Shown here piece by piece: positions 1 through 64,000 of a stretch of DNA of 64,000 bases. A program made the translations under genes and the position numbers. The DNA is from Pseudaquabacterium terrae (lineage in GTDB: Bacteria > Pseudomonadota > Gammaproteobacteria > Burkholderiales > Burkholderiaceae_C). The notes under the pieces were generated by a model that made no database searches, was not told the origin of the DNA, and saw nothing but the letters and a program-made list of their open reading frames with translations. Numbering within the stretch: position 1 is the stretch's first letter; every line of letters begins with the position of its first letter. The stretch covers positions 992,001-1,056,000 of the forward strand of contig NZ_JABRWJ010000001.1 in assembly GCF_013266755.1 (NCBI RefSeq). The letters run 5' to 3'.

Positions 1-945
1 CTGGCCGACGGCCACCGCCTGGCCGGCATCGTCGATCACCCGCAGCCCCGGCTCGGCCTCGATGCGGCCGATGCGGGTAACGCCGACGCCGGCGCCGTGT
101 GCCGCCTCGCGCACCGCGGCATCGGCCGTGGCCGGTGCGGTGAACAGCAGCTCGTAATCGTCGCCGCCGGCCAGCGTGCATTCGCGGCGCCAGGGCAGCG
201 GCTGCGCCGCCAGCACCGCGCTCTGCGGCAGCGCGTCGGCATCGATGCGCGCGCCGACGCCGGAGCGCCGCAGCACGTGGCCGAGGTCGCCCACCAGGCC
301 GTCGCTCAGGTCGATCGCGCTGGTTGCCAGCCCGCGCAGCGCGAGGCCCAGCGTCACGCGCGGCTGCGGCAGCTCCATCGCCGCGCGCGCGCGCTCGAAG
401 CCCTCGCCGGGCAGCGACAGGCGGCCGCGGAAGACTTCCAGGGCGAGCCGCGCATCGCCGATGCCGCCGCCCAGCGGATGGCTGACCCACAGCGCCTCGC
501 CGGGCCGCGCGCCGTCGCGCCGCAGCGCGCGGCCGGGCGGCACCTCGCCGAACACCGTAACGCATAAATTGAGCGGCCCGGCGGTGGTGTCGCCGCCGAT
601 CAGCTCGATGCCCTGCGCATCGGCCAGCGCATGCAGCCCGCGCGCGAAACCTTCGAGGAAACCTTCATCGACGCGCGGCAGCGCCAGCGCCAGCGTGTAG
701 GCCAGCGGCCGCGCGCCGCAGGCCGCCAGGTCGCTCAGGTTGACCGCCAGCGCCTTGTGGCCGAGCCGCTCGGGATCGACCGTCGACAGGAAGTGCCGGC
801 CTTCGACCAGCATGTCGCAGGAGATCGCCAGCTGCATGCCCGGTGTCGGCGCGATCAGCGCGCAGTCGTCGCCGATGCCGAGCAGCGCATGGCGCGCCGG
901 CCGCTGGAAGTACTTCGCGATCAGGTCGAATTCGCCGAGGGACAT
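1..945 (-). CDS. thiL: Thiamine-monophosphate kinase (3' end beyond window)
   Basis: The reading frame starts with MSLGEFDLIAKYF and runs off the window edge after about 315 codons, so only the last residues are missing. ThiL phosphorylates thiamine monophosphate to thiamine pyrophosphate in the cytoplasm. The N-terminal GIGDDCALI segment is the Mg/ATP-binding aspartate pair typical of the AIR-synthase/ThiL fold. Further signatures are ISCDMLVEGRHF, GHKALAVNLSDLAACGA and a later SDGL motif. ThiL is usually 320-340 residues, so the copy is nearly full length. It lies downstream of the response-regulator gene on the same strand, separated by about 100 bases carrying a hairpin, so it is probably transcribed separately. 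Confidence 0.93.
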   Translation of the reverse strand, partial: MSLGEFDLIAKYFQRPARHALLGIGDDCALIAPTPGMQLAISCDMLVEGRHFLSTVDPERLGHKALAVNLSDLAACGARPLAYTLALALPRVDEGFLEGFARGLHALADAQGIELIGGDTTAGPLNLCVTVFGEVPPGRALRRDGARPGEALWVSHPLGGGIGDARLALEVFRGRLSLPGEGFERARAAMELPQPRVTLGLALRGLATSAIDLSDGLVGDLGHVLRRSGVGARIDADALPQSAVLAAQPLPWRRECTLAGGDDYELLFTAPATADAAVREAAHGAGVGVTRIGRIEAEPGLRVIDDAGQAVAVGQ

Positions 946-976
946 CAGTGCCCGCCCGGCCGCCCGAAGGGCACTG
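946..976. repeat. Hairpin element, copy 1 (related to 21413-21441)
   Basis: A perfect 8-bp inverted repeat (CAGTGCCC at 946-953, GGGCACTG at 969-976) encloses a 15-base GC-rich loop containing GCCCGGCCGC. It abuts the thiL start codon on one side and is followed by a conserved-looking tail running to about 1020. Nearly the same loop occurs at 21419-21435 inside a different stem. It could act as a terminator for the upstream response-regulator gene or be a dispersed REP-like element. Confidence 0.55.
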
Positions 977-1044
977 AGCGCCCCTCGGGGGCCGCGAACG
1001 AAGTGAGCTGGGGGCAGACCATCCCCGGCATTGTCGCAGCGGGT

Positions 1045-1758
1045 TCAGCCGTTGCCGGTGCCGTGCTCGCGCAGCAGATTGGTGAGCTCGACCGCCGAAC
1101 GCACGTTCATCTTGTCGAACATGCGCGCGCGATGGACCTCGACGGTGCGCACGCTGATGCCCAGTGCGTCGGCGATCAGCTTGTTCGGCAGGCCTTCGAT
1201 CACGCGCTGCATCACGTCGCGCTCGCGGTCGGTCAGCTCGGCGACCGCGCGCGCCACCTGCTGGCGCTGGCGCAGCCGGCCGATCGCCTCGGCGCTGGCC
1301 TGCAGCGCCAGCTCGACGCGGTCGACCAGCGCGTTGTCCGAGAACGGCTTCTCGACGAAATCGAAGGCGCCGTGCTTGACGGCGGCGACCGCGGTCGGCA
1401 CGTCGCCATGGCCGGTCAGGAAGATCACCGGAAGCCGGTCGATGAGTCCGCGCTCGACCAGCCGGTCGAACAGCTGCAGGCCGCTGGTGCCCGGCATGCG
1501 CACGTCGAGCAGCAGGCACGAGGGCGCATCGGGCCAGCCGCCGGCAATGTCGCGCGTTGCGAGCCAGGCTTCGAAGGCATCGGCATTCGCGAAACCTTCG
1601 GACAGGCGCCGGCGCGAACGCAGCAGCCAGGCCAGCGCGTCGCGCACGACGGCCTCGTCGTCGACGAGGTAGACCATCGGGATGCCGAGCGGCGGAGAAC
1701 CGGGCTGCAGCTGCATGGCCGGCGATGGTACACGCGGGCCCGGCACATCCATCGTCAT
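1045..1758 (-). CDS. FixJ/DctR-type response regulator
   Basis: A 237-residue protein with a receiver domain (VYLVDDE at about 29-35, phosphoacceptor Asp85 in LLLDVRMPG, conserved Thr115 and Lys137) and a C-terminal LuxR-type helix-turn-helix (LTDRERDVMQRVIEGLPNK..., about 175-235). It should be phosphorylated by the kinase immediately upstream. The ATG start at 1758 overlaps the kinase stop codon as ATGA, which favours this start. MVYLVDDE at residue 28 is a possible shorter start. The pairing of a PAS-containing two-TM kinase with a FixJ-type regulator beside a malic enzyme resembles the DctS/DctR C4-dicarboxylate sensors. The target is inferred only from this neighbourhood. Confidence 0.9.
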   Translation of the reverse strand: MTMDVPGPRVPSPAMQLQPGSPPLGIPMVYLVDDEAVVRDALAWLLRSRRRLSEGFANADAFEAWLATRDIAGGWPDAPSCLLLDVRMPGTSGLQLFDRLVERGLIDRLPVIFLTGHGDVPTAVAAVKHGAFDFVEKPFSDNALVDRVELALQASAEAIGRLRQRQQVARAVAELTDRERDVMQRVIEGLPNKLIADALGISVRTVEVHRARMFDKMNVRSAVELTNLLREHGTGNG

Positions 1759-3803
1759 GCCATCACCTCGGCGCGCGTCGGCGCCAGCGGCAGCGTGAAG
1801 CGGAAGGCCGTGCCGCCGTCGCCCTGGGGTTCGAAGTCGATCGCGCCGCCGTGCTGCTCGATCACCGTGCGGCACAACGACAGCCCGAGCCCCATGCCTT
1901 CGCTGCGCGTCGTGAAGAACGGCGTGAAGAGCTTCTGGCCGATGTCCGGCGCGATGCCCGGGCCGGCATCGATCACCGAGAACGCCGCCCAGCGCCCCTG
2001 CACCACGCGCACGCGCAGCGTCAGCACGCGGCGCTCGAGCGGCGTCGCGTCGCTTTCCATCGCCTGCAGGCCATTGCGCGCCAGGTTCAGCAGCACCTGC
2101 TCGACCATCGTGCGATCGATCTTCAGGCGCGGCACCGGCTGCACGACGTCGAGCTCGATGCGCGCGCCGCTCTTGCGCGCCTGCAGCCGCACCAGCGGCA
2201 GCACCGATTCGATCAGCGCATCGGCGGCGATCACCTCGTGCGCCTGATGGCGCCGGCGCACGAAGTCGTGCACGCTCTTGATCACGCGGCCGGCGCGCTC
2301 GGCCTGTTCGGCGATGCGCTGCAGGCCCTGGCGCAGCATGCCGTTGAGCTCGTCGGGCGGCAGCGCATCGGGCGCCGGGGCGTCGTCGAGCAGGTTCAGC
2401 GAGCCGGCGGCGTAACTGGCGATCGCCGCCAGCGGCTGGTTCAGCTCGTGCGACAGCAGCGAGGCCATCTCGCCGACCGACGCCAGCCGCGCGGTGGCCT
2501 GCAGGCGCTCCTGCTGCTGGCGCGACAGGTCCTCGACCTTGCGCTGCGCCGACAGGTCGACCACCGCGCTCATCCAGCCGGTGTGCTGGCCGCTGCGATC
2601 GACCAGCGGCGCCTCGTAGACCATCACCGGGAAACGCTCGCCGTTCTTGCGCATGAACAGCGTCTCGTAACCTTCGCGGGCCGGTTCGGCGATCGCGCCG
2701 GGCGACAAGCGATCGGCCTGGCGGCGCCGATACAGCGGCACATGCTCGGGCGGCCAATAAGGCGGCTCGGTGGCCTGCTGCAGTTCCTGCATGCTGAAGC
2801 CGACCATCGCGCAGAACGCCGGGTTGACGTAGACGATGCGGCCGTCGCGGTCGCGCGCGCGCAGGCCGGTGATCAGCGAATCCTCCATCGCGCGGCGGAA
2901 GGCCAGCGCCTCGGCCAGCGCCTCCTCGGCGCGCGCGCGCCGCCGCGCATCGCGCACCAGCAGCAGCACGACGGCAAAGAGCCCGAGCGACAGCCCGAGC
3001 ACGAGCGCAGTGGCGAGGTTCGGGATCAGGCTCGGCCGGCGATCGACCGCGTCGACGCGCAGCTGCAGGCTGGTGCCGGCCAGGTCGACGACCCGATCGG
3101 CGACGTAGACGCCGGCGCCGCGCACGGCACCCGAACGCGCCAGCCGCGTGCCGTCGGCCTCGACGAAGGACAGCTCGTGGCGGCGCGTGAACTCGGGCGC
3201 GCGCAACTCGTCGAGCAGCGCGGTGAGCGCGATGCTGGCGACGCCGAAGCCGACCAGCTGGCCGGCTTCCTGCAGCGGCACGCAGACGTCGACGACCTCG
3301 AGCCCGAGCCCGTTGTGCTGCGGCACGAACTGGCTGCGCGAGAACACCGGCGACATCGTGCGCCGCGCCGAAGCGCAGGCGACCTCGGTCTCGAGGTCCA
3401 TCTCGGCACGCGGCCAGCGGCTGAACAAGGGATCACGGTACGGCGAATCGGCGGCATCGTTGATGCGCAGGCCGGTGTCGCGCCGCTCGATGCGCACCAT
3501 CTCGCGGTGCGTCTGCAGCAGCGCCGAGGCTTCGGTCTGCCAGGCCGTCCGATCACCGTGCCGGCGGTGCAGCGCCTGCAGGCCCTGCAGCACGAGCTGC
3601 GCGCGCTGGCGGATCTCGGCCGCCACCAGCGTCGCGGTCTCCTCGGCCTGCTCCTGCGCACGGCTCGATTCGTAGCTGACGGTCAGCGCGACGAGCAGCG
3701 TCTGCGCGACCAGCATCAGCATCACCAGCGCGGCCCACAGCAAGGCGCGGCGCCAGCGGCGCCGGCCCCCGAAGCTCATGCTGCGCGGCAGGTCGTCCCT
3801 CAT
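1755..3803 (-). CDS. PAS-domain sensor histidine kinase, DctS-like
   Basis: This 682-residue inner-membrane kinase has TM1 at about 18-42, a roughly 215-residue periplasmic sensor region, TM2 at about 260-284, a PAS domain at about 300-420 and a HisKA/HATPase core. The H-box is SLLSHELNQPLAAIASY (His452), the N-box NLARNGLQAM (about 573-582), and the G-boxes are IDAGPGIAPD and GMGLGLSLC. The HELNQPL form is typical of the FixL/DctS/DctB kinase group. It is translationally coupled to the FixJ-like regulator and diverges from maeB across about 120 bases. A signal linked to C4-dicarboxylates is plausible but is not shown by the sequence. Confidence 0.9.
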   Translation of the reverse strand: MRDDLPRSMSFGGRRRWRRALLWAALVMLMLVAQTLLVALTVSYESSRAQEQAEETATLVAAEIRQRAQLVLQGLQALHRRHGDRTAWQTEASALLQTHREMVRIERRDTGLRINDAADSPYRDPLFSRWPRAEMDLETEVACASARRTMSPVFSRSQFVPQHNGLGLEVVDVCVPLQEAGQLVGFGVASIALTALLDELRAPEFTRRHELSFVEADGTRLARSGAVRGAGVYVADRVVDLAGTSLQLRVDAVDRRPSLIPNLATALVLGLSLGLFAVVLLLVRDARRRARAEEALAEALAFRRAMEDSLITGLRARDRDGRIVYVNPAFCAMVGFSMQELQQATEPPYWPPEHVPLYRRRQADRLSPGAIAEPAREGYETLFMRKNGERFPVMVYEAPLVDRSGQHTGWMSAVVDLSAQRKVEDLSRQQQERLQATARLASVGEMASLLSHELNQPLAAIASYAAGSLNLLDDAPAPDALPPDELNGMLRQGLQRIAEQAERAGRVIKSVHDFVRRRHQAHEVIAADALIESVLPLVRLQARKSGARIELDVVQPVPRLKIDRTMVEQVLLNLARNGLQAMESDATPLERRVLTLRVRVVQGRWAAFSVIDAGPGIAPDIGQKLFTPFFTTRSEGMGLGLSLCRTVIEQHGGAIDFEPQGDGGTAFRFTLPLAPTRAEVMA

Positions 3804-3891
3804 CGTCGCTCCAGTGTGCGGTGCGGCGAGCCGGTTTCGCTACGCAGTTTCGCGCATGCGGCCGTCATCGGGCGCGGGCGACACTCACTCC

Positions 3892-3897
3892 TAGAAT
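3892..3897 (+). promoter_or_regulatory. Candidate -10 element (TAGAAT) for maeB
   Basis: TAGAAT lies 28 bases before the maeB ATG. The same hexamer stands 33-45 bases ahead of three other start codons in this window (12147, 44303, 46628), which supports a promoter role. No convincing -35 hexamer is visible at normal spacing. Confidence 0.45.
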
Positions 3898-3925
3898 CCC
3901 GTCCCCGCCCGTGGAGTCTCCGACG

Positions 3926-6220
<2,295 letters not shown>

Positions 6221-6233
6221 CGCGCTGCAGCAT

Positions 6234-6267
6234 GGCGCTCACGCCGAGCGCCGCACCATCGCGGTGC
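6234..6267 (+). terminator. Tandem hairpins downstream of maeB
   Basis: Two adjacent stem-loops start 14 bases after the maeB stop. The first is GGCGCTC/GAGCGCC (7 bp, 5-base loop, 6234-6252) and the second GCACC/GGTGC (5 bp, 5-base loop, 6253-6267). There is no T-tract, so this is a weak or Rho-assisted terminator at best. The rest of the 250-base gap to the RNase gene holds no recognisable gene. Confidence 0.4.
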
Positions 6268-6471
6268 ATACCCCCCAGGTTCTCGCGATGGTGTTTTCGA
6301 GCATTCCGCCAAATCGCTCTTGACAAGTCGGTGAACGCCAGTTTCACCGACGTTTGCCGCTTTGTGAGTACCCACTCAATTCCACTGGGAACTGCCCAAA
6401 TTTGAGGCAGCCGGCTTGAGTTCGCGGGGGCGTTCCGGTACCATGACGCCCTCAGAGTTCAGGGTAATCCC

Positions 6472-6882
6472 GTGGGTTGGACCATCCGGTCATCGTTGCA
6501 AGCATCCGTCGGAAGGTTAGGGCTCGCTTCGATGATTGCGCTGTCGGCTTTGTCCGGCAGCATGGTCCAAGCCAAAAAACCGGTGGAGGATACGGCGGCG
6601 GTCGCCGTGTTCGCCTTGCCGGCCGAGGCCCAGCAGACGCATCGATTGATCCGCGCCGGCGGACCGTTCCCCTACAGCAAGGACGGCACCGTCTTCGGCA
6701 ATCGTGAACGCCTGCTGCCGCGGCGCGAGCGGGGCTACTACCGTGAATACACGGTGCGAACACCCGGGTCCCGCAATCGCGGCGCCCGGCGCATCGTGTG
6801 CGGCGGCAGTCCACCGACCCACCCTGAAGCCTGTTATTACACCGAGGATCACTACGCGAGCTTCCGGCTCATCGCGCAGTGA
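6472..6882 (+). CDS. Secreted guanyl-specific ribonuclease, barnase/RNase Sa family
   Basis: A 136-residue protein with an N-terminal signal sequence (about 1-34, ending SMVQA) and a compact microbial RNase domain. The stretch VFGNRERLLP...YYREYTVRTPGSRNRG..RRIV...YYTEDHYASF closely follows RNase Sa and barnase. The catalytic set appears intact: Glu92 (barnase E73), Arg101 (R83), Arg107 (R87) and His127 (H102). Cys110 and Cys121 could form a disulphide. The start is GTG at 6472; no in-frame ATG precedes it, and Met21 is a possible shorter start. The inhibitor gene follows after 42 bases. Likely roles are extracellular RNA scavenging or toxicity to competitors. Confidence 0.88.
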   Translation: MGWTIRSSLQASVGRLGLASMIALSALSGSMVQAKKPVEDTAAVAVFALPAEAQQTHRLIRAGGPFPYSKDGTVFGNRERLLPRRERGYYREYTVRTPGSRNRGARRIVCGGSPPTHPEACYYTEDHYASFRLIAQ

Positions 6883-6924
6883 TCGTCGAGATCAGAACCC
6901 AAGTTCATCCGGAGGATCGCGACC

Positions 6925-7485
6925 ATGCTGCTGCAGACCGTCCGTCCCAATATCGTCCAGGCCATCCGCGCCTACCGCGTCGAAGACCTGATGCAGGCCG
7001 CCGAAGGCGCCGGCCAGCACTTTCTCTACGCCAACCTGGTCGATGCGCAATCGAAGCAGGACGTGCTCGAGAAAATCGCCGAGTCCTTCCTCTTCCCGAC
7101 GCATTTCGGCAAGAACCTGGACGCGCTGTTCGACTGCATGACGGACCTCGTGCACCGCGCCGGCTCGCAGCCGGGCTTCGTCGTCGTGCTCGAGCAGCTG
7201 CCCGACAGCGCGAAGTTCGACCGCGAAGCGCGCGAGCAACTGCTCGACGTCTTCCGCGACGCCGCCGACTTCTGGGCCGAGCGCCGCGTGGCGTTCCGCT
7301 GCTTCTATTCGTTCGCCGTCGCGCGCAGCACTGAAACCAGCGCCTGGGAACGGGTCGAGGTCGCCCCGGCAGAGAAGCCGGCGCCCAAGGCCGTGTCGAA
7401 GAACGGCATCAACCCGAACTTCGGCATGAACATGCCGATGATGAGCAGCGCGTTCGATACCGCGATGTGGCTCAACGCCGCCTGA
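6925..7485 (+). CDS. Barstar-family ribonuclease inhibitor
   Basis: A cytoplasmic 186-residue protein. Its first ~135 residues fit the barstar fold, including FPTHFGKNLDALFDCMTDL, the helix that plugs the barnase active site, followed by VVVLEQLPDSAKFDREARE. A roughly 50-residue C-terminal tail (PAEKPAPKAVSKNGINPNFG...) extends beyond the classic 89-residue barstar. A strong ribosome-binding sequence (GGAGGATC) precedes the ATG. It lies directly downstream of the RNase gene and should protect the producer before secretion. Barstar homologues without RNases are common in Burkholderiales; here the cognate nuclease is adjacent. Confidence 0.9.
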   Translation: MLLQTVRPNIVQAIRAYRVEDLMQAAEGAGQHFLYANLVDAQSKQDVLEKIAESFLFPTHFGKNLDALFDCMTDLVHRAGSQPGFVVVLEQLPDSAKFDREAREQLLDVFRDAADFWAERRVAFRCFYSFAVARSTETSAWERVEVAPAEKPAPKAVSKNGINPNFGMNMPMMSSAFDTAMWLNAA

Positions 7486-7501
7486 CAGCCCGACCTTGCC
7501 T

Positions 7502-7540
7502 CTGACAAAGCGGCCCCTGGGGCCGCTTTTGCTTTGTCAG
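7502..7540. terminator. Bidirectional terminator between barstar and rsmA
   Basis: A dense inverted repeat separates the two convergent genes. An inner 11-bp palindromic arm pair (AAAGCGGCCCC 7507-7517 and GGGGCCGCTTT 7519-7529) carries T-rich ends on both strands. An alternative outer pair, CTGACAAAGC/GCTTTGTCAG, spans 7502-7540. The right outer arm includes the rsmA stop codon. This is the clearest intrinsic terminator in the window. Confidence 0.8.
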
Positions 7541-8292
7541 AGCGCCTGCGCCAGCGCAACGTATTCGGTCACCGGCACCTCCTCGGCGCGGCGCTGCACG
7601 TCGAAGGTCCCGGCAAAGCCGCGGCCTTCGAGCCAGCGCCCGAGCGTGTGCCGCAGCAGCTTGCGGCGCTGCGAGAAGGCCACCGTGACCAGCTCCGACA
7701 GCCGATGCTCGTCGAGCACCGGCGGCGTCGCCAGCGGCACCATCCGCACGACCGCCGAATCGACGCGCGGCGGCGGATCGAAGGCTTCGGGCGGCACGTC
7801 CAGCACCGACTCGATCGTGTAGCGCCACTGCAGCATCACCGAGAGCCGGCCGAAGTCCTTGCCGCCGGGCGACGCTGCCATGCGCTCGACGACTTCCTTC
7901 TGCAGCATGAAGTGCTGGTCGAGCACGCGGCCGGCCACGGGCAGCAGGTGGAACAGGATCGGCGTCGAGATGTTGTAGGGCAGGTTGCCGACCAGCCGCA
8001 GCGGCGCGCCAGCCGTTGCAGCCAGGGCCTCGAAGTCGACCGTCAGCACGTCGGCCTCGATCACGGTGATGCCCTGGCGCTGCCGCCAGCGGGCTGCCAG
8101 ATCGCGGTCGAGCTCGATCACCGTCAGCGCGCCGCAGCGCTCCAGCACCGGCTGAGTCAACGCGCCCAGGCCGGGGCCGATCTCGATCAGCGGCTGGCCG
8201 GGCCGCGGCGCGATCTCCCGCACGATCGCGTCGATCAACCCGTGATCGACCAGGAAATGCTGGCCGAAACGCTTGCGCGGCAGGTGCGCCAT
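7537..8292 (-). CDS. rsmA: 16S rRNA (adenine1518/1519-N6)-dimethyltransferase
   Basis: A 251-residue KsgA/RsmA protein that dimethylates two adjacent adenines in helix 45 of 16S rRNA using S-adenosylmethionine. The N-terminus [11 protein letters not shown] is diagnostic. The SAM motif I is [12 protein letters not shown] and the catalytic motif IV is NLPYNIST. The start [13 protein letters not shown] at 8292 is clear from homology. It follows surA by 16 bases on the same strand, so it probably belongs to an lptD-surA-rsmA operon. pdxA, which commonly sits between surA and rsmA in proteobacteria, is absent here. Confidence 0.96.
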
Positions 8293-8308
8293 CAGCGCGT
8301 CGGACCGC

Positions 8309-9643
8309 TCACTGGGGAGGTTCCCGCATTTCGATGTACGCCCGCAGCCGCAGGTCCTTGGTCCAATCGAGGTACGCCTGCTCGAAGCGCTGTTCGCGCA
8401 GCATGTTGCGGGCCTGCTCGCGAACGTCCTTCGGATCGAGCGTGACATCGCGGCGCGCGACGACCTGGATCAGGTGCACCCCGAAGCGCGAGACGACCGG
8501 CGCCGACAGTCCGTTGATCGCCAGCCGGTTCATCGCCTCCTCGAACTCCGGCACGAAGTTGCCCGGCGAGGTCCAGCCCAGATCGCCGCCGTTCGCTGCG
8601 CTGCCGTCCTCGGAGAGCTCCTTGGCGATGTCCTCGAACTTGCGCTCGCCGCGCTCGATCTGGCGCCGCAGCTGTTCGAGCCGGTTGGCGACGGCCTGCG
8701 CCGACGAGCGGTCGGAGACCCGCATCAGGATGTGGCGAGCGTGCGTCTGCGTGACCTTGAAGGCGTTGCCCTCCGAGCGCTCGATGACCTTCAGCAGGTG
8801 GAAACCGGCGCCGCTGCGAACTGGCTGCGCGGTCACCTGGCCGACCGCCACGCCCTTGGTCGCCTCGACGAACAGGTCCGGCAGCCGGCGCCCCGGGCGG
8901 CGGCCGATCACGCCGCCAGTGGCGCGGTTGCTGTCTTCGGAGACCTCGCGCGCGACCTTGGCGAAATCTTCGCCGGCGCGCACGCGGGCGGCCGCCTGGT
9001 CGATGCGCGCGCGCCGTTCGGCGACCACCGCCTCGCTGGCGCCTTCGGGCACCGTGACGAGGATCTGCGCCAGGTTCAGCTCGACGTCGGCGGCCGCTTC
9101 GCTGCGCTGCTGGTCGACGGCACGGTCGATGTCGGCATCCGAGACGCGGATGCGCGCGGTGACCTCGCGCTCGCGCACCCGCTCGACCAGCATCTGGTCG
9201 CGCAGATTGTTGCGAAAGCGCGTGAAGTCCATGCCCTCGGTGCGGATGCGTTCGCGCAGCTGCGGCAGGGTCAGCTGGTTCTGGGAGGCGACGTTGACCA
9301 CCGCACGTTCGAGCTCCTGGTCGTCGATCTTCGGCCCGTTTTCGCGCGCGTAGGTGCTTTGCACACGCTCGTCGATCAGCGCATCGAGCACCTGCTGGCG
9401 CAGCTCGGCGTCGGGCGGCAGCCGCGCGCCGCTGCGCTGGGCGTCGGCGCGGGTGCGCGCGAGGCGCTGCTCGAGCTCGAAGGCGGTCACCAGCTCGGAG
9501 TTGATGACTGCGACGATGTAATCGCCGTTGCGCTGGGCGGAAGCGCCGCGCGCGCTCTGCGCCAGCGCCGGCAACATCGCGGCGGCGGCGGCCAGGACCA
9601 GCGTGATGCGGCTCCCGGCTCGAAGAAGGGAATGCAGTTTCAT
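8309..9643 (-). CDS. surA: Periplasmic chaperone / peptidyl-prolyl isomerase SurA
   Basis: A 444-residue periplasmic chaperone for outer-membrane proteins, including LptD encoded just upstream. It has a signal peptide (about 1-36), a SurA N-terminal domain ([19 protein letters not shown]), and two parvulin domains (about 175-280 and 285-395; the second with [29 protein letters not shown] and GVHLIQV). It ends with a C-terminal helix. Length and order match SurA. Its start codon lies 3 bases after the lptD stop, indicating co-transcription and likely coupled translation. Confidence 0.95.
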
Positions 9644-9646
9644 ACC

Positions 9647-12040
9647 TTACGGACCACTCGGGTCGGCGATCGGGGGCGGCACGCCGTGCGGATCGCGCAG
9701 CAGCCGGTACCCGGGGATATTGTCCTTCAACACCTGCAGCGCATTGGAGCCCAGCCGGGAGAGCCCGACCAGCTCGAGTTGCAAGGACAGTTGCGTGGTT
9801 GCGCGGTTGCGGGCGGTCGACTGCCGTTCGGCGACGAGGCGGCCGATCCAGCAGCCGGCGTCGTACTCGACACCGGCGATCAGCCCCGTCATGCGGCTGT
9901 CCTGCAGGCTGTAGTTCAAGCGGCCGACCGCATACAGCGTTCCGCCGCAGCCGCCGGACGCACCGACCGGCCGCGCCGTGCCGCGGTAGATCGGCCATTG
10001 CCAGCCGACGCCCAGCTGCTCGGACAGCCCGCGCGTCAGCAGGTAGTTCGCGCTGATCGTGCGGAACGGCCCCGGCTGGTACAGCACCGTGGCATTCGAA
10101 CGCACGGTGCGGCGCGTATCGGGGTTGTATTCGAACGCCGCATCGAGCGTCCAACCGGGCAGCAGCGAGGTTGCGCCGTCGAGCAGCAGGTTCGAGACGC
10201 GGCTCGTCAGCGGCTGGCCGGCCGGCGGCACGGTGACGCGCTGGTCGCGGAACAGCAGCCGCTGCGCCAGGCCGAGCCGCAGCAGCTCGGCGCCGCTGGC
10301 CGCATGCACCAGGCGCGTGACGACGCCTGCGGTCAGCTGGTGCGCATCGGCGACACGGTCGATGCCGGAGAAGGTCTTGTCGTCGAACAGCGTGACGACG
10401 TTGAAGTCGCGGTCGGCGGAATCGAAGTTCGGCAGCCGGCTCTGGTCGCGGTAGGGCGTGTTGGCGTACAGCAGCCGCGGCTCCAGCGTCTGCCGCATCG
10501 CCTGACCGAACCAGCGGCTGGGCCGCTCGAAGACCATGCCACCCTCGGTGCTGTAGGTCGGGATGACGCGGCTCGCGTGTCTCGCGCCGTCGCTCATCGG
10601 CTGGTCGGTCGCGTAGCTCGCGGCGTTCAGCGTCAGCTTCGGCGTCAGCCACCAGCCGGCGCTGCCGAAGCGGCGGCTCACCTGCCCCAGCGCATGCGCG
10701 CGCCAGCCGGTCAGCGCATCGTCCTTGACGCCACCGACGCTCGGGCGGGTGAAGCGGTTGAGCTCGGTTTCGAGCACGCCGTGCAGCCGACCCGGCAGCG
10801 TCGGCTCGAGCCGCAGCCCGAGCTGCGGGCTGCGCTGGTAGGGCGCGACGATCGCCGCGGTGGGGTCCTTGGCGGTCAGCACCTGCCAGTTCAACAGCCG
10901 CGCGTAGGCCAGGCCCGGGCCGAAAGGCGTCTGCAGCACGCGCTCGCCCTGCACGTCCAGTGGCAGCAGGCGCGGCGTGAAGCTGTGGATCTGCTTCGGG
11001 AAGTCTTCCCAGTAGGCGTCGTCGGAGACGCGGAACAGAAAGGCCTTGTAGCGCCAGTCGGCGCGGTTGCCGTCGTGTTCGAAGGTCCACGCGTGCCGCG
11101 AGCGCTCTGCCACGCGGTCGCGCGGCAGCAGGTGCAGCTGCAGCTGCCCGCTGTCATGCAGCTCGAGGTAGCGGAACTGCGCCGTGCCGGCGAGGCCACG
11201 CCGGGTCAGCAGCGTCGGCGTGAAGGTGGCGTCGCGGTTGGGCGCGATGTTCCAGTAGTACGGCACGCCGAACTCGAAGCCGCTGCGGCTCGACAGCCCG
11301 ATGTCGGGCGGCAGCCAGCCGGTCTTGCGGTCGTCGCTGAGCGGAAAGCTCAGCACCGGCGCGCCGAGGATCGGCACGCCGAGGAAGCGCAGCACCGCGC
11401 CTTCGGCCAGGCCCTCGTTGGCCTCCATGTCGAGCCGGATCCGGCTGGTCGTCAACAGCCAGTCGGGATCCTGCGAGCCGTCGCGCGGGCAGCTCGAGTA
11501 CAGCGCGTTGGTCAGCCGCGAGCGCGACGAATCGATGAAGTCGACGCGATCGGCACGCCCGCCCGAGCCGAGCTGCAGGAATTCGAACTCCGGCTGCAGG
11601 AAAAAGCCTTCGAAGCGCTGCACCTTCAGCTGCAGCTCGGGACCGCGGTAGATGCTGCCTTCGCGCTCGATGCGCACCTGCCCGCGGGCGACCGCCAGGT
11701 CCTCCGGGCTGTCGTAGGTCAGCCGGTCGGCGCGGATGAAGGTGCCGGCGCGGCGGAACTGAACGTCGCCTTCGGCGACGGCGTCGAGGTCGGGCCGGGC
11801 GCGCAGCTCGTCGGCCTGCAGGAGGATCGGCCGCTGGCGCACCTGGTCGCCGCGCGGTGTCGGTGTGAGCTGAGTCGAGGGCTTCAGCGCCATCGGCGCC
11901 AGCGGCGCCGATGGGGCCGGCACCGGAACCGGCGCTTGCGCGCGCGCGCCCGCGGCGGCCAGCGCCAGCACCGCCAGCGGCACGGCGTGCAGGCTCAGGC
12001 GGCAGGAACGGCGCAACGAGGGACGGATGCGGGCGGGCAA
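9647..12040 (-). CDS. lptD: LPS-assembly outer membrane protein LptD
   Basis: About 797 residues with a signal peptide (AVLALAAAGARAQA). A periplasmic OstA-like domain (ILLQADELRARPDLDAVAEG, FIRADRLTYDS) is followed by a large beta-barrel domain with WLPPDIG and PYYWNIAPN. With LptE it inserts lipopolysaccharide into the outer leaflet. No ATG is available at the N-terminus. The TTG at 12040 gives a normal signal peptide and length; TTG at 12016 or a GTG further in are alternatives, and the open frame upstream to 12802 is only the shadow of amgK. The gene is followed by surA and diverges from amgK. Confidence 0.9.
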   Translation of the reverse strand: MPARIRPSLRRSCRLSLHAVPLAVLALAAAGARAQAPVPVPAPSAPLAPMALKPSTQLTPTPRGDQVRQRPILLQADELRARPDLDAVAEGDVQFRRAGTFIRADRLTYDSPEDLAVARGQVRIEREGSIYRGPELQLKVQRFEGFFLQPEFEFLQLGSGGRADRVDFIDSSRSRLTNALYSSCPRDGSQDPDWLLTTSRIRLDMEANEGLAEGAVLRFLGVPILGAPVLSFPLSDDRKTGWLPPDIGLSSRSGFEFGVPYYWNIAPNRDATFTPTLLTRRGLAGTAQFRYLELHDSGQLQLHLLPRDRVAERSRHAWTFEHDGNRADWRYKAFLFRVSDDAYWEDFPKQIHSFTPRLLPLDVQGERVLQTPFGPGLAYARLLNWQVLTAKDPTAAIVAPYQRSPQLGLRLEPTLPGRLHGVLETELNRFTRPSVGGVKDDALTGWRAHALGQVSRRFGSAGWWLTPKLTLNAASYATDQPMSDGARHASRVIPTYSTEGGMVFERPSRWFGQAMRQTLEPRLLYANTPYRDQSRLPNFDSADRDFNVVTLFDDKTFSGIDRVADAHQLTAGVVTRLVHAASGAELLRLGLAQRLLFRDQRVTVPPAGQPLTSRVSNLLLDGATSLLPGWTLDAAFEYNPDTRRTVRSNATVLYQPGPFRTISANYLLTRGLSEQLGVGWQWPIYRGTARPVGASGGCGGTLYAVGRLNYSLQDSRMTGLIAGVEYDAGCWIGRLVAERQSTARNRATTQLSLQLELVGLSRLGSNALQVLKDNIPGYRLLRDPHGVPPPIADPSGP

Positions 12041-12146
12041 GACGATCCGGAAGGCGCGGCAGTTGCGCGTGTGAAAGTGCGCGTTGGGGGATGGCGGACG
12101 GCGGGCGTCGGGGGTGGCCCCGGCGCGGCCCAGCGCGGCCGATTCG

Positions 12147-12161
12147 TAGAATCGATCGATT
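12147..12161 (+). promoter_or_regulatory. Candidate amgK promoter with overlapping palindrome
   Basis: TAGAAT (12147-12152), a recurrent -10-like hexamer in this window, is overlapped by a perfect 12-bp palindrome AATCGATCGATT (12150-12161). It lies in the 156-base divergent gap between lptD and amgK, about 45 bases before the amgK ATG. The palindrome could be an operator or chance. Confidence 0.4.
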
Positions 12162-12196
12162 ATCCACGAGGGCCTCAGCGCTCGGTTGTGCCCCGC

Positions 12197-13258
12197 ATGT
12201 CCGCTTCCCCTGCACCGATTTCCTGGCCGAGCGCCGACCGCGAAGCCGCCTTTCAGCGCTGGATCACGCCGCTGTGCGCCGAGCACCGGCTCGAGCTCAC
12301 GAGCCTCGAGCCGGCCTCGGCGGATGCCAGCTTCCGCCGCTATTTCCGGTTGCACGGGCCCGAGCGCTCGCTGATCGTGATGGACGCCCCGCCGCCGCTG
12401 GAAGACGTGCGGCCCTTCGTCGACATCGCCCAGCGCATCCTCGCGGCCGGGCTGCATGCGCCCGTTGTGCTGGCCTGCGACGCAGACGCCGGCTTCCTGC
12501 TGCTGGCCGACCTCGGCCGCACGCTCTACCTCGATGCGCTGCAACAGGCCGATGCCCCGGCCGCGGACCAGCTGATGCGCGGCGCCGTGGCCGCGCTGGT
12601 GCAGTTCCAGCGCCAGGTCGACCCGGGCGGCCTGCCGGCCTACGACGAAGCGCTGCTGCAGCGCGAGATGGCGCTGTTCCCCGACTGGTGCGTCGAGCGC
12701 GAATACGGCATCACCTGGAACGACGCACAACGCGCGCAGTGGAACCGGCTGACGGGGCTGCTGGTGCGCAGCGCACTGGCGCAGCCGCAGGTCGCCGTGC
12801 ACCGCGACTGGATGCCGCGCAACCTGATGGTCGCCGAGCCGAACCCGGGCATCCTCGACTTCCAGGACGCCGTGCGCGGCCCGGTGACCTACGACATCGC
12901 CTCGCTGCTGCGCGATGCCTTCGTCTCGTGGGACGAGGAGCGCGAGATCGACTGGGCGGCGCGCTGGTGGCAGCAGGCGCGCTCAGCGGGCGTGTTCGGC
13001 GAGCACCCGATGGCCGATGACTTCGGCGAGTGCTGGCGCGCGCTCGAATGGATGGGCCTGCAGCGCCACCTGAAGGTGCTGGGCATCTTCTGCCGCCTGA
13101 AGCACCGCGACGGCAAGCCGCGCTACAGCGCCGACCTCGGCCGCTTCTTCGCCTATGCGACGCGCGTCGCACTGCGCTACCGGGAACTCAAGCCGTTGAT
13201 TGCGCTGCTCGAGCCGATGACCGGACCGCTGACGGCGACCGGGTTCACGATGCGTTGA
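12197..13258 (+). CDS. amgK: N-acetylmuramate/N-acetylglucosamine kinase AmgK-like
   Basis: A 353-residue APH-superfamily sugar kinase. It carries DASFRRYFRL near the N-terminus, the Brenner catalytic motif HRDWMPRNLMV and the metal motif ILDFQDAV. The divergent position next to lptD and the sequence style match AmgK, which phosphorylates MurNAc at the anomeric position for peptidoglycan recycling into UDP-MurNAc. In this family murU, the nucleotidyltransferase, usually follows; here a convergent LysR gene follows and overlaps the end by 14 bases. Assignment to AmgK rather than another APH kinase rests on context and overall similarity. Confidence 0.82.
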   Translation: MSASPAPISWPSADREAAFQRWITPLCAEHRLELTSLEPASADASFRRYFRLHGPERSLIVMDAPPPLEDVRPFVDIAQRILAAGLHAPVVLACDADAGFLLLADLGRTLYLDALQQADAPAADQLMRGAVAALVQFQRQVDPGGLPAYDEALLQREMALFPDWCVEREYGITWNDAQRAQWNRLTGLLVRSALAQPQVAVHRDWMPRNLMVAEPNPGILDFQDAVRGPVTYDIASLLRDAFVSWDEEREIDWAARWWQQARSAGVFGEHPMADDFGECWRALEWMGLQRHLKVLGIFCRLKHRDGKPRYSADLGRFFAYATRVALRYRELKPLIALLEPMTGPLTATGFTMR

Positions 13259-14273
13259 GCGGCGCTGGCTGAGGCTGCACGGCGGCGGCCTGCTCGATCG
13301 GGCAGCCGGCGCAGGAACGCGTCTCGCAGCCGGCCGCGGCCAGCCACGGATCGCGGTCCTCGCCGCCGAAGACGCCAATCAGGAAATCGAGAAACGCCCG
13401 CGTGCGCGCCGGCACGTGCTTGCGTGTCGGCATCGCTGCCCACAGCGTCATCGAGAACAGCCCCCATTCGGGCAGGATGCGCTCCAGCGCATGCTCGAGC
13501 AGCGCGTCCTCGATCAGGAACGACGGCAAGCCGGCGATGCCCAGCCCGTGCAGCGCGGCGGCGTACATCGTGTCGGTGTGCGAGGTCGACAGCAGCGGCC
13601 GCTGCGGCACCAGCGTGACGATCTCGCCGGCCGGCTCGTCGTCGCCCCAATGGCCGCGGTGAAAACTGATGCCGCGCTGCAGCTCGGAAATCGGCGGCAG
13701 CAGCGTGTCGTGCTGCGCCAGCTCGCTCGGATGCTGCGGCCGGCCACGGCGGTCGAGGTACTCGGGCGATGCGCACAGGATCACCTCGGTGCGGGCCAGC
13801 CGGCGGGCGACGAAATCACCGCTTTCGAGCGGCTGACGCGCGCTGAAGAGGGTCAGGTCGAAGGCCTCGTCGAGCGTCTCGACCGGCCCCGGCGAATGCA
13901 GCTCGACCGTCACCTGCGGGTACTGCCTGTGAAAGCGCGGCAGGTGCTTGGCGAGCTGGTGCACGGCCAGCGCGGGCGGCACCAGCACGCGCAGGTGGCC
14001 GCGCGGGTCGGTGGTCGCGGCACCGGCCAGGGCCTCGGCTTCCTCGATCTCGCCGAGGATGCGGCGCGTGCGCTCGAGGAAGGCCTCGCCGACCTCGGTC
14101 AGCGCGATGCGCCGCGTGGTGCGGTTCAGCAGCCGCGCACCCAGGTGCGCCTCCAGGTCGGCCACCAGGCGGGTGACCACCGCCGGCGCCAGGTCGAGCG
14201 CACGGGCCGCGGCGGCAAAGCCGCCTTCGTCGATCACGCGGGCGAACACCCGCATTGCCTTGAGCTGGTCCAT
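13245..14273 (-). CDS. LysR-family transcriptional regulator (CrgA-like)
   Basis: A 342-residue regulator with an N-terminal winged HTH (MDQLKAMRVFARVIDEGGFAAAARALDLAP) and a substrate-binding domain (RGHLRVLVPPALAVHQLAKHL onward). It has an unusual C-terminal extension containing CETRSCAGC, a cysteine cluster beyond the normal LysR end. The 3' end overlaps amgK tail-to-tail by 14 bases. A perfect inverted repeat 51 bases upstream of its start is a likely autoregulatory operator. The regulated target is unknown; the divergent DUF4148 gene is the nearest candidate. Confidence 0.88.
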   Translation of the reverse strand: MDQLKAMRVFARVIDEGGFAAAARALDLAPAVVTRLVADLEAHLGARLLNRTTRRIALTEVGEAFLERTRRILGEIEEAEALAGAATTDPRGHLRVLVPPALAVHQLAKHLPRFHRQYPQVTVELHSPGPVETLDEAFDLTLFSARQPLESGDFVARRLARTEVILCASPEYLDRRGRPQHPSELAQHDTLLPPISELQRGISFHRGHWGDDEPAGEIVTLVPQRPLLSTSHTDTMYAAALHGLGIAGLPSFLIEDALLEHALERILPEWGLFSMTLWAAMPTRKHVPARTRAFLDFLIGVFGGEDRDPWLAAAGCETRSCAGCPIEQAAAVQPQPAPLNAS

Positions 14274-14282
14274 GGGCCGATT

Positions 14283-14340
14283 ATTCGCGGATTGGCAATG
14301 GCGCGTTGCTGGCGGAGGCATTTATTCGCGTTACGCGAAT
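14283..14340. promoter_or_regulatory. Probable LysR operator: ATTCGCG palindrome plus half-site
   Basis: ATTCGCG-TTA-CGCGAAT at 14324-14340 is a perfect 7-bp inverted repeat with a 3-base centre. The same half-site, within TTATTCGCG, recurs at 14281-14289, 41 bases away. Both lie in the 231-base gap upstream of the LysR gene. A full site plus a half-site is the usual LysR arrangement. No gene is visible in the gap beyond a 16-codon frame that was not accepted. Confidence 0.55.
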
Positions 14341-14384
14341 GCCTACAGTTCAACCCATGCCGGCCCCCCGGCGCGATCCGAGAC

Positions 14385-14400
14385 AGTGATCGAAGTCACC
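14385..14400. promoter_or_regulatory. Crp/Fnr-like site upstream of the DUF4148 gene
   Basis: AGTGA-TCGAAG-TCACC fits the TGTGA-N6-TCACA Crp consensus at 8 of 10 positions. It closely resembles the site at 23299-23314, sharing GTGATC and GTCACC. It lies about 105 bases before the DUF4148 start. Confidence 0.45.
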
Positions 14401-14504
14401 CGCACAGAGCGGAGCACTCACTCGTCGCAACAGGGACCGATTTCTACAGTGCACCCAGGCCGACGCAAGCAACCCGCCCGGCCCCCACCGACAGGAGTTT
14501 CACC

Positions 14505-14864
14505 ATGACCACCACCCGCTCCCTGCTGATCGCCACCGCCGTCGCCCTGGCTTCCGGCGCCGCGCTGGCCGACGACCCGACGCTGTATTCGATTCCCGCC
14601 TCGACGCACAGCCGCGCCGACGTGAAGGCCGAGGTGCTGATCGCCCGCGCCAACCACCAGCTGCTGCCCGCCGGCATGAGCGAAGGCGCGCCGAAGTCGC
14701 CGTCGGCACGGCCGGTCTTCGCGCTGGCGCGCTCCGCGGTGAAGGCCGACGTGCTCACCGCACGCGCCGAAGGCGGGCTGCTGCCGGCGGGCGAAGCGGC
14801 CGATGGCGCGGCGCGCGCCTCGTCGCGCCGCGCCGCCGACACGACGACCCTGGCGCGCCGCTAA
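14505..14864 (+). CDS. DUF4148-type secreted protein
   Basis: A 119-residue protein with a clear signal peptide (MTTTRSLLIATAVALASGAALA). The mature part contains two similar units of about 25 residues: RADVKAEVLIARANHQLLPAG (from 37) and RSAVKADVLTARAEGGLLPAG (from 76). R-x-x-V-K-A-(E/D)-V-L-x-A-R-A is the hallmark of the DUF4148 proteins abundant in Burkholderiales, whose function is unknown. A good ribosome-binding site (AGGAG) precedes the ATG. A Crp-like site lies upstream, suggesting nutrient or envelope-stress control. Confidence 0.8.
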   Translation: MTTTRSLLIATAVALASGAALADDPTLYSIPASTHSRADVKAEVLIARANHQLLPAGMSEGAPKSPSARPVFALARSAVKADVLTARAEGGLLPAGEAADGAARASSRRAADTTTLARR

Positions 14865-14868
14865 ACCG

Positions 14869-16344
<1,476 letters not shown>

Positions 16345-16390
16345 GGTGCTTGTGGCTCCACTGGGCGGGGGACCGCGGAGTTTAGGCCGG

Positions 16391-17257
16391 CTACGAATTG
16401 AGCGCACCGTGCGGGACAAGCCAGCGCGACAGCGTGGCGAGCACCTCGCGTTGCTCGGGCTCGTTGAAGATCTCGTGCGAGAAGCCGTCGTAGCGCTTGC
16501 TGAACACCACGTCGCGCGGCGCGGCGGCGGCGAAGGCATCGCTGCCGCGCGGCGCGACGCAACGGTCGGCGCCGGCGTACAGCAGTGCCGTCGGCAGCGT
16601 CCAGCGGGGTGCGGCCGCGCGCACGACCTCGCCGCCATCGACGATGAAGCGTGCCAGGCGCGGCGTCACGCGGTCGTGCACCAGCGGGTCCTCGACATAG
16701 GCGGCAACCACCGCCGGATCGCGCGACACCCAGGCCGGGTTCAGCCCGTTGTTGACCGCCAGGTTGGGCGCCAGCGGGCCGAGCAGCGCGAGCAGGCCCT
16801 TCTGGAAGGCGTTCATGCCCGGATCGAGCGCCGGCGACGACATCACCAGCGCCTCGACCGGTCGCCACCACGGCGCAGGCTGCGCCGCGAGCCCTTCGGC
16901 GACGAAGCGCCCGGCGATCAGCCCGCCCATGCTGTGCCCGAGCAGCACCAGCGGGCCCGGGCGCGCCTGCCGCAGCGCATCGATCACCCGCGCCAGGTCG
17001 TCGAGCAGGCTGTCGGGCGTCGCCATCGCGCCGCGCGCACCGCCGGATGCGCCGTGGCCGCGCTGGTCGTAGCCGATCACGTGCCAGGCGTTGGCATTCA
17101 GGTGCGCCGCGACATGCGCGTAGCGGCCGATGTGTTCGCCCAGGCCATGCACGATCAGCACGCTGCCGCGCGCGGCCGGCGCGCTGCCGGCGGCTGCGGC
17201 CAGCGCCCAGTGGCGCAGGTGCAGCGGCAGGCCGTCTTCGGTTTGCAGGGTTTGCAT
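16391..17257 (-). CDS. Alpha/beta hydrolase, monoacylglycerol-lipase-like
   Basis: A 288-residue serine hydrolase (Hydrolase_4/lysophospholipase group). The oxyanion segment is VLIVHGLGEHIGRY, followed by YDQRGHGASGG and the nucleophile elbow LLGHSMGG. The acid lies around YAGADRCVAP and the histidine in DGFSHEIFNE. No signal peptide is seen, so it is cytoplasmic. The closest known activity style is hydrolysis of monoacylglycerols or lysophospholipids. The start at MQTLQTEDG is chosen from homology; the frame stays open further upstream without support. Confidence 0.85.
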   Translation of the reverse strand: MQTLQTEDGLPLHLRHWALAAAAGSAPAARGSVLIVHGLGEHIGRYAHVAAHLNANAWHVIGYDQRGHGASGGARGAMATPDSLLDDLARVIDALRQARPGPLVLLGHSMGGLIAGRFVAEGLAAQPAPWWRPVEALVMSSPALDPGMNAFQKGLLALLGPLAPNLAVNNGLNPAWVSRDPAVVAAYVEDPLVHDRVTPRLARFIVDGGEVVRAAAPRWTLPTALLYAGADRCVAPRGSDAFAAAAPRDVVFSKRYDGFSHEIFNEPEQREVLATLSRWLVPHGALNS

Positions 17258-17326
17258 CGGGCCGCAGTGTAGGCAGCGGCGGCACCGCCGCCAGCCGGGG
17301 CGCACCCGAGTCACGGCTGCAGAATC

Positions 17327-17344
17327 GGCCAACCCCTGTTGGCC
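17327..17344 (+). promoter_or_regulatory. 7-bp hairpin just upstream of a LysR start codon
   Basis: GGCCAAC-CCCT-GTTGGCC is a perfect stem-loop ending 6 bases before the ATG at 17351. It covers the place where a ribosome-binding site would be. It may be an operator or an RNA structure that limits translation of the regulator. Confidence 0.4.
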
Positions 17345-17350
17345 GCCGTC

Positions 17351-18238
17351 ATGCGCCTCAAGCACATCGAAGTCTTCAACGCGATCATGCTGACCGGCAG
17401 CGCCAGCGCCGCGGCGCGGCTGCTGCACGTCTCGCAGCCGGCGATCACGCAGGCGCTGCAGCATGCCGAGCTGCAGCTGGGTTATGCGCTCTTCACGCGC
17501 CAGCGCAACCGGCTGGTCGCGACACGCGAGGCGCAGGCGCTGTACCCCGAGGTGCAAGGGCTGATGTCGCAGCTCGAATCGGTGCGGCGCCTCGCGCTCG
17601 CGCTGGGCAGCGGCGCGGACAGCCCACTGCGCATCCTGATCGTGCCGTCACTCGCCGTGCATGCGCTGCCGGCGGCGCTGCAGCGCTTCCGCAAGCGCCA
17701 CCCGGACATGCCGGTGTCGATCCAGACGCTGCACACGCGCGAGATCGTGCGCGCGATTGCCTTGCAGGAAGGTGATGTCGGCATCGTCTACGGCAGCCTG
17801 CCGCACCCGGCGCTGCACGAGGAGGTCGTCGCCACCGGGCGGCTGGTCTGCGTCTCGCCGGTCGCCACGCCGCGGGCCGACCGGCGCCAGACCGTCGCGC
17901 TGGAGGAGCTGCTGCGTGCGCCCTTCATTCGCATCGACGAGCGCGATCCGCTCGGCGCGATGCTGGCCGACCAGTGGACGCGGCTGGGCCTCGCGCCGCG
18001 CGCCGGCATCACGGTGCAGACCCACCACATCGCGATGGTGCTGGCCGAGCAGGGCTTCGGGCCGGCGATCATCGATTCGTTCACCGCGCGCGCCGGCCAA
18101 GGCGATCGGCTGCATGTGCGCACGCTGCTGCCCGAGGTGCCGGTGGAGGTGCGCGCGCTGCTGCCGCAGGGCCAGCGCTCGACGCGGCCGGTGGCCGACT
18201 TCATCGCCGCGTTCCGCGCGGTGACGGCGGACACGTGA
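17351..18238 (+). CDS. LysR-family transcriptional regulator
   Basis: A 295-residue LysR protein with an N-terminal HTH (MRLKHIEVFNAIMLTGSASAAARLLHVSQPAITQALQ) and a C-terminal effector domain (LRILIVPSLAVHALPAALQRF). The SQPAITQAL recognition helix resembles that of regulators of amino-acid catabolism. It converges on the D-amino-acid dehydrogenase gene with a 12-base gap, so it may regulate the 18.2-21.2 kb amino-acid cluster. ATG at 17351 is preferred over an in-frame TTG at 17339 that lies inside the hairpin. Confidence 0.88.
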   Translation: MRLKHIEVFNAIMLTGSASAAARLLHVSQPAITQALQHAELQLGYALFTRQRNRLVATREAQALYPEVQGLMSQLESVRRLALALGSGADSPLRILIVPSLAVHALPAALQRFRKRHPDMPVSIQTLHTREIVRAIALQEGDVGIVYGSLPHPALHEEVVATGRLVCVSPVATPRADRRQTVALEELLRAPFIRIDERDPLGAMLADQWTRLGLAPRAGITVQTHHIAMVLAEQGFGPAIIDSFTARAGQGDRLHVRTLLPEVPVEVRALLPQGQRSTRPVADFIAAFRAVTADT

Positions 18239-18250
18239 CGCCGGAGCGGA

Positions 18251-19537
18251 TCAGGCCGGCTCGACGCTGAAGGGCCGCGTCTCGATCGCGGCATGGCGGC
18301 CGCTCATCAAATCCGTTATCAGCGCGGCTGAACCGCCGGCCAGCGTCAAGCCGAGCGCACCGTGGCCGGCGTTGAGCCACAGCCCCGGCCAGCGCGTCGC
18401 GCCGACCAGCGGCCGCCCGCCCGGCGTCGCCGGCCGCAGCCCCGCCCACGGCTGCGGGTCGACGAAGCGGCAGGCGCCGGGAAAGGTCTCGCGCACGGCA
18501 TCGCACAGCGCGGCGATGCGGCGCGGGTCGATGCGCCGGTCCAGGCCGCACAGCTCGGCAAAGCCGGCGACGCGCAACTGCTCGCCCAGCCGCGCGTAGA
18601 CCAGCTTGCGCCCCTGGTCGGTGACGCTGGCGCGCGGCGCCACCGCGGCATCGACCACCGGCAGCGTGATGCTGTAGCCGCGGATCGGCTCGATCGCCGG
18701 CGCCCAGCCCAGCGGCTGCAGCAGCTCGGCGCAGGCCGGCCCGGCGGCCAGCACGAACTGATCGGCCTCGAGGGTCCGCCCGGCCAGCCGCAGCGCGACG
18801 ACCCGTCCGCCGCGCAGCTCGAAGCCGAGCGCCGGGCTGCCGAAACAGCGCGTGGCGCCGCTCGCGTCGACCAGCGCCTGCGCCAGCAGCGAGGCATCGA
18901 TGACTTCCTCGTCGGCCGTCCAGACACCGAACGCAATCGGCCCGCCGCCGGCCGCCGCGCTGGCGCCGAGCGCCGGCTCGAGCGCCCGGCATTCGTCGGC
19001 ATTCACCACGCGCTGCGTGCAGCCGAGCGCGCGCTGCCATGCGAGCTGGCGTTCGACCGCGGCCCGGGCCGCCGCATCGCGGTACAGCACCAGCTTGCCC
19101 GGCTGGCGGTGCAACGCGGCGCCGGCGATGCCGGGCTGCTCGGCCAGCCAGCGCTGCAGCGTCGTGCGGCTCAGGCCCGACAGCGCGAGCAGCGCGGCGG
19201 TCGTGCGGCGCACCTCGCTCCAGCGGCAGGCGGCGACGAACGCGGCGAGCCAGCGCAGGTGGGCGGCCTCCGGGCGCGGCCGCCAGCGCAGCGGGCTGTC
19301 GTCCGACAGCAGCCAGCCCGGCAGCGCACGCAGCGCCGCCGGTGTCGCCAGCGGCTCGACATAGCTGTAGCTCAGCTGCGCGCCATTGGCCCGGCTTTCG
19401 CCGAGGCCCGGCGCCGGCCGCGCATCGACCAGCGTGACCTGCCAGCCCTCGCGCGCCAGCGCATACGCGGTGGCCGCGCCGACGATGCCGGCGCCGACGA
19501 TGCAGACCGTGCGGCCGCGCGGCGTCGCGTGGGTCAT
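18251..19537 (-). CDS. FAD-dependent D-amino-acid dehydrogenase (DadA-like)
   Basis: A 428-residue DAO-family flavoprotein. The Rossmann FAD motif VCIVGAGIVGAATAYALAREG is at the N-terminus, and the C-terminal FAD segment WLNAGHGALGLTLAGGSA matches DadA. It should oxidatively deaminate D-amino acids to 2-oxo acids, passing electrons to the respiratory chain. It follows the racemase-like gene by 5 bases and the GltI-like binding-protein gene beyond it. The three form a probable operon for uptake, racemisation and oxidation of acidic or other D/L amino acids. Specificity cannot be read from the sequence. Confidence 0.87.
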   Translation of the reverse strand: MTHATPRGRTVCIVGAGIVGAATAYALAREGWQVTLVDARPAPGLGESRANGAQLSYSYVEPLATPAALRALPGWLLSDDSPLRWRPRPEAAHLRWLAAFVAACRWSEVRRTTAALLALSGLSRTTLQRWLAEQPGIAGAALHRQPGKLVLYRDAAARAAVERQLAWQRALGCTQRVVNADECRALEPALGASAAAGGGPIAFGVWTADEEVIDASLLAQALVDASGATRCFGSPALGFELRGGRVVALRLAGRTLEADQFVLAAGPACAELLQPLGWAPAIEPIRGYSITLPVVDAAVAPRASVTDQGRKLVYARLGEQLRVAGFAELCGLDRRIDPRRIAALCDAVRETFPGACRFVDPQPWAGLRPATPGGRPLVGATRWPGLWLNAGHGALGLTLAGGSAALITDLMSGRHAAIETRPFSVEPA

Positions 19538-19542
19538 GCCGG

Positions 19543-20286
19543 TCAGTCGGCGATCGCGACCGCCGCGCCCGCCCGCCGCGCCAGCGACCAGGCCACCGCG
19601 CGCCGCGCCAGCGCGGCGGTGGCGTCGATCAGCGGCAGCGGCGAACGCTCGGCATCGAGCACCAGCGGGATTTCGGTGCAGCCGAGCACCAGCGCCTGCG
19701 CGCCGCGCCGGGCCAGCGCATCGGCCGCGCGCTGCAGCAGTGCGCCACCGCGTGCGTGATCGCCGGCCTTGACCGCGGCGATGCCCGGCATCACCGCGTC
19801 GAGCATCTCGCCGGCGGTCGGCATCACCCACTGCAGCGCGCTGCCGGCCGGCGTGCGGTTCGGATAAAGCGCGGCGGCCGAGGTCGCATCGGTGGCCAGC
19901 AGGCCGATGCGCGCCGCCGGACCGGCCAGCGCCACCGCCTCGGCCAGCGCGGCGTCGACCAGGTGCAGCATCGGCAGGCCGAGCGCCGACTGCAGCGCGT
20001 CGAACCACAGGTGCGCGGTGTTGCACGGCATCACCAGCACGCCGGCGCCGCCTTCGGCCAGGCGCCGGCCGCTGGCCAGCAGCGCCGGCAGCGGCGAATC
20101 GCCTTCGCCGCGAAACGCGGCCGTGCGGTCGGGCACCTGCGGGATCGACGCCACCAGCACCGGCACGTGTTCCTGGTCGGAGCGTGCCGGCGTGGCTTCG
20201 AGCATCTTGTGCAGGAAGTCCAGCGTCGCCGCCGGACCCATGCCGCCGAGCACGCCGACGATGTCGCTGCAGTCGCTAACGCCCAT
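19543..20286 (-). CDS. Aspartate/glutamate racemase family protein
   Basis: A 247-residue cofactor-independent racemase of the Asp/Glu/hydantoin superfamily. It has the glycine-rich start VGVLGGMGPAATLDFL, the first catalytic Cys in VLVMPCNTAHLWF and the second in LVLGCTEIPLVL. Both cysteines needed for two-base racemisation are present. The GMGPxAT signature is that of aspartate racemases. ATG at 20286 is chosen because GGACGAG stands 6 bases upstream; an ATG at 20316 is possible. The operon context with a D-amino-acid dehydrogenase suggests interconversion of D- and L-acidic amino acids. Confidence 0.88.
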   Translation of the reverse strand: MGVSDCSDIVGVLGGMGPAATLDFLHKMLEATPARSDQEHVPVLVASIPQVPDRTAAFRGEGDSPLPALLASGRRLAEGGAGVLVMPCNTAHLWFDALQSALGLPMLHLVDAALAEAVALAGPAARIGLLATDATSAAALYPNRTPAGSALQWVMPTAGEMLDAVMPGIAAVKAGDHARGGALLQRAADALARRGAQALVLGCTEIPLVLDAERSPLPLIDATAALARRAVAWSLARRAGAAVAIAD

Positions 20287-20337
20287 GGTGCTCGTCCGAA
20301 AATCGCCAAGCGTCATTGCACTGCGGGTCGCAGCGGC

Positions 20338-21240
20338 TCACAGCGCCGGCTTGTCCGACAGCGCCTTCAGGTTGTCGCGCAGCTCCTTGCTCATCGGCGC
20401 GTTCAGGTTGATGCCCTTGGGCGGAATCGCCGACTGGAACCACTTCTTGTAGAGCGTCTCGAATTCGCCGCTCTTCATCATGCCGGCCAACGTGTCGTCG
20501 ACCAGCTTCTTGAATGCCGGATCGTCCTTGCGCAGCATGATCGCGTAGGGCTCGACCTGGATCGGCTCGCCGACGACGGCCCACTCGGCCGGGTTCTGCG
20601 CGCTGGCGCGCAGGCCGTACAGCAGGATGTCGTCCATGCCGAAGGCCTCGGCGCGGCCTTGCTGCACCATCAGCGCGGACTCGGCGTGGTCCTTGGCCGC
20701 CAGCAGCTCGAAGTTCAGGTTCTGCTCGTTGTTCAGCCGGCGCAGGATCTGGTAGTTCGTCGTGCCGGTGGTCGAGACGACCTTCTTCGCCTTCAGGTCG
20801 GCCAGCGCCTTGACCGGCGAATCGGCCTTCACGAGGAAGCGCGTGCCGGTGTAGAAGTAGTTGGTCGCGAAGCTGACCTGCTTGGCCCGGTCGCTGTTGT
20901 TGGTGGTCGAGCCGCACTCGATGTCGATGGTGCCGTTGACCAGCAGCGGGATGCGGTTCTGCGAGGTCACCGATTGCGTCGCGACCTTCAGGTCGGCGCG
21001 GCCACTGGCCTTCTTTGCCTCGGCGACGATGCGCTGGCAGATCTCCCAGCCGAAGCCGGTGGGCTGCGCGTTGCCGTCGAGGTACGAGAAGGGAATCGAC
21101 GACTCGCGGTAGGCGACGGTGATCGAGCCGCTGGACTTGATCTTGTCGAGCGTGCCGGTGCCTTGGGCCTGGGCCGGCGCGAACGCGGCACCGAGGACAG
21201 CGGCCGACGCGGCGGCGGCCAGGCAGAAGGAAGTGCGCAT
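20338..21240 (-). CDS. gltI: Periplasmic glutamate/aspartate-type ABC substrate-binding protein
   Basis: A 300-residue periplasmic protein with a signal peptide (about 1-25) and an SBP_bac_3 domain. TLDKIKSSGSITVAYRESSIPFSYLD and the central GTTNYQILRRLNNEQNLNFELLAAKDH region resemble GltI of the GltIJKL glutamate/aspartate importer. No permease or ATPase gene accompanies it in this window, so it must use a transporter encoded elsewhere or serve another role. It is upstream of the racemase and dehydrogenase genes on the same strand. Confidence 0.87.
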   Translation of the reverse strand: MRTSFCLAAAASAAVLGAAFAPAQAQGTGTLDKIKSSGSITVAYRESSIPFSYLDGNAQPTGFGWEICQRIVAEAKKASGRADLKVATQSVTSQNRIPLLVNGTIDIECGSTTNNSDRAKQVSFATNYFYTGTRFLVKADSPVKALADLKAKKVVSTTGTTNYQILRRLNNEQNLNFELLAAKDHAESALMVQQGRAEAFGMDDILLYGLRASAQNPAEWAVVGEPIQVEPYAIMLRKDDPAFKKLVDDTLAGMMKSGEFETLYKKWFQSAIPPKGINLNAPMSKELRDNLKALSDKPAL

Positions 21241-21398
21241 GCGGGAGTCCTTTCGTCGCTGAAAGCGGAGGCCCCGATGCTAGGAGCGCCGCCCAACCCG
21301 CGGCAATCGGGTTTCGGCGGCGAGGGATAAGCCAGACTTATCGACGCCCGGCGGCCACGCCGGGTCACCCATCGGTCTCACTGGGCGAACTCCGTGCT

Positions 21399-21441
21399 TC
21401 GCACTGCGGTGCGAGCCCCTTCGGAGCGGCCGGGCGGGCTC
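21399..21441. repeat. Hairpin element, copy 2 (related to 946-976)
   Basis: Two overlapping stem-loops occupy the space before the hydrolase stop codon: TCGCAC-TGCG-GTGCGA (21399-21414) and GAGCCC/GGGCTC (21413-21418 with 21436-21441). The loop of the second, read on the minus strand, contains GCCCGGCCGC, as in the 946-976 element, while the stem sequence differs. The adjoining tail to 21370 shares short words with the tail of copy 1. Confidence 0.5.
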
Positions 21442-22293
21442 TCAGGCCTGCAGCACGAAATCGCGCAGCCGTGCGAATGCCGCATCGGGCTCGTCGCGCC
21501 ACGCGCCGTGGCCCGAACGGTCGAACACCGCGAACTGCCGCCAGCGCTCGGGCAGCGCCGCGACGATGTCCTCGGCATCGGCCAGCGGGCACACCGGGTC
21601 CTGTGCGCCGGCCATCACCAGCACCGGACACTGCGCGTGCGCCAGCCCGGGCAGCAGGTCCATCGTCTGCTGCTCGCCGCCGGCCGAGGCGAACAGGATC
21701 GGCTCGTTGAAGATGATGCGCTCGGCGGCCTCGGCATCCGCCGGTGGCCGCGTGTTGTACCAGCGCTTGCAGACGCGGTTGTACTCGGCCCAGTTCTCGG
21801 CGTTCGGCTGCGTCCAGAAGGCTTGCGCGACCGCGCGCGCTTGCGCGCCGCCGAGCCGCTCGAACATCACCAGCTTGCGCTCGAGCGACAGGCGCGGCGA
21901 GGTGCTCGACAGGATCACCTTCGCCGGATGCTGCGGATGGCGCGCGATGTAGCGCTGCGCGACGAAGCCGCCGAAGGATTGGCCGAGCACGATCGGGCGC
22001 TGGATGCCGAGCGCATCGCACAGCCGCACGACATCGTCGGCGAAGGTGTCCAGCGTCCACTCGGCTTCGGGCCGGCGGTCGCTGCGGCCGTGGCCGCGGT
22101 GGTCGACGTAGACGATCTGCGCGATGTCGGCCAGGCGTGAAAAGGCCGGCTTGAAGCCCGAGTGGTCGTAGCCCGGGCCGCCGTGCAGCAACAGCAGCGT
22201 CGGCTTCTCGCGCAGGCGCGGTCCGTCGGGCACGAACGCGGGGCCCTCGATGTCGACGAACAGGCGCACGCCCGGTTCGATGGTGATCAGCAT
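21442..22293 (-). CDS. Alpha/beta hydrolase, proline iminopeptidase-like
   Basis: A 283-residue cytoplasmic S33-type hydrolase. The HGGPGYDHSG motif (oxyanion HGGPG) is characteristic of proline iminopeptidases, with YVDHRGHGRSDRR next and the nucleophile elbow VLGQSFGG. The acid is near AGAQDPVCP and the histidine in DRSGHGAWR. It probably removes N-terminal residues from small peptides or hydrolyses a related amide or ester. It stands alone between the GltI-like gene and the 22.4 kb intergenic region. Confidence 0.85.
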   Translation of the reverse strand: MLITIEPGVRLFVDIEGPAFVPDGPRLREKPTLLLLHGGPGYDHSGFKPAFSRLADIAQIVYVDHRGHGRSDRRPEAEWTLDTFADDVVRLCDALGIQRPIVLGQSFGGFVAQRYIARHPQHPAKVILSSTSPRLSLERKLVMFERLGGAQARAVAQAFWTQPNAENWAEYNRVCKRWYNTRPPADAEAAERIIFNEPILFASAGGEQQTMDLLPGLAHAQCPVLVMAGAQDPVCPLADAEDIVAALPERWRQFAVFDRSGHGAWRDEPDAAFARLRDFVLQA

Positions 22294-22324
22294 TGGTGTT
22301 TCAGCAGCGGGGACGGAACAGGAT

Positions 22325-22461
22325 TGTGCGATCTGCACATCGCGTCGATCCGCGGCACCTGCGGTAGTGACAAAGCGCACTCCGGCGCTGCGCAGTGATC
22401 GTCTCGAAGGCCTGGGGGGCGCCGCCTAAATTTGTTGCACACCGGGGCGATGTTGCACCGG
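22325..22461. promoter_or_regulatory. Inverted and direct repeats in the 22.3-22.5 kb intergenic region
   Basis: TGTGC-GATCT-GCACA (22325-22339) is a 5-bp inverted repeat resembling a Crp-family site. Further on, TGTTGCAC is repeated at 22433-22440 and 22451-22458, each followed within a few bases by CCGG, 18 bases apart, just upstream of the 33-codon gene. These are probable regulator sites; no further gene is seen in this 194-base gap. Confidence 0.35.
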
Positions 22462-22487
22462 CCCCAACGACCCCTCAGGAGTCCCTC

Positions 22488-22589
22488 ATGAACGCAGGCT
22501 TCGACAACGTCCTCTTCGCCATCGTGATCCTGTGCGTCGGCCTCGTCGCCCCGGCGATGACGATCGCGGTGATCGGGGGGCTGTTCTGA
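22488..22589 (+). CDS. Small single-pass membrane protein, unknown
   Basis: A 33-codon frame reading MNAGFDNVLFAIVILCVGLV and then APAMTIAVIGGLF. Nearly the whole peptide is one hydrophobic helix. A good ribosome-binding site (AGGAG) is 8 bases upstream and a pair of direct repeats precedes it. I do not recognise it. Its position next to a Crp-family regulator gene (convergent) and its strong translation signal favour a real small protein. Confidence 0.5.
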   Translation: MNAGFDNVLFAIVILCVGLVAPAMTIAVIGGLF

Positions 22590-22625
22590 GCGCCCGACGC
22601 GCGGGCGATGGCGGCCGGCGCGCGC

Positions 22626-23270
22626 CTACCAGGCCGCCGGCAGCTTGCGGTGGATCACGTGGCGGCCGTCGCGCACGCTGACGTAGCCGCCCGTCGCCAA
22701 TTCCTTCAGCACCCGGTTGACCATCTCGCGTGACGAGCCCACGCGGTCGGCGATGTCCTGCTGCGTCAGCTTCTGCCGCACGATGCGCTCGTCGTCCACC
22801 GGGTCGGACAGCTCCATCAGCACGCGCACCATGCGGCCGTAGACATCCTGCAGCGCCAGGCTCTTGACCTGCTCGGTCAGGCGCCGCACCAGGCGGCTCA
22901 GCTTCACCGCCAGGTGCACCGCGAAATCCGGATGGTCGGCGAGGAACTGGCGCAGCTGCTCGCCAGGGACCACCCGGCAGCTCGTCGGCTCCAGCGCCAT
23001 CACCGACACCGAGCGCCGCCCGCCGTCGAACGACAGCTCGCCAAAGTATTCGCCCGGGCCCATCTCGCCGAGCACGACGTCGCGCCCTTCCTCGGAGCTG
23101 GCGTAGGCCTTCACCCGGCCGCTGAGCACGATGTACAGCGAGTCGGTGTCGTCGCCCTCGTTGATGAGGATCGCATGCGCCGGAAAGTTGCGCGTGCCCC
23201 CTTGCTTGCCGATCTCGGCCAGCAGCGACTTCGAGATCGCGTCGTCGACGACTGACGGGTGCTGCGTCAT
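22626..23270 (-). CDS. Crp/Fnr-family transcriptional regulator
   Basis: A 214-residue regulator with an N-terminal cyclic-nucleotide-binding beta-roll (about 20-130) and a C-terminal Crp-type HTH (about 165-210, LTQQDIADRVGSSREMVNRVLKEL). The phosphate-binding cassette FGELSFDGGRRSVSV keeps the Gly-Glu-Leu and Arg-Ser pattern of cAMP-binding proteins. No cysteine cluster for an iron-sulphur centre is present, arguing against an Fnr oxygen sensor. A near-perfect Crp site lies 29 bases upstream of its start, between it and the divergent phospholipase-D gene, so autoregulation and control of that gene are likely. Confidence 0.9.
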   Translation of the reverse strand: MTQHPSVVDDAISKSLLAEIGKQGGTRNFPAHAILINEGDDTDSLYIVLSGRVKAYASSEEGRDVVLGEMGPGEYFGELSFDGGRRSVSVMALEPTSCRVVPGEQLRQFLADHPDFAVHLAVKLSRLVRRLTEQVKSLALQDVYGRMVRVLMELSDPVDDERIVRQKLTQQDIADRVGSSREMVNRVLKELATGGYVSVRDGRHVIHRKLPAAW

Positions 23271-23298
23271 GGAGCGCGATTGTGGGCCGCTACGGCGC

Positions 23299-23372
23299 TG
23301 TGATCAATGTCACCACCCCCCGGCGCAGTCGTCACTCGTGATGAAGAGGCCCGATTCCTAGAGTGACGTCAC
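23299..23372. promoter_or_regulatory. Crp-family operator cluster and candidate promoter
   Basis: TGTGA-TCAATG-TCACC (23299-23314) matches the Crp consensus at 9 of 10 defined positions. TCAC-TC-GTGA (23332-23341) and the perfect palindrome GTGACGTCAC (23363-23372) follow. A -10-like TAGAGT is at 23359-23364. All lie in the 162-base gap between the Crp-family gene and the divergent PLD gene. Confidence 0.6.
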
Positions 23373-23432
23373 CCCTTCGCAGGAGGCCGGAGACGGCGGG
23401 CGAAGGGGCGGGCGACACCCCCGGAGCCGACC

Positions 23433-24995
23433 ATGACGAACCGCCTTTCGATGCTCGCGCTGGTCGTGATGCTGGGTCTGGGCGGTTGCGCGGGTCTGCC
23501 CAGCGGCGTGCAGCGTGCACCGAGCCAGGCCCGCCACGACGTGGCCGACACGTCGCTGGCTCAGATCGCCGCGCAATCGACGCCCGAGGCGCAGCAGGCG
23601 CTGTCGGGCTTCCGGCTGCTGCCCGACGGTGCGCAGGCGCTCGAGGCGCGCATCGCGCTGGCCCAGCGCGCCGCCAAGTCGCTCGACCTGCAGTACTACC
23701 AGCTCGCCCACGACCGCAGCGGCTGGCAGCTGCTGCGTGCGCTGCGCGACGCCGCCGCGCGCGGCGTGCGCGTGCGCCTGCTGGTCGACGACCTGTACGC
23801 CGCGGGCCAGGATGCGATGCTCGCCGGCCTCGCCGCGCTGCCGAACGTCGAGGTGCGGATGTTCAACCCGCTGCCGGTGCGCGACGCCGGCTTCGCCACG
23901 CGCATCGTGCTGTCGCTGCACCAGTTCGCGCGCATCAACCGGCGCATGCACAACAAGCTGTTCGTCGCCGACAACCGCATCGCGATCACCGGCGGCCGCA
24001 ACATTGCCGACGAGTACTTCGGCCGCGCCGACGCCGTCAACTTCATCGACCTCGACACGCTGGCCACCGGCCCGGCCGTGGCCGAGCTGTCGGCGGCCTT
24101 CGACGGCTACTGGAACAGCGAGCACGTGTACCCGATCGCCGCACTGCAGGCTGCCGGCTTCGACCCCGCGGCGGCGACGCAAGCCTTCTCGAGCGCCGCC
24201 GATGCCGTGGTCTTCGACCCGGCGCTGGCGACGACTGACGCCCTCGGGCGCAGCGGCGTCGCGCAGCAGCTGGCCGAAGGGCGCCTCGCGCTGCTGTTCG
24301 CGCCGGCGCAGGTGCTGGCCGATGCGCCGGCCAAGGCCGACGAGCGTGGTCCTGGCGCCGATGGTGCGGTCGCCCACCGCCATGCCGAGCTGGTGAGCAC
24401 GGCGCGCGAGGAAGTGCTGATCGCCTCGCCCTACGTCGTGCCGGCCGCATCGAGCGTGACGGCCATCAAGGCCGCGCTGCTGAACAAGGTGCACTACAAG
24501 CTGATCACGAACTCGATCTCGACGACCGACGAGCCGCTGGTGCACGCGGGCTACGCCAAGCACCGCATGGCGCTGCTGAAGATGGGCGTCAAGCTGTACG
24601 AGCTGATGCCGCTGGCACAGCGCGCCGCCGCGCGTGACGATGCGGCGCCGCGCGGCTCGGCCTCGGTCGGCCGGCTGCACGCCAAGCTCGCCGTCGTCGA
24701 CCGCCGCTTCCTGTTCATCGGCTCGATGAACCTAGATCACCGCTCGGCACGCAGCAACACCGAGGCCGGCCTGGTGATCGACAGCCCGGCGCTGGCCGCG
24801 GAGGTTGCCGGCCTGCTGCAGCGCGATCGGCTGCCCGAAAGTTACCGCCTGCGCCTGGCCGACGACGGTCGCATCGAATGGATCTCGCAGCACGCCGGCG
24901 CGGAAGTCGTGCACCGCGACGAGCCGCACCTCACCGTCGCGCAGAGCCTGAAGCAGTGGCTGGGTCAGCAGCTGGTCGATGAGGAATTGCTCTGA
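23433..24995 (+). CDS. Phospholipase D / cardiolipin synthase-like lipoprotein
   Basis: A 520-residue protein with a lipoprotein signal peptide (lipobox LGGC, Cys19) and two HKD catalytic motifs. The first is HNKLFVAD near His173, followed by GGRN; the second is HAKLAVVD near His416, followed by GSMN. Two motifs in one chain form a complete PLD active site. Related envelope enzymes include ClsC-type cardiolipin synthases and phosphatidyltransferases. No partner gene is adjacent. Transcription probably starts near 23365 under the Crp-family regulator encoded divergently. Confidence 0.88.
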   Translation: MTNRLSMLALVVMLGLGGCAGLPSGVQRAPSQARHDVADTSLAQIAAQSTPEAQQALSGFRLLPDGAQALEARIALAQRAAKSLDLQYYQLAHDRSGWQLLRALRDAAARGVRVRLLVDDLYAAGQDAMLAGLAALPNVEVRMFNPLPVRDAGFATRIVLSLHQFARINRRMHNKLFVADNRIAITGGRNIADEYFGRADAVNFIDLDTLATGPAVAELSAAFDGYWNSEHVYPIAALQAAGFDPAAATQAFSSAADAVVFDPALATTDALGRSGVAQQLAEGRLALLFAPAQVLADAPAKADERGPGADGAVAHRHAELVSTAREEVLIASPYVVPAASSVTAIKAALLNKVHYKLITNSISTTDEPLVHAGYAKHRMALLKMGVKLYELMPLAQRAAARDDAAPRGSASVGRLHAKLAVVDRRFLFIGSMNLDHRSARSNTEAGLVIDSPALAAEVAGLLQRDRLPESYRLRLADDGRIEWISQHAGAEVVHRDEPHLTVAQSLKQWLGQQLVDEELL

Positions 24996-25078
24996 TCGGC
25001 GAGCGGGCGGGGAGCTGCGGTGCGCCGCCGGCCGCCCGTGCTAGCGTTCCGGCCTTTCGATGCGCGAGGTGGTCGGTG

Positions 25079-25864
25079 ATGAAGCGGCGTGAATGTCTGG
25101 TTCGGGGAACGGTCTTGCTGGGTGGGGCGCTGGCTGCGGACCATGCGTCGGCGCAGGCGACGGGCGAGCGCACCGCGCGGACGCGCACGCTCGTTCTGAT
25201 GTCGCTCATCGGCGACGAGATGGTCAACGTCATGGAGGCCAACACCGTCGGCAGCAACCTCAGCCAGCACCAGCGCACGCGCGTGGCGCTGGCGCCCGGT
25301 GCGCTGGACACGGCGATCGTCAAGCTGATGCGCAACGCCGTGCTGGGCGGCGATCCGAAGGCGCGCACGACGCTGGTCGCGCCGACCGAGGCCACGCTGT
25401 TCCAGGGCCACGACCTGTGGTTCTCCGGCGACCGCGCGCGGCTGCCGAACGACGTGATCAAGGACCTGCGCGCGACCGGCGCGACGCACCTGCTGCTGCT
25501 GTCCAAGCACCGCTCCGATGCCTGGCTGCAGGCGACCCATGGCAACCTCGGCGTCGGCCAGCTCGAAGGGCTGGGCTACTACGTCAACCACACCGAGGAG
25601 ATGTTCAACCAGCAGACCTTGGTCAACGCGCGCGGCTGGCTCGCGCCCTACGCGCACCTGCGGCTGGCGCTGATCGACCTCGAAGACGGCCGCATCCTCG
25701 CGCAGCAGCGGCTGCGCGCGTCGCGCGTGCTCGTCAACACGCGCCCGGACGTCGACCCGAGTCCGTGGAACGCGGTGCCGAACGAGAAGAAGCTGTCGGT
25801 GCTGCTGGACCTGGTGCACCAGGCGGTCGACGAAGCCGTGCCGAAGGTGATGGCGCCAAGCTGA
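25079..25864 (+). CDS. Hypothetical secreted protein
   Basis: A 261-residue protein that I do not recognise. The N-terminus KRRECLVRGTVLLGGALAADHASAQA looks like an export signal with a cleavage site after ASA. The mature part alternates strands and helices (TLVLMSLIGDEMVNV, ATHLLLLSKHRSDAWLQ, LRLALIDLEDGRILAQQRL), giving an alpha/beta impression. It ends VHQAVDEAVPKVMAPS. GAGGTGG provides a ribosome-binding site; GTG at 25076 is an alternative start one codon earlier. It converges on the Lrp-type regulator with a 25-base gap and has no obvious operon partner. Confidence 0.72.
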   Translation: MKRRECLVRGTVLLGGALAADHASAQATGERTARTRTLVLMSLIGDEMVNVMEANTVGSNLSQHQRTRVALAPGALDTAIVKLMRNAVLGGDPKARTTLVAPTEATLFQGHDLWFSGDRARLPNDVIKDLRATGATHLLLLSKHRSDAWLQATHGNLGVGQLEGLGYYVNHTEEMFNQQTLVNARGWLAPYAHLRLALIDLEDGRILAQQRLRASRVLVNTRPDVDPSPWNAVPNEKKLSVLLDLVHQAVDEAVPKVMAPS

Positions 25865-25889
25865 AGGCAGGCCGAAGGCGCCGCGCGCT

Positions 25890-26330
25890 TCAGCCGGCAT
25901 TGCGATCGACGCGCACCGCGAGCACCACCGAGGTGTGCGTCTTGATCACCCCGTCGAGCTCGCCGATCTCGTCGAGCAACTGGTCCAGCCGGGCGGTCGT
26001 CTCGGCTTTCAGGATCGCGATGTAGTCGAACTCGCCGCTGACCGAGCTCAGCCACTGCAGCTCGGGCAGCTTCTGCAGGCGCCGCACGACATCGCGGCCG
26101 CTCTTGGGTTGCAGCGTGATGCCCACGTGCGCCTGCACCGCGGGCACCCCGGCCGACGACCCCAGCCGCGCGGTGTAGCCCACCACCGCACCATCCCGCT
26201 CGAGCCGGGCCAGGCGCGCCACCACCGTCGTGCGCGCGATGCCGAGCTTGCGCGCCAGGTTCGCCGTGCTCTCGCGGGCGTTGACCTGCAGCAGCGTGAT
26301 CAGGTCGCGGTCGACCGTGTCCAAAGCCAT
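25890..26330 (-). CDS. Lrp/AsnC-family transcriptional regulator
   Basis: A 146-residue regulator with an N-terminal HTH (LDTVDRDLITLLQVNARESTANLARKLGIARTTVVARL) and a C-terminal RAM/AsnC ligand-binding domain (VQAHVGITLQ onward). The family senses amino acids and forms octamers that wrap DNA. The divergent neighbours degrade lysine, so lysine or a degradation intermediate is the likely effector. Four operator-like repeats start at the base adjoining its start codon, indicating autoregulation together with control of the lysine genes. Confidence 0.92.
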   Translation of the reverse strand: MALDTVDRDLITLLQVNARESTANLARKLGIARTTVVARLARLERDGAVVGYTARLGSSAGVPAVQAHVGITLQPKSGRDVVRRLQKLPELQWLSSVSGEFDYIAILKAETTARLDQLLDEIGELDGVIKTHTSVVLAVRVDRNAG

Positions 26331-26402
26331 TTCGACGAATCCGATTGACGTTTCGTCGAGATCTTAAGTTTTTTCGACGAACTCGCGCTTTCTTTCGTCG
26401 GT
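26331..26402. promoter_or_regulatory. Four TTCGACGAA-type operator repeats at 21-bp spacing
   Basis: Related 9-mers TTCGACGAA (26331), TTCGTCGAG (26352), TTCGACGAA (26373) and TTCGTCGGT (26394) have centres at 26335, 26356, 26377 and 26398, exactly 21 bp apart and alternating in orientation. The array fills the divergent region between the Lrp-type regulator and the lysine-degradation genes. A TAGACT -10-like element follows at 26412. Confidence 0.75.
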
Positions 26403-26449
26403 GACGCTTCCTAGACTGGCGGGATTCGCTAGTCATCACGGAGACGTCC

Positions 26450-27544
26450 ATGCGCATCGCCCTGCTCGGCGCCGGCCACATCGGCCAAACCATTGCCCGC
26501 CTGTTGGGAGACAGCGGCGACTACCAGGTCACGGTGGTCGACCGCAATGCGGCGGCACTGGCGCGCTGCGCCGGGCAGGGCGTGATCACGCAGGTCGTCG
26601 ACACCGAGGATCGCGCCGCGCTGGCCGCGGTGCTGCGCGGGCAGCAGGCGGTCGTCAACGCGCTGCCCTACCACCTGGCGATCACCGCCGCGCACCTGGC
26701 GCTGGAAGCCGGCTGCCACTACTTCGACCTGACCGAGGACATCGCGGCGACCAAGGAGATCATGCGCATCGCCGAAGGCGCGAAGACCGCCTTCATGCCG
26801 CAGTGCGGCCTGGCGCCCGGCTTCATCGGCATCGTCGCGCACCACCTGGCGAAGAGCTTCGATTCGCTGCAGGACGTCAAGATGCGCGTCGGCGCGCTGC
26901 CGGCTTTTCCGACCAATGCGCTGAAGTACAACCTGACCTGGAGCGTCGACGGCCTGATCAACGAGTACTGCCACCCCTGCGAGGCGATCTTCGACGGCCA
27001 GCTGATCAACGCGCTGCCGCTCGAAGGCCTGGAGCACTTCTCGCTCGACGGCACCGAGTACGAGGCCTTCAACACCTCCGGCGGCCTGGGCACCTTGTGC
27101 GAGACGTTGCAGGGCAAGGTACGCAACCTCGACTACAAGACCGTGCGCTACCCCGGCCACCGCGACCTGATGCAGTTCCTGCTCGGTGACCTGCAATTGA
27201 AGGGCGACCAGGAACTGCTGAAGGGCGTGATGCGGCGCTCGATGCCGGCGACGATGCAGGACGTGGTGCTGGTCTTCGTCACCGTCTCGGGCATGAAGAA
27301 CGGTGCGCTGCTGCAGGAAGTGTTCGCGCGCAAGATCTTTGCCGACCGCAGCGAGGGCCACCCGCTGTCGGCGATCCAGATCACCACCGCCGCCGGCATC
27401 TGCGCCGCGGTCGATCTGTTCCGTGAGGGCAAACTGCCGCAACGGGGCTTCATCCGGCAGGAACAGGTAGAGTTGCCGGCCTTCCTGGCCAACCGCTTCG
27501 GCAGCGCGTATCAACAGTCGCGGCAAGTCGAATCGATCGGCTGA
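26450..27544 (+). CDS. Saccharopine-dehydrogenase-family lysine dehydrogenase
   Basis: A 364-residue NAD(P)-dependent enzyme. The N-terminal Rossmann motif is IALLGAGHIGQTIARLLG, and the C-terminal substrate domain (GLAPGFIGIVAHHLAKSF onward) belongs to the saccharopine dehydrogenase family. Single-domain members of this length next to an aminoadipate-semialdehyde dehydrogenase act as lysine 6-dehydrogenase, converting lysine to 2-aminoadipate 6-semialdehyde with release of ammonia. A true saccharopine dehydrogenase is the alternative. The 18-base gap to the next gene indicates one operon, probably controlled by the divergent Lrp-type regulator. Confidence 0.87.
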   Translation: MRIALLGAGHIGQTIARLLGDSGDYQVTVVDRNAAALARCAGQGVITQVVDTEDRAALAAVLRGQQAVVNALPYHLAITAAHLALEAGCHYFDLTEDIAATKEIMRIAEGAKTAFMPQCGLAPGFIGIVAHHLAKSFDSLQDVKMRVGALPAFPTNALKYNLTWSVDGLINEYCHPCEAIFDGQLINALPLEGLEHFSLDGTEYEAFNTSGGLGTLCETLQGKVRNLDYKTVRYPGHRDLMQFLLGDLQLKGDQELLKGVMRRSMPATMQDVVLVFVTVSGMKNGALLQEVFARKIFADRSEGHPLSAIQITTAAGICAAVDLFREGKLPQRGFIRQEQVELPAFLANRFGSAYQQSRQVESIG

Positions 27545-27562
27545 AATCCCAAGAGGACCCGC

Positions 27563-29065
27563 ATGACCCCGCAACACCTGCTCAGCACGCTCGGCGTGCC
27601 CGCCGCCGCATTCGACGCCGGCACCCTCGAAGCCCGCTCGCCGATCGACGGCCAGATCCTCGGCCGCGTCGCCGATGCCGGCGCCGAGGCAATGAATGCC
27701 GCCGTCGAGCGCGCGCATGCCGCCTTCCTCGCCTGGCGCAACGTGCCGGCACCGCGCCGCGGCGAGCTGGTGCGCCTGTTCGGCGAGGAGCTGCGCACGC
27801 ACAAGTCGGCGCTGGCCGCGCTGGTCACGCTGGAGGCCGGCAAGGTCACCAGCGAAGGCGAAGGCGAAGTGCAGGAAATGATCGACATCTGCGACTTCGC
27901 GGTCGGCTTGTCCAGACAACTGCACGGCCTGACGATCGCCAGCGAGCGCCCCGGCCACCGCATGATGGAGCAGTGGCATCCGCTGGGCGTCGTCGGCGTG
28001 ATCTCGGCCTTCAACTTCCCCGTCGCGGTGTGGGCCTGGAATGCCGCGCTGGCGCTGGTCTGCGGCGACTCGGTGGTCTGGAAGCCGTCGGAGAAGACGC
28101 CGCTGACGGCGCTGGCGACGCAGGCGCTGTTCGAGCGCGCGCTGGCGCGCTTCGGCTCGGACGCTCCGGCGCACTTGAGCCAGGTGCTGAACGGCCGTGC
28201 CGCGACCGGCGAGGCGATGGTCGATCACCCGCTGGTCGCGCTGGTCTCGGCCACCGGCTCGACGCGCATGGGCCGCGCGGTCGGTCCGCGCGTCGCGGCG
28301 CGCTTCGGCCGCTGTCTGCTCGAGCTCGGCGGCAACAACGCGATCATCGTGACGCCGTCGGCCGACCTGGACATGGCCGTGCGCGGCATCCTGTTCGGGG
28401 CCTACGGCACCGCCGGCCAACGCTGCACGACGACGCGCCGCGTCATCGCGCACACCAGCATCCACGACGAGCTGGTCACGCGCCTGGAGCGTGCGCGCAA
28501 GAGCCTGAAGATCGGCGATCCGCGCGAGAGCGGCGTGCTGGTCGGCCCGCTGGTCGACCAGGCCGCGTTCGACGGCATGCAGAAGGCGCTCGCCGATGCC
28601 CGTGCGCAAGGCGGCCAGGTCGCCGGCGGCGCCCGCGTGCTCGCCGATGCGCAGCCGAACGCGTTCTATGTCGAGCCGGCGCTGGTGCAGATGCCGGGCC
28701 AGACGGCGGTGGTCTGCCACGAGACCTTCGCGCCGATCCTCTACATGCTGCGCTACGAAGCCTTCGACGACGCGCTGGCACTGCAGAACGCGGTGCCGCA
28801 AGGCCTGTCGTCGGCGATCTTCACCAACGACCTGCGCGAGGCCGAGACCTTCCTGTCGGCGCGCGGCTCGGACTGCGGCATCGCCAACGTCAACATCGGC
28901 ACCTCGGGCGCCGAGATCGGCGGCGCGTTCGGCGGCGAGAAGGAAACCGGCGGTGGCCGCGAGTCGGGTTCGGACAGCTGGCGCGCGTACATGCGCCGCG
29001 TCACCAACACGGTGAACTACTCGCGCGCCCTTCCGCTCGCGCAAGGCGTCAAGTTCGACGTCTGA
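27563..29065 (+). CDS. amaB: Alpha-aminoadipate-semialdehyde (piperideine-6-carboxylate) dehydrogenase
   Basis: A 500-residue aldehyde dehydrogenase of the ALDH7/antiquitin branch. Visible features are PLGVVGVISAFNFPVAVWAWNAALAL, WKPSEKTPLTALA, the glutamate segment LELGGNNAI and the catalytic-cysteine segment GTAGQRCTTTRR. Near the C-terminus are ETFAPILY and FGGEKETGGGRESGSD. The GQRCTTTRR and GGEKxTGGGRESGSD patterns mark the alpha-aminoadipate semialdehyde branch. It oxidises the product of the preceding lysine dehydrogenase to 2-aminoadipate. The two genes convert lysine to aminoadipate in the cytoplasm. Confidence 0.9.
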   Translation: MTPQHLLSTLGVPAAAFDAGTLEARSPIDGQILGRVADAGAEAMNAAVERAHAAFLAWRNVPAPRRGELVRLFGEELRTHKSALAALVTLEAGKVTSEGEGEVQEMIDICDFAVGLSRQLHGLTIASERPGHRMMEQWHPLGVVGVISAFNFPVAVWAWNAALALVCGDSVVWKPSEKTPLTALATQALFERALARFGSDAPAHLSQVLNGRAATGEAMVDHPLVALVSATGSTRMGRAVGPRVAARFGRCLLELGGNNAIIVTPSADLDMAVRGILFGAYGTAGQRCTTTRRVIAHTSIHDELVTRLERARKSLKIGDPRESGVLVGPLVDQAAFDGMQKALADARAQGGQVAGGARVLADAQPNAFYVEPALVQMPGQTAVVCHETFAPILYMLRYEAFDDALALQNAVPQGLSSAIFTNDLREAETFLSARGSDCGIANVNIGTSGAEIGGAFGGEKETGGGRESGSDSWRAYMRRVTNTVNYSRALPLAQGVKFDV

Positions 29066-29071
29066 AGCGCC

Positions 29072-30175
29072 TCACGGCACCACGCCGCTGATGAAGGCGC
29101 GGCGGATCGCCGCGCCGCAGGCCGCCGACTCCGCCCCGTTGCCGAACAGCGCGACGCGCGCGATCACGCCGTAGTGGCTGCGCGCCGCGTCGATCCACGG
29201 GTAGAAGCCGAACGCACCGGCGCTGCTGAAGGCGCCGTCGCCGGTCGCCGGGTCGTCCTCGACCCAGTGGCCGATCGCGTAGTGCCAGCTCATCTGCGCC
29301 GGTACCGGCGCGGACGTGGCGCTCGGGCACGTGGCCGGGTTCGTGCACACGGGGTGGTGGCCGAGCATCGATCCGAGCTTCAACTGCCTGTTCAGCAGCT
29401 TGCGCAGGAAGGTCGCGTAGTCGCGCGCCGTGGTGCGCGCACCGCCGGGCAGCTGCGGCTGCGTGAAGCTGAAGCTGATGTCGGTGCCGAGCACGCGCCG
29501 CATCTCGGCGGCCAGCGTGGCGTTGTTCAGCGCGCCGAGGTTCATGCCGGGTGAGGCGAGGCTGGCGTGCTTCTGCATGTGGCCGCCGTTGTAATGGAAG
29601 CGGCCGATCTCGGCCGGCGTCTGCTGGCCGTTGCTGCCGCGCGCGACGCAGGACGCCACGGTGTCGCCCGGCTCGCAGCCGTTGACCGGAAAGTTGACGT
29701 AGCCGCTGGTGAAGTTCAGGAAGGTGATGTCCTCGGCCGTCAGCGCGCCGCCGCGCTGCTCGGCGACGTAGGCGCCGTACAGCCACTTCGATGCCGATGC
29801 GATGTTCATCACCGTGCCGGCCTCGTAGACCGTCGCATTGCCCGCTGCGCGCACCGAGCCGCCGGCCTGGCGCTGGACCTTGTCGCCGACCTCCCAGTAG
29901 AACGGCCGGATCGCCGCGCAGGCGTTGCTCGCGCTGTTGGCGGCCGTCGTCGCGGCAGCGAAACGCGTCGCATCGTCGACGGGGGGCTGCAGGCTGATGA
30001 TCGTCAAGCGGCCGTCGGCATCGAGCCGCACGACCAGGTTGCGGTAGAGCTGGCCGCCGACGTCGATCGTCGGCACCGTCAGCTGCTGCGTCGCGGTGTC
30101 GAAGACCGCCTGCCCGGTGGCGCAGGTGCTGGCCAGGCCAAGCAGCGCGGCGGCCGCCAGGTGTCGCTGTCTCAT
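29072..30175 (-). CDS. Secreted beta-lactamase-fold serine hydrolase
   Basis: A 367-residue exported protein with a signal peptide (about 1-21, LGLASTCATGQA). The segment VMNIASASKWLYGAYVAE provides the S-x-x-K nucleophile motif of class C beta-lactamases and DD-peptidases. FHYNGGHMQK is a candidate second motif; the third (KTG/HTG) is not obvious. Several cysteines suggest disulphides. An esterase or peptidase role is as likely as beta-lactamase. It converges on the aminoadipate dehydrogenase gene and diverges from the retron-like locus, with its start only about 85 bases before the putative retron RNA. Confidence 0.75.
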   Translation of the reverse strand: MRQRHLAAAALLGLASTCATGQAVFDTATQQLTVPTIDVGGQLYRNLVVRLDADGRLTIISLQPPVDDATRFAAATTAANSASNACAAIRPFYWEVGDKVQRQAGGSVRAAGNATVYEAGTVMNIASASKWLYGAYVAEQRGGALTAEDITFLNFTSGYVNFPVNGCEPGDTVASCVARGSNGQQTPAEIGRFHYNGGHMQKHASLASPGMNLGALNNATLAAEMRRVLGTDISFSFTQPQLPGGARTTARDYATFLRKLLNRQLKLGSMLGHHPVCTNPATCPSATSAPVPAQMSWHYAIGHWVEDDPATGDGAFSSAGAFGFYPWIDAARSHYGVIARVALFGNGAESAACGAAIRRAFISGVVP

Positions 30176-30222
30176 GCGTGTTCTCCTGTCACCGATTCTG
30201 CTGGAGCAGGTTTGCCGCCATG

Positions 30223-30252
30223 TTGCTGCCACGCAATCGACGCGGCTAAGAT
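30223..30252 (+). promoter_or_regulatory. Candidate promoter for the retron-like RNA and RT gene
   Basis: TTGCTG (30223-30228) and TAAGAT (30247-30252) are separated by 18 bases. This predicts a transcription start near 30259, exactly where the left arm of the retron-like inverted repeat begins. Both hexamers are only moderate matches to the sigma-70 consensus. A small palindrome (CTGCT-GG-AGCAG, 30198-30209) lies just upstream. Confidence 0.5.
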
Positions 30253-30258
30253 CGCCGC

Positions 30259-30433
30259 GGCGCCGGCCTTCCCAAGTCTTGCCGAGGCTCACCGACCCCG
30301 TGCGGTGGTTTCGGGCCGCGGGGTTTCCCCGCGGCAGGTTCCAGCACTCGATCTTTTCGGCGCGTGACCGGACCTGCGCTGACGCGCAGACCTGGTCGCG
30401 CATCACCTGCTCAGTTGGGAAGCCACCGGCGCC
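30259..30433 (+). ncRNA. Putative retron msr-msd non-coding RNA
   Basis: The 175-base segment just before the reverse-transcriptase gene has the order expected of a retron RNA. The outer inverted repeats (a1/a2) are GGCGCCGG plus CTTCCCAA (30259-30266, 30268-30275), pairing with TTGGGAAG plus CCGGCGCC (30415-30422, 30426-30433). The left arm is followed at once by a G (30276), the expected branching base. Hairpin 1 is CACCG/CGGTG (30290-30307, 8-base loop). Hairpin 2 is GCCGCGGGG-TTT-CCCCGCGGC (30315-30335). A long hairpin, 30362-30401, has a 10-bp stem with two G-U pairs, a 2x2 internal loop and a 6-bp stem capped by TGAC; it is msd-like. The right arm ends 15 bases before the RT start. Confidence 0.7.
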
Positions 30434-30448
30434 ACCTTTGCCCCGCCG

Positions 30449-31816
30449 ATGCCCGCTTCGTCGACCTACCGCCAGTGGCTGGCCCGTGCCCTCGCCCATG
30501 CACTGCTGGCCGACGCCCTGCTGCCGGGCGGATGCCTGCGCGACGCATTGCTGGCGCGTGCGGCGAGCACCCTCGGCAAGCGTCCGGCGTGGCTCGCGGG
30601 CTTGGTCGATGCGCTGCTGCCCTTCGATCCGCTGCGTGAGGACGTCCAGGCGCTCGGCCGGCGCATCGCCGTCTTGCCGGCATTCGATCCAGCCTTCGAT
30701 GCCGAACACCCGCCGCGCATCCGCCACCTGATCCTGCGGCCGGCGACGATGCTGCGCCGGCCGCTCGGCCTGCACGAGCTGGAACTGCCGGCACTGGCCA
30801 CGCACGCCGATCTGGCGAGCTGGCTCGGCCTCGACAGCGAGCAGCTGGCCTGGCTCGCCGCGCCGGCGCGGGCCTGGCGCCCGCCCGGCGCCGGCGGGCG
30901 CGCCGCCGCCACGCACTACCGCTGCCTGCTGATGCCAAAGCGCAGCGGCGGCCTGCGCCTGATCGAGGCGCCGATGGCCACGCTGAAAGCGGTGCAGCGC
31001 CACCTGCTCGACGGACTGCTCGACCACGTGCCCGCGCACGAGGCCGCGATGGGCTACGTCAGCGGCCGCTCGGTGATCGATCACGCGGCGGCGCACGCCG
31101 GCCGCGCCGTCGTGCTGCGTTTCGACCTGCGCGATTTCTTCAACAGCATCCCCGCGTCACGCGTGCACGCGCTGTGGCACACGCTGGGCTATCCCGACGG
31201 TGCCGCGCGCACGCTGACCGCACTGACGACGGCGCGCACGCCGGTGGCGCTGCGCGAACGGCTGCAGGACGACGGCGGCCTCGATGTGCTCGGCGCGAAG
31301 CGGCTCGCCTCGGCGCACCTGCCGCAAGGCGCGCCGACCTCGCCGGCGCTCGCCAACCTGTGCTGCTTCCGGCTCGATCTGCGGCTGAACGGCCTGGCGA
31401 AGCGCTTCGACGCGTCGTATACGCGTTATGCCGACGACCTGGTGATCTCCGGCCCGGCGGCGTGCGCGAAGCGCCGGCGCGAGCTCCAGGCCTGGGTCGA
31501 GGCGATCGTGCGCGACGAGGGCTTCGCGCTGCAGCCGCGCAAGACGCTGACGATGCCCGCGCACCAGCGTCAGCAAGTGGCCGGCATCGTGGTCAATGCA
31601 CACCCGAACCTCGACCGCGCGAGCTTCGATCGGCTGAAGGCCCGGCTGCACCGGTGCACGCGCGACGGGCCGTCGCCGGCAGACGACCCGCAGCAGCTGC
31701 GCGGCCAGCTCGCCTGGGTCACGCAGCTGAACCCGGCGCGCGGCGCCAAGCTCCAGAAGCTTTTCGAAGGCATCCGATGGCTGAACGTTGCCCCGTCCTC
31801 GACACCCGTGCGCTGA
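30449..31816 (+). CDS. Retron-type reverse transcriptase
   Basis: A 455-residue reverse transcriptase. The catalytic core has PKRSGGLRLIEAP (about 163-175), FDLRDFF (225-231, first Asp), LPQGAPTSPALANL (291-304) and YADD (327-330). Retron-specific regions are recognisable in modified form: HAAAH (212-216) stands where retron RTs carry NAxxH, and VAGIVVN (377-383) where they carry VTG. The ending LNPARGAKLQKLFEGIRWL is typical of the group. A roughly 110-residue N-terminal extension precedes the core, as in some myxobacterial and beta-proteobacterial retron RTs. The putative msr-msd RNA lies directly upstream. The HTH_42 gene overlaps the 3' end by 40 bases, implying coupled expression. Confidence 0.9.
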   Translation: MPASSTYRQWLARALAHALLADALLPGGCLRDALLARAASTLGKRPAWLAGLVDALLPFDPLREDVQALGRRIAVLPAFDPAFDAEHPPRIRHLILRPATMLRRPLGLHELELPALATHADLASWLGLDSEQLAWLAAPARAWRPPGAGGRAAATHYRCLLMPKRSGGLRLIEAPMATLKAVQRHLLDGLLDHVPAHEAAMGYVSGRSVIDHAAAHAGRAVVLRFDLRDFFNSIPASRVHALWHTLGYPDGAARTLTALTTARTPVALRERLQDDGGLDVLGAKRLASAHLPQGAPTSPALANLCCFRLDLRLNGLAKRFDASYTRYADDLVISGPAACAKRRRELQAWVEAIVRDEGFALQPRKTLTMPAHQRQQVAGIVVNAHPNLDRASFDRLKARLHRCTRDGPSPADDPQQLRGQLAWVTQLNPARGAKLQKLFEGIRWLNVAPSSTPVR

Positions 31817-32880
31817 ATCGCGCACTGCTGGCGCGGCAACTGCTGCTCGAGCGGGCCGCGTTGCCGCCGGTGAAGGCGATCGAGGCGCTGGCCGGCATGC
31901 AGACGCAGGCGCCGAACCCACCGTACATCGGCTTGTGGAGCCGGCTCGAAGGCTTCGAGCGCGCGGCGCTGGAAACCGCGCTTGCGAAACGCCGCGTCGT
32001 TCGGCTGGCGCTGATGCGCGCGACGCTGCACCTGGTCAGCGCGCGTGATGCGCTGGCCTGGCGCGCGCTGCTGACGCCGGTGCTCGAACGCGGCGTGCAG
32101 GCCAGCCGCGGCCGCCAGCTCGCCGGGCTGGCGCAGGCGGAGGTCGCTGCCGCAGCGCGGCCGCTGCTGGCCGCGGGACCGCTGACCAGCGCGCAGCTCG
32201 GTGCCGCGCTGCAGCAGCACTGGCCCGACCGGCCGGCCGACGCACTGGCGCAGGCCGCGCGCGCGCAGCTCGGGCTGGCCCAGCTGCCGCCGGCCGGATC
32301 CTGGAACGAGCGCCGCAGCGCGCCGCTCGGCCTGCTCGATCACTGGCTGCGCCAGACGCCGGCGAGCGCGGCGACGCCCGACACGCTGGTGCGCCGCTAC
32401 CTCGCGGCGTTCGGCCCGGCGAGCGCGCGCGATGCGATGGTCTGGTCGGGACTGAGCGGCCTCGGCGCGGTGTTCGAGCGCCTGCGGCCGAGCCTGAAGA
32501 CCTTTCGCGACAGCCAAGGCCGCGAGCTCTTCGACCTGCCGCGCGCACCGCGGCCGCGGGCCGACACGCCGGCGCCGGTGCGCTTCGTGCCCGAATGGGA
32601 CAACCTGCTGCTGTCGCACGACGATCGGCGCCGCATCCTCGACCCGGCGCACAAGGCAGCGATCTTCACGGTCAACGGCATCATCCGCGCGACGGTGCTG
32701 GTCGACGGCTTCGTCGGCGCGACCTGGAACGTCGAGCGAGACGGCGATGCGGCAACGCTGGTGATCAGCGCGCTCGAACGCCCGAGCGCGGCAGCGCGCG
32801 CAGAGATGCGCGCCGAGGGTCTGCGGCTGCTCGCCTTCGTCGCGCCGGAGGCCACGCGGCGCGCGCTGCGATTCGCTTAA
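31777..32880 (+). CDS. Winged-helix HTH_42 (AlkZ/YcaQ-superfamily) protein
   Basis: A 367-residue protein of the winged-helix superfamily that includes the DNA glycosylases AlkZ and YcaQ. The N-terminal segment IEALAGMQTQAPNPPYIGLWSRL carries a Q-T-Q triplet (42-44) where AlkZ has its catalytic Q-x-Q. RFVPEWDNLLLSHDDRRRIL and the closing beta-rich domain (ATWNVERDGDAATLVI) are typical of the family. Its ATG lies within the RT gene, a 40-base overlap, so translation is probably coupled. It may be the retron partner or effector, acting on DNA, or an unrelated repair protein. The 3' end overlaps ridA by 4 bases, tail to tail. Confidence 0.85.
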   Translation: MAERCPVLDTRALNRALLARQLLLERAALPPVKAIEALAGMQTQAPNPPYIGLWSRLEGFERAALETALAKRRVVRLALMRATLHLVSARDALAWRALLTPVLERGVQASRGRQLAGLAQAEVAAAARPLLAAGPLTSAQLGAALQQHWPDRPADALAQAARAQLGLAQLPPAGSWNERRSAPLGLLDHWLRQTPASAATPDTLVRRYLAAFGPASARDAMVWSGLSGLGAVFERLRPSLKTFRDSQGRELFDLPRAPRPRADTPAPVRFVPEWDNLLLSHDDRRRILDPAHKAAIFTVNGIIRATVLVDGFVGATWNVERDGDAATLVISALERPSAAARAEMRAEGLRLLAFVAPEATRRALRFA

Positions 32881-33272
32881 GCCGCGTCTTTCGGACGATA
32901 GGCGATCACGTCGATCTCGACCTTCGCATCGACCATCAGCCGCGCCTCGGTCGTCGAACGCGCGGGCTTGTTGCCGGCGAACTGTTCGAGATAGACCCGG
33001 TTGAAGGCGCCGAAGTCGCGCGCGTCGTGCAGCCAAACGGTTGCTTTGCACACATCGTCCAGCGTGCAACCCGCCAGCGCCAGCACCTGCTTCAGGTTCT
33101 CGAACACCTGACGCGTCTGCAGCTCGATGCCGCCGACGACGATCTCGCCGGCCGCATTGGCAGGCACCTGGCCGGAGACGTAGACGAAGTCACCGGCGCG
33201 CACGGCAGGCGAAAACGGACGCGGTTGGCGGTCGGAAGCGAGCGGCGGGTTGCCGAGGTGTTCGAGGGGCAT
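32877..33272 (-). CDS. ridA: RidA-family enamine/imine deaminase
   Basis: A 131-residue RidA/YjgF protein (VRAGDFVYVSGQVPANAAGEIV, LALAGCTLDDVCKATVWLHD, ARSTTEARLMVDAKVEIDVIAY). The conserved Arg in KPARSTTEA lies where RidA binds the carboxylate. RidA hydrolyses reactive 2-aminoacrylate and related imines released by PLP dehydratases to 2-oxo acids and ammonia. It diverges from the D-amino-acid operon, which encodes such an enzyme, and shares a promoter region containing two palindromic operators. A dedicated role in that pathway is therefore likely. Confidence 0.9.
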   Translation of the reverse strand: MPLEHLGNPPLASDRQPRPFSPAVRAGDFVYVSGQVPANAAGEIVVGGIELQTRQVFENLKQVLALAGCTLDDVCKATVWLHDARDFGAFNRVYLEQFAGNKPARSTTEARLMVDAKVEIDVIAYRPKDAA

Positions 33273-33311
33273 GTCGGAATCTCCGTGACGGAGGCCGAAT
33301 GATCACCGAAC

Positions 33312-33410
33312 TGAAATGCAATTTCAATCACCAGCCAAGAATTGCGGGTTTTCACCGATTCTTGGTGCCATGTAGTCCTAATATCGTCCGTTCGCTGAAA
33401 TTCCATTTCA
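33312..33410. promoter_or_regulatory. Two TGAAAT-N3-ATTTCA operators and a central inverted repeat
   Basis: TGAAAT-GCA-ATTTCA (33312-33326) and TGAAAT-TCC-ATTTCA (33396-33410) are perfect 6-bp palindromes with 3-base centres, 84 bp apart centre to centre. Between them CCAAGAAT (33335-33342) pairs with ATTCTTGG (33358-33365). They lie between ridA and the divergent transporter operon. The form and length of the sites suit an RpiR-family regulator; one is encoded in the operon at 40025. Confidence 0.72.
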
Positions 33411-33428
33411 CGCCAACGGAGAACCCGG

Positions 33429-34976
33429 ATGCTTCCCGCCTCCCGCCGGCATTGGCTGGCCCTGGTTGCCGGCAGCGGCGCCGCCTCGGCGCTGCCCTTC
33501 GCGAGCCATGCGCAGGCACCGAAGTCGGCGCTGAACCTGGCGATGGTTGCCGAGCCGCAGACGCTGGACCCGATGGCCTCGACCGCCGACCTGGTCGGCA
33601 CGATCATGCAGCACGTCTACGAGCCGCTGTACACCTTCGATGCCAAGTGGGCGATCGTGCCGATGCTGGCAGAGGCGCTGCCGGCGGTGTCGAAGGACGG
33701 CCTGAAGTACACGATTGCGCTGCGCAAGGGCGTGCAACTGCACAGCGGGCGCGAGCTGACTGCCGACGACGTGGTCGCCAGCCTGAAGCGCTGGATGGAG
33801 ATGGCGCCGCGCGGCAAGGCAGTGGGCAAGGAGCTGGCTTCGCTGGAGGCCAAGGGTCCGCACAGCGTCGAGCTGGTGTTGAAGGCGCCGTACGCGCCGC
33901 TGCTGCCGCAGCTCGCGTTGCCCAGCGGCATGGCGGCGATCATGGCCAAGGAGGCGATCGCCACGCCGCTGACGCAGTTCATCGGCACGGGGCCCTACCG
34001 CTTCAAGGAGCGGCGGCCGGACCAGTACGTGCTGCTGATCCGCTTCGAGCAGTACAGCGCGCGCAAGGAGGCGCCCAGCGGTTACGGCGGCAAGCGGGAA
34101 GCTGCTGTCGAGGAGCTGCGCTTCGTGCCGGTGCCGAATGCGAACACGCGCGTCGAAGGGGCGCTGGCCGGCCAGTTCCAGTACGCCGACCTGCTGCCGA
34201 TCGAGGCGCTGCCGCGGCTGGAGAAGGCGGCGACGAAGACCGTGCCGGTGATGACGCCGTCGTTCGGCTTCCCCTACCTGGTGCTGAATACCAAGGAAGG
34301 CGCGATGGCCTCGCTGCCGCTGCGGCGCGCGCTGCAGATCGCCGTCGGCCAGGGCGAGATGCTGGCGGCCGGCTTCGGCGATACGCGTTTCTTCATCGCC
34401 GAAGGCAACCACTTTCCGAAGGGCACGCCGTATTACTCCGACGCCGGCGTGGCCGCGTACAACGAGCGCAATGCCGCGAAGGCCAAGGCCGCCGCCGAAG
34501 CCGCCGGCTACAAGGGCGAGACCATCCGCGTGCTGACCAGCCGGCAGTACGACTTCCACTACAACATGGCGCTGATCCTCGCCGAGCAGCTCAAACGCGC
34601 CGGCTTCAAGCCCGAGCTCAACGTCGTCGACTGGGCCACGCTGGTGCAGCGACGCAACGACCCGAAGCTGTGGGACCTGTACATCACGCACTCGGGCCAG
34701 TTCCCCGAGCCGATGCTGTCGCCGCCGCAACTGGGCGATGGCGCACCGGGCTGGTGGGGCACGCCGGCGAAGACCGCCGCGCTGGCCGCGTTCAACCAGG
34801 AAACCAACCCGGCGAAACGCGCCGCGCTGTGGGGTCCGATCCAGCGGGTCGTCTACGACGAGGTGCCGTACATCAACGTCGGCAAGTTCAACAGCCTGTC
34901 GGCGAAGGCGCCGAACCTCGAGGGCTACACGCCCGCAACGTGGCCGTTCTTCTGGAACGTGAAGCTGAAGGGCTGA
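33429..34976 (+). CDS. Dipeptide-type ABC transporter substrate-binding protein
   Basis: A 515-residue periplasmic binding protein of the SBP_bac_5 (DppA/OppA) family with a signal peptide (about 1-28, FASHAQA). LNLAMVAEPQTLDPMASTADL and TIALRKGVQLHSGRELTADDVVASLKR are the usual family segments. It delivers peptides or N-acylated amino acids to the permease encoded next. It is first in an eight-gene operon (33.4-42.4 kb), 18 bases after the second palindromic operator. A GGAG ribosome-binding site precedes the ATG. Confidence 0.92.
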   Translation: MLPASRRHWLALVAGSGAASALPFASHAQAPKSALNLAMVAEPQTLDPMASTADLVGTIMQHVYEPLYTFDAKWAIVPMLAEALPAVSKDGLKYTIALRKGVQLHSGRELTADDVVASLKRWMEMAPRGKAVGKELASLEAKGPHSVELVLKAPYAPLLPQLALPSGMAAIMAKEAIATPLTQFIGTGPYRFKERRPDQYVLLIRFEQYSARKEAPSGYGGKREAAVEELRFVPVPNANTRVEGALAGQFQYADLLPIEALPRLEKAATKTVPVMTPSFGFPYLVLNTKEGAMASLPLRRALQIAVGQGEMLAAGFGDTRFFIAEGNHFPKGTPYYSDAGVAAYNERNAAKAKAAAEAAGYKGETIRVLTSRQYDFHYNMALILAEQLKRAGFKPELNVVDWATLVQRRNDPKLWDLYITHSGQFPEPMLSPPQLGDGAPGWWGTPAKTAALAAFNQETNPAKRAALWGPIQRVVYDEVPYINVGKFNSLSAKAPNLEGYTPATWPFFWNVKLKG

Positions 34977-34984
34977 GCGCCGCG

Positions 34985-35926
34985 ATGTGGAAGTACCTGG
35001 GGTCACGACTGGCCGGCATGGCGGTCGTGATGGCGATCGTCGCGGTGCTGGTCTTCATGCTGACGCGCGCCGCATCGGGCGATCCGGTCGCGGTGCTGCT
35101 CGGTGACCAGGCCACGGCCGAAGACATCGCCCGCGTGCAGCAGCAGTACGGCCTCGATCGGCCGCTGCCGATCCAGTTCGGCTACTGGCTGAAGGAGCTG
35201 GCGCAGGGCAACCTCGGCCAATCGATCTTCCTGCAGCGGCCAGTGACCCAGGCGCTGGCCGAGCGGGCCGAGCCGACGACGCTGCTGGCGCTGCTGGCGG
35301 TGGCGATTGCCGCGCTGATCGGCGTGCCCGCCGGCATCGTCGGCGCGGTGTTCCGCGGCAAGTGGATCGACCAGGTCTTCACGTCGCTGGCGATGCTCGG
35401 GGCCAGCATTCCGAGCTTCTGGCTCGGCCTGGTGCTGATGCAACTGTTCGCAGTGTCGCTGGGCTGGTTCCCGGTGTCGGGTTATGGCGATCCCGGCGCG
35501 CCGCTGGCCGAGCGGCTGCGCCACCTGGTGCTGCCGGCTGCCGTGCTGGGCCTGCTGAACTCGGCGCTGATCATCCGCTTCACGCGCGCATCGATGCTCG
35601 ACGTGCTGAACGAGGACTACGTGCGCACCGCGCGCGCCAAGGGCCTGCCCGAAAGGATCGTGATCCTGAAGCACGCGCTGCGCAACGCGCTGGTGCCGAT
35701 CGTCACGGTGATCGGCCTGACGCTGGCGCTGATGATCGGCGGCGCGGTCGTCACCGAGACGGTGTTCGGCCTGCCCGGCGTCGGCAACTTGGTCGTCAGC
35801 GCGGTGCTGCGGCGCGACTACCCAGTGATCCAGGGCGCGCTGCTGGTGATCGCGGTGATCTACGTGGTGATCAACTTCCTCGTCGACCTGCTCTACACGG
35901 TGGTCGACCCGCGCGTGCGCTTCTAG
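34985..35926 (+). CDS. Dipeptide-type ABC transporter permease (DppB-like)
   Basis: A 313-residue inner-membrane permease with about six helices. The DppB N-terminal segment (KYLGSRLAGMAVVMAIVAVLVFML) and the EAA loop YVRTARAKGLPERIVILKHALRNALVP contact the ATPases. It starts 8 bases after the binding-protein gene. It pairs with the DppC-like subunit encoded next to form the transmembrane channel. Confidence 0.92.
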   Translation: MWKYLGSRLAGMAVVMAIVAVLVFMLTRAASGDPVAVLLGDQATAEDIARVQQQYGLDRPLPIQFGYWLKELAQGNLGQSIFLQRPVTQALAERAEPTTLLALLAVAIAALIGVPAGIVGAVFRGKWIDQVFTSLAMLGASIPSFWLGLVLMQLFAVSLGWFPVSGYGDPGAPLAERLRHLVLPAAVLGLLNSALIIRFTRASMLDVLNEDYVRTARAKGLPERIVILKHALRNALVPIVTVIGLTLALMIGGAVVTETVFGLPGVGNLVVSAVLRRDYPVIQGALLVIAVIYVVINFLVDLLYTVVDPRVRF

Positions 35927-35931
35927 AGACG

Positions 35932-36764
35932 ATGAAAACTGCCCTGCTCAAGCTGTTCCGGCGCCGCGTCGTGCTGATCGCCGCACTGCTGCTGCTGGCG
36001 ATCGGCCTGATCGCGCTGACCGCGCAATGGCTGACGCCGCACGACCCGAACGACACGGCAGTGCTGCAGCGCCTGAAAGGCCCGAGCGCCGACCACCTGC
36101 TCGGCACCGACGAGCTCGGCCGCGACCTCTTCTCGCGCATCGCCTTCGGCGGCCGCTATTCGCTGGCGATCGCCGCGCTGACGGCCCTCGGCGCGATCGT
36201 CGGCGGCACGCTGATGGGCCTGATCGCCGGCTTCTTCCGGCGGCTCGACGCGCCGATCATGCGCATCGTCGACGCGATGATGTCGCTGCCCGACATTCTG
36301 CTGGCGATTGCGCTGGTGGCGATCCTCGGGCCCTCGCTGCTGAACGTCGTGCTGGCGCTGGTGCTGGTTTACACGCCACGCGTCGCGCGGGTCGTGCGCG
36401 CCTCGACGCTGGTGGTGCGCGAGCTGCTGTTCGTCGAGGCGGCCCGCGCGCTGGGCCTGTCGACCCCGCGCATCCTCGGCCGCCACATCCTGCCCAACCT
36501 GGTGTCGCCGATCCTCGTGCAGTCGTCCTTCATCTTCGCCTACGCGATCCTCGCCGAAGCCGCGCTGTCCTTCCTCGGCGTCGGCGTGCCGCCGGAGATT
36601 CCGACCTGGGGCACGATGGTCGCCGGCAGCCAGCAGTACGCGCACCAGGCGATCGGCGTCGTGCTGTACCCGGGGCTGGCGATCATCGTCACGGCCTTGT
36701 CGCTGCAACTGCTCGGTGATGGCGTGCGCGACCTGCTGGATCCGCGCTTGAAGAAGTCGATGTG

Positions 36765-36765
<1 letters not shown>
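35932..36765 (+). CDS. Dipeptide-type ABC transporter permease (DppC-like)
   Basis: A 277-residue DppC-type permease. It has an N-terminal transmembrane helix, [19 protein letters not shown] and [21 protein letters not shown] (the OppC N-terminal region), and the EAA loop [23 protein letters not shown]. It begins 5 bases after the DppB-like gene, and its stop overlaps the next ATG by one base. It is the second half of the channel. Confidence 0.92.
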
Positions 36766-37789
<1,024 letters not shown>

Positions 37790-37793
<4 letters not shown>

Positions 37794-38758
37794 ACGCTTC
37801 TCCGGCGCTGATCGAAGTCAAGCAGCTCAAGCGCTACTTCGGCCCCACCGCGCGGCCGGTGCGCGCGGTCGACGACGTGTCGTTCACGATCCAGCCCGGC
37901 GAGACGCTCGGGCTGGTCGGCGAGTCGGGCTCGGGCAAGAGCACCATCGGGCGCACGCTGCTGCGGTTGATCGATGCCAGTTCGGGCCAGGTGCTGTACC
38001 GCGGCGAGGACCTGGGCACTGCGGCGCCGAAGCGCATGCGTGCGCTGCGCAGCAAGCTGCAGATCATCTTCCAGGACCCCTATGCGAGCCTGAACCCGAA
38101 GATGCGCATCGGCGCGATCCTCGGCGAGGCGCTGGCGGCGCACGGCCTGGCGCGCGGCAAGGGTGAATCCGAGGCCCGCATCGCCGAGCTGCTGCAGCTC
38201 GTCGGCTTGCGGCCCGAGCACGCCAGCCGTTACCCGCACGAATTTTCCGGCGGCCAGCGCCAGCGCATCGGCATCGCGCGGGCGCTGGCGGTGGAGCCCG
38301 AATTCATCGTCGCCGACGAGCCGCTGTCGGCCCTCGATGTGTCGATCCAGGCCCAGGTCGTCAACCTGCTGAGCGAGCTGCGCGAGCGCTTGCAGCTGAC
38401 GATGCTGTTCATCTCGCACGACCTCGATGTCGTCGAGTACCTGTGTGACCGCGTGATCGTGCTGTACCTCGGCCGCGTGATGGAGGTGGCGCGCACCGAG
38501 GACCTGTTCGAGCGCCCGCTGCATCCGTACACGCAGGCGCTGCTGGCCGCCTCGCCGAAACCGGACCCGGAGATCCCGACGCAGCGCATCGTGCTGAAGG
38601 GGGACATTCCGAGCCCGGTGGACCCACCGTCCGGCTGCGTCTTTCGCACCCGCTGCCCGCATGCCATCGACGCCTGCGCCGTCACGCGGCCGGCCCTGGA
38701 AGAATGCGCACCCGGCCGCTTCTCGGCCTGCATCCGCATCAAGGAACTCTTCGCATGA
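37790..38758 (+). CDS. Dipeptide-type ABC transporter ATP-binding protein (DppF-like)
   Basis: A 322-residue ATPase with Walker [13 protein letters not shown], signature [19 protein letters not shown] and Walker [14 protein letters not shown]. The C-terminal segment [14 protein letters not shown] matches DppF/OppF. It forms the second ATPase of the importer. Four-base overlaps join it to both neighbouring genes, indicating tight translational coupling with the downstream enzyme gene. Confidence 0.92.
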
Positions 38759-40017
38759 ACGACGTGCTCGACCCGCTGCTGGATCCCACCAGCAAGGGCT
38801 ACCCGGCGTCCGCGCCGCCGCTGAGGCGCTCGCAGATCGGCGCGCAGGGCTGGAGCGTGCTCGATGGCGACCTGCCGCTGCCTTTGGCCGTCATCAAGCG
38901 CAGCGCGCTGCAGCACAACCTGCAGTGGATGCAGCGCTTCTGCGATGAGCGCGGCATCGGCCTGGCGCCGCACGGCAAGACGTCGATGTCGCCGCAGCTG
39001 TTCCAGCGCCAGCTCCATGCCGGCGCCTGGGGCCTGACGCTGGCGACGGTCGGCCAGGCGCGGGTCGCCGTCGAGGCCGGCGCGCGGCGCATCCTGATCG
39101 CCAATCAGGTGCTGGCCGATGCCGATCTGCGGGCCATCGCGGCATTGAAGACGCAGCACGAGGGCCTGCGCCTGCTGTTCCTGCTCGACTCGATTGCGCA
39201 GCTCGAGTTGATCGAGGCGAGGCAGCCGGCGACGCCTTTCGAAGTCCTGCTCGAGGTCGGCCTGCCCGGCGGCCGCACCGGCTGCCGCACGACCGAAGCC
39301 GCCACGGAACTGGCCCGCCGCGCGCATGCGAGTCCCGCCGTCACGCTCGCCGGCGTCGAGTGTTACGAGGGCCTGGCTGCGCAGGGCGACGATGCCCAGG
39401 ACCGCGCCTTCACCGACGCGCTGATGCAGCGTGTCACCGAGATCGCGCTGCTGGCCGACCGCGAAAACCTGTTCGACAACGACGAGGTCATCGTCTCGGC
39501 GGGCGGCTCGGCGATCTTCGACCTCGTCGTGCCGGGACTGAAACCACAGCTGACGCGAAAAGTGAGCGGCCTGCTGCGCTCCGGCTGCTACGTGACGCAC
39601 GACCAGGGCAACTACCGGCGGCTGGTGTCGCTGGTCAACCAGCGCGTCGGCTGCAGCGACGCCGAGGGCCTGCAAGCAGCGATGGAAGTTTGGGCCGTCG
39701 TGCAGTCGCTGCCCGAACCGGGTCTGGCGATCCTCGCGGTCGGCAAGCGCGACATCTCGTCCGACCTCGGCTGGCCGATCCCGCTGCAGGTGATCGCGCG
39801 CGGCCGCCGCACGCTGCAACCCGTGCCGGCCGACTGGACGATCAGCGGCCTGAACGACCAGCACGGCTACCTGCGCGGCGAGCTCGGCAGTCTGGCCGTC
39901 GGCGACCGCATCGTGCTCGGCCTGTCGCACCCCTGCACCACCTTCGACAAGTGGCGCTGGATGCCGATCGTCGACGACGCGTACCGCGTGATCGACGCGA
40001 TCGTCACTTGTTTTTGA
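38755..40017 (+). CDS. D-serine dehydratase-like / amino-acid deaminase (fold-type III PLP)
   Basis: A 420-residue PLP enzyme related to eukaryotic-type D-serine dehydratase and D-threonine aldolase. [20 protein letters not shown] opens the alanine-racemase-like barrel. Lys75 in APHGKTSM is the expected PLP lysine. [10 protein letters not shown] near the C-terminus has the His-x-Cys pair that binds zinc in D-serine dehydratases. The likely reaction is deamination of D-serine or D-threonine to a 2-oxo acid through an enamine, the RidA substrate. It overlaps the transporter ATPase gene by 4 bases and precedes the RpiR regulator by 7. Confidence 0.87.
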
Positions 40018-40024
40018 CACCGAC

Positions 40025-40921
40025 ATGACCAGCGTCCTGCAACGCATCACCGAGCTGCTGGCCGAGGGCGCCGAGCCGCTGTCGGCGGCGCGGCGCGAGG
40101 TGCTGGCCCTGATCCGCAGCGACCCCGAGCGCGCGTTGAACGAGAGTTTCGAGGCGCTGGCCGAGCGCTCGGGCAGCTCGGTGCCGACGATCATGCGCAC
40201 CGCGCGCGACCTGGGCTTCGCGGGGCTGCGCGAATTCAAGCTCGCGCTGGCGCAGGAGCTGGCGGTCAGCGGCTCGCCGCTGCACCGGCGCGTGCAGCTC
40301 GACGACAGCACCGAGCAGGTCGTCTCGAAGGTGATCAAGAGCGCCGCCGCCGCGGTCAACGGCGTGCAGGCGCAGCTGAGCACCGATGCGCTCGAGGCCG
40401 CCGCGGCGGCGATCGTGCGCGCGTCGCGCATCGATTGCTGGTGCGTCGGCGCGACCTCGTCGTTCATGGCCTCGGACATGCAGGCGCGCCTGTTCCGCAT
40501 GGGCCTGGTGGCCAACGCCTACCTCGACCAGCACCTGCAGCTGGTGTCGGCGGCGACGCTCGACTCGGGCAGCGTCGCGTTCGCGATCTCGCACGTCGGC
40601 GGCATGCCTTCGTTGATGGAAGCGGTGGCCGTCGCGCGTGCGCAGAAGGCCACCGTCATCGCGCTGACGCAGGCCGGCACCCCCCTGGCGAAACAGGCCG
40701 ACATCGTGCTCGGCATCCGCGTGCCCGAGGACCCGGTGATGCATGTCGGCACCGAGGCCTACCTCGCGCACCTGACCGTGATCGAGGTGCTGACGGTGCT
40801 GATCGCGCAGCGCCTGGGCGACAAGGCGGTGCGGCGGCTGGCCGGCGTGCGCCAGGTGCTGGCGACGCACGGGCTCGATACGCGGCATCACCCGCAGCTG
40901 AACTGGGGCGAAGCGGAGTGA
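40025..40921 (+). CDS. RpiR-family transcriptional regulator
   Basis: A 298-residue regulator with an N-terminal RpiR HTH (LNESFEALAERSGSSVPTIMRTARDLGFAGLREFKLALAQEL) and a C-terminal SIS sugar-isomerase-like domain (IDCWCVGATSSFMASDMQARLFRMG, VAFAISHVGGMPSLMEAV). It lies inside the operon and probably binds the two TGAAAT-N3-ATTTCA palindromes at 33.3-33.4 kb. The SIS fold normally binds phosphosugars, so the inducer here is uncertain. Its stop overlaps the GTG start of the next gene. Confidence 0.9.
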   Translation: MTSVLQRITELLAEGAEPLSAARREVLALIRSDPERALNESFEALAERSGSSVPTIMRTARDLGFAGLREFKLALAQELAVSGSPLHRRVQLDDSTEQVVSKVIKSAAAAVNGVQAQLSTDALEAAAAAIVRASRIDCWCVGATSSFMASDMQARLFRMGLVANAYLDQHLQLVSAATLDSGSVAFAISHVGGMPSLMEAVAVARAQKATVIALTQAGTPLAKQADIVLGIRVPEDPVMHVGTEAYLAHLTVIEVLTVLIAQRLGDKAVRRLAGVRQVLATHGLDTRHHPQLNWGEAE

Positions 40922-42372
40922 GCCGAGGCCATCTGCTCACCGGCGGGCTGGTGATCGACGGCAGCGGTGCGGCCGGCGTCGAGGCCGACGTGCTGCTGAT
41001 CGGCGAGCGCATCGCGGCGATCGGGCACGCCCTGCCGCTGACGCACGATGTGAGCGGCCTCGCGCACCATGACTGCCGCGGCCGCGTGGTCGCGCCCGGC
41101 TTCATCGACGTGCACACCCACGACGACGCGATCGTGCTGCAGCAGCCGGCGATGACGCCGAAGTTGTCGCAAGGCATCACGACGGTGATCGCCGGCAACT
41201 GCGGCATCTCGCTGCTGCCCTGGCTCAGCGACGATCCGCCGCCGCCCTTGAACCTGCTCGGCCGCGACTCGTTCCGCCACGCCAGCGTCGCGAGTTACCG
41301 CGAAGCGTTCGACGCCGCGCGGCCGGCAGTCAACGTCGCGCTGCTGATCGGCCACACGACGCTGCGTTTCGCGACGATGGACCGGCTCGACCGCGCGGCG
41401 ACACCGGCTGAAGTGAAGCGCATGGCCGCGCTGCTCGACGGCTGCCTCGCCGACGGTGCGATCGGCCTGTCGTCGGGGCTGTTCTACGAGCCGGCCTTCG
41501 CTGCGCCGCCCGAGGAGCTGCTGCCGCTCGCGCGCACCGTCGCGCGCCATGGCGGCGTCTATGCGACGCACCTGCGCAGCGAGATGCAGGCGATCATCGA
41601 GGCGCTGCACGAAGCCGGCGACACCGCCTTCGAAGGTGGCGTGCCGCTGGTGATCTCGCACCACAAGTGCGCCGGCCCGGCCAACTGGGGCCGCACGCGC
41701 GAGACGCTGCCGCTGATCGAGGCGCTGGCGCGGCGGCAGCCGCTGGCGCTCGATGTCTACCCCTACACCGCGGGCTCGACGGTGCTGCGCGAGGACCTGG
41801 TCGACGGCGTGATCGACGTGCGCCTGACCTGGTCCGAACCCTATCCGGACATGAGCGGCCGACTGCTCGCCGACATCGCCGCCGAATGGGGCGTCTCGCA
41901 GCAGCAGGCCTGCCGCCGGCTGCAGCCGGGCGGCGCGTGTTATTTCCAGATGCACGAGGACGACGTCGCGCGGGTGATCGCGCACCCGATGAGCATGATC
42001 GGCTCCGACGGCCTGCCGCACGATCGCCATCCGCATCCGCGGCTGTGGGGCGCGTTTCCGCGCGTGCTGGCGCACTACTGCCGCGATCGCGGCCTGCTGA
42101 CGCTGGAGCAGGCGGTGCACAAGATGACCGGGCTGTCGGCGCGCCACTTCCGCCTGAATGAGCGCGGCGGCCTGCAGCCGGGCTGGTTCGCCGACGTCAC
42201 GGTCTTCGATCCGGCCCGCGTGCAGGACCGCGCGACCTATGACGATCCGCAGGCGCCGAGCGCAGGCATCACGCAGGTCTTCGTCAACGGCGTGCTGAGC
42301 CACCGCGGCGAGGATCGCGCTGGCGAAACCCTGCCGCGCGCCGGACGCCTGCTGCGGCACGCAGCGGCGTGA
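40918..42372 (+). CDS. N-acyl-D-amino-acid deacylase
   Basis: A 484-residue amidohydrolase-superfamily enzyme of the D-aminoacylase group. Metal-binding features are FIDVHTHDD (His66, His68), Cys95 in AGNCGIS, ATHLRSEM, ISHHKCAG and the late Asp in IGSDGLPHDRHPHPR. The Cys ligand is a hallmark of D-aminoacylases. It releases D-amino acids from N-acyl-D-amino acids in the cytoplasm, feeding the D-serine-dehydratase-like enzyme. The start is GTG at 40918, overlapping the rpiR stop as GTGA. It is the last gene of the operon. Confidence 0.9.
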   Translation: MSRGHLLTGGLVIDGSGAAGVEADVLLIGERIAAIGHALPLTHDVSGLAHHDCRGRVVAPGFIDVHTHDDAIVLQQPAMTPKLSQGITTVIAGNCGISLLPWLSDDPPPPLNLLGRDSFRHASVASYREAFDAARPAVNVALLIGHTTLRFATMDRLDRAATPAEVKRMAALLDGCLADGAIGLSSGLFYEPAFAAPPEELLPLARTVARHGGVYATHLRSEMQAIIEALHEAGDTAFEGGVPLVISHHKCAGPANWGRTRETLPLIEALARRQPLALDVYPYTAGSTVLREDLVDGVIDVRLTWSEPYPDMSGRLLADIAAEWGVSQQQACRRLQPGGACYFQMHEDDVARVIAHPMSMIGSDGLPHDRHPHPRLWGAFPRVLAHYCRDRGLLTLEQAVHKMTGLSARHFRLNERGGLQPGWFADVTVFDPARVQDRATYDDPQAPSAGITQVFVNGVLSHRGEDRAGETLPRAGRLLRHAAA

Positions 42373-42388
42373 CGGAGCCTGCCGCTAG

Positions 42389-44089
42389 CTAGACCCCCGC
42401 CGCCGGCAGGCACAGCGAGAACGTGCTGCCGTGCTCGGCCCGGCTCTTCACGCCGATCGCGCCGCCCATGCGCTCGATCAACTGCTTGCAGATCACCAGG
42501 CCGATGCCGGTGCCCTGGCTGTCGGTGCGGCCGAGGCGGTTGAAGGGCTGGAACAGCTGCGACTGCTGCGTCGGTGTCAGCCCGATGCCGCTGTCGACGA
42601 CCTCGACGCAGACCTCGCCGTCGGGCGCCGCGGCGCCGCGCACCTCGACCCAGCCGCCGGGCTTGTTGTACTTGATGGCGTTCGACAGCAGGTTGTGCAG
42701 CACCTGCTCGAGCCGCACCGGGTCGGCCATCACGCGCAGCCGCCACAGTTCGTCGAGCTCGCAGCGCAGCTTCAGCGATTGCGCCTGCGCCGCCGGTTCG
42801 GCCAGCGCCAGGCAGCGCGCCAGCACCTCGCCGAGCACGGTCGGCCGAATCTCCAGCGACAAGGTGCCGGCCTCCAGCCGCGAGAAGCTCATCATGTCCT
42901 CGATCAGCAGCAGCAGGTGGCGCGCCGCATCCTCGATGTGGCCGATGCGCTTGCGCTGCGTGTCGTCGACCGGGTGGCCGGGGTCGACGGCCAGCAGCTG
43001 CGCGTAGCCGAGCACCGCATTCAGCGGCGTGCGCAGCTCGTGGCTGACCTGCGCCATGAACTGCGACTTCGCCGCGTTCGCCATCTCGGCGGTCTGGCGC
43101 GCGCGGTCGGCGTCCTGCAGGCGCTGGCGCTCGGTCAGCTCCTCGCGCAGCTGCGCGGTGCGCTGCGCCACCAGCCGCCGCAGCGAGCGGTTCCACGCCA
43201 GCACGATCAGCAGCCCGGCCAGCACCGCCGCCAGCAGCACGCCGATGGTCCACAGCAGCTGGCGGCTGAAGGCGCCGGAATCCGGGTTGGCGAGGAACCA
43301 GCGGTCGGCCATCGCCTGGCGCTCGGCCGGATCGATGCGCGTGAGCGCCTTGTCGAGGATGCGGCCGAGCATCGGCCAGTCCTTGCGGTAGCCGATGCCC
43401 AGGTCGTAGGCGAAGCCGACATCGCCGGCGATCTGCAGGTTGCCGATGCCTTGCGTGCGCATCAGGTAGGTGGCGCCGGCGAGGTCGAGCACGCCCGCAT
43501 TGACCTCGCCCGAGGCCAGCGCACGCAGCAGCAGCTTGTCGTCGGCCATCACGACCTGCGGGTTGGCGGGGAACCGCTCGGCGAGGAAGGGGCCGACCGC
43601 GTAGTTCTTGCTGACCGCCACGCGCTCGCCCATCTGCAGCTCGGGCGCCAGCGCCCGGCCGGCTTCGCGTCGCCGCACCAGCACCGCAGGCACCGACACA
43701 TACGGCCGCGAGAAGCCGAGCGTCTGGCGGCGTTCGGGCGTGTCGCGCAGCGACATCAGCACGTCGATCTCGCCTTGGCCCAGGCGCTGCAGGTTGAAGC
43801 TGAAGCCCGCCGGCGGCTGGCGTTCGAAACGCAGGCCGGTCAACTGCTCGATGCGCTGCACGTAGTCGATCGACAGCCCGCGCACCTGGCCATCGCCGTC
43901 GATGAAGGTGAACGGCCCGTAGTCACTGCTGGTGGCCAGCCGCACCGTGGGGTGCGCGTTGACCCAGGCCCGCTCGTCGGGAGACAGCAGGTCCTCGGCC
44001 GTTTGCGCTGCCGGCGCCAGCGTCAGCACCAGCACCATGGCCAGCCCGAGCATTCGCCAGCGGCGCCGCAGCAAGCCGGATGTGTGCAT
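42389..44089 (-). CDS. Histidine kinase with periplasmic solute-binding sensor domain
   Basis: A 566-residue kinase with a signal/anchor sequence (about 12-30) and an SBP_bac_3 (BvgS/EvgS-like Venus flytrap) sensor at about 35-268. One transmembrane helix lies at about 277-297, followed by a coiled-coil linker. The HisKA domain has His350 in FMAQVSHELRTPLNA and the HATPase domain has NLLSNAIKYN, DSGIGLTP and GTGIGLVI. There is no receiver domain. The flytrap likely binds an amino acid or other small solute. No response-regulator gene is adjacent, so it is an orphan kinase. It converges on the D-amino-acid operon with a 16-base gap. Confidence 0.9.
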   Translation of the reverse strand: MHTSGLLRRRWRMLGLAMVLVLTLAPAAQTAEDLLSPDERAWVNAHPTVRLATSSDYGPFTFIDGDGQVRGLSIDYVQRIEQLTGLRFERQPPAGFSFNLQRLGQGEIDVLMSLRDTPERRQTLGFSRPYVSVPAVLVRRREAGRALAPELQMGERVAVSKNYAVGPFLAERFPANPQVVMADDKLLLRALASGEVNAGVLDLAGATYLMRTQGIGNLQIAGDVGFAYDLGIGYRKDWPMLGRILDKALTRIDPAERQAMADRWFLANPDSGAFSRQLLWTIGVLLAAVLAGLLIVLAWNRSLRRLVAQRTAQLREELTERQRLQDADRARQTAEMANAAKSQFMAQVSHELRTPLNAVLGYAQLLAVDPGHPVDDTQRKRIGHIEDAARHLLLLIEDMMSFSRLEAGTLSLEIRPTVLGEVLARCLALAEPAAQAQSLKLRCELDELWRLRVMADPVRLEQVLHNLLSNAIKYNKPGGWVEVRGAAAPDGEVCVEVVDSGIGLTPTQQSQLFQPFNRLGRTDSQGTGIGLVICKQLIERMGGAIGVKSRAEHGSTFSLCLPAAGV

Positions 44090-44302
44090 ACGCGCTCCCA
44101 GGGCGGCGGAAACAAGGCCGCTGCCGGGCCAGCATAACCAGCCTGAACGCGCAGACACCAGCAAAAAATACAAAAATGCAAAAAATGTTTCGGCGCCACC
44201 GCCGGCTGGCGATGGGCGGCCGGTGCGGAAAACGCGAGCGCCGGTCACGGCGCACTGCGCGCCATCCGTCGGATGGGGGCTGCGCATGCCACCGGCCGCT
44301 CC

Positions 44303-44308
44303 TAGAAT
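44303..44308 (+). promoter_or_regulatory. Candidate -10 element (TAGAAT) for DUF898/M48 genes
   Basis: TAGAAT stands 36 bases before the DUF898 ATG. The 255-base gap it lies in also holds an A-rich patch (about 44160-44190) with near-repeats of GCAAAAAAT. No gene is seen there. Confidence 0.45.
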
Positions 44309-44344
44309 CGCCGCCACCTCAGGGAAGGGGTCCAGGGAGGATCG

Positions 44345-45565
44345 ATGGATTTCCAGAACACGATGCCGCTGCCGCCGGCAGCCGCACCCGTCCAGTCGCG
44401 TGCCGCACCGGTACGCCGGGCCACGGCGCCGCCGCCCAGCGCGGGCAACCTGCCGCTGCGCTTCACCGGCTCCGGCAGCGAGTACTTCCGCATCTGGATC
44501 GTCAATCTGCTGCTGACGATCGTCACGCTCGGGCTGTACCACCCGTTCGCCAAGGCGCGGCGATTGCGCTACTTCCACGCCAACACCGTCGTCGGCGGCC
44601 ACGCGCTCGGCTTCCACGGTGACCCGTGGAAGATGCTGCGCGGCTTCCTGCTGATGCTGGTCTTCGGGGCGGTCTACGTCGGCGCCGGGCAGTTCTCGGT
44701 CACCGCCGGTGCGCTGGCCGGCGCCGCGTTCGCGCTGCTGTGGCCGGCGCTGTGGCAATCGTCGCTGCGCTTCCGCCTGGCCAACACCAGCTGGCGCGGG
44801 CTGCGCATGCGCTTCGACGGCGACCTGCGCGGCGCCTATGCCGCGCTGCTGCCGCTGCTGTTGCCGCTTGCCGTGATGCTGGTCGCCAGCGCGGGCCTCG
44901 GCCAGCCGGGCCAGCCCGAGCCCTCGGCGCTGCGCGCGGCGATCGCCGGCTTCAGCATGCTGGCCATCGCACTGCTGCTGCCGTACACGCTGGCGCGCAT
45001 CAAGCGCTACCAGCACGGGCACTACGCGCTGGCCGGCGAGGTCACGCAGCTCGACGTGCGCACCCGCTCCTTCTACGGCTGGGCGCTGCGCACCTTCTTA
45101 GTCAGCGTGCTGCCGCTGGGGCTGATCGGCATCGCCGCGGCCGCGGTGCTGCCCGACATGCGCCACCTGCGGGGCGACGCGGCGCTCCGGGCCTCGATCG
45201 GCTTCGGTGGGCTGCTGCTGCTGGCTTACCTGGTGACCCTGCTGCTGACGCAGTCGTATGCGGTCGCGCGGCTGCAGAACCTGGTCTGGAGCGCCACGCG
45301 CTCGCCGCGGCTGAGCTTCGACAGCCGGCTCGGCTTCGGCGCGCTGATGGGGCTGATGGCCAAGAACCTGGTGCTGATGCTGGTGACGCTGGGGCTGTAC
45401 CGGCCCTTCGCGGTGATCGCGATGACCCGGCTGCGGCTCGAAGCGGTGAGCATCGATGCCGCCGACGACATCGAGCAATGGAGCGCCGCAGCGGCGGCGC
45501 GCGGCACCCCTGAAGCGGCCGGCGACGCCGCGGGCGACCTGCTGGGCATCGACATCGGGCTGTGA
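44345..45565 (+). CDS. DUF898 (YjgN-like) integral membrane protein
   Basis: A 406-residue inner-membrane protein of the DUF898/YjgN family. A proline-rich N-terminus is followed by LPLRFTGSGSEYFRIWIVNLLLTIVTLGLYHPFAKARRLRYF and the repeated version RLGFGALMGLMAKNLVLMLVTLGLYRPFAVIAMTRLRLE near the end. The TLGLYxPFA motif and about six hydrophobic segments define the family, whose function is unknown. A strong AGGGAGG ribosome-binding site lies upstream. The stop overlaps the M48 peptidase start by 4 bases, so the two proteins probably work together at the membrane. Confidence 0.88.
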   Translation: MDFQNTMPLPPAAAPVQSRAAPVRRATAPPPSAGNLPLRFTGSGSEYFRIWIVNLLLTIVTLGLYHPFAKARRLRYFHANTVVGGHALGFHGDPWKMLRGFLLMLVFGAVYVGAGQFSVTAGALAGAAFALLWPALWQSSLRFRLANTSWRGLRMRFDGDLRGAYAALLPLLLPLAVMLVASAGLGQPGQPEPSALRAAIAGFSMLAIALLLPYTLARIKRYQHGHYALAGEVTQLDVRTRSFYGWALRTFLVSVLPLGLIGIAAAAVLPDMRHLRGDAALRASIGFGGLLLLAYLVTLLLTQSYAVARLQNLVWSATRSPRLSFDSRLGFGALMGLMAKNLVLMLVTLGLYRPFAVIAMTRLRLEAVSIDAADDIEQWSAAAAARGTPEAAGDAAGDLLGIDIGL

Positions 45566-46626
45566 CCGAACCGCCGGTCCTCGTCGCCGACTACTTCGAC
45601 GGCCACTCGGCGCGCGCGCAGCCGGTGCGGCTCGCGATCCGCGAGCGCCGGCTGCTGATCGAGGGCGACGGGGTCAGCCGCAGCGTGCCGTTGCGCCAGG
45701 TCGGCTGGCCGGAGCGCCAGCGCCACGGCGCGCGCCAGGCGTACCTGCCGGGGCAGGGGCTGATCAGCGCTCCGGACGCCGCGGCCTGGGATGCCTGGGC
45801 CACCGCGAGCGGCCTGCGCGAGCGGCTGGTGGTGCGCTGGATGCAGAGCTGGCGCGGCGTCGCGCTGGCCGCAGCGCTGCTGGTCGTGGTGCTGGTCGGC
45901 AGCTGGCGCTGGGGCCTGCCGGCGGCAGCGCACGGGTTGGTCGCGCTGACGCCGATCGGCGTCGACGAGCAGCTCGGCGCGCTGGCTTTCGAGCAGTTCG
46001 AGCACCAGTGGCTGCAGCCGAGCAAGCTGCCAACCGAACGGCAGGCCGCGCTGCGCGCCCGCTTCGCAGCCGCGCTCGAACGCGGCCAGGCGGTCGAGCG
46101 CGCGCGCGGCGCCGCCGCGCCGCTGCCCGCCTGGCAGCTGCACTTTCGCGCGTCGACCGAGCGCGGCCTCGGCGCCAATGCCTTCGCGCTGCCGGGCGGC
46201 CACATCGTGGTCACCGACGCGCTGGTCGAGCTGCTCACCGACCGGCCCGACGTGCTGGTCGGCGTGCTCGGCCACGAGCTCGGCCACGTGCGCCATCGCC
46301 ACGGCATGCGCTCGGTGGTGCAGGTCGGGCTGCTGAGCGCGCTGTCCTCGCTGGTACTGGGCGACTTCTCGACGCTGCTGACCGCCGCGCCGGTGCTGCT
46401 CGGCCAGGCGGCGTATGCGCGCGAGTTCGAATTCCAGGCCGATGCCGATGCGGCGCGGCTGATGCGCGCCAACGGCATCGACCCGGCGGACTTCGGCGTG
46501 CTGTTCGAGCGGCTGCGCCGGCAGCAGCAGGCCAGGCCCGGCATCGAGCTGCCGATCGGCCTGGCGACGCACCCGCCGGACGCCGAGCGGGTCCGCCGCA
46601 TGCGCGAGGCAGCGCCGGGGCCCTGA
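45562..46626 (+). CDS. M48-family membrane metallopeptidase
   Basis: A 354-residue zinc peptidase. A small N-terminal domain is followed by one transmembrane helix (about 97-115), then the M48 domain with HELGH (238-242) in VLGHELGHVRHRHGM. The third ligand lies in FEFQADADAARLM. LPGGHIVVTDALVELL and LATHPPDAERVRRM are also typical. It belongs with YcaL/LoiP/BepA-type envelope quality-control peptidases. The start is GTG, overlapping the DUF898 stop (GTGA). Pairing of an M48 peptidase with a DUF898 protein recurs in proteobacteria. Confidence 0.9.
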   Translation: MTEPPVLVADYFDGHSARAQPVRLAIRERRLLIEGDGVSRSVPLRQVGWPERQRHGARQAYLPGQGLISAPDAAAWDAWATASGLRERLVVRWMQSWRGVALAAALLVVVLVGSWRWGLPAAAHGLVALTPIGVDEQLGALAFEQFEHQWLQPSKLPTERQAALRARFAAALERGQAVERARGAAAPLPAWQLHFRASTERGLGANAFALPGGHIVVTDALVELLTDRPDVLVGVLGHELGHVRHRHGMRSVVQVGLLSALSSLVLGDFSTLLTAAPVLLGQAAYAREFEFQADADAARLMRANGIDPADFGVLFERLRRQQQARPGIELPIGLATHPPDAERVRRMREAAPGP

Positions 46627-46627
46627 A

Positions 46628-46633
46628 TAGAAT
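46628..46633 (+). promoter_or_regulatory. Candidate -10 element (TAGAAT) for purB
   Basis: TAGAAT begins two bases after the M48 stop codon and 33 bases before the purB ATG. It matches the recurrent hexamer seen at 3892, 12147 and 44303. Confidence 0.45.
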
Positions 46634-46666
46634 TCGCGGTTTGCCGCGCCGCCTTCGGACACCGCC

Positions 46667-48034
46667 ATGACGCTCTCGACCCTCACCGCCTTGTCGCCGC
46701 TGGACGGCCGCTATTCCAGCCGCATGACGGCGCTGCGGCCGCTGATGTCGGAGTTCGGGCTGATGCACCGGCGCGTGCAGGTCGAGGTCGAATGGTTCAT
46801 CGCGCTGACCGATGCCGGCTTCGGCGAGCTGAAATCCCTGGGCGAGGTGTCGCGCGGCTACCTGCGCTCGCTGGTGCTGCGCTTCTGCGAGAACGACGCC
46901 AAGGCGATCAAGGACATCGAGAAGACCACCAACCACGACGTCAAGGCGGTCGAGTACTGGCTGAAAGCGCGCTTCAAGGGCCACGCCGACCTGGAAGCGG
47001 CGGCCGAGTTCGTGCACTTCGCCTGCACCAGCGAGGACATCAACAACACCAGCCATGCGCTGATGCTGAAGGCCGCGCGCGAGCAGGTGCTGCTGCCGGC
47101 GCTCGACGGCGTGGTCGACCGGCTGCGCACGATGGCGCACACGCTGGCCGAGCTGCCGATGTTGAGCCGCACGCACGGCCAGACGGCCAGCCCGACCACC
47201 GTCGGCAAGGAGATCGCCAACGTCGTCGCGCGGCTGCAGCGCGCGCGCGAGCGCATCGCGCAGGTGCCGCTGCTGGCGAAGATGAACGGCGCTGTCGGCA
47301 ACTACAACGCGCACCTGGCCGCGTACCCCGAGTTCGACTGGGAGGCCTTCAGCCGCAAGGTCGTCGAGCAGCGCCTCGGGCTGGCCTTCAACCCCTACAC
47401 GATCCAGATCGAGCCGCACGACTACATGGCCGAGCTGTTCGATGCGATGACCCGCTGCAACACGATCCTGATCGACTGGTCGCGCGACGTCTGGGGCTAC
47501 ATCTCGCTCGGCTATTTCAAGCAGCGGCTGAAGGAAGGCGAGGTCGGCTCGTCGACGATGCCGCACAAGGTCAACCCGATCGACTTCGAGAACGCCGAGG
47601 GCAATTTCGGCCTCGCCAATGCGCTGCTGGCGCACCTGGCGCAGAAGCTGCCGATCAGCCGCTGGCAGCGCGACCTGACCGATTCGACCGTGCTGCGCAA
47701 CATGGGCAGCGCGCTCGGTTATGCGCTGCTGGGCCTCGATTCGCTGACGCGCGGCCTGGACAAGCTCGAAGTGCACCGCGAGGCGCTGGCCGACGATCTG
47801 GACGGCGCGTGGGAAGTGATGGCCGAAGCCATCCAGACCGTGATGCGCCGCCACGGCCTGCCCGAGCCCTACGAGCAGCTGAAGAAGTTCACCCGCGGCC
47901 AGCCGATGACGCAGGCACTGATGCAGGGCTTCATCGCCGGCCTCGCGCTGCCTGACGCCGAAAAGGAGCGGCTGCTGAAGATGACGCCGGCGGGCTACAC
48001 CGGCGCCGCGGCGTCCCTGGCGAAGCGGGTGTAG
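46667..48034 (+). CDS. purB: Adenylosuccinate lyase
   Basis: A 455-residue fumarase/aspartase-superfamily enzyme. TALSPLDGRYSSRMTALRPLMSEFGLMHRRV opens the protein. CTSEDINNTSHALML and LSRTHGQTASPTTVGKE carry catalytic histidines, and GSSTMPHKVNPIDFENAEGN is the superfamily signature loop. It converts SAICAR to AICAR and adenylosuccinate to AMP in purine synthesis. Length and motifs match the E. coli-type PurB. A candidate -10 box lies upstream. The 183-base region after its stop belongs to the PEP-CTERM gene promoter. Confidence 0.97.
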   Translation: MTLSTLTALSPLDGRYSSRMTALRPLMSEFGLMHRRVQVEVEWFIALTDAGFGELKSLGEVSRGYLRSLVLRFCENDAKAIKDIEKTTNHDVKAVEYWLKARFKGHADLEAAAEFVHFACTSEDINNTSHALMLKAAREQVLLPALDGVVDRLRTMAHTLAELPMLSRTHGQTASPTTVGKEIANVVARLQRARERIAQVPLLAKMNGAVGNYNAHLAAYPEFDWEAFSRKVVEQRLGLAFNPYTIQIEPHDYMAELFDAMTRCNTILIDWSRDVWGYISLGYFKQRLKEGEVGSSTMPHKVNPIDFENAEGNFGLANALLAHLAQKLPISRWQRDLTDSTVLRNMGSALGYALLGLDSLTRGLDKLEVHREALADDLDGAWEVMAEAIQTVMRRHGLPEPYEQLKKFTRGQPMTQALMQGFIAGLALPDAEKERLLKMTPAGYTGAAASLAKRV

Positions 48035-48091
48035 GGCGACCCCGTTCGCCGCGCCGGCCCTCTCGGCTGGCAGGGGCCAACGCGTCCGTGC

Positions 48092-48177
48092 TGTCGGACA
48101 TGTTTACATCACGCAATAGCAGAAGCTCGAATTCACTGACAGATCAATGACTTAGCGTTGCTGGCACCAAACCTGCT
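48092..48177 (+). promoter_or_regulatory. Sigma-54-type promoter and possible activator site of the PEP-CTERM gene
   Basis: CTGGCACCAAACCTGCT (48161-48177) has the invariant GG-N10-GC spacing of sigma-54 promoters (GG 48163-48164, GC 48175-48176). It differs from the 17-base consensus at two defined positions. The predicted transcript would start about 30 bases before the ATG at 48218. About 65 bases upstream, TGTC-G-GACA (48092-48100) is a perfect palindrome suitable for an enhancer-binding activator. Confidence 0.65.
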
Positions 48178-48217
48178 CTCGAGGCCGGTCGCCCGGATGG
48201 GTATGTGGGAGAACGTG

Positions 48218-48760
48218 ATGCTGTCGAAAAAGATCCTGGCGCTGGCGGCCCTTGCCGCCATCGCGCAATCCGCTCAAGCGGACATCGTCTGGAACTGGTC
48301 CTTCGCAGGGGAAACCGGCCAGTTCGTGACCGACGGTACCGGTGGTGGCGCCGGCACCTACAACGTGATCGACTTCTCGGTCACCTCCAGCGCCGTGGGC
48401 GGCACGCTCGGCAGCCTGCTCGGCGGCCAGTACACCGACGGCCAGTTCGTGACCGACATGCCGTACTCGTTCGTGTACAACGGCTCGGCCGTCACGCAGT
48501 GGCTGCACAGCGGCGCCAACAGCTTCGACTGGCTGACCTTCGACAGCCCGACGTCGTCGATCTCGTACTTCTTCGGCTGGGACTCCGGCAACCTCAACGA
48601 CCCGACCAAGGCTGCCTGGTGGACCGGCAACGCCGCCGGCCAGCATGGCGCCGCGACGGTGACCGTGACGGTCGCGAACGCCGTGCCGGAGCCGACGCCG
48701 CTGGCCCTGCTGGCGCTCGGACTCGCCGGGCTCGCGCTGCAGGCGCGTCGCCGCACCTGA
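48218..48760 (+). CDS. PEP-CTERM sorted exported protein
   Basis: A 180-residue protein with a signal peptide ([21 protein letters not shown]). The mature domain is rich in Gly, Thr, Ser and aromatics. The C-terminal PEP-CTERM tag has [10 protein letters not shown], a hydrophobic helix and a terminal basic cluster (QARRRT). Exosortase cleaves such tags during export and surface display, often linked with exopolysaccharide. No exosortase gene is in the window. ATG at 48218 is chosen because it gives a clean signal peptide and has GGGAG upstream; Met at 48203 is an alternative. The sigma-54-type promoter agrees with PrsK/PrsR-type control known for PEP-CTERM genes. Confidence 0.87.
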
Positions 48761-48767
48761 GCCTGTC

Positions 48768-49277
48768 TCAGGCGCCTGCCGGCCAGCCGAACAGGCAGCT
48801 CTCGCCGAACTCGTTGTGCACGCGGCCCTCGGGCCGCAGGCCGATCGACTCGAGCACTCGCGCCGACGCCGCGTTCTCCGGCGCGATCGTCGCCAGCACG
48901 CGCGGCAGTCGCAGCACCTCGCGCGCGTGGTGCAGGCAGGCGGCGGCAGCCTCGCGCGCGTAGCCGCTGCCGCGCCAGGCCGGCAGCAGCGCATAGCCGA
49001 TGTCCGGTGCCGGCAGCGACTCGCGCTGCGTCAGGCCGCACATGCCGATCAGCAGGCCGTCGCTGAGCCGCTCGACGGCCCAGAAGCCGTAGCCCAGGCG
49101 CTCGTAGTTCTCGACCAGCTTGTCGCGGATGTAGATGCGCGCGTCCTCGGTGCTGCGGATGCCGCGGTCGCCGATGTTGGCGATCCACGCCGGGTCGGTG
49201 AGCAAAGCGTGGATGAAGGCGGCATCGTTCTCGTCGAACTCGCGCAGGCGCAGTCGGGCGGTGGTCAATATCTCCAT
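48768..49277 (-). CDS. GNAT-family N-acetyltransferase (RimJ/RimL-like)
   Basis: A 169-residue acetyltransferase. [23 protein letters not shown] is the typical RimJ/RimL start. [28 protein letters not shown] holds the acetyl-CoA-binding R-x-x-G-x-A region, and [17 protein letters not shown] is a late signature. The substrate is unknown (protein N-terminus or small amine). It converges on the PEP-CTERM gene and diverges from pyrF. Confidence 0.88.
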
Positions 49278-49340
49278 GACCGCGCATTTTCACGGCGCGG
49301 GACAATCGGCGTCCCGCCGCCACCGCATGCCCCGCCGCCG

Positions 49341-50171
49341 ATGAAATTCACCGCCGCCCTCGCCGCCGCCGAACGCCGCCACGATTCGATGCTCTGTGTC
49401 GGGCTCGACCCCGAACCCGCGAAGTTCCCCGGCGCCTGGAAGGGCGACGCCGACCGCATCCACGACTTCTGCGCCGCCATCGTCGATGCCACCAAGGACC
49501 TGGTGAGCGCCTTCAAGCCGCAGATCGCCTACTTCGCGGCGCAGCGCGCGGAGGACCAGCTCGAGCGGCTGATGGCGCACATCCGCCGCGTCGCGCCCGA
49601 CGTGCCGGTGATCCTCGACGCCAAGCGCGGCGACATCGGCTCCACCGCCGCGCAGTACGCGCGTGAAGCCTTCGAGCGCTACCAGGCCGACGCGGTGACG
49701 CTGTCGCCGTTGATGGGCTTCGATTCGATCGAGCCCTGGCTGCGCTACGACGGCAAGGGCCTGATCCTGCTGTGCCGCACCTCCAACCCGGGCGGCAGCG
49801 ACCTGCAGGCGCAGAAGCTCGCCGACGGCACGCCGCTGTTCGAGCACATCGCGCAGCTCGCCGCCGGGCCGTGGAACCGCAACGGCCAGCTCGGGCTGGT
49901 GGTCGGCGCGACCTATCCCGAGGAAATCGCCCGCGTGCGCGAGATCGCGCCGACGCTGCCGCTGCTGATCCCCGGCGTGGGTGCGCAAGGCGGCGATGCG
50001 GCGGCCACGGTGCGCGCCGGCTGGCGCGGCGATGCCGGCGGCACGACCAGCGGGCCGATCATCGTCAACTCGTCGCGCGCGATCCTCTACGCCTCGTCGG
50101 GCGCCGACTTCGCCAGCGCCGCCCGCGCCGCGGCCCAGGCCACGCGCCGGCAGCTGGCCGCCGCCCGCTGA
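49341..50171 (+). CDS. pyrF: Orotidine-5'-phosphate decarboxylase
   Basis: A 276-residue OMP decarboxylase of the longer (type 2) subfamily. [13 protein letters not shown] opens the barrel, [15 protein letters not shown] carries the catalytic D-x-K-x-x-D, and [12 protein letters not shown] plus [10 protein letters not shown] form the phosphate-binding end. It makes UMP in pyrimidine synthesis. The ATG at 49341 is supported by homology. It converges on the hybrid kinase gene with a 4-base gap. Confidence 0.96.
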
Positions 50172-50175
50172 GCCC

Positions 50176-52569
50176 CTAGCGGCGCGAGCGCCGCACCCAC
50201 TCGATCCCGAGCAGCTCGCCGACGTGCCGCAGCAGCACGTCGAAATCGATCGGCTTGGCGACGAAGGCGCTGGCACCGTTGGCCAGGCTCGCCGCCTGGT
50301 CGGCGAGGCTGGCGCTGGCCGACACGGCGATGATCGGCAGCGTCGCGAAGCCGGGCGTCGCGCGCAGTTCCCGCGTCGCCTCCTGCCCGCTCGTGCCGGC
50401 CATCACGTTGTCCATCAGGATCAGGTCGGGCCGCTGCGCCAGCGCGCGCTCGATGCCGGCGCGGCCATCGGCCGCCTCGTCGGTGTCGAAGCCCAGCCCC
50501 TGCAGCAGCTCGACCACCAGCGCGCGGTTCTCGACCACGTCGTCGATCACCAGCACGCGGCGGCGCTCGCCGCTGTAGGCCACGGTGACGAGCTGCGGTG
50601 CCTCGGCGCCCGCACCGCCGCCGGCGATCGGCAGCGACAGCTCGAACCAGAACCGGCTGCCGCCGTCCTCCGCATCGGCGCCCGCCAGCCGGCTGTGAAC
50701 ACGCAGCTCGTCGCCCATCAGTCGCACCAGCTGGCGGCTGATCGCCAGCCCGAGCCCGGTGCCGCCTTCGCGCTGCTGCATGTCGCCGACCTGCTCGAAG
50801 GGCAGGAAGATCGCGTCCAGGTGCTGCTCGGCGATGCCCGGGCCGGTGTCGCTGACCTCGAAGCGCAGCCGCGCGCGGCCGGGCAGGTCGGGCCCGTGCT
50901 GCACGCGCAGCGCGACCTCGCCGCGGGCGGTGAACTTGACCGCGTTGCCGAGCAGGTTCAGCAGCACCTGCCGCAGCCGCTTGTCGTCGACCTCGACCGC
51001 CCGCGGCAGCCCGGGCGCGGCGTCGAAGACGAAGCGCAGGCCCTTCTCCTCGGCCTTCACGCGCACCGCGTCGACGACCTCGGCCAGGCACGGCACCAGC
51101 TCGACCGCGCTGGCGTGCAGCTCGAGGCGCCCGGCCTCGACCCGCGACAGGTCGAGGATGTCGTTGATCAGCCGCAGCAGGTGCTCGCCGCTGCTGCGGA
51201 TGATGCGCAGGTGCGCGGCCTCGCGGCTGCCGACGGATGCCGCCAGCTGCATCAGCTGCGTGAAGCCGAGCACGCCGTTCAGCGGCGTGCGCAGCTCGTG
51301 GCTCATGCGGGCGAGGAAGTCGCTCTTGGCGCGGTTGGCGACCTCGGCGCGCTCCTTGGCCGCGGTCAGCTCGGCGGTGCGCTCGTGCACCAGCTCCTCG
51401 AGGTGGTCGCGGTGGCGCACCAGCTCGGCCTCGTCGTGCTTGCGCTGCGAGATGTCGCTGGCGAAGGTCTCGATGTACAGCGGCTGGCCGTGCTCGTCGC
51501 GCACCAGCCGCGCGTTCATCAGCACCCACAGCGTGCTGCCGTCGCGGCGCCGCAGCTGCACCTCGCGGCCGGCGATGGTGCCCTGCGTCAGCAGCCGCTC
51601 CAGCACCGCCGCACGCTCCTGCGGATCGACATAGAGCTGGTGCTTCACGTCGTGCACCGAGGCCAGCAGCTCGTCCACCGAGGCGTAGCCGAGCATCTGC
51701 GCGGACGCCGGGTTGGCGCTGAGCACGCGCCCTTCGAGCGAGACGCGCGAGATGCCCTCGAGCGCCCCTTCGACGATGCCGCGGTGCTGCGCCTCGCTGC
51801 CGCGCAGCTGCTCGGTGAGCGCGCTGTTGTCGGCGACCGAGCGGCGCAGCTTGGCGGTCATCTCGTTGAGCTTGGCGGCCAGCTGGTGCAGCTCGTGGCG
51901 GCCGCGATCCTTCAGCTCGAAGACCTTGTCGCCGAGGTTGTCGATGTTCAGCCCGCCGACGAACTCGCTCAGCTGGCGCAGCGGCTTGCCGAGCCAGCGC
52001 TGCACGACGAACAGGAAGATGAACCACAGCGCCGCCGTCTTGATGACCGAGTTGACGAGGATCAGGAAGAAGCCGTACTTGACCTGGTCGAGCACGACCT
52101 GCTGGCTCGAATACACGGTCCAGCGGCCGATCGGATGCTGGCGGCCGTTCTCGTCGACGTAGACCACCGCGAAGGTGCGGCTGAACATCTCGCCGAACAG
52201 GCCGCCGCGCGGATCGGCCGGCTGCAAGCCGCCGCCGGGTCCGGCGCGCAGCTGGCGACCCTGCGCATCGAGCACCATCCCGGCGGCCTCGATCACCGTG
52301 CCCTGCAGGTCCTCGACCTTCACGCCCATCACGATCGGCAGCTCGCGCATGCCCGACAGCAGCCCGCGCAGCACGTCGTAGTTGAAGCGCCACATCGCGT
52401 CGGTGATGCCGGGGCCGAAGGTCTGCTGCAGGCTCTCGATCTCCTGCAGCAGGCGCTGCTCGGTGTGGCGGTATTCGGCGGTGAGCTGCACCGCGGTCAC
52501 GATCACCGTGACCACGAAGTAGGCGCCGAAGATGATGCGCAGCAGCCGGGCGGCGATGGAGTCGATCAC
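50176..52569 (-). CDS. Hybrid sensor histidine kinase with receiver domain
   Basis: A 797-residue membrane kinase with TM1 at about 10-30, a periplasmic region, TM2 at about 165-190, a HAMP-like linker, a PAS domain (about 260-380), HisKA with His424 (FLARMSHELRTPLNG), HATPase (NLLGNAVKF, DTGPGIA, GTGLGLAISR) and a C-terminal receiver (Asp720 in LILMDNVMAG). Its GTG start overlaps the stop of the upstream binding-protein gene (GTGA). The pair therefore likely acts as one sensing unit, with the binding protein presenting a ligand to the kinase. No output-domain regulator is adjacent. Confidence 0.9.
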   Translation of the reverse strand: MIDSIAARLLRIIFGAYFVVTVIVTAVQLTAEYRHTEQRLLQEIESLQQTFGPGITDAMWRFNYDVLRGLLSGMRELPIVMGVKVEDLQGTVIEAAGMVLDAQGRQLRAGPGGGLQPADPRGGLFGEMFSRTFAVVYVDENGRQHPIGRWTVYSSQQVVLDQVKYGFFLILVNSVIKTAALWFIFLFVVQRWLGKPLRQLSEFVGGLNIDNLGDKVFELKDRGRHELHQLAAKLNEMTAKLRRSVADNSALTEQLRGSEAQHRGIVEGALEGISRVSLEGRVLSANPASAQMLGYASVDELLASVHDVKHQLYVDPQERAAVLERLLTQGTIAGREVQLRRRDGSTLWVLMNARLVRDEHGQPLYIETFASDISQRKHDEAELVRHRDHLEELVHERTAELTAAKERAEVANRAKSDFLARMSHELRTPLNGVLGFTQLMQLAASVGSREAAHLRIIRSSGEHLLRLINDILDLSRVEAGRLELHASAVELVPCLAEVVDAVRVKAEEKGLRFVFDAAPGLPRAVEVDDKRLRQVLLNLLGNAVKFTARGEVALRVQHGPDLPGRARLRFEVSDTGPGIAEQHLDAIFLPFEQVGDMQQREGGTGLGLAISRQLVRLMGDELRVHSRLAGADAEDGGSRFWFELSLPIAGGGAGAEAPQLVTVAYSGERRRVLVIDDVVENRALVVELLQGLGFDTDEAADGRAGIERALAQRPDLILMDNVMAGTSGQEATRELRATPGFATLPIIAVSASASLADQAASLANGASAFVAKPIDFDVLLRHVGELLGIEWVRRSRR

Positions 52570-53420
52570 TGCTCCGGCTTCACCAGGATTGCGTCGTAGA
52601 GCCTGCGGATCTGGCGCACGCCGTCGGCATCCGACCACTGCTCGACCGCCTGCCGGTAGCGCGGCGTCGCTCGCTCGGCGCGCAACACGGCGTCGATCTC
52701 GCCGATGACGCGCGCGCCCCACTCGTTCTTCGCGCACAGCACATGGGTCGTGATGTGGTTGGACATCTCCTTGAACGGCAGACCCACCAGCTCGTCGCCG
52801 CCCAGGCGCTTGCCGAAGTAGGCGGCGCGGATCGGCAGCTCGATGACGTAATCGAGCCGATCGGCCAGCAGCATCTTCAGCCCGTCGACATAGTCGGAGT
52901 GCACCTGCGCCGGCGGATGCTTCTGCAGCAGCCCGTCGATCACCGGGCTGTAGGCGCGCCCGCGCACGACGCCGGTGCGCAGTGCCGGATTGGCCAGCAG
53001 CCGCTCCAGCGACAGCTCGCCCAGCGCCTCGAACTCCGCGCGCCGCGGCTTGCGCACCACCAGCTGCGGCGGCAGCCAGAACGACGCCGGCAGCGAGAAG
53101 GTCGCGAAGGTCTCGCGCTCGGCCGTCTTGACGAAGCCGGTGGCGCACCAGCGGTTGCCGGAGCGGATCTCGTTCATCACGCGCGGGATCGGCGCCTGCA
53201 CCTCTTCGTGGTCGTACTGCGTCAGGCGTTCCTTCAGCAGCTGGCGGATGCGGTCCTCGATGCCCTGGTTGCGGTCGGCCCCGGTGGGCATCGAGCCCGG
53301 CGCGTTGTCGATCCAGCCCCAGGTGATGACGTCGCGGGCCTGCACCGCGCCGCTGCCGGCAACACCGGCCAACGCCAGCACGCAAACCGGCACCAGCCGT
53401 GCCAAACGAGTTCGAGTCAT
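52566..53420 (-). CDS. Periplasmic solute-binding-like protein coupled to hybrid kinase
   Basis: A 284-residue exported protein with a signal peptide (about 1-29, GSGAVQA). The fold resembles family 3 extracellular solute-binding proteins (DVITWGWIDNAPGSM, GNRWCATGFVKTAERETFATFS, VIELPIRAAYFGKRLGG). No transporter genes are nearby. Coupled translation with the hybrid kinase suggests a dedicated sensory role. ATG at 53420 is preferred over GTG at 53426. Upstream lies a 275-base divergent region shared with a second hybrid kinase; apart from GC-rich hairpins, I see nothing definite in it. Confidence 0.8.
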   Translation of the reverse strand: MTRTRLARLVPVCVLALAGVAGSGAVQARDVITWGWIDNAPGSMPTGADRNQGIEDRIRQLLKERLTQYDHEEVQAPIPRVMNEIRSGNRWCATGFVKTAERETFATFSLPASFWLPPQLVVRKPRRAEFEALGELSLERLLANPALRTGVVRGRAYSPVIDGLLQKHPPAQVHSDYVDGLKMLLADRLDYVIELPIRAAYFGKRLGGDELVGLPFKEMSNHITTHVLCAKNEWGARVIGEIDAVLRAERATPRYRQAVEQWSDADGVRQIRRLYDAILVKPEQ

Positions 53421-53695
53421 GGACACACCTCGCCGCTTCGTCGCTGCCCGTCCGGTCTCCGGGACCGCTGGGCAAGACGCAAGTGCCGGTCTTGTGGCGG
53501 CCGGTCGGTTGCTCCCCCTGGCAGGGCTGCGCGCCGTTACGCCGTCCTGGACTGCGGCAAATCGTAGTCTCGCACCCGGTGAGCCGCAAGCCGGCGCCGG
53601 GCCGGCCCCCCCGGGAACGCAGACCGGCGAAACCCGGGCAGCCAGCCTGTGTCATCCCTGCGACACTGCGCGCCGCGACTACGAGAAGTTCACGC

Positions 53696-56600
53696 GTGCC
53701 GCCAGAGACATCCCCCCACCTGGCCTTGCGGGGCGCGATCCTGCGGGCCTTCTTCATCGCCGCCGCCGCGGCCGCCACGGTCGGCTTCCTGAGCCACCTG
53801 CTGCGCTCGGACGCGCTGAGCGCCCCCGCCGGCCTGCTCGCCGGCGGCTATGCCGTGCTGGCACTGGGCAGCATGGCGGCGACGCGGCTGTCGCAGCCAC
53901 AGGCGCAGCGCGCGCTGCTGCCGGTGGCGCTCGGCGCGCTGGTCGTCGTCGGCTCGGCGTCGCTGGCCACCGGTCTCGGGCTGCAGTCGCCCGGCCTCGC
54001 CTTCTTCGGCCTGCTCGCGTGCCTGGTCTGCGCCGTCGCCGACGAGCGGCAGGGACCGATGACCGCCGCCGGCGCAGCCGCCGTCGTGGGGGTGCTGACG
54101 GCGGCCGAGTGGAGCGGCTTCCTGCCGCCGGCCCCGGACGGCCAGCCGCCGCTCGCCGTGCGCACGGGGGTGCAGCTGGCGGCGGTGGCCATCGGCGCCG
54201 GTGCCGGCCAGATGATCCGCCGCCTGGTGCAGGCCCATGGCCACGATGCCGGCGAGCGCGAGCGGCGCTTTCGCGGCCTGCTCGGCATCGCCGCGTCGGC
54301 CTACTGGGAAACCGACGCGCAGCTGCGCATGGCGCATGTCTCGCAGCGCGATGCGCACGGCCAGTTCGTCGCGCTGCGCGCGCTGCCGCGGCGGCCGGCC
54401 TGGGGCCTGCCGGAGCTGCAGTTCGACGACGAGCTGCTCGACACGCTGCGCGCCGACATGGAAGCGCGCGAGGTGTTCCGCGACGTCGCCGTCGCCTGGC
54501 AGCTGCCGGGCGGCGACCTGCGCCACTTCCTGGTCAGCGGCGAGCCGCGCCTGGATGCCGAGGGCCGCTTCATCGGCTACTGGGGCGCCGCGCGCGACAT
54601 CACCGCCGAACGCCGCGCGCGCGAGGCGCTGCGGGCCACCGAGCTGCGCTACGAGGAGCTGTTCCGCCGCACGCCGTCGCCGCTGGTGCTGCACCGGCAG
54701 GGTGTCGTGCTCGATGCGAACGCCGCCGCCGCGGCGCTGTTCGGCTTCGACGCGGCGCGCTCGATGCTCGGCTTCGACCTGACGACGATGCATCCGCCGG
54801 GCGACGGCGCGCTGCGCGCGCGCGAGCGCTTCAGCTGCATCACGCGGCTGGCGCCGGGCGAGGCGCTGCCGCCTTTCGACGACGAGATCGTCACCCGCAC
54901 CGGCATGACGCTGCAGGTCACCGAGACCGCCGTGCGCGCCGATGCCGACGGCGCGCCGGCGACGCTGTCGATCTACGTCGACGAGACCTCGCAGAACGCG
55001 GCCGAGCGCGCACTGCGGCGCTCGCAGGCGCTGCTGTCGCAGGTGGTGTCGATGAGCCCGGACGTCATCACGCTGACCGACCTGCAGACCGGCCGCTACG
55101 AGATGGTCAACGCCAGCTTCGAGCGGCTGACCGGCTACGCCGACGGCGAGGTGATCGGCCGCAGCGCGCTGGAGATCGGCATCTGGCGCTCGGCCGAGGA
55201 CCGCCAGCGGCTGATGCAGGCGCTGACGCAGCAGGATGCGGTGCGCGACGTGCCGATCGATTTCGTCACCCGCGACGGCACGGTGGTGCCGCTGCTGGTC
55301 TCGGCGGCGCGCTTCGCGCGCGACGGCCGCGTCTACCTGGTGATCAATGCGCGCGATCTCACCGAGGCCACGCGCACGCGGCTGGAGCGCGAGGCGATCC
55401 TCGACAACGCGTCGGTCGGCATCGCCTTCACGCGCGAACGCCAGTTCGTGATGGTCAATCCGCACTTCGAGCAGATGTACGGCTGGCCGCCGGGCGAGCT
55501 GGTCGGCCAGCCCGGGCGCGTGGTCTGGCCCAGCGACGACGACTACAACGACCTCGGCCGCATCGTCGGCCCGCTGCTGCGGCGCGGCGAGCAGGTCGAG
55601 TTCGAGCGCCCATCGATGCGCCGCGACGGCAGCACCTTCACCGTGCGCATGCGGGCCAAGGCGATCGACCCCGACCGGCCGGGCGAGAACGGCACGATCT
55701 GGATCGCCGAGAACGTCACCGCACAGCGCCAGGCCGATGCCGCGCTGGCGCGTGCCCGTGACGAGGCCGAAGCGGCGAACCGCGCCAAGAGCGCGTTCCT
55801 CGCCAACACCAGCCACGAGATCCGCACGCCGCTGAACGGCCTGGTCGGGCTGGCGCGGCTGGCGCGCATGCCGGACGTCGAGCCGAGCCGCCTGCGCCAG
55901 TACCTGGAGCAGATCGGCGCCAGCGCCGAAACGCTGTCGGCGATCATCTCGGACATCCTCGACCTGTCGAAGATCGAGGCCGGCAAGCTCGACGTCGAGA
56001 GCAATCCCTTCGACCTGCTGGAGCTGCTGCACTCGCTGCAGCAGGCCTATTCAGCCCTGGCCGACAGCCGCGGGCTCGAGTTCACGGTCGAGATCGATTC
56101 CGCGCTGGCGCCGGTGGTGCGCGGCGACGCGTTGCGCGTGCGCCAGATCCTTGCCAACTTCCTGCACAACGCGCTGAAGTTCACCAACCACGGCGCGCTG
56201 CGCCTGGTCGTGCGCCGCCTGGTGCAGCGGCCGGCCGACGGCGACGAGGCGGACACGGCGCGCGACCACTCGCTCGACGACTGGGTGCGCTTCGAGGTCC
56301 ACGACACCGGGGTCGGCATCGATGCCGAGACGCAATCGCGCCTGTTCAAGCCCTTCACGCAGGCCGATGAATCGATCACCCGGCGCTTCGGCGGCACCGG
56401 GCTCGGGCTGTCGATCTGCCGCGAGCTGGCCGAGCTGATGGGCGGGCAGGTCGGCGTCGACAGCGGCCCGGGGCGCGGCAGCTGCTTCCATGCCGAGCTG
56501 CCGCTGCCGCCGGTCGACGAGCTGGCCGCCGCGTCGGCCCACGGCGCCTTCGAGCACGACCCGCTGCGTGGCGCGCGCGTGCTGCTGGTCGAGGACAACG

Positions 56601-56974
56601 CGGTCAACATGATGATCGCCGCGGCGATATTGGAGCAGTGGGGCGTGCAGGTCGGCCAGGCCGCCGACGGTCCGCAGGCGCTGGTCGCCGTCGAGCGTGC
56701 CGTGGCGGCCGGCCAGCCCTACGACGCGCTGCTGATGGACGTGCAGATGCCCGGCATGAGCGGCTACGAGGCGACACGCCGGCTGCGCGAGCGCTACTCG
56801 CTGCTGCAGCTGCCGATCGTCGCGCTGACCGCCGCGGCGCTGACCTCCGAACGCGAGCGCGCGGCCGAGATCGGCATGAACGACTTCCTGACCAAGCCGA
56901 TCGACGCCAACCGGCTGCGCACGACGCTGCAGCGCGTGCTGGCGGCGGGGGAGCTGGCGCCCGATCTGGGCTAG
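53696..56974 (+). CDS. Multi-PAS hybrid histidine kinase with receiver domain
   Basis: A 1092-residue kinase. An N-terminal membrane region of about 6 helices (residues about 10-175, MASE-like) is followed by about four PAS/PAC repeats (ITAERRAREALRATELRYEELF, QVVSMSPDVITLTDLQTGRYEMVN, AILDNASVGIAFTRERQFVMVN). HisKA has His707 (FLANTSHEIRTPLNG), then HATPase (NFLHNALKFT, DTGVGIDAE, GTGLGLSIC) and a receiver with Asp1015 (LLMDVQMPGMSG). The GTG start at 53696 is inferred, because the residues encoded upstream (53399-53695) look non-coding. It diverges from the binding-protein/kinase pair and may share its regulation. Confidence 0.87.
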   Translation: MPPETSPHLALRGAILRAFFIAAAAAATVGFLSHLLRSDALSAPAGLLAGGYAVLALGSMAATRLSQPQAQRALLPVALGALVVVGSASLATGLGLQSPGLAFFGLLACLVCAVADERQGPMTAAGAAAVVGVLTAAEWSGFLPPAPDGQPPLAVRTGVQLAAVAIGAGAGQMIRRLVQAHGHDAGERERRFRGLLGIAASAYWETDAQLRMAHVSQRDAHGQFVALRALPRRPAWGLPELQFDDELLDTLRADMEAREVFRDVAVAWQLPGGDLRHFLVSGEPRLDAEGRFIGYWGAARDITAERRAREALRATELRYEELFRRTPSPLVLHRQGVVLDANAAAAALFGFDAARSMLGFDLTTMHPPGDGALRARERFSCITRLAPGEALPPFDDEIVTRTGMTLQVTETAVRADADGAPATLSIYVDETSQNAAERALRRSQALLSQVVSMSPDVITLTDLQTGRYEMVNASFERLTGYADGEVIGRSALEIGIWRSAEDRQRLMQALTQQDAVRDVPIDFVTRDGTVVPLLVSAARFARDGRVYLVINARDLTEATRTRLEREAILDNASVGIAFTRERQFVMVNPHFEQMYGWPPGELVGQPGRVVWPSDDDYNDLGRIVGPLLRRGEQVEFERPSMRRDGSTFTVRMRAKAIDPDRPGENGTIWIAENVTAQRQADAALARARDEAEAANRAKSAFLANTSHEIRTPLNGLVGLARLARMPDVEPSRLRQYLEQIGASAETLSAIISDILDLSKIEAGKLDVESNPFDLLELLHSLQQAYSALADSRGLEFTVEIDSALAPVVRGDALRVRQILANFLHNALKFTNHGALRLVVRRLVQRPADGDEADTARDHSLDDWVRFEVHDTGVGIDAETQSRLFKPFTQADESITRRFGGTGLGLSICRELAELMGGQVGVDSGPGRGSCFHAELPLPPVDELAAASAHGAFEHDPLRGARVLLVEDNAVNMMIAAAILEQWGVQVGQAADGPQALVAVERAVAAGQPYDALLMDVQMPGMSGYEATRRLRERYSLLQLPIVALTAAALTSERERAAEIGMNDFLTKPIDANRLRTTLQRVLAAGELAPDLG

Positions 56975-56989
56975 TGCGCGAAATCAGCG

Positions 56990-57886
56990 TCAGGCGGAGA
57001 TGCCGACCTGCAGCGTGCCGACGTAGCCGTCGCTCGTGTTGCCGGTCAGCGTCGCGAGCTGGGTGCTGTAGCCGTCGCTGAAGACGTTGTCGCTGGTGAA
57101 GCTGATGCGGCCCAGGTTGCGCAGGCTCGTCGCGTAAGCGCTGGTGTTGTAGACGGTTGTGCAGACATCGGTCGGGAACGCGATCTGCGAGGTCTTCAGC
57201 TTGTTCGAGAAGCTGGTCGCCGTGTTCGTGCTGCGGTAGATCTCGAAGTGCATGTGCGGCATGCGCCCGTCGTAGCAGCCGGGGAAGATGGTCTGGAACA
57301 CCGCCACGCCGTCGCTGCCGGTGGCCTGCACGCCGCGCAGGTAGTTCTGGTTGGCGACGCTGGCCGAGTACATCGAGTAGTTGCCGTCGCGATCGCAGTG
57401 CCACAGGTAGATCGCATGACCGGCCAGCGATGCGCACGAGGCACCGGTGTTGACAACCTGGATGCGCATCGTCAGCGGGATGCCCGCGGCCGTGCCGGTG
57501 GCGCCGGCGATGCTGGAACGGATGTCGCTGCGCACGATGCCCGACAGCATCAACGCATTGGCGACGCCGCCGTTGCTCGAGTTCGAGCCGTCGCCGGGGT
57601 AGGGGCCGGCCGTCTCCTCGGGAATCACCGAGCAGCTGGTGGTGCCGGTGCCGGTCGAGGTTCCGGTGCCGATGGACGTCCCCGTGCCCGTGCCTGTGCC
57701 CGTCGTCGTCGTGGCCGTGCTGTCATCGCCGCCACCGCCGCAGCCGGCGAGCAGCAGCCCGGCGGCCGCGCCGCCGCCGGCCAGCCAGCGCAGCGCGCGG
57801 CGGCGGTCTGCGGCCTGGCGGATCAGCAGCGGAAGGTCGGTGGCGAGGCCGCCGTCGTGGGCGTGGTGGTCGTCGTGCAAGCGCAT
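56990..57886 (-). CDS. Intradiol ring-cleavage dioxygenase-like lipoprotein
   Basis: A 298-residue protein with an export signal carrying a twin-arginine-like DRRRALRWL and a lipobox (LLAGC, Cys49). A Gly/Asp stretch and a low-complexity Thr-Gly linker (about 57-84) follow, then an intradiol dioxygenase domain. The four expected iron ligands are visible: Tyr170 (DGNYSMY), Tyr205, His211 and His213 (CYDGRMPHMHFE). These enzymes cleave catechol-type rings, but extracytoplasmic versions have poorly known substrates. The linker presumably holds the domain away from the membrane. Convergent with the hybrid kinase gene. Confidence 0.85.
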   Translation of the reverse strand: MRLHDDHHAHDGGLATDLPLLIRQAADRRRALRWLAGGGAAAGLLLAGCGGGGDDSTATTTTGTGTGTGTSIGTGTSTGTGTTSCSVIPEETAGPYPGDGSNSSNGGVANALMLSGIVRSDIRSSIAGATGTAAGIPLTMRIQVVNTGASCASLAGHAIYLWHCDRDGNYSMYSASVANQNYLRGVQATGSDGVAVFQTIFPGCYDGRMPHMHFEIYRSTNTATSFSNKLKTSQIAFPTDVCTTVYNTSAYATSLRNLGRISFTSDNVFSDGYSTQLATLTGNTSDGYVGTLQVGISA

Positions 57887-58003
57887 GGGGTCCTGGGGCT
57901 GGCTGAAGCGGCGTCGCCGCGATGCCTGCACTGTGCACAAGCGCCGTTGCTCGACTTCGTGGCCCGTGTGTCGGCCCGGACACAAACGGCGCGACGACGT
58001 GAC

Positions 58004-59179
58004 TCAGCCCACCGGAAGCACCAGCCGCGCGCGCAGCCCGCCGCCGGGCCGGTTGGCCAGCACCAGCCGGCCGCCGTCGCGCTCGGCCAGCTCGCGGGCG
58101 ATCGCCAGGCCGAGGCCATGGCCAAGTCGCGGGCCGTCTTCGGGTCCAGGCGCCAGCTGCACCCAGGGCTCGAAGACGCGCTCGAGCTGCTCGGGCGGAA
58201 TGCCCGGGCCGTCGTCGTCGACCAGCAGCTCGACGAAGCCGCCGACGCCGGCCTGGGCGCTCAAGCGCGCCGAGCCGCCATGGCGCAGCGCGTTGTGCAC
58301 GAGATTGACGAGGCCGCGCCGCAAGGCGGCCGGCCGCGCGCTAACACGCAACAGGGGCGGCAGCGTGTCGTCGAGCGTCACCGGCTCGCCCTGCTCGGCG
58401 AAGTCGTCGGCCAGCGCCTGCAGCAGCGCGAGGGCATCGATCGGCTGCGGCGCGCTGCCGGCGCGCTGCTCGCGCAGCACGGCCAGCGTGTCGTCGAGCA
58501 GCGCATCGATCTCGTCGATGTCGCGCGCGGCGGCAGCGCGCTGCGCCTCGGGCAGCGGCTCCAGGCGCAGGCGCAAGCGCGTCAAGGGCGTGCGCAGGTC
58601 GTGCGAAGTCGCCGCCAGCTGCAGGCCGCGGGCGTCGAACTGCTCGCGCAGCCGCACGGCCATGCGGTTGAAAACCCGCGCGGTCTCGCGCATCTCGGCG
58701 CTGCCGCGGCGTTCATCCAGCACCGGCAGCGGTTCGCCGCGCGCCAGGCCGGCTTCCAGCGCCGTCGATGCGCCGGCCAGGCGGCGCATCGGTGCAGCCA
58801 GCCACCGCGCGCCGAGCGCGGCCCCGAAGGCGATCACCAGGGCCCGCAGGCCGTAGTCGAGCCACAGCATCGCCGGCGGAAGCGATGGCGGCCCATCGCC
58901 CCGTGGTTGGCCCGGCGGCTCGCCGGGCGGGGGAGCTGGCGGCGGCGGCATGTCCGATCGCTGTGGCGGGGGTGGCGGCGGCATCGCGCCGCGCGGTTGC
59001 TCGAACGGCGGCCCCGGCGGCAGCGAGGTCAGGATCGGCAGCCGCGCCACGTCGGCCGCCCGGCCAGGCGCAACCTGGCCCATCACGACGGCATAGGCGA
59101 CCAGGTGAGCGGCCACGAGGATCACCCACAACAGCACGAACAGCCGCAGGAACAGCGTGTCGAGGCGGCGCCAGCTCAT
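58004..59179 (-). CDS. OmpR-system sensor histidine kinase (EnvZ-like)
   Basis: A 391-residue kinase with TM1 at about 9-32, a short periplasmic loop, TM2 at about 106-126, HAMP, HisKA with His193 (ATSHDLRTPLTRLRL) and HATPase (NLVHNALRHG, DDGPGIPPE, GLGLAIARELAERDGG). The SHDLRTPLTRLRLR form is that of EnvZ-type kinases. The periplasmic loop is remarkable: residues about 53-102 are nearly half proline, with runs of six. Its ATG overlaps the response-regulator stop (ATGA), so the pair forms one operon. Confidence 0.9.
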   Translation of the reverse strand: MSWRRLDTLFLRLFVLLWVILVAAHLVAYAVVMGQVAPGRAADVARLPILTSLPPGPPFEQPRGAMPPPPPPQRSDMPPPPAPPPGEPPGQPRGDGPPSLPPAMLWLDYGLRALVIAFGAALGARWLAAPMRRLAGASTALEAGLARGEPLPVLDERRGSAEMRETARVFNRMAVRLREQFDARGLQLAATSHDLRTPLTRLRLRLEPLPEAQRAAAARDIDEIDALLDDTLAVLREQRAGSAPQPIDALALLQALADDFAEQGEPVTLDDTLPPLLRVSARPAALRRGLVNLVHNALRHGGSARLSAQAGVGGFVELLVDDDGPGIPPEQLERVFEPWVQLAPGPEDGPRLGHGLGLAIARELAERDGGRLVLANRPGGGLRARLVLPVG

Positions 59180-59871
59180 GCCGCGCTCACCGTCCCATCG
59201 AACAGGTAACCCTCGCCACGCAGCGTGCGGATCAGCGGCGTGCCGGTCACCGCGAGCTTGCCGCGCAGCCGCGACACCGCCAGGTCGATGCTGCGGCCGG
59301 CGGCCTCGGTGCCCGGGCTGCGCGTCAGCTCCAGCAGCCGCTCGCGCGTCAACACCTGGCCGGCATGCTCGACGAAGGCGCTCAAGAGGCGGAACTCGGC
59401 GGCCGACAGCGCCACCAGCAGCCCGTCGGGCGCGTGCAGCTGGCGCTCGAGCCGGTCGAAGCGCCAGCCGGCGAACTGCAGCTCCGTGCCTGCGGCGGCG
59501 GCCACCGCGCGGCCGCGCCGCAGCACGGCACGGATGCGCGCCACCAGCTCGCGCGGCTCGAAGGGTTTCGGCAGGTAGTCGTCGGCGCCGATCTCGAGCC
59601 CGAGCACGCGTGAGATCGGATCGCCCTGCGCGGTCAGCATGATCACCGGCAGCGCCGGGCGCCGCTGCTTGATCCAGCGGCACAGCGCGAGGCCGTCGTC
59701 GTCGGGCAGCATCAGGTCGAGCAGCAGCAGATCGACCTCGGCATCCACCGCGCAGCGCCGGAACGACGCGCCGTCGGCCAGCGCCTCGACGCTGATGCCG
59801 TGCTGCTGCAGGAAATCGACCAGCAGCGTGCGGATCGCGGCGTCGTCGTCGACCAGCAGGCAGCGTGTCAT
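59176..59871 (-). CDS. OmpR-family response regulator
   Basis: A 231-residue regulator with a receiver domain (LLVDDDAAIRTLLVDFL; phosphoacceptor in LLLLDLMLPDDDG; Lys in YLPKPFEPRELVARI). The winged-helix DNA-binding domain follows (LSAAEFRLLSAFVEHAGQVLTRERLLELT and RSIDLAVSRLRGKL, ending IRTLRGEGYLF). It is co-transcribed and overlaps the EnvZ-like kinase. The stimulus and target are unknown. The LysE-type exporter gene lies upstream on the same strand but 36 bases away with its own operator. Confidence 0.92.
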   Translation of the reverse strand: MTRCLLVDDDAAIRTLLVDFLQQHGISVEALADGASFRRCAVDAEVDLLLLDLMLPDDDGLALCRWIKQRRPALPVIMLTAQGDPISRVLGLEIGADDYLPKPFEPRELVARIRAVLRRGRAVAAAAGTELQFAGWRFDRLERQLHAPDGLLVALSAAEFRLLSAFVEHAGQVLTRERLLELTRSPGTEAAGRSIDLAVSRLRGKLAVTGTPLIRTLRGEGYLFDGTVSAA

Positions 59872-59907
59872 CCCCGAAGTGTCGCGCCTTTGGAAATCGA
59901 AGGCCGA

Positions 59908-60534
59908 TCAGGCGCGCCGCAGTGCCGCCACCGACAGGCCCGCGCCGACGAAGGCGAGGCCGGCGCCGATGTTCAGGCCGGCGACCGCACGCGGGCGTTC
60001 ACGCAGCCAGTTCGACAGCCGCGCGGCGAACACGCCCATCAGCGCGAAGCCCAGCGCCGTCCACAGCGCGAACCACGCGCCGTAGACCAGCATCTGCGCC
60101 GTCACCGAGCCGCGCGCCGGGTCGACGAACTGCGGGATGAAGGCCAGCGCGAAGAGCCCCGGCTTCGGGTTCAGCGATCCCGACAGCAGCCCGGTCAGCA
60201 GAATGCGGCGCAGCGGCTGGCGCTCGGCCGGCGCGAAGCTGATCAGCCCGCGCGTGCGCAGCACCTTCACGCCCAGCCACACCAGGTAGGCCGCACCGAG
60301 CAGCTTGACGAGCCAGAAAGCCAGCGCCGAGGTTTGCATCAGTGCCGTCAGCCCGCAGGTCGCGGCCAGCGCATGCAGCATCGTCGCGGCGCCGGAGGCC
60401 AGCGCCGATGCCACCGCCGCGCGCCGGCCCTGGCTCAGGCCGCGGCCGATCGCCAGCAAGTTGTCGGGGCCGGGCGCCAGCACCAGCAGCACGCAGGCCA
60501 GCGTGTAGGCGAGCCAGATGTCGACGGGAAACAC
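59908..60534 (-). CDS. LysE/RhtB-family amino-acid exporter
   Basis: A 208-residue inner-membrane exporter. WLAYTLACVLLVLAPGPDNLLAIGRGLSQG is the family signature region. GAAYLVWLGVKVLRTRG and LSGSLNPKPGLFALAFIPQFV follow, with about six helices in total. It exports amino acids or related compounds. The start is a GTG at 60534 (M-F-P-V-D-I-W). It diverges from a MocR-type regulator, with a perfect inverted repeat in the 75-base gap, so that regulator probably controls it. Confidence 0.88.
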   Translation of the reverse strand: MFPVDIWLAYTLACVLLVLAPGPDNLLAIGRGLSQGRRAAVASALASGAATMLHALAATCGLTALMQTSALAFWLVKLLGAAYLVWLGVKVLRTRGLISFAPAERQPLRRILLTGLLSGSLNPKPGLFALAFIPQFVDPARGSVTAQMLVYGAWFALWTALGFALMGVFAARLSNWLRERPRAVAGLNIGAGLAFVGAGLSVAALRRA

Positions 60535-60579
60535 GATGCACGCTCCTTGGGGGATAGGGAATGGGCGCGATGCTCGCCG

Positions 60580-60609
60580 CGAACTGGTCTGCCCGTAAGA
60601 TCCAGTTCG
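60580..60609. promoter_or_regulatory. MocR operator: CGAACTGG / CCAGTTCG inverted repeat
   Basis: CGAACTGG (60580-60587) and CCAGTTCG (60602-60609) form a perfect 8-bp inverted repeat separated by 14 bases, the right arm touching the MocR ATG. It lies in the short divergent gap with the LysE-type gene. The position suggests control of the exporter and autorepression. Confidence 0.68.
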
Positions 60610-62001
60610 ATGTCGAAATCGAGGTCCAGTGACCAGCCCGAGCTGCCGATCAAACTGCTGCGCGGCAGCGGCGGTCCGTTGCACCTGCAGCTCGAGCAGG
60701 CCCTGCGCGACGCGATCCGCGGCGGCCGGCTGCGCCAGGGCAGCGCGCTGCCGTCGACGCGCACGCTGGCCGCGGATCTCGGCGTGGCGCGCGGCGTGGT
60801 CGTCGAGGCCTACGAGCAGCTCGCGGCCGAAGGCTTTCTCGCGACGCGCCGCGGCGCCGCGACGACGGTCGCCGCCGGCCGCATCGAGACCGCACCGCTG
60901 CAGCGTGCCGCGGTGGCGCCGACCTGGGCCTTCGACTTCAAGCCGGGCGTGCCGGACCTGCGCCTGTTCCCGTTCACGCGCTGGAGCCGCAGCGCGCGCC
61001 GCGTGCTTCGCGGCCTGACGCCGCCAGCGCTCGGCTACGGCGACGCCCGCGGCACGCCCGAGCTGCGCACGGGCCTGGCCGACTACCTCGGCCGCGTGCG
61101 GCAGGTGCGCTGCGATGTCTCGCAGGTGCTGGTCTGCAGCGGCTTCGCGCAAGGCCTGGGGCTGGTCGCCAAGGCGCTGGCCCGGCACGGCGTGCGGCGA
61201 TTCGGCATCGAAGACCCGACGCACCCCGACCAGCAGCATGCGATCAGCGCGGCCGGGCTGCAGGCCGTGCACATTCCCGTCGACGAGCAGGGCTTGCGGG
61301 TCGACCTGCTCGAGGCCAGCCGCGCCGAGGCGGTGCTGGTCACGCCGGCCCACCAGTTCCCGACCGGCGCGGTGCTGTCGGCGGCCCGCCGCCAGCAGCT
61401 GGCGGCCTGGGCGACGGCGCGCGGCGGCTGGATCGTCGAGGACGACTACGACGCCGAGTACCGCTACGACCGCGAGCCGATCGGCGCGCTGCAGTCGCTG
61501 GCCCCGTCACGGGTGATCTACGCCGGCTCGGCGAGCAAGATCCTGGCGCCGGCGCTGCGGCTGGGCTGGATCGTCGCGCCGCCGCCGCTGGGCGACACGC
61601 TGGCCGAGCTCAAGCGCCTGTCGGACATGGGCACGCCGCTCATCGAGCAGCTGGCCTATGCCGACTTCCTCGCCGGCGGCGAGCTCGACCGGCACCTGCG
61701 CCGCATGCGCGCGGTGTACCGCGCGCGCCGCGACGCGGTGATCGATGCGCTGGCCCAGGACTTCCCCGGCTGGCTGCCGCACGGCATCGCGGCCGGTCTG
61801 CACCTGCTGGCCTGGCTGCCGGCGCGCACCAAGGAGGCGGCGCTGGTCGACGCGGCGGCGCGGCGCGGCATCCGCGTGCTGCCGCTGGCGGGTTATTGCA
61901 CGCAGCACCGGCTGCCGCCGGCGCTGGTGCTCGGTTACGCCGGGCTCAACGAGGGCGAGATCCGGCGCGCGTTCGCGCGGCTGGCAAAAGCTAACTCGTA
62001 A
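60610..62001 (+). CDS. MocR/PdxR-type regulator with aminotransferase domain
   Basis: A 463-residue fusion. The N-terminal GntR winged HTH is GGPLHLQLEQALRDAIRGGRLRQGSALPSTRTLAADLGVARGVVVEAYEQL. A fold-type I aminotransferase-like domain follows with TPAHQFPTGAVLS, VEDDYDAEYRYDREP and the PLP-lysine segment YAGSASKILAPALRLGW. MocR proteins bind PLP and an amino compound as effectors. Divergent orientation to a LysE-type exporter suggests control of amino-acid efflux. A PdxR role in vitamin B6 synthesis is unlikely, as no pdxS/pdxT genes are present. Confidence 0.92.
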   Translation: MSKSRSSDQPELPIKLLRGSGGPLHLQLEQALRDAIRGGRLRQGSALPSTRTLAADLGVARGVVVEAYEQLAAEGFLATRRGAATTVAAGRIETAPLQRAAVAPTWAFDFKPGVPDLRLFPFTRWSRSARRVLRGLTPPALGYGDARGTPELRTGLADYLGRVRQVRCDVSQVLVCSGFAQGLGLVAKALARHGVRRFGIEDPTHPDQQHAISAAGLQAVHIPVDEQGLRVDLLEASRAEAVLVTPAHQFPTGAVLSAARRQQLAAWATARGGWIVEDDYDAEYRYDREPIGALQSLAPSRVIYAGSASKILAPALRLGWIVAPPPLGDTLAELKRLSDMGTPLIEQLAYADFLAGGELDRHLRRMRAVYRARRDAVIDALAQDFPGWLPHGIAAGLHLLAWLPARTKEAALVDAAARRGIRVLPLAGYCTQHRLPPALVLGYAGLNEGEIRRAFARLAKANS

Positions 62002-62034
62002 AGCGCGCGGCCACCGTCGATCGGCGCCGACGCT

Positions 62035-63744
62035 TCAGTCCAGCGCCACTTCCGTGCGCACGGTGCCGGCCCGATCCGCACTCGCCGTCAACGCCAGGTG
62101 CGTGCCGCGCGGCGCCTTGACGACCCACTCGGCGACCGCGCGATCGGCGGTGATCTCCTTGTTCGGCAGGAAGGCCTGCAGCGAGCTCTTCGGCGCATGG
62201 CCGTCGAGCTGCGGGCCGACCGTGCGCTGCTTGCCCGAGATCAGCGCGACGCCCGGCGGCAGGTGCAGCTCGAAGACCACGCCGCGCGCGGTCTTGCGCT
62301 CGATCGCGCGCTTGGTGACGTTGGACGGCAGGTAGCCGGCGTTGGCGACCGCGAAGCGCACGCGCCAGGTGTCGGGGCCGAGCGCGCGCACCTCCGTGCG
62401 CAGCACCTCGAGCTTCGGCAGCGACAGCGCCAGCTGCGTCAGCCAGGCCGGAAAGCGCGCCGCCTCGCGCTCACGCAGGTGCGGCGGCGGGTTGCGCCAG
62501 TAGTTCAGGCGGTCCCAGCCGCCGAGCTCGACCATGCCGAGCTGCGGATGGCGGTACGGGTACCACGTCACGTGCGCGTTACCGCCGCACTGTTCGTCGC
62601 TCCACTTCAGCAGCTTCAGGTCGTCCTCGACCGGGTGCTCGCGGTACCAGTGGATCCAGTCGTAGTCGGTGATGCCGGCTTCCTTGTTCGGTGCCCAGAT
62701 CTCGACGGTCCAGAACAGCGCGCCCAGGTGCTCGTAGACCCAGTCCTGCGTGCCGGTGATGATTTCCTTCGGGTGGTACTTGAAGTCGTGGTAGATGCTG
62801 ATCGCCGGGTAGCCGGTGAGCTTCTCGCCGAGCGCCGACAGCCGCTTGTAGACCCACAGGTCCTCGGGCGTCATGTCGTCGTCGCTCTGCGTGCCCATCG
62901 GCCGCAGGATCACGCCCGAGTGGGTGTGGAAGCTGACCGCCGCGCCGATGTTCGGATGCTGCGTGATGAAGGCGACCATCGCGCGCACCTCGGGCTCGCT
63001 GGTCGGGTACGGGCCGGCGCCCATCTGCTCGTACTCCTGCCGCCAGTACGACGGGAAGTTGCGATTCAGGTCCAGCCCTTCGCGGTTCGGATTGACGCTG
63101 ATCTGCAGGCCGTCGAAGTGCGTCAGCGTGCCCTCGGGCATCACGCGGTAGTACTGGCCGCCGAATTCGCCCGGCTCGCGCGGCACCATCAGCCGCGCAT
63201 CGTCGGGGTGGCACTTCCACGGCCCGTGCGGATCGGGCAAACGCATGTGCAGCACGCGGCCGTCGCCGTCGACGTCCTCGACCGTCAGCCCTTCGACCGG
63301 GTCCTCGTCGAACGGGTAGGGCCGCGTCGACGAGCGGATGTAGCGCGGCTTGTCGGCCAGCGCGAGCTCGGCGCCGTCGGGGTTCAGGCGCGGGCAGATG
63401 TAGATCGCGCGGGTGTCGAGCAGGTGCGTGATCTGCGCCTCCTTGCCGTAGCCGTTGACCAGCTGGTGCAGCCAGTACAGGCAGGCGGTGGACGCGGTCA
63501 GCTCGCCGGCGTGGATGTTGCCGTCGACCCAGAAAGCGGGTTTGTCGCGGTCGGTGCCGGTGGCGGCGCTGGTCAGCGTGACCAGCCAGATGTCGCGGCC
63601 TTCGTGGCTCTTGCCGATCGATTCGAGCGTGACCAGCTCGGGACGCGCGGCGGCATAGTCCTGCAGCAGCTGGCCGAGCTCGGCGTGGCGGTAGAAGGTG
63701 TCGAAGCGGGGAACGGGCAACGCGGGCATGGGTGGCATGGGCAT
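62035..63744 (-). CDS. M14-family zinc carboxypeptidase
   Basis: A 569-residue M14 peptidase. The zinc ligands are in DGNIHAGELTAS (His78, Glu81) and SFHTHSG. The conserved Asn-Arg pair is in GLDLNRNFPSYW and the catalytic glutamate probably in WTVEIW. The final ~150 residues form a beta-rich domain. No signal peptide is visible, so it seems cytoplasmic. It would trim C-terminal residues or act on special peptides. The N-terminus MPMPPMPALP offers several possible starts. It converges on the MocR gene with a 33-base gap. Confidence 0.87.
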   Translation of the reverse strand: MPMPPMPALPVPRFDTFYRHAELGQLLQDYAAARPELVTLESIGKSHEGRDIWLVTLTSAATGTDRDKPAFWVDGNIHAGELTASTACLYWLHQLVNGYGKEAQITHLLDTRAIYICPRLNPDGAELALADKPRYIRSSTRPYPFDEDPVEGLTVEDVDGDGRVLHMRLPDPHGPWKCHPDDARLMVPREPGEFGGQYYRVMPEGTLTHFDGLQISVNPNREGLDLNRNFPSYWRQEYEQMGAGPYPTSEPEVRAMVAFITQHPNIGAAVSFHTHSGVILRPMGTQSDDDMTPEDLWVYKRLSALGEKLTGYPAISIYHDFKYHPKEIITGTQDWVYEHLGALFWTVEIWAPNKEAGITDYDWIHWYREHPVEDDLKLLKWSDEQCGGNAHVTWYPYRHPQLGMVELGGWDRLNYWRNPPPHLREREAARFPAWLTQLALSLPKLEVLRTEVRALGPDTWRVRFAVANAGYLPSNVTKRAIERKTARGVVFELHLPPGVALISGKQRTVGPQLDGHAPKSSLQAFLPNKEITADRAVAEWVVKAPRGTHLALTASADRAGTVRTEVALD

Positions 63745-63787
63745 GGCGGGCGAAGCTGCCGAGTGTCGCGCACATCACGCCCCTCGT

Positions 63788-63803
63788 CCGCGGGGTACCG
63801 CGG
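63788..63803 (-). terminator. GC-rich hairpin downstream of the LytTR gene
   Basis: CCGCGG-GGTA-CCGCGG is a 6-bp perfect stem-loop in the 135-base gap between the LytTR-like stop and the M14 gene on the minus strand. There is no T-tract; a terminator role is tentative. Confidence 0.3.
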
Positions 63804-63879
63804 CCGCTCCGCCGGGCGGTCATGAGGCAAGCTTGGGCCTGGCGGCCTCCGGTGTTCGCCTTGGGAACGGCCCGACGGC

Positions 63880-64000
63880 TCACTGGCCCTTGAACCGCCC
63901 CTGGAAGTGCCGCGACACCGGCAGCTTCTCCGGCCGGCCGTGCAGGCTGAGCTGCATCGTGCCCTCGTCGATGCGCAGCGCCGCGGCGATGTGGTGGTGG
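63880..64000 (-). CDS. LytTR-type response regulator, C-terminal fragment (cut by window)
   Basis: Only the last ~39 codons are in the window. The readable end is HHIAAALRIDEGTMQLSLHG followed by RPEKLPVSRHFQGRFKGQ and a stop. A strand, a short turn with G-R-P-E, then LPVSR and a final helix are the usual end of LytTR DNA-binding domains, as in LytR/AlgR-type regulators. The rest of the gene lies beyond the window edge, so the receiver domain cannot be checked. Confidence 0.55.
   Translation of the reverse strand, partial: HHHIAAALRIDEGTMQLSLHGRPEKLPVSRHFQGRFKGQ

What the first reader, a model, noticed from the sequence alone, without database searches (positions are those of the whole stretch)
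30259..31816. Apparent retron: structured msr-msd-like RNA directly before a reverse transcriptase
The sequence before the RT gene folds in the retron order. Matched outer arms (two perfect 8-base blocks on each side, interrupted by 1 and 3 bases) are followed by a G at the branching position. Two short hairpins come next, one a perfect 9-bp stem with a TTT loop, then a long 10+6-bp hairpin with a 2x2 internal loop. The right arm ends 15 bases before the RT ATG. A promoter-like sequence predicts transcription starting at the first base of the left arm. The RT carries YADD and modified retron-specific motifs (HAAAH for NAxxH, VAG for VTG). Retrons are known anti-phage systems.
Basis: partly seen in the sequence, partly recalled or inferred. 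Interest (0 to 1): 0.9.

Follow-up and report, generated by a model that had tools for sequence, protein, structure and literature searches.

The report
A retron without a partner gene
This stretch of a bacterial genome encodes a retron, a reverse transcriptase with a folded RNA that it probably copies into a small branched DNA; it belongs to a widespread lineage in which no partner gene was found to be conserved beside it, so its function is still open.

Summary
Window 30259-30433 folds into retron anatomy: outer arms, an AG with G30276 at the branch position, two msr hairpins and a long msd hairpin (z -6.2). The RT 30449-31816 follows after 15 bases. Twenty-eight homologous RNAs keep the structure: 22 of 29 predicted pairs show changes on both sides, and covariation is 0.518 against 0.164 shuffled. 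A covariance model built from them finds the RNA upstream of 76 of 80 named RT relatives from several phyla.

It is a retron by sequence; msDNA, branching and anti-phage activity could not be tested. The RT best fits PADLOC's broad retron models RT_other and RT_outgroup. Its family is separate from the myxobacterial retrons Mx65 and Mx162. Outside frames overlapping the RT, no gene family occurs in more than 9 of 101 neighbourhoods. A sibling genome shows the empty site. The RT has a conserved N-terminal helical region without a convincing Pfam or PDB match. A genome inferred to be Myxococcus xanthus also carries a member, apparently a third retron there. New member of a known kind.

The parts
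30247..30252 (+). -10-like hexamer TAAGAT, 6 bases before the left arm
   Evidence: [TC]ANNAT 6-7 bases before a1 in 22 of 28 RNAs vs 54 of 2800 background positions (pattern chosen post hoc); strict sigma-70 scan finds nothing
30259..30275 (+). left arm a1 of the msr-msd RNA
   Evidence: own a2 is the best of 28 partners for this locus, and for 23 of 28 loci overall
30276..30276 (+). predicted branching (priming) G, in AAG
   Evidence: AG at the end of a1 in 28 of 28 aligned RNAs; xAG agrees with the TAGC/CAGC/GAGC motifs of known retrons (PMC6868368, passage)
30282..30314 (+). msr hairpin SL1 (variable sequence)
   Evidence: in 23 of 28 RNAs this segment folds at z < -1 against mononucleotide shuffles; not part of the consensus structure
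30315..30335 (+). msr hairpin SL2, 9-bp stem with TTT loop
   Evidence: helix 2, 97.2% of cells paired
30336..30414 (+). predicted reverse-transcribed region (msd), exact ends inferred, holding the long hairpin 30360-30401
   Evidence: helices 3 and 4, all 12 pairs with changes on both sides
30415..30433 (+). right arm a2
30449..31816 (+). retron reverse transcriptase, 455 aa, YADD; extra N-terminal region about residues 1-107 (limit inferred)
   Evidence: PADLOC RT_other 2.3e-126, RT_outgroup 5.4e-120; RVT_1; AF2 pLDDT 88, best PDB match Ec86 RT
29067..31794 (.). stretch present here and absent from sibling genome G399: minus-strand gene, msr-msd and most of the RT
   Evidence: blastn blocks 25888-29066 and 31795-32886 lie 24 bases apart in L173

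Best explanation
It is a complete retron core. Shown by sequence: one RNA of about 175 nt with arms, branch AG, two msr hairpins and an msd hairpin, directly before a retron-type RT, conserved as a unit. Inferred: transcription starts at about 30259 and runs into the RT gene; a1 pairs with a2; the RT binds the RNA and primes at the 2'-OH of G30276. It then copies the RNA from about 30414 leftwards through the long hairpin, stopping before SL2, and makes an msDNA of roughly 55-79 nt branched onto the msr. More speculative: the RT-msDNA complex works as a sensor or guard, probably against phages. Because no neighbour gene was found to be conserved, the output would come either from the conserved N-terminal region of the RT or from a protein encoded elsewhere.
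For: Fold z -6.2. 22 of 29 pairs with double changes; covariation 0.518 vs 0.164 shuffled and at most 0.111 when slid. RNA upstream of 76 of 80 named RT relatives, and of all 13 family members found in the 27 genomes of the set around Myxococcus (12, the 13th). AG at the branch position in 28 of 28. RT scores: PADLOC, PDB retron RTs by sequence and by fold. One RNA copy in the genome. In 399 Burkholderiales genomes the 6 RNA matches at E <= 0.001 all lie just before a full-length RT (these six loci were also in the training set, and weak matches may be lost at that setting).
Against: No msDNA, 2'-5' branch or phage phenotype could be tested. The strict promoter scan is empty. Region X reads HAAAH instead of NAXXH and VTG reads VAG, although 13 of the 16 aligned relatives also lack the N. 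No effector was found linked. A genome inferred to be M. xanthus carries a member, yet the passages I read name only Mx162 and Mx65 among the validated retrons of that species; this lineage may make little msDNA under usual conditions. Nine of the 15 Burkholderiales genomes with an RT match at 1e-40 have no RNA match at E <= 0.001; by the tree six of those nine RTs lie outside this family.
Confidence: 0.91

Rival explanations
1. A decayed or silent retron: the genes remain but no msDNA is made in the cell.
For: HAAAH and VAG substitutions; the last ten or so RT codons read out of frame over the start of the AlkZ-like gene; no strict promoter.
Against: The RT frame is intact over 455 aa with YADD; the arms and hairpins of the window's RNA pair well; H at the first place of region X is the commonest residue in the family alignment; the RT's conserved part ends before the overrun.
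Confidence: 0.07
2. A three-part retron of a new type with the overlapping AlkZ-like DNA glycosylase (31777-32880) as effector.
For: The two genes overlap by 40 bp on the same strand.
Against: Sibling genome G399 has the AlkZ-like gene with no retron beside it and no RT match at E <= 1e-30. No homologue at E <= 1e-5 in the other 100 RT neighbourhoods.
Confidence: 0.03
3. A three-part retron with the divergent secreted-type gene 29075-30175 as partner.
For: It lies in the same 2.7-kb stretch that is absent from G399.
Against: No homologue at E <= 1e-5 in the other 100 RT neighbourhoods; no Pfam, NCBIfam or PADLOC match; it begins like a signal peptide (my reading of the sequence), which fits poorly with a cytoplasmic partner.
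Confidence: 0.03
4. A different RT-plus-RNA defence device (DRT type) that copies its RNA without a branched primer.
For: Weak NCBIfam hits to Drt2 and Drt3a.
Against: Those hits are far below their cut-offs while retron models of PADLOC score down to 2.3e-126. Arms plus AG at the branch point are retron anatomy.
Confidence: 0.03

Closest known systems
Retron-Mxa2 (Mx65) and Retron-Mxa1 (Mx162), myxobacterial retrons
   Same: RT with an extended N-terminus and msr-msd upstream; Mx65 also lacks the N of NAXXH (PMC6868368, passages)
   Different: The window's RT family is a separate clade. Model R1 finds no RNA of the window's type at Mx65 (L208, only 12 bits, E 0.49) or at the Mx162-type locus of the same genome (L209), nor at L158-L165. 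The Mx162-type loci have a far longer msd hairpin
PADLOC RT_other (PDLC02949) and RT_outgroup (PDLC03740, labelled retron)
   Same: Best two models for the window's RT over most of its length; both match all 17 aligned members
   Different: Broad RT profiles; they say nothing of RNA, partner or function
Retron-Eco1 (Ec86)
   Same: Closest solved structure by sequence (7v9u) and by fold (7v9x)
   Different: The Ec86 RT is about 320 aa and was solved with its effector; this RT has about 107 extra N-terminal residues and no effector was found linked
Retrons without a linked effector already in print (Retron-Bth1; others mentioned in a review)
   Same: RT and RNA with no obvious effector; Bth1 makes RT-DNA (PMC12548924, passages; PMC8867640, passage)
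   Different: Bth1 is one extrachromosomal case interrupted by a group II intron; here a whole multi-phylum family lacks a linked partner. Whether Bth1 belongs to this family was not tested
Retron type XIII
   Same: RT_XIII is the third-best PADLOC model (3.8e-93)
   Different: No retron effector among 10 window neighbours; the type XIII partners (ARM/HEAT and SWIM-type proteins) are recalled

Membership tests
retron | RT with YADD and retron region X / region Y motifs | tested here: met
   met with substitutions HAAAH and VAG
retron | msr-msd RNA with pairing arms and a branching G right after the left arm, adjacent to the RT | tested here: met
   AG at that place in 28 of 28
retron | RNA structure conserved with compensatory changes among homologues | tested here: met
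retron | RT-dependent msDNA with 2'-5' branch | not testable with these tools
   Needs nucleic acid from cells
retron as tripartite anti-phage system | linked effector gene | tested here: not met
   Outside frames overlapping the RT, no family in more than 9 of 101 neighbourhoods; no retron effector among 10 window neighbours (an ABC-transporter-type ATPase at 36762 matches ATPase-Toprim_I-B weakly, 6.6e-6, as it does other ATPases). Small, very divergent or unlinked effectors would be missed
retron as tripartite anti-phage system | phage protection | not testable with these tools
   Bench test
Mx65/Mx162 lineage | RT inside that clade | tested here: not met
   Separated with SH-aLRT 100 (quick trees)
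Mx65/Mx162 lineage | extended N-terminus of the RT | tested here: met
   455 aa with RVT_1 starting only at residue 163
retron type XIII | type XIII partner genes beside the RT | tested here: not met
   partner identity recalled

The most novel reading that the evidence does not exclude
An ancient self-contained retron lineage, spread over Pseudomonadota, Myxococcota, Actinomycetota and Planctomycetota, in which RT and RNA travel without a partner gene and the conserved N-terminal helical region of the RT (about residues 1-107, no convincing match in Pfam or PDB) is itself the output or docking module. M. xanthus would carry one as an undescribed third retron.
Probability: 0.27. Interest if true: 0.68.

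Novelty: new member of a known kind. Interest (0 to 1): 0.46.

Why it matters
Well-studied retrons guard a linked toxin. A conserved lineage with RNA and RT but no linked gene lets one ask directly whether retrons can act alone or through unlinked proteins. Retrons without a clear neighbour effector have been mentioned in print, so the question is known; what is added is a defined family with a conserved RNA. A member in M. xanthus would make it testable in a tractable, non-pathogenic host. Nothing in Rfam 15 overlaps the RNA in the segment searched (29900-32200, E up to 5).

Tried and rejected
Rfam scan of 29900-32200 at E up to 5: five matches, all below the gathering scores and none over the RNA. 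First genome-contig scan with the single protein found no relatives; the alignment scan did (570 relatives, the best 80 kept). Partner-gene idea: AlkZ-like and secreted-type neighbours rejected. N-terminal region: Pfam gave only stray hits, each in one of 14 members, best E 0.008, and Foldseek nothing better than E 4.5. Mobile carrier: 5 plasmid records at E <= 1e-40, 3 of them Burkholderia replicons with at least 80% cover, and 2 partial phage records, so no phage or plasmid link. First alignment of upstream regions mixed orientations because minus-strand loci are not turned; redone after turning. Idea that Mx65 belongs to this family: rejected by tree and by R1. The crude ORF caller missed the AlkZ-like gene in the window row, so its 8 same-strand / 13 convergent count is off by one.

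Papers. Passages only were read of PMC6868368, PMC8934634, PMC8867640, PMC12548924, PMC12262390 and PMC9252829. Mestre 2020 (gkaa1149) is not held, so its clade assignment for this RT could not be checked. In the listings of eight literature searches (titles and abstract starts) I saw no paper on a third M. xanthus retron or on this RNA; that is not proof of absence.

Full report
OBSERVATION. The region was read and folded. Window 30259-30433 folds at -102.8 kcal/mol against -77.0 +/- 4.2 for 200 dinucleotide shuffles (z -6.2; 0 of 200 as good). The parts are a1 30259-30275, G30276, SL1 30282-30314, SL2 30315-30335 (9 bp, TTT loop), msd hairpin 30360-30401 (10+6 bp, 2x2 internal loop) and a2 30415-30433; the RT ATG is at 30449.

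THE RT. The 455-aa protein matches RVT_1. In PADLOC it scores best with RT_other (2.3e-126) and RT_outgroup (5.4e-120), then RT_XIII (3.8e-93); all 17 members of alignment A3 match these three models. NCBIfam retron, group II intron and Drt models match only below their cut-offs. By sequence and by fold the nearest solved proteins are retron RTs, Ec86 first (AlphaFold pLDDT 88). Region X is HAAAH and VTG is VAG. In A3, 14 of 17 rows, the window's included, lack the N of NAXXH, so that change is ordinary in this family; within A3, VAG is seen in the window's row alone (read off the alignment). A3 holds 17 of the 18 RTs listed; L043 was left out because its C-terminal end departs from the others.

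RELATIVES. Matches to the RT occur in 15 of 399 Burkholderiales genomes at E <= 1e-40, 3 of 21 genomes of the genus at 1e-30, one of them only partial, and 29 of 399 genomes of the family at 1e-70; each count includes the window's own genome. Of the 45 loci L001-L045, 28 gave an upstream RNA by simple anchors. The 17 dropped were L007-L015, L017, L029, L034, L035, L039, L042, L044 and L045.

COVARIATION. MAFFT alignment A2 of the 28 gives 29 consensus pairs, 22 with both sides changed. 94.8% of cells pair, against 76.2% shuffled. The covariation score is 0.518 against 0.164 +/- 0.013 shuffled and at most 0.111 when partners are slid. The outer arm block and SL1 are not in that consensus. The arms, tested apart by duplex energy, prefer their own partner: own a2 is the best of 28 in 23 of 28 loci, mean -29.6 own against -16.4 cross. 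I trimmed the ends by eye on complementarity, which favours pairing somewhat. SL1 folds at z < -1 in 23 of 28.

COVARIANCE MODEL. R1 finds one copy in the genome, E 1.1e-18, next best 2.6. Among the 17 dropped loci it finds the RNA upstream in 9 (E <= 4.2e-6), weakly in L010 (0.0061), and not in L009, L011-L015, L017. Of 80 named RT relatives (the best 80 of 570), 76 have a plus-strand match just upstream, worst E 3.9e-4. L117, L124 and L142 have none, and L129 has only a partial minus-strand match; L124 lies near the end of its stretch. At least 4 of the 80 (L075, L079, L083, L114) lie on contigs of the same length as training contigs and are probably the same records. The record titles include Variovorax, Polaromonas, Roseateles, Rhizobacter, Burkholderia, Massilia, Pyxidicoccus, Myxococcus, Archangium, Nocardioides and Planctomycetes; a number are metagenome bins. 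In the 399 Burkholderiales genomes R1 matches 6 at E <= 0.001, each just before a full-length RT. Those six were training loci, so the informative part is that no orphan RNA appears in the other 393 at that setting, which loses some weak matches.

PROMOTER. [TC]ANNAT ends 6-7 bases before a1 in 22 of 28, against 54 of 2800 positions farther upstream. The pattern was chosen after seeing the sequences, and the a1 starts were set by me. A strict sigma-70 scan finds nothing.

PARTNER GENE. Open frames of at least 90 codons from 101 neighbourhoods (80 with up to 3 kb flanks, 20 with mostly longer flanks, plus the window; at least 3 genomes occur twice) were clustered. The largest families are the RT itself and frames that overlap it on either strand. 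Outside such frames no family occurs in more than 9 of 101 neighbourhoods. The 9-locus family has scattered offsets on both strands, and several 6- and 7-locus families are Burkholderia synteny. Effectors under 90 aa, very divergent ones, or unlinked ones would be missed. Among 10 window neighbours PADLOC finds no retron effector, only hits that I read as widespread domains.

EMPTY SITE. In sibling genome G399 the aldehyde dehydrogenase gene is followed directly by the AlkZ-like gene. Window blocks 25888-29066 (90% identical) and 31795-32886 (81%) lie 24 bases apart there. So 29067-31794, holding the minus-strand gene 29075-30175, the RNA and nearly all of the RT, was gained here or lost there. 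The RT's final codons run into the AlkZ-like gene out of frame.

PLACE AMONG RETRONS. A 116-row tree separates 101 rows including the window from 15 rows of other myxobacterial and longer RTs (SH-aLRT 100; quick method, midpoint root). The myRT paper gives the Mx65 RT at FNOH01000027.1 37959-39242 in M. xanthus DSM 16526 (PMC8934634, passage). I infer that G827 is that M. xanthus. With Mx65 and an Mx162-type RT added (119 rows), both fall outside the window's family, while G827's third RT falls inside it. R1 finds the RNA upstream of that third RT (E 1.5e-8; again). In the set of 27 genomes around G801 the 13 family RTs all have it (12, the 13th, L178). None of the 17 other RT loci given does (10, 7; best E 0.62), nor Mx65 (L208, E 0.49) nor the Mx162-type locus L209, nor L158-L165. 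The Mx162 label rests on the long msd hairpin, the N-terminal extension and NAXXH, not on a published coordinate.

N-TERMINAL REGION. Residues 1-116 model as a helical domain (pLDDT 86) with no PDB match better than E 4.5 and only stray single-member Pfam hits. It is conserved among the 14 members aligned and is a candidate output or docking module. This is inference.

IN PRINT. Retrons without a clear neighbour effector are mentioned in a review passage (PMC8867640), and Retron-Bth1 lacks an obvious effector but makes RT-DNA (PMC12548924, passages). So a retron without a linked partner is not new in itself.

VERDICT. A real retron by the sequence tests available, of a lineage with no linked partner found. 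The anti-phage function is plausible by analogy but untested. Interest comes from the solo, widespread and apparently M. xanthus-inclusive lineage rather than from the locus itself.

Noticed in passing
window 29067-31794 vs L173: Empty site in a sibling genome: a 2.7-kb stretch holding the minus-strand gene, RNA and nearly all of the RT is absent there.
   Followed up: yes
window 29075-30175 (-): 367-aa gene starting like a secreted protein, no Pfam, NCBIfam or PADLOC match; one weak PDB match to an uncharacterized protein (5tgf, E 8e-4).
   Followed up: partly
L210 3019-4353, L186: Genome inferred to be Myxococcus xanthus carries, besides Mx65 and an Mx162-type RT, a third retron of the window's family.
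   Followed up: partly
L163, L164, L165 upstream of the RT: Mx162-type loci with a very long, nearly perfect hairpin.
   Followed up: no
L158 upstream of the RT: Another myxobacterial RT with a long hairpin upstream; R1 does not match it and in the tree it groups with neither Mx65 nor Mx162-type RTs.
   Followed up: no
L003 1501-2454: RT relative interrupted by an in-frame TGA although R1 matches its RNA well.
   Followed up: no
L009, L011-L015: Longer RT relatives (open frames over 600 codons) without this RNA type; perhaps fused RTs of other retron types.
   Followed up: no
window 32880-33272 (-): RidA/L-PSP-type protein; matches PADLOC PD-T4-2_B at 1.9e-21, probably only through the shared domain.
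   Followed up: no
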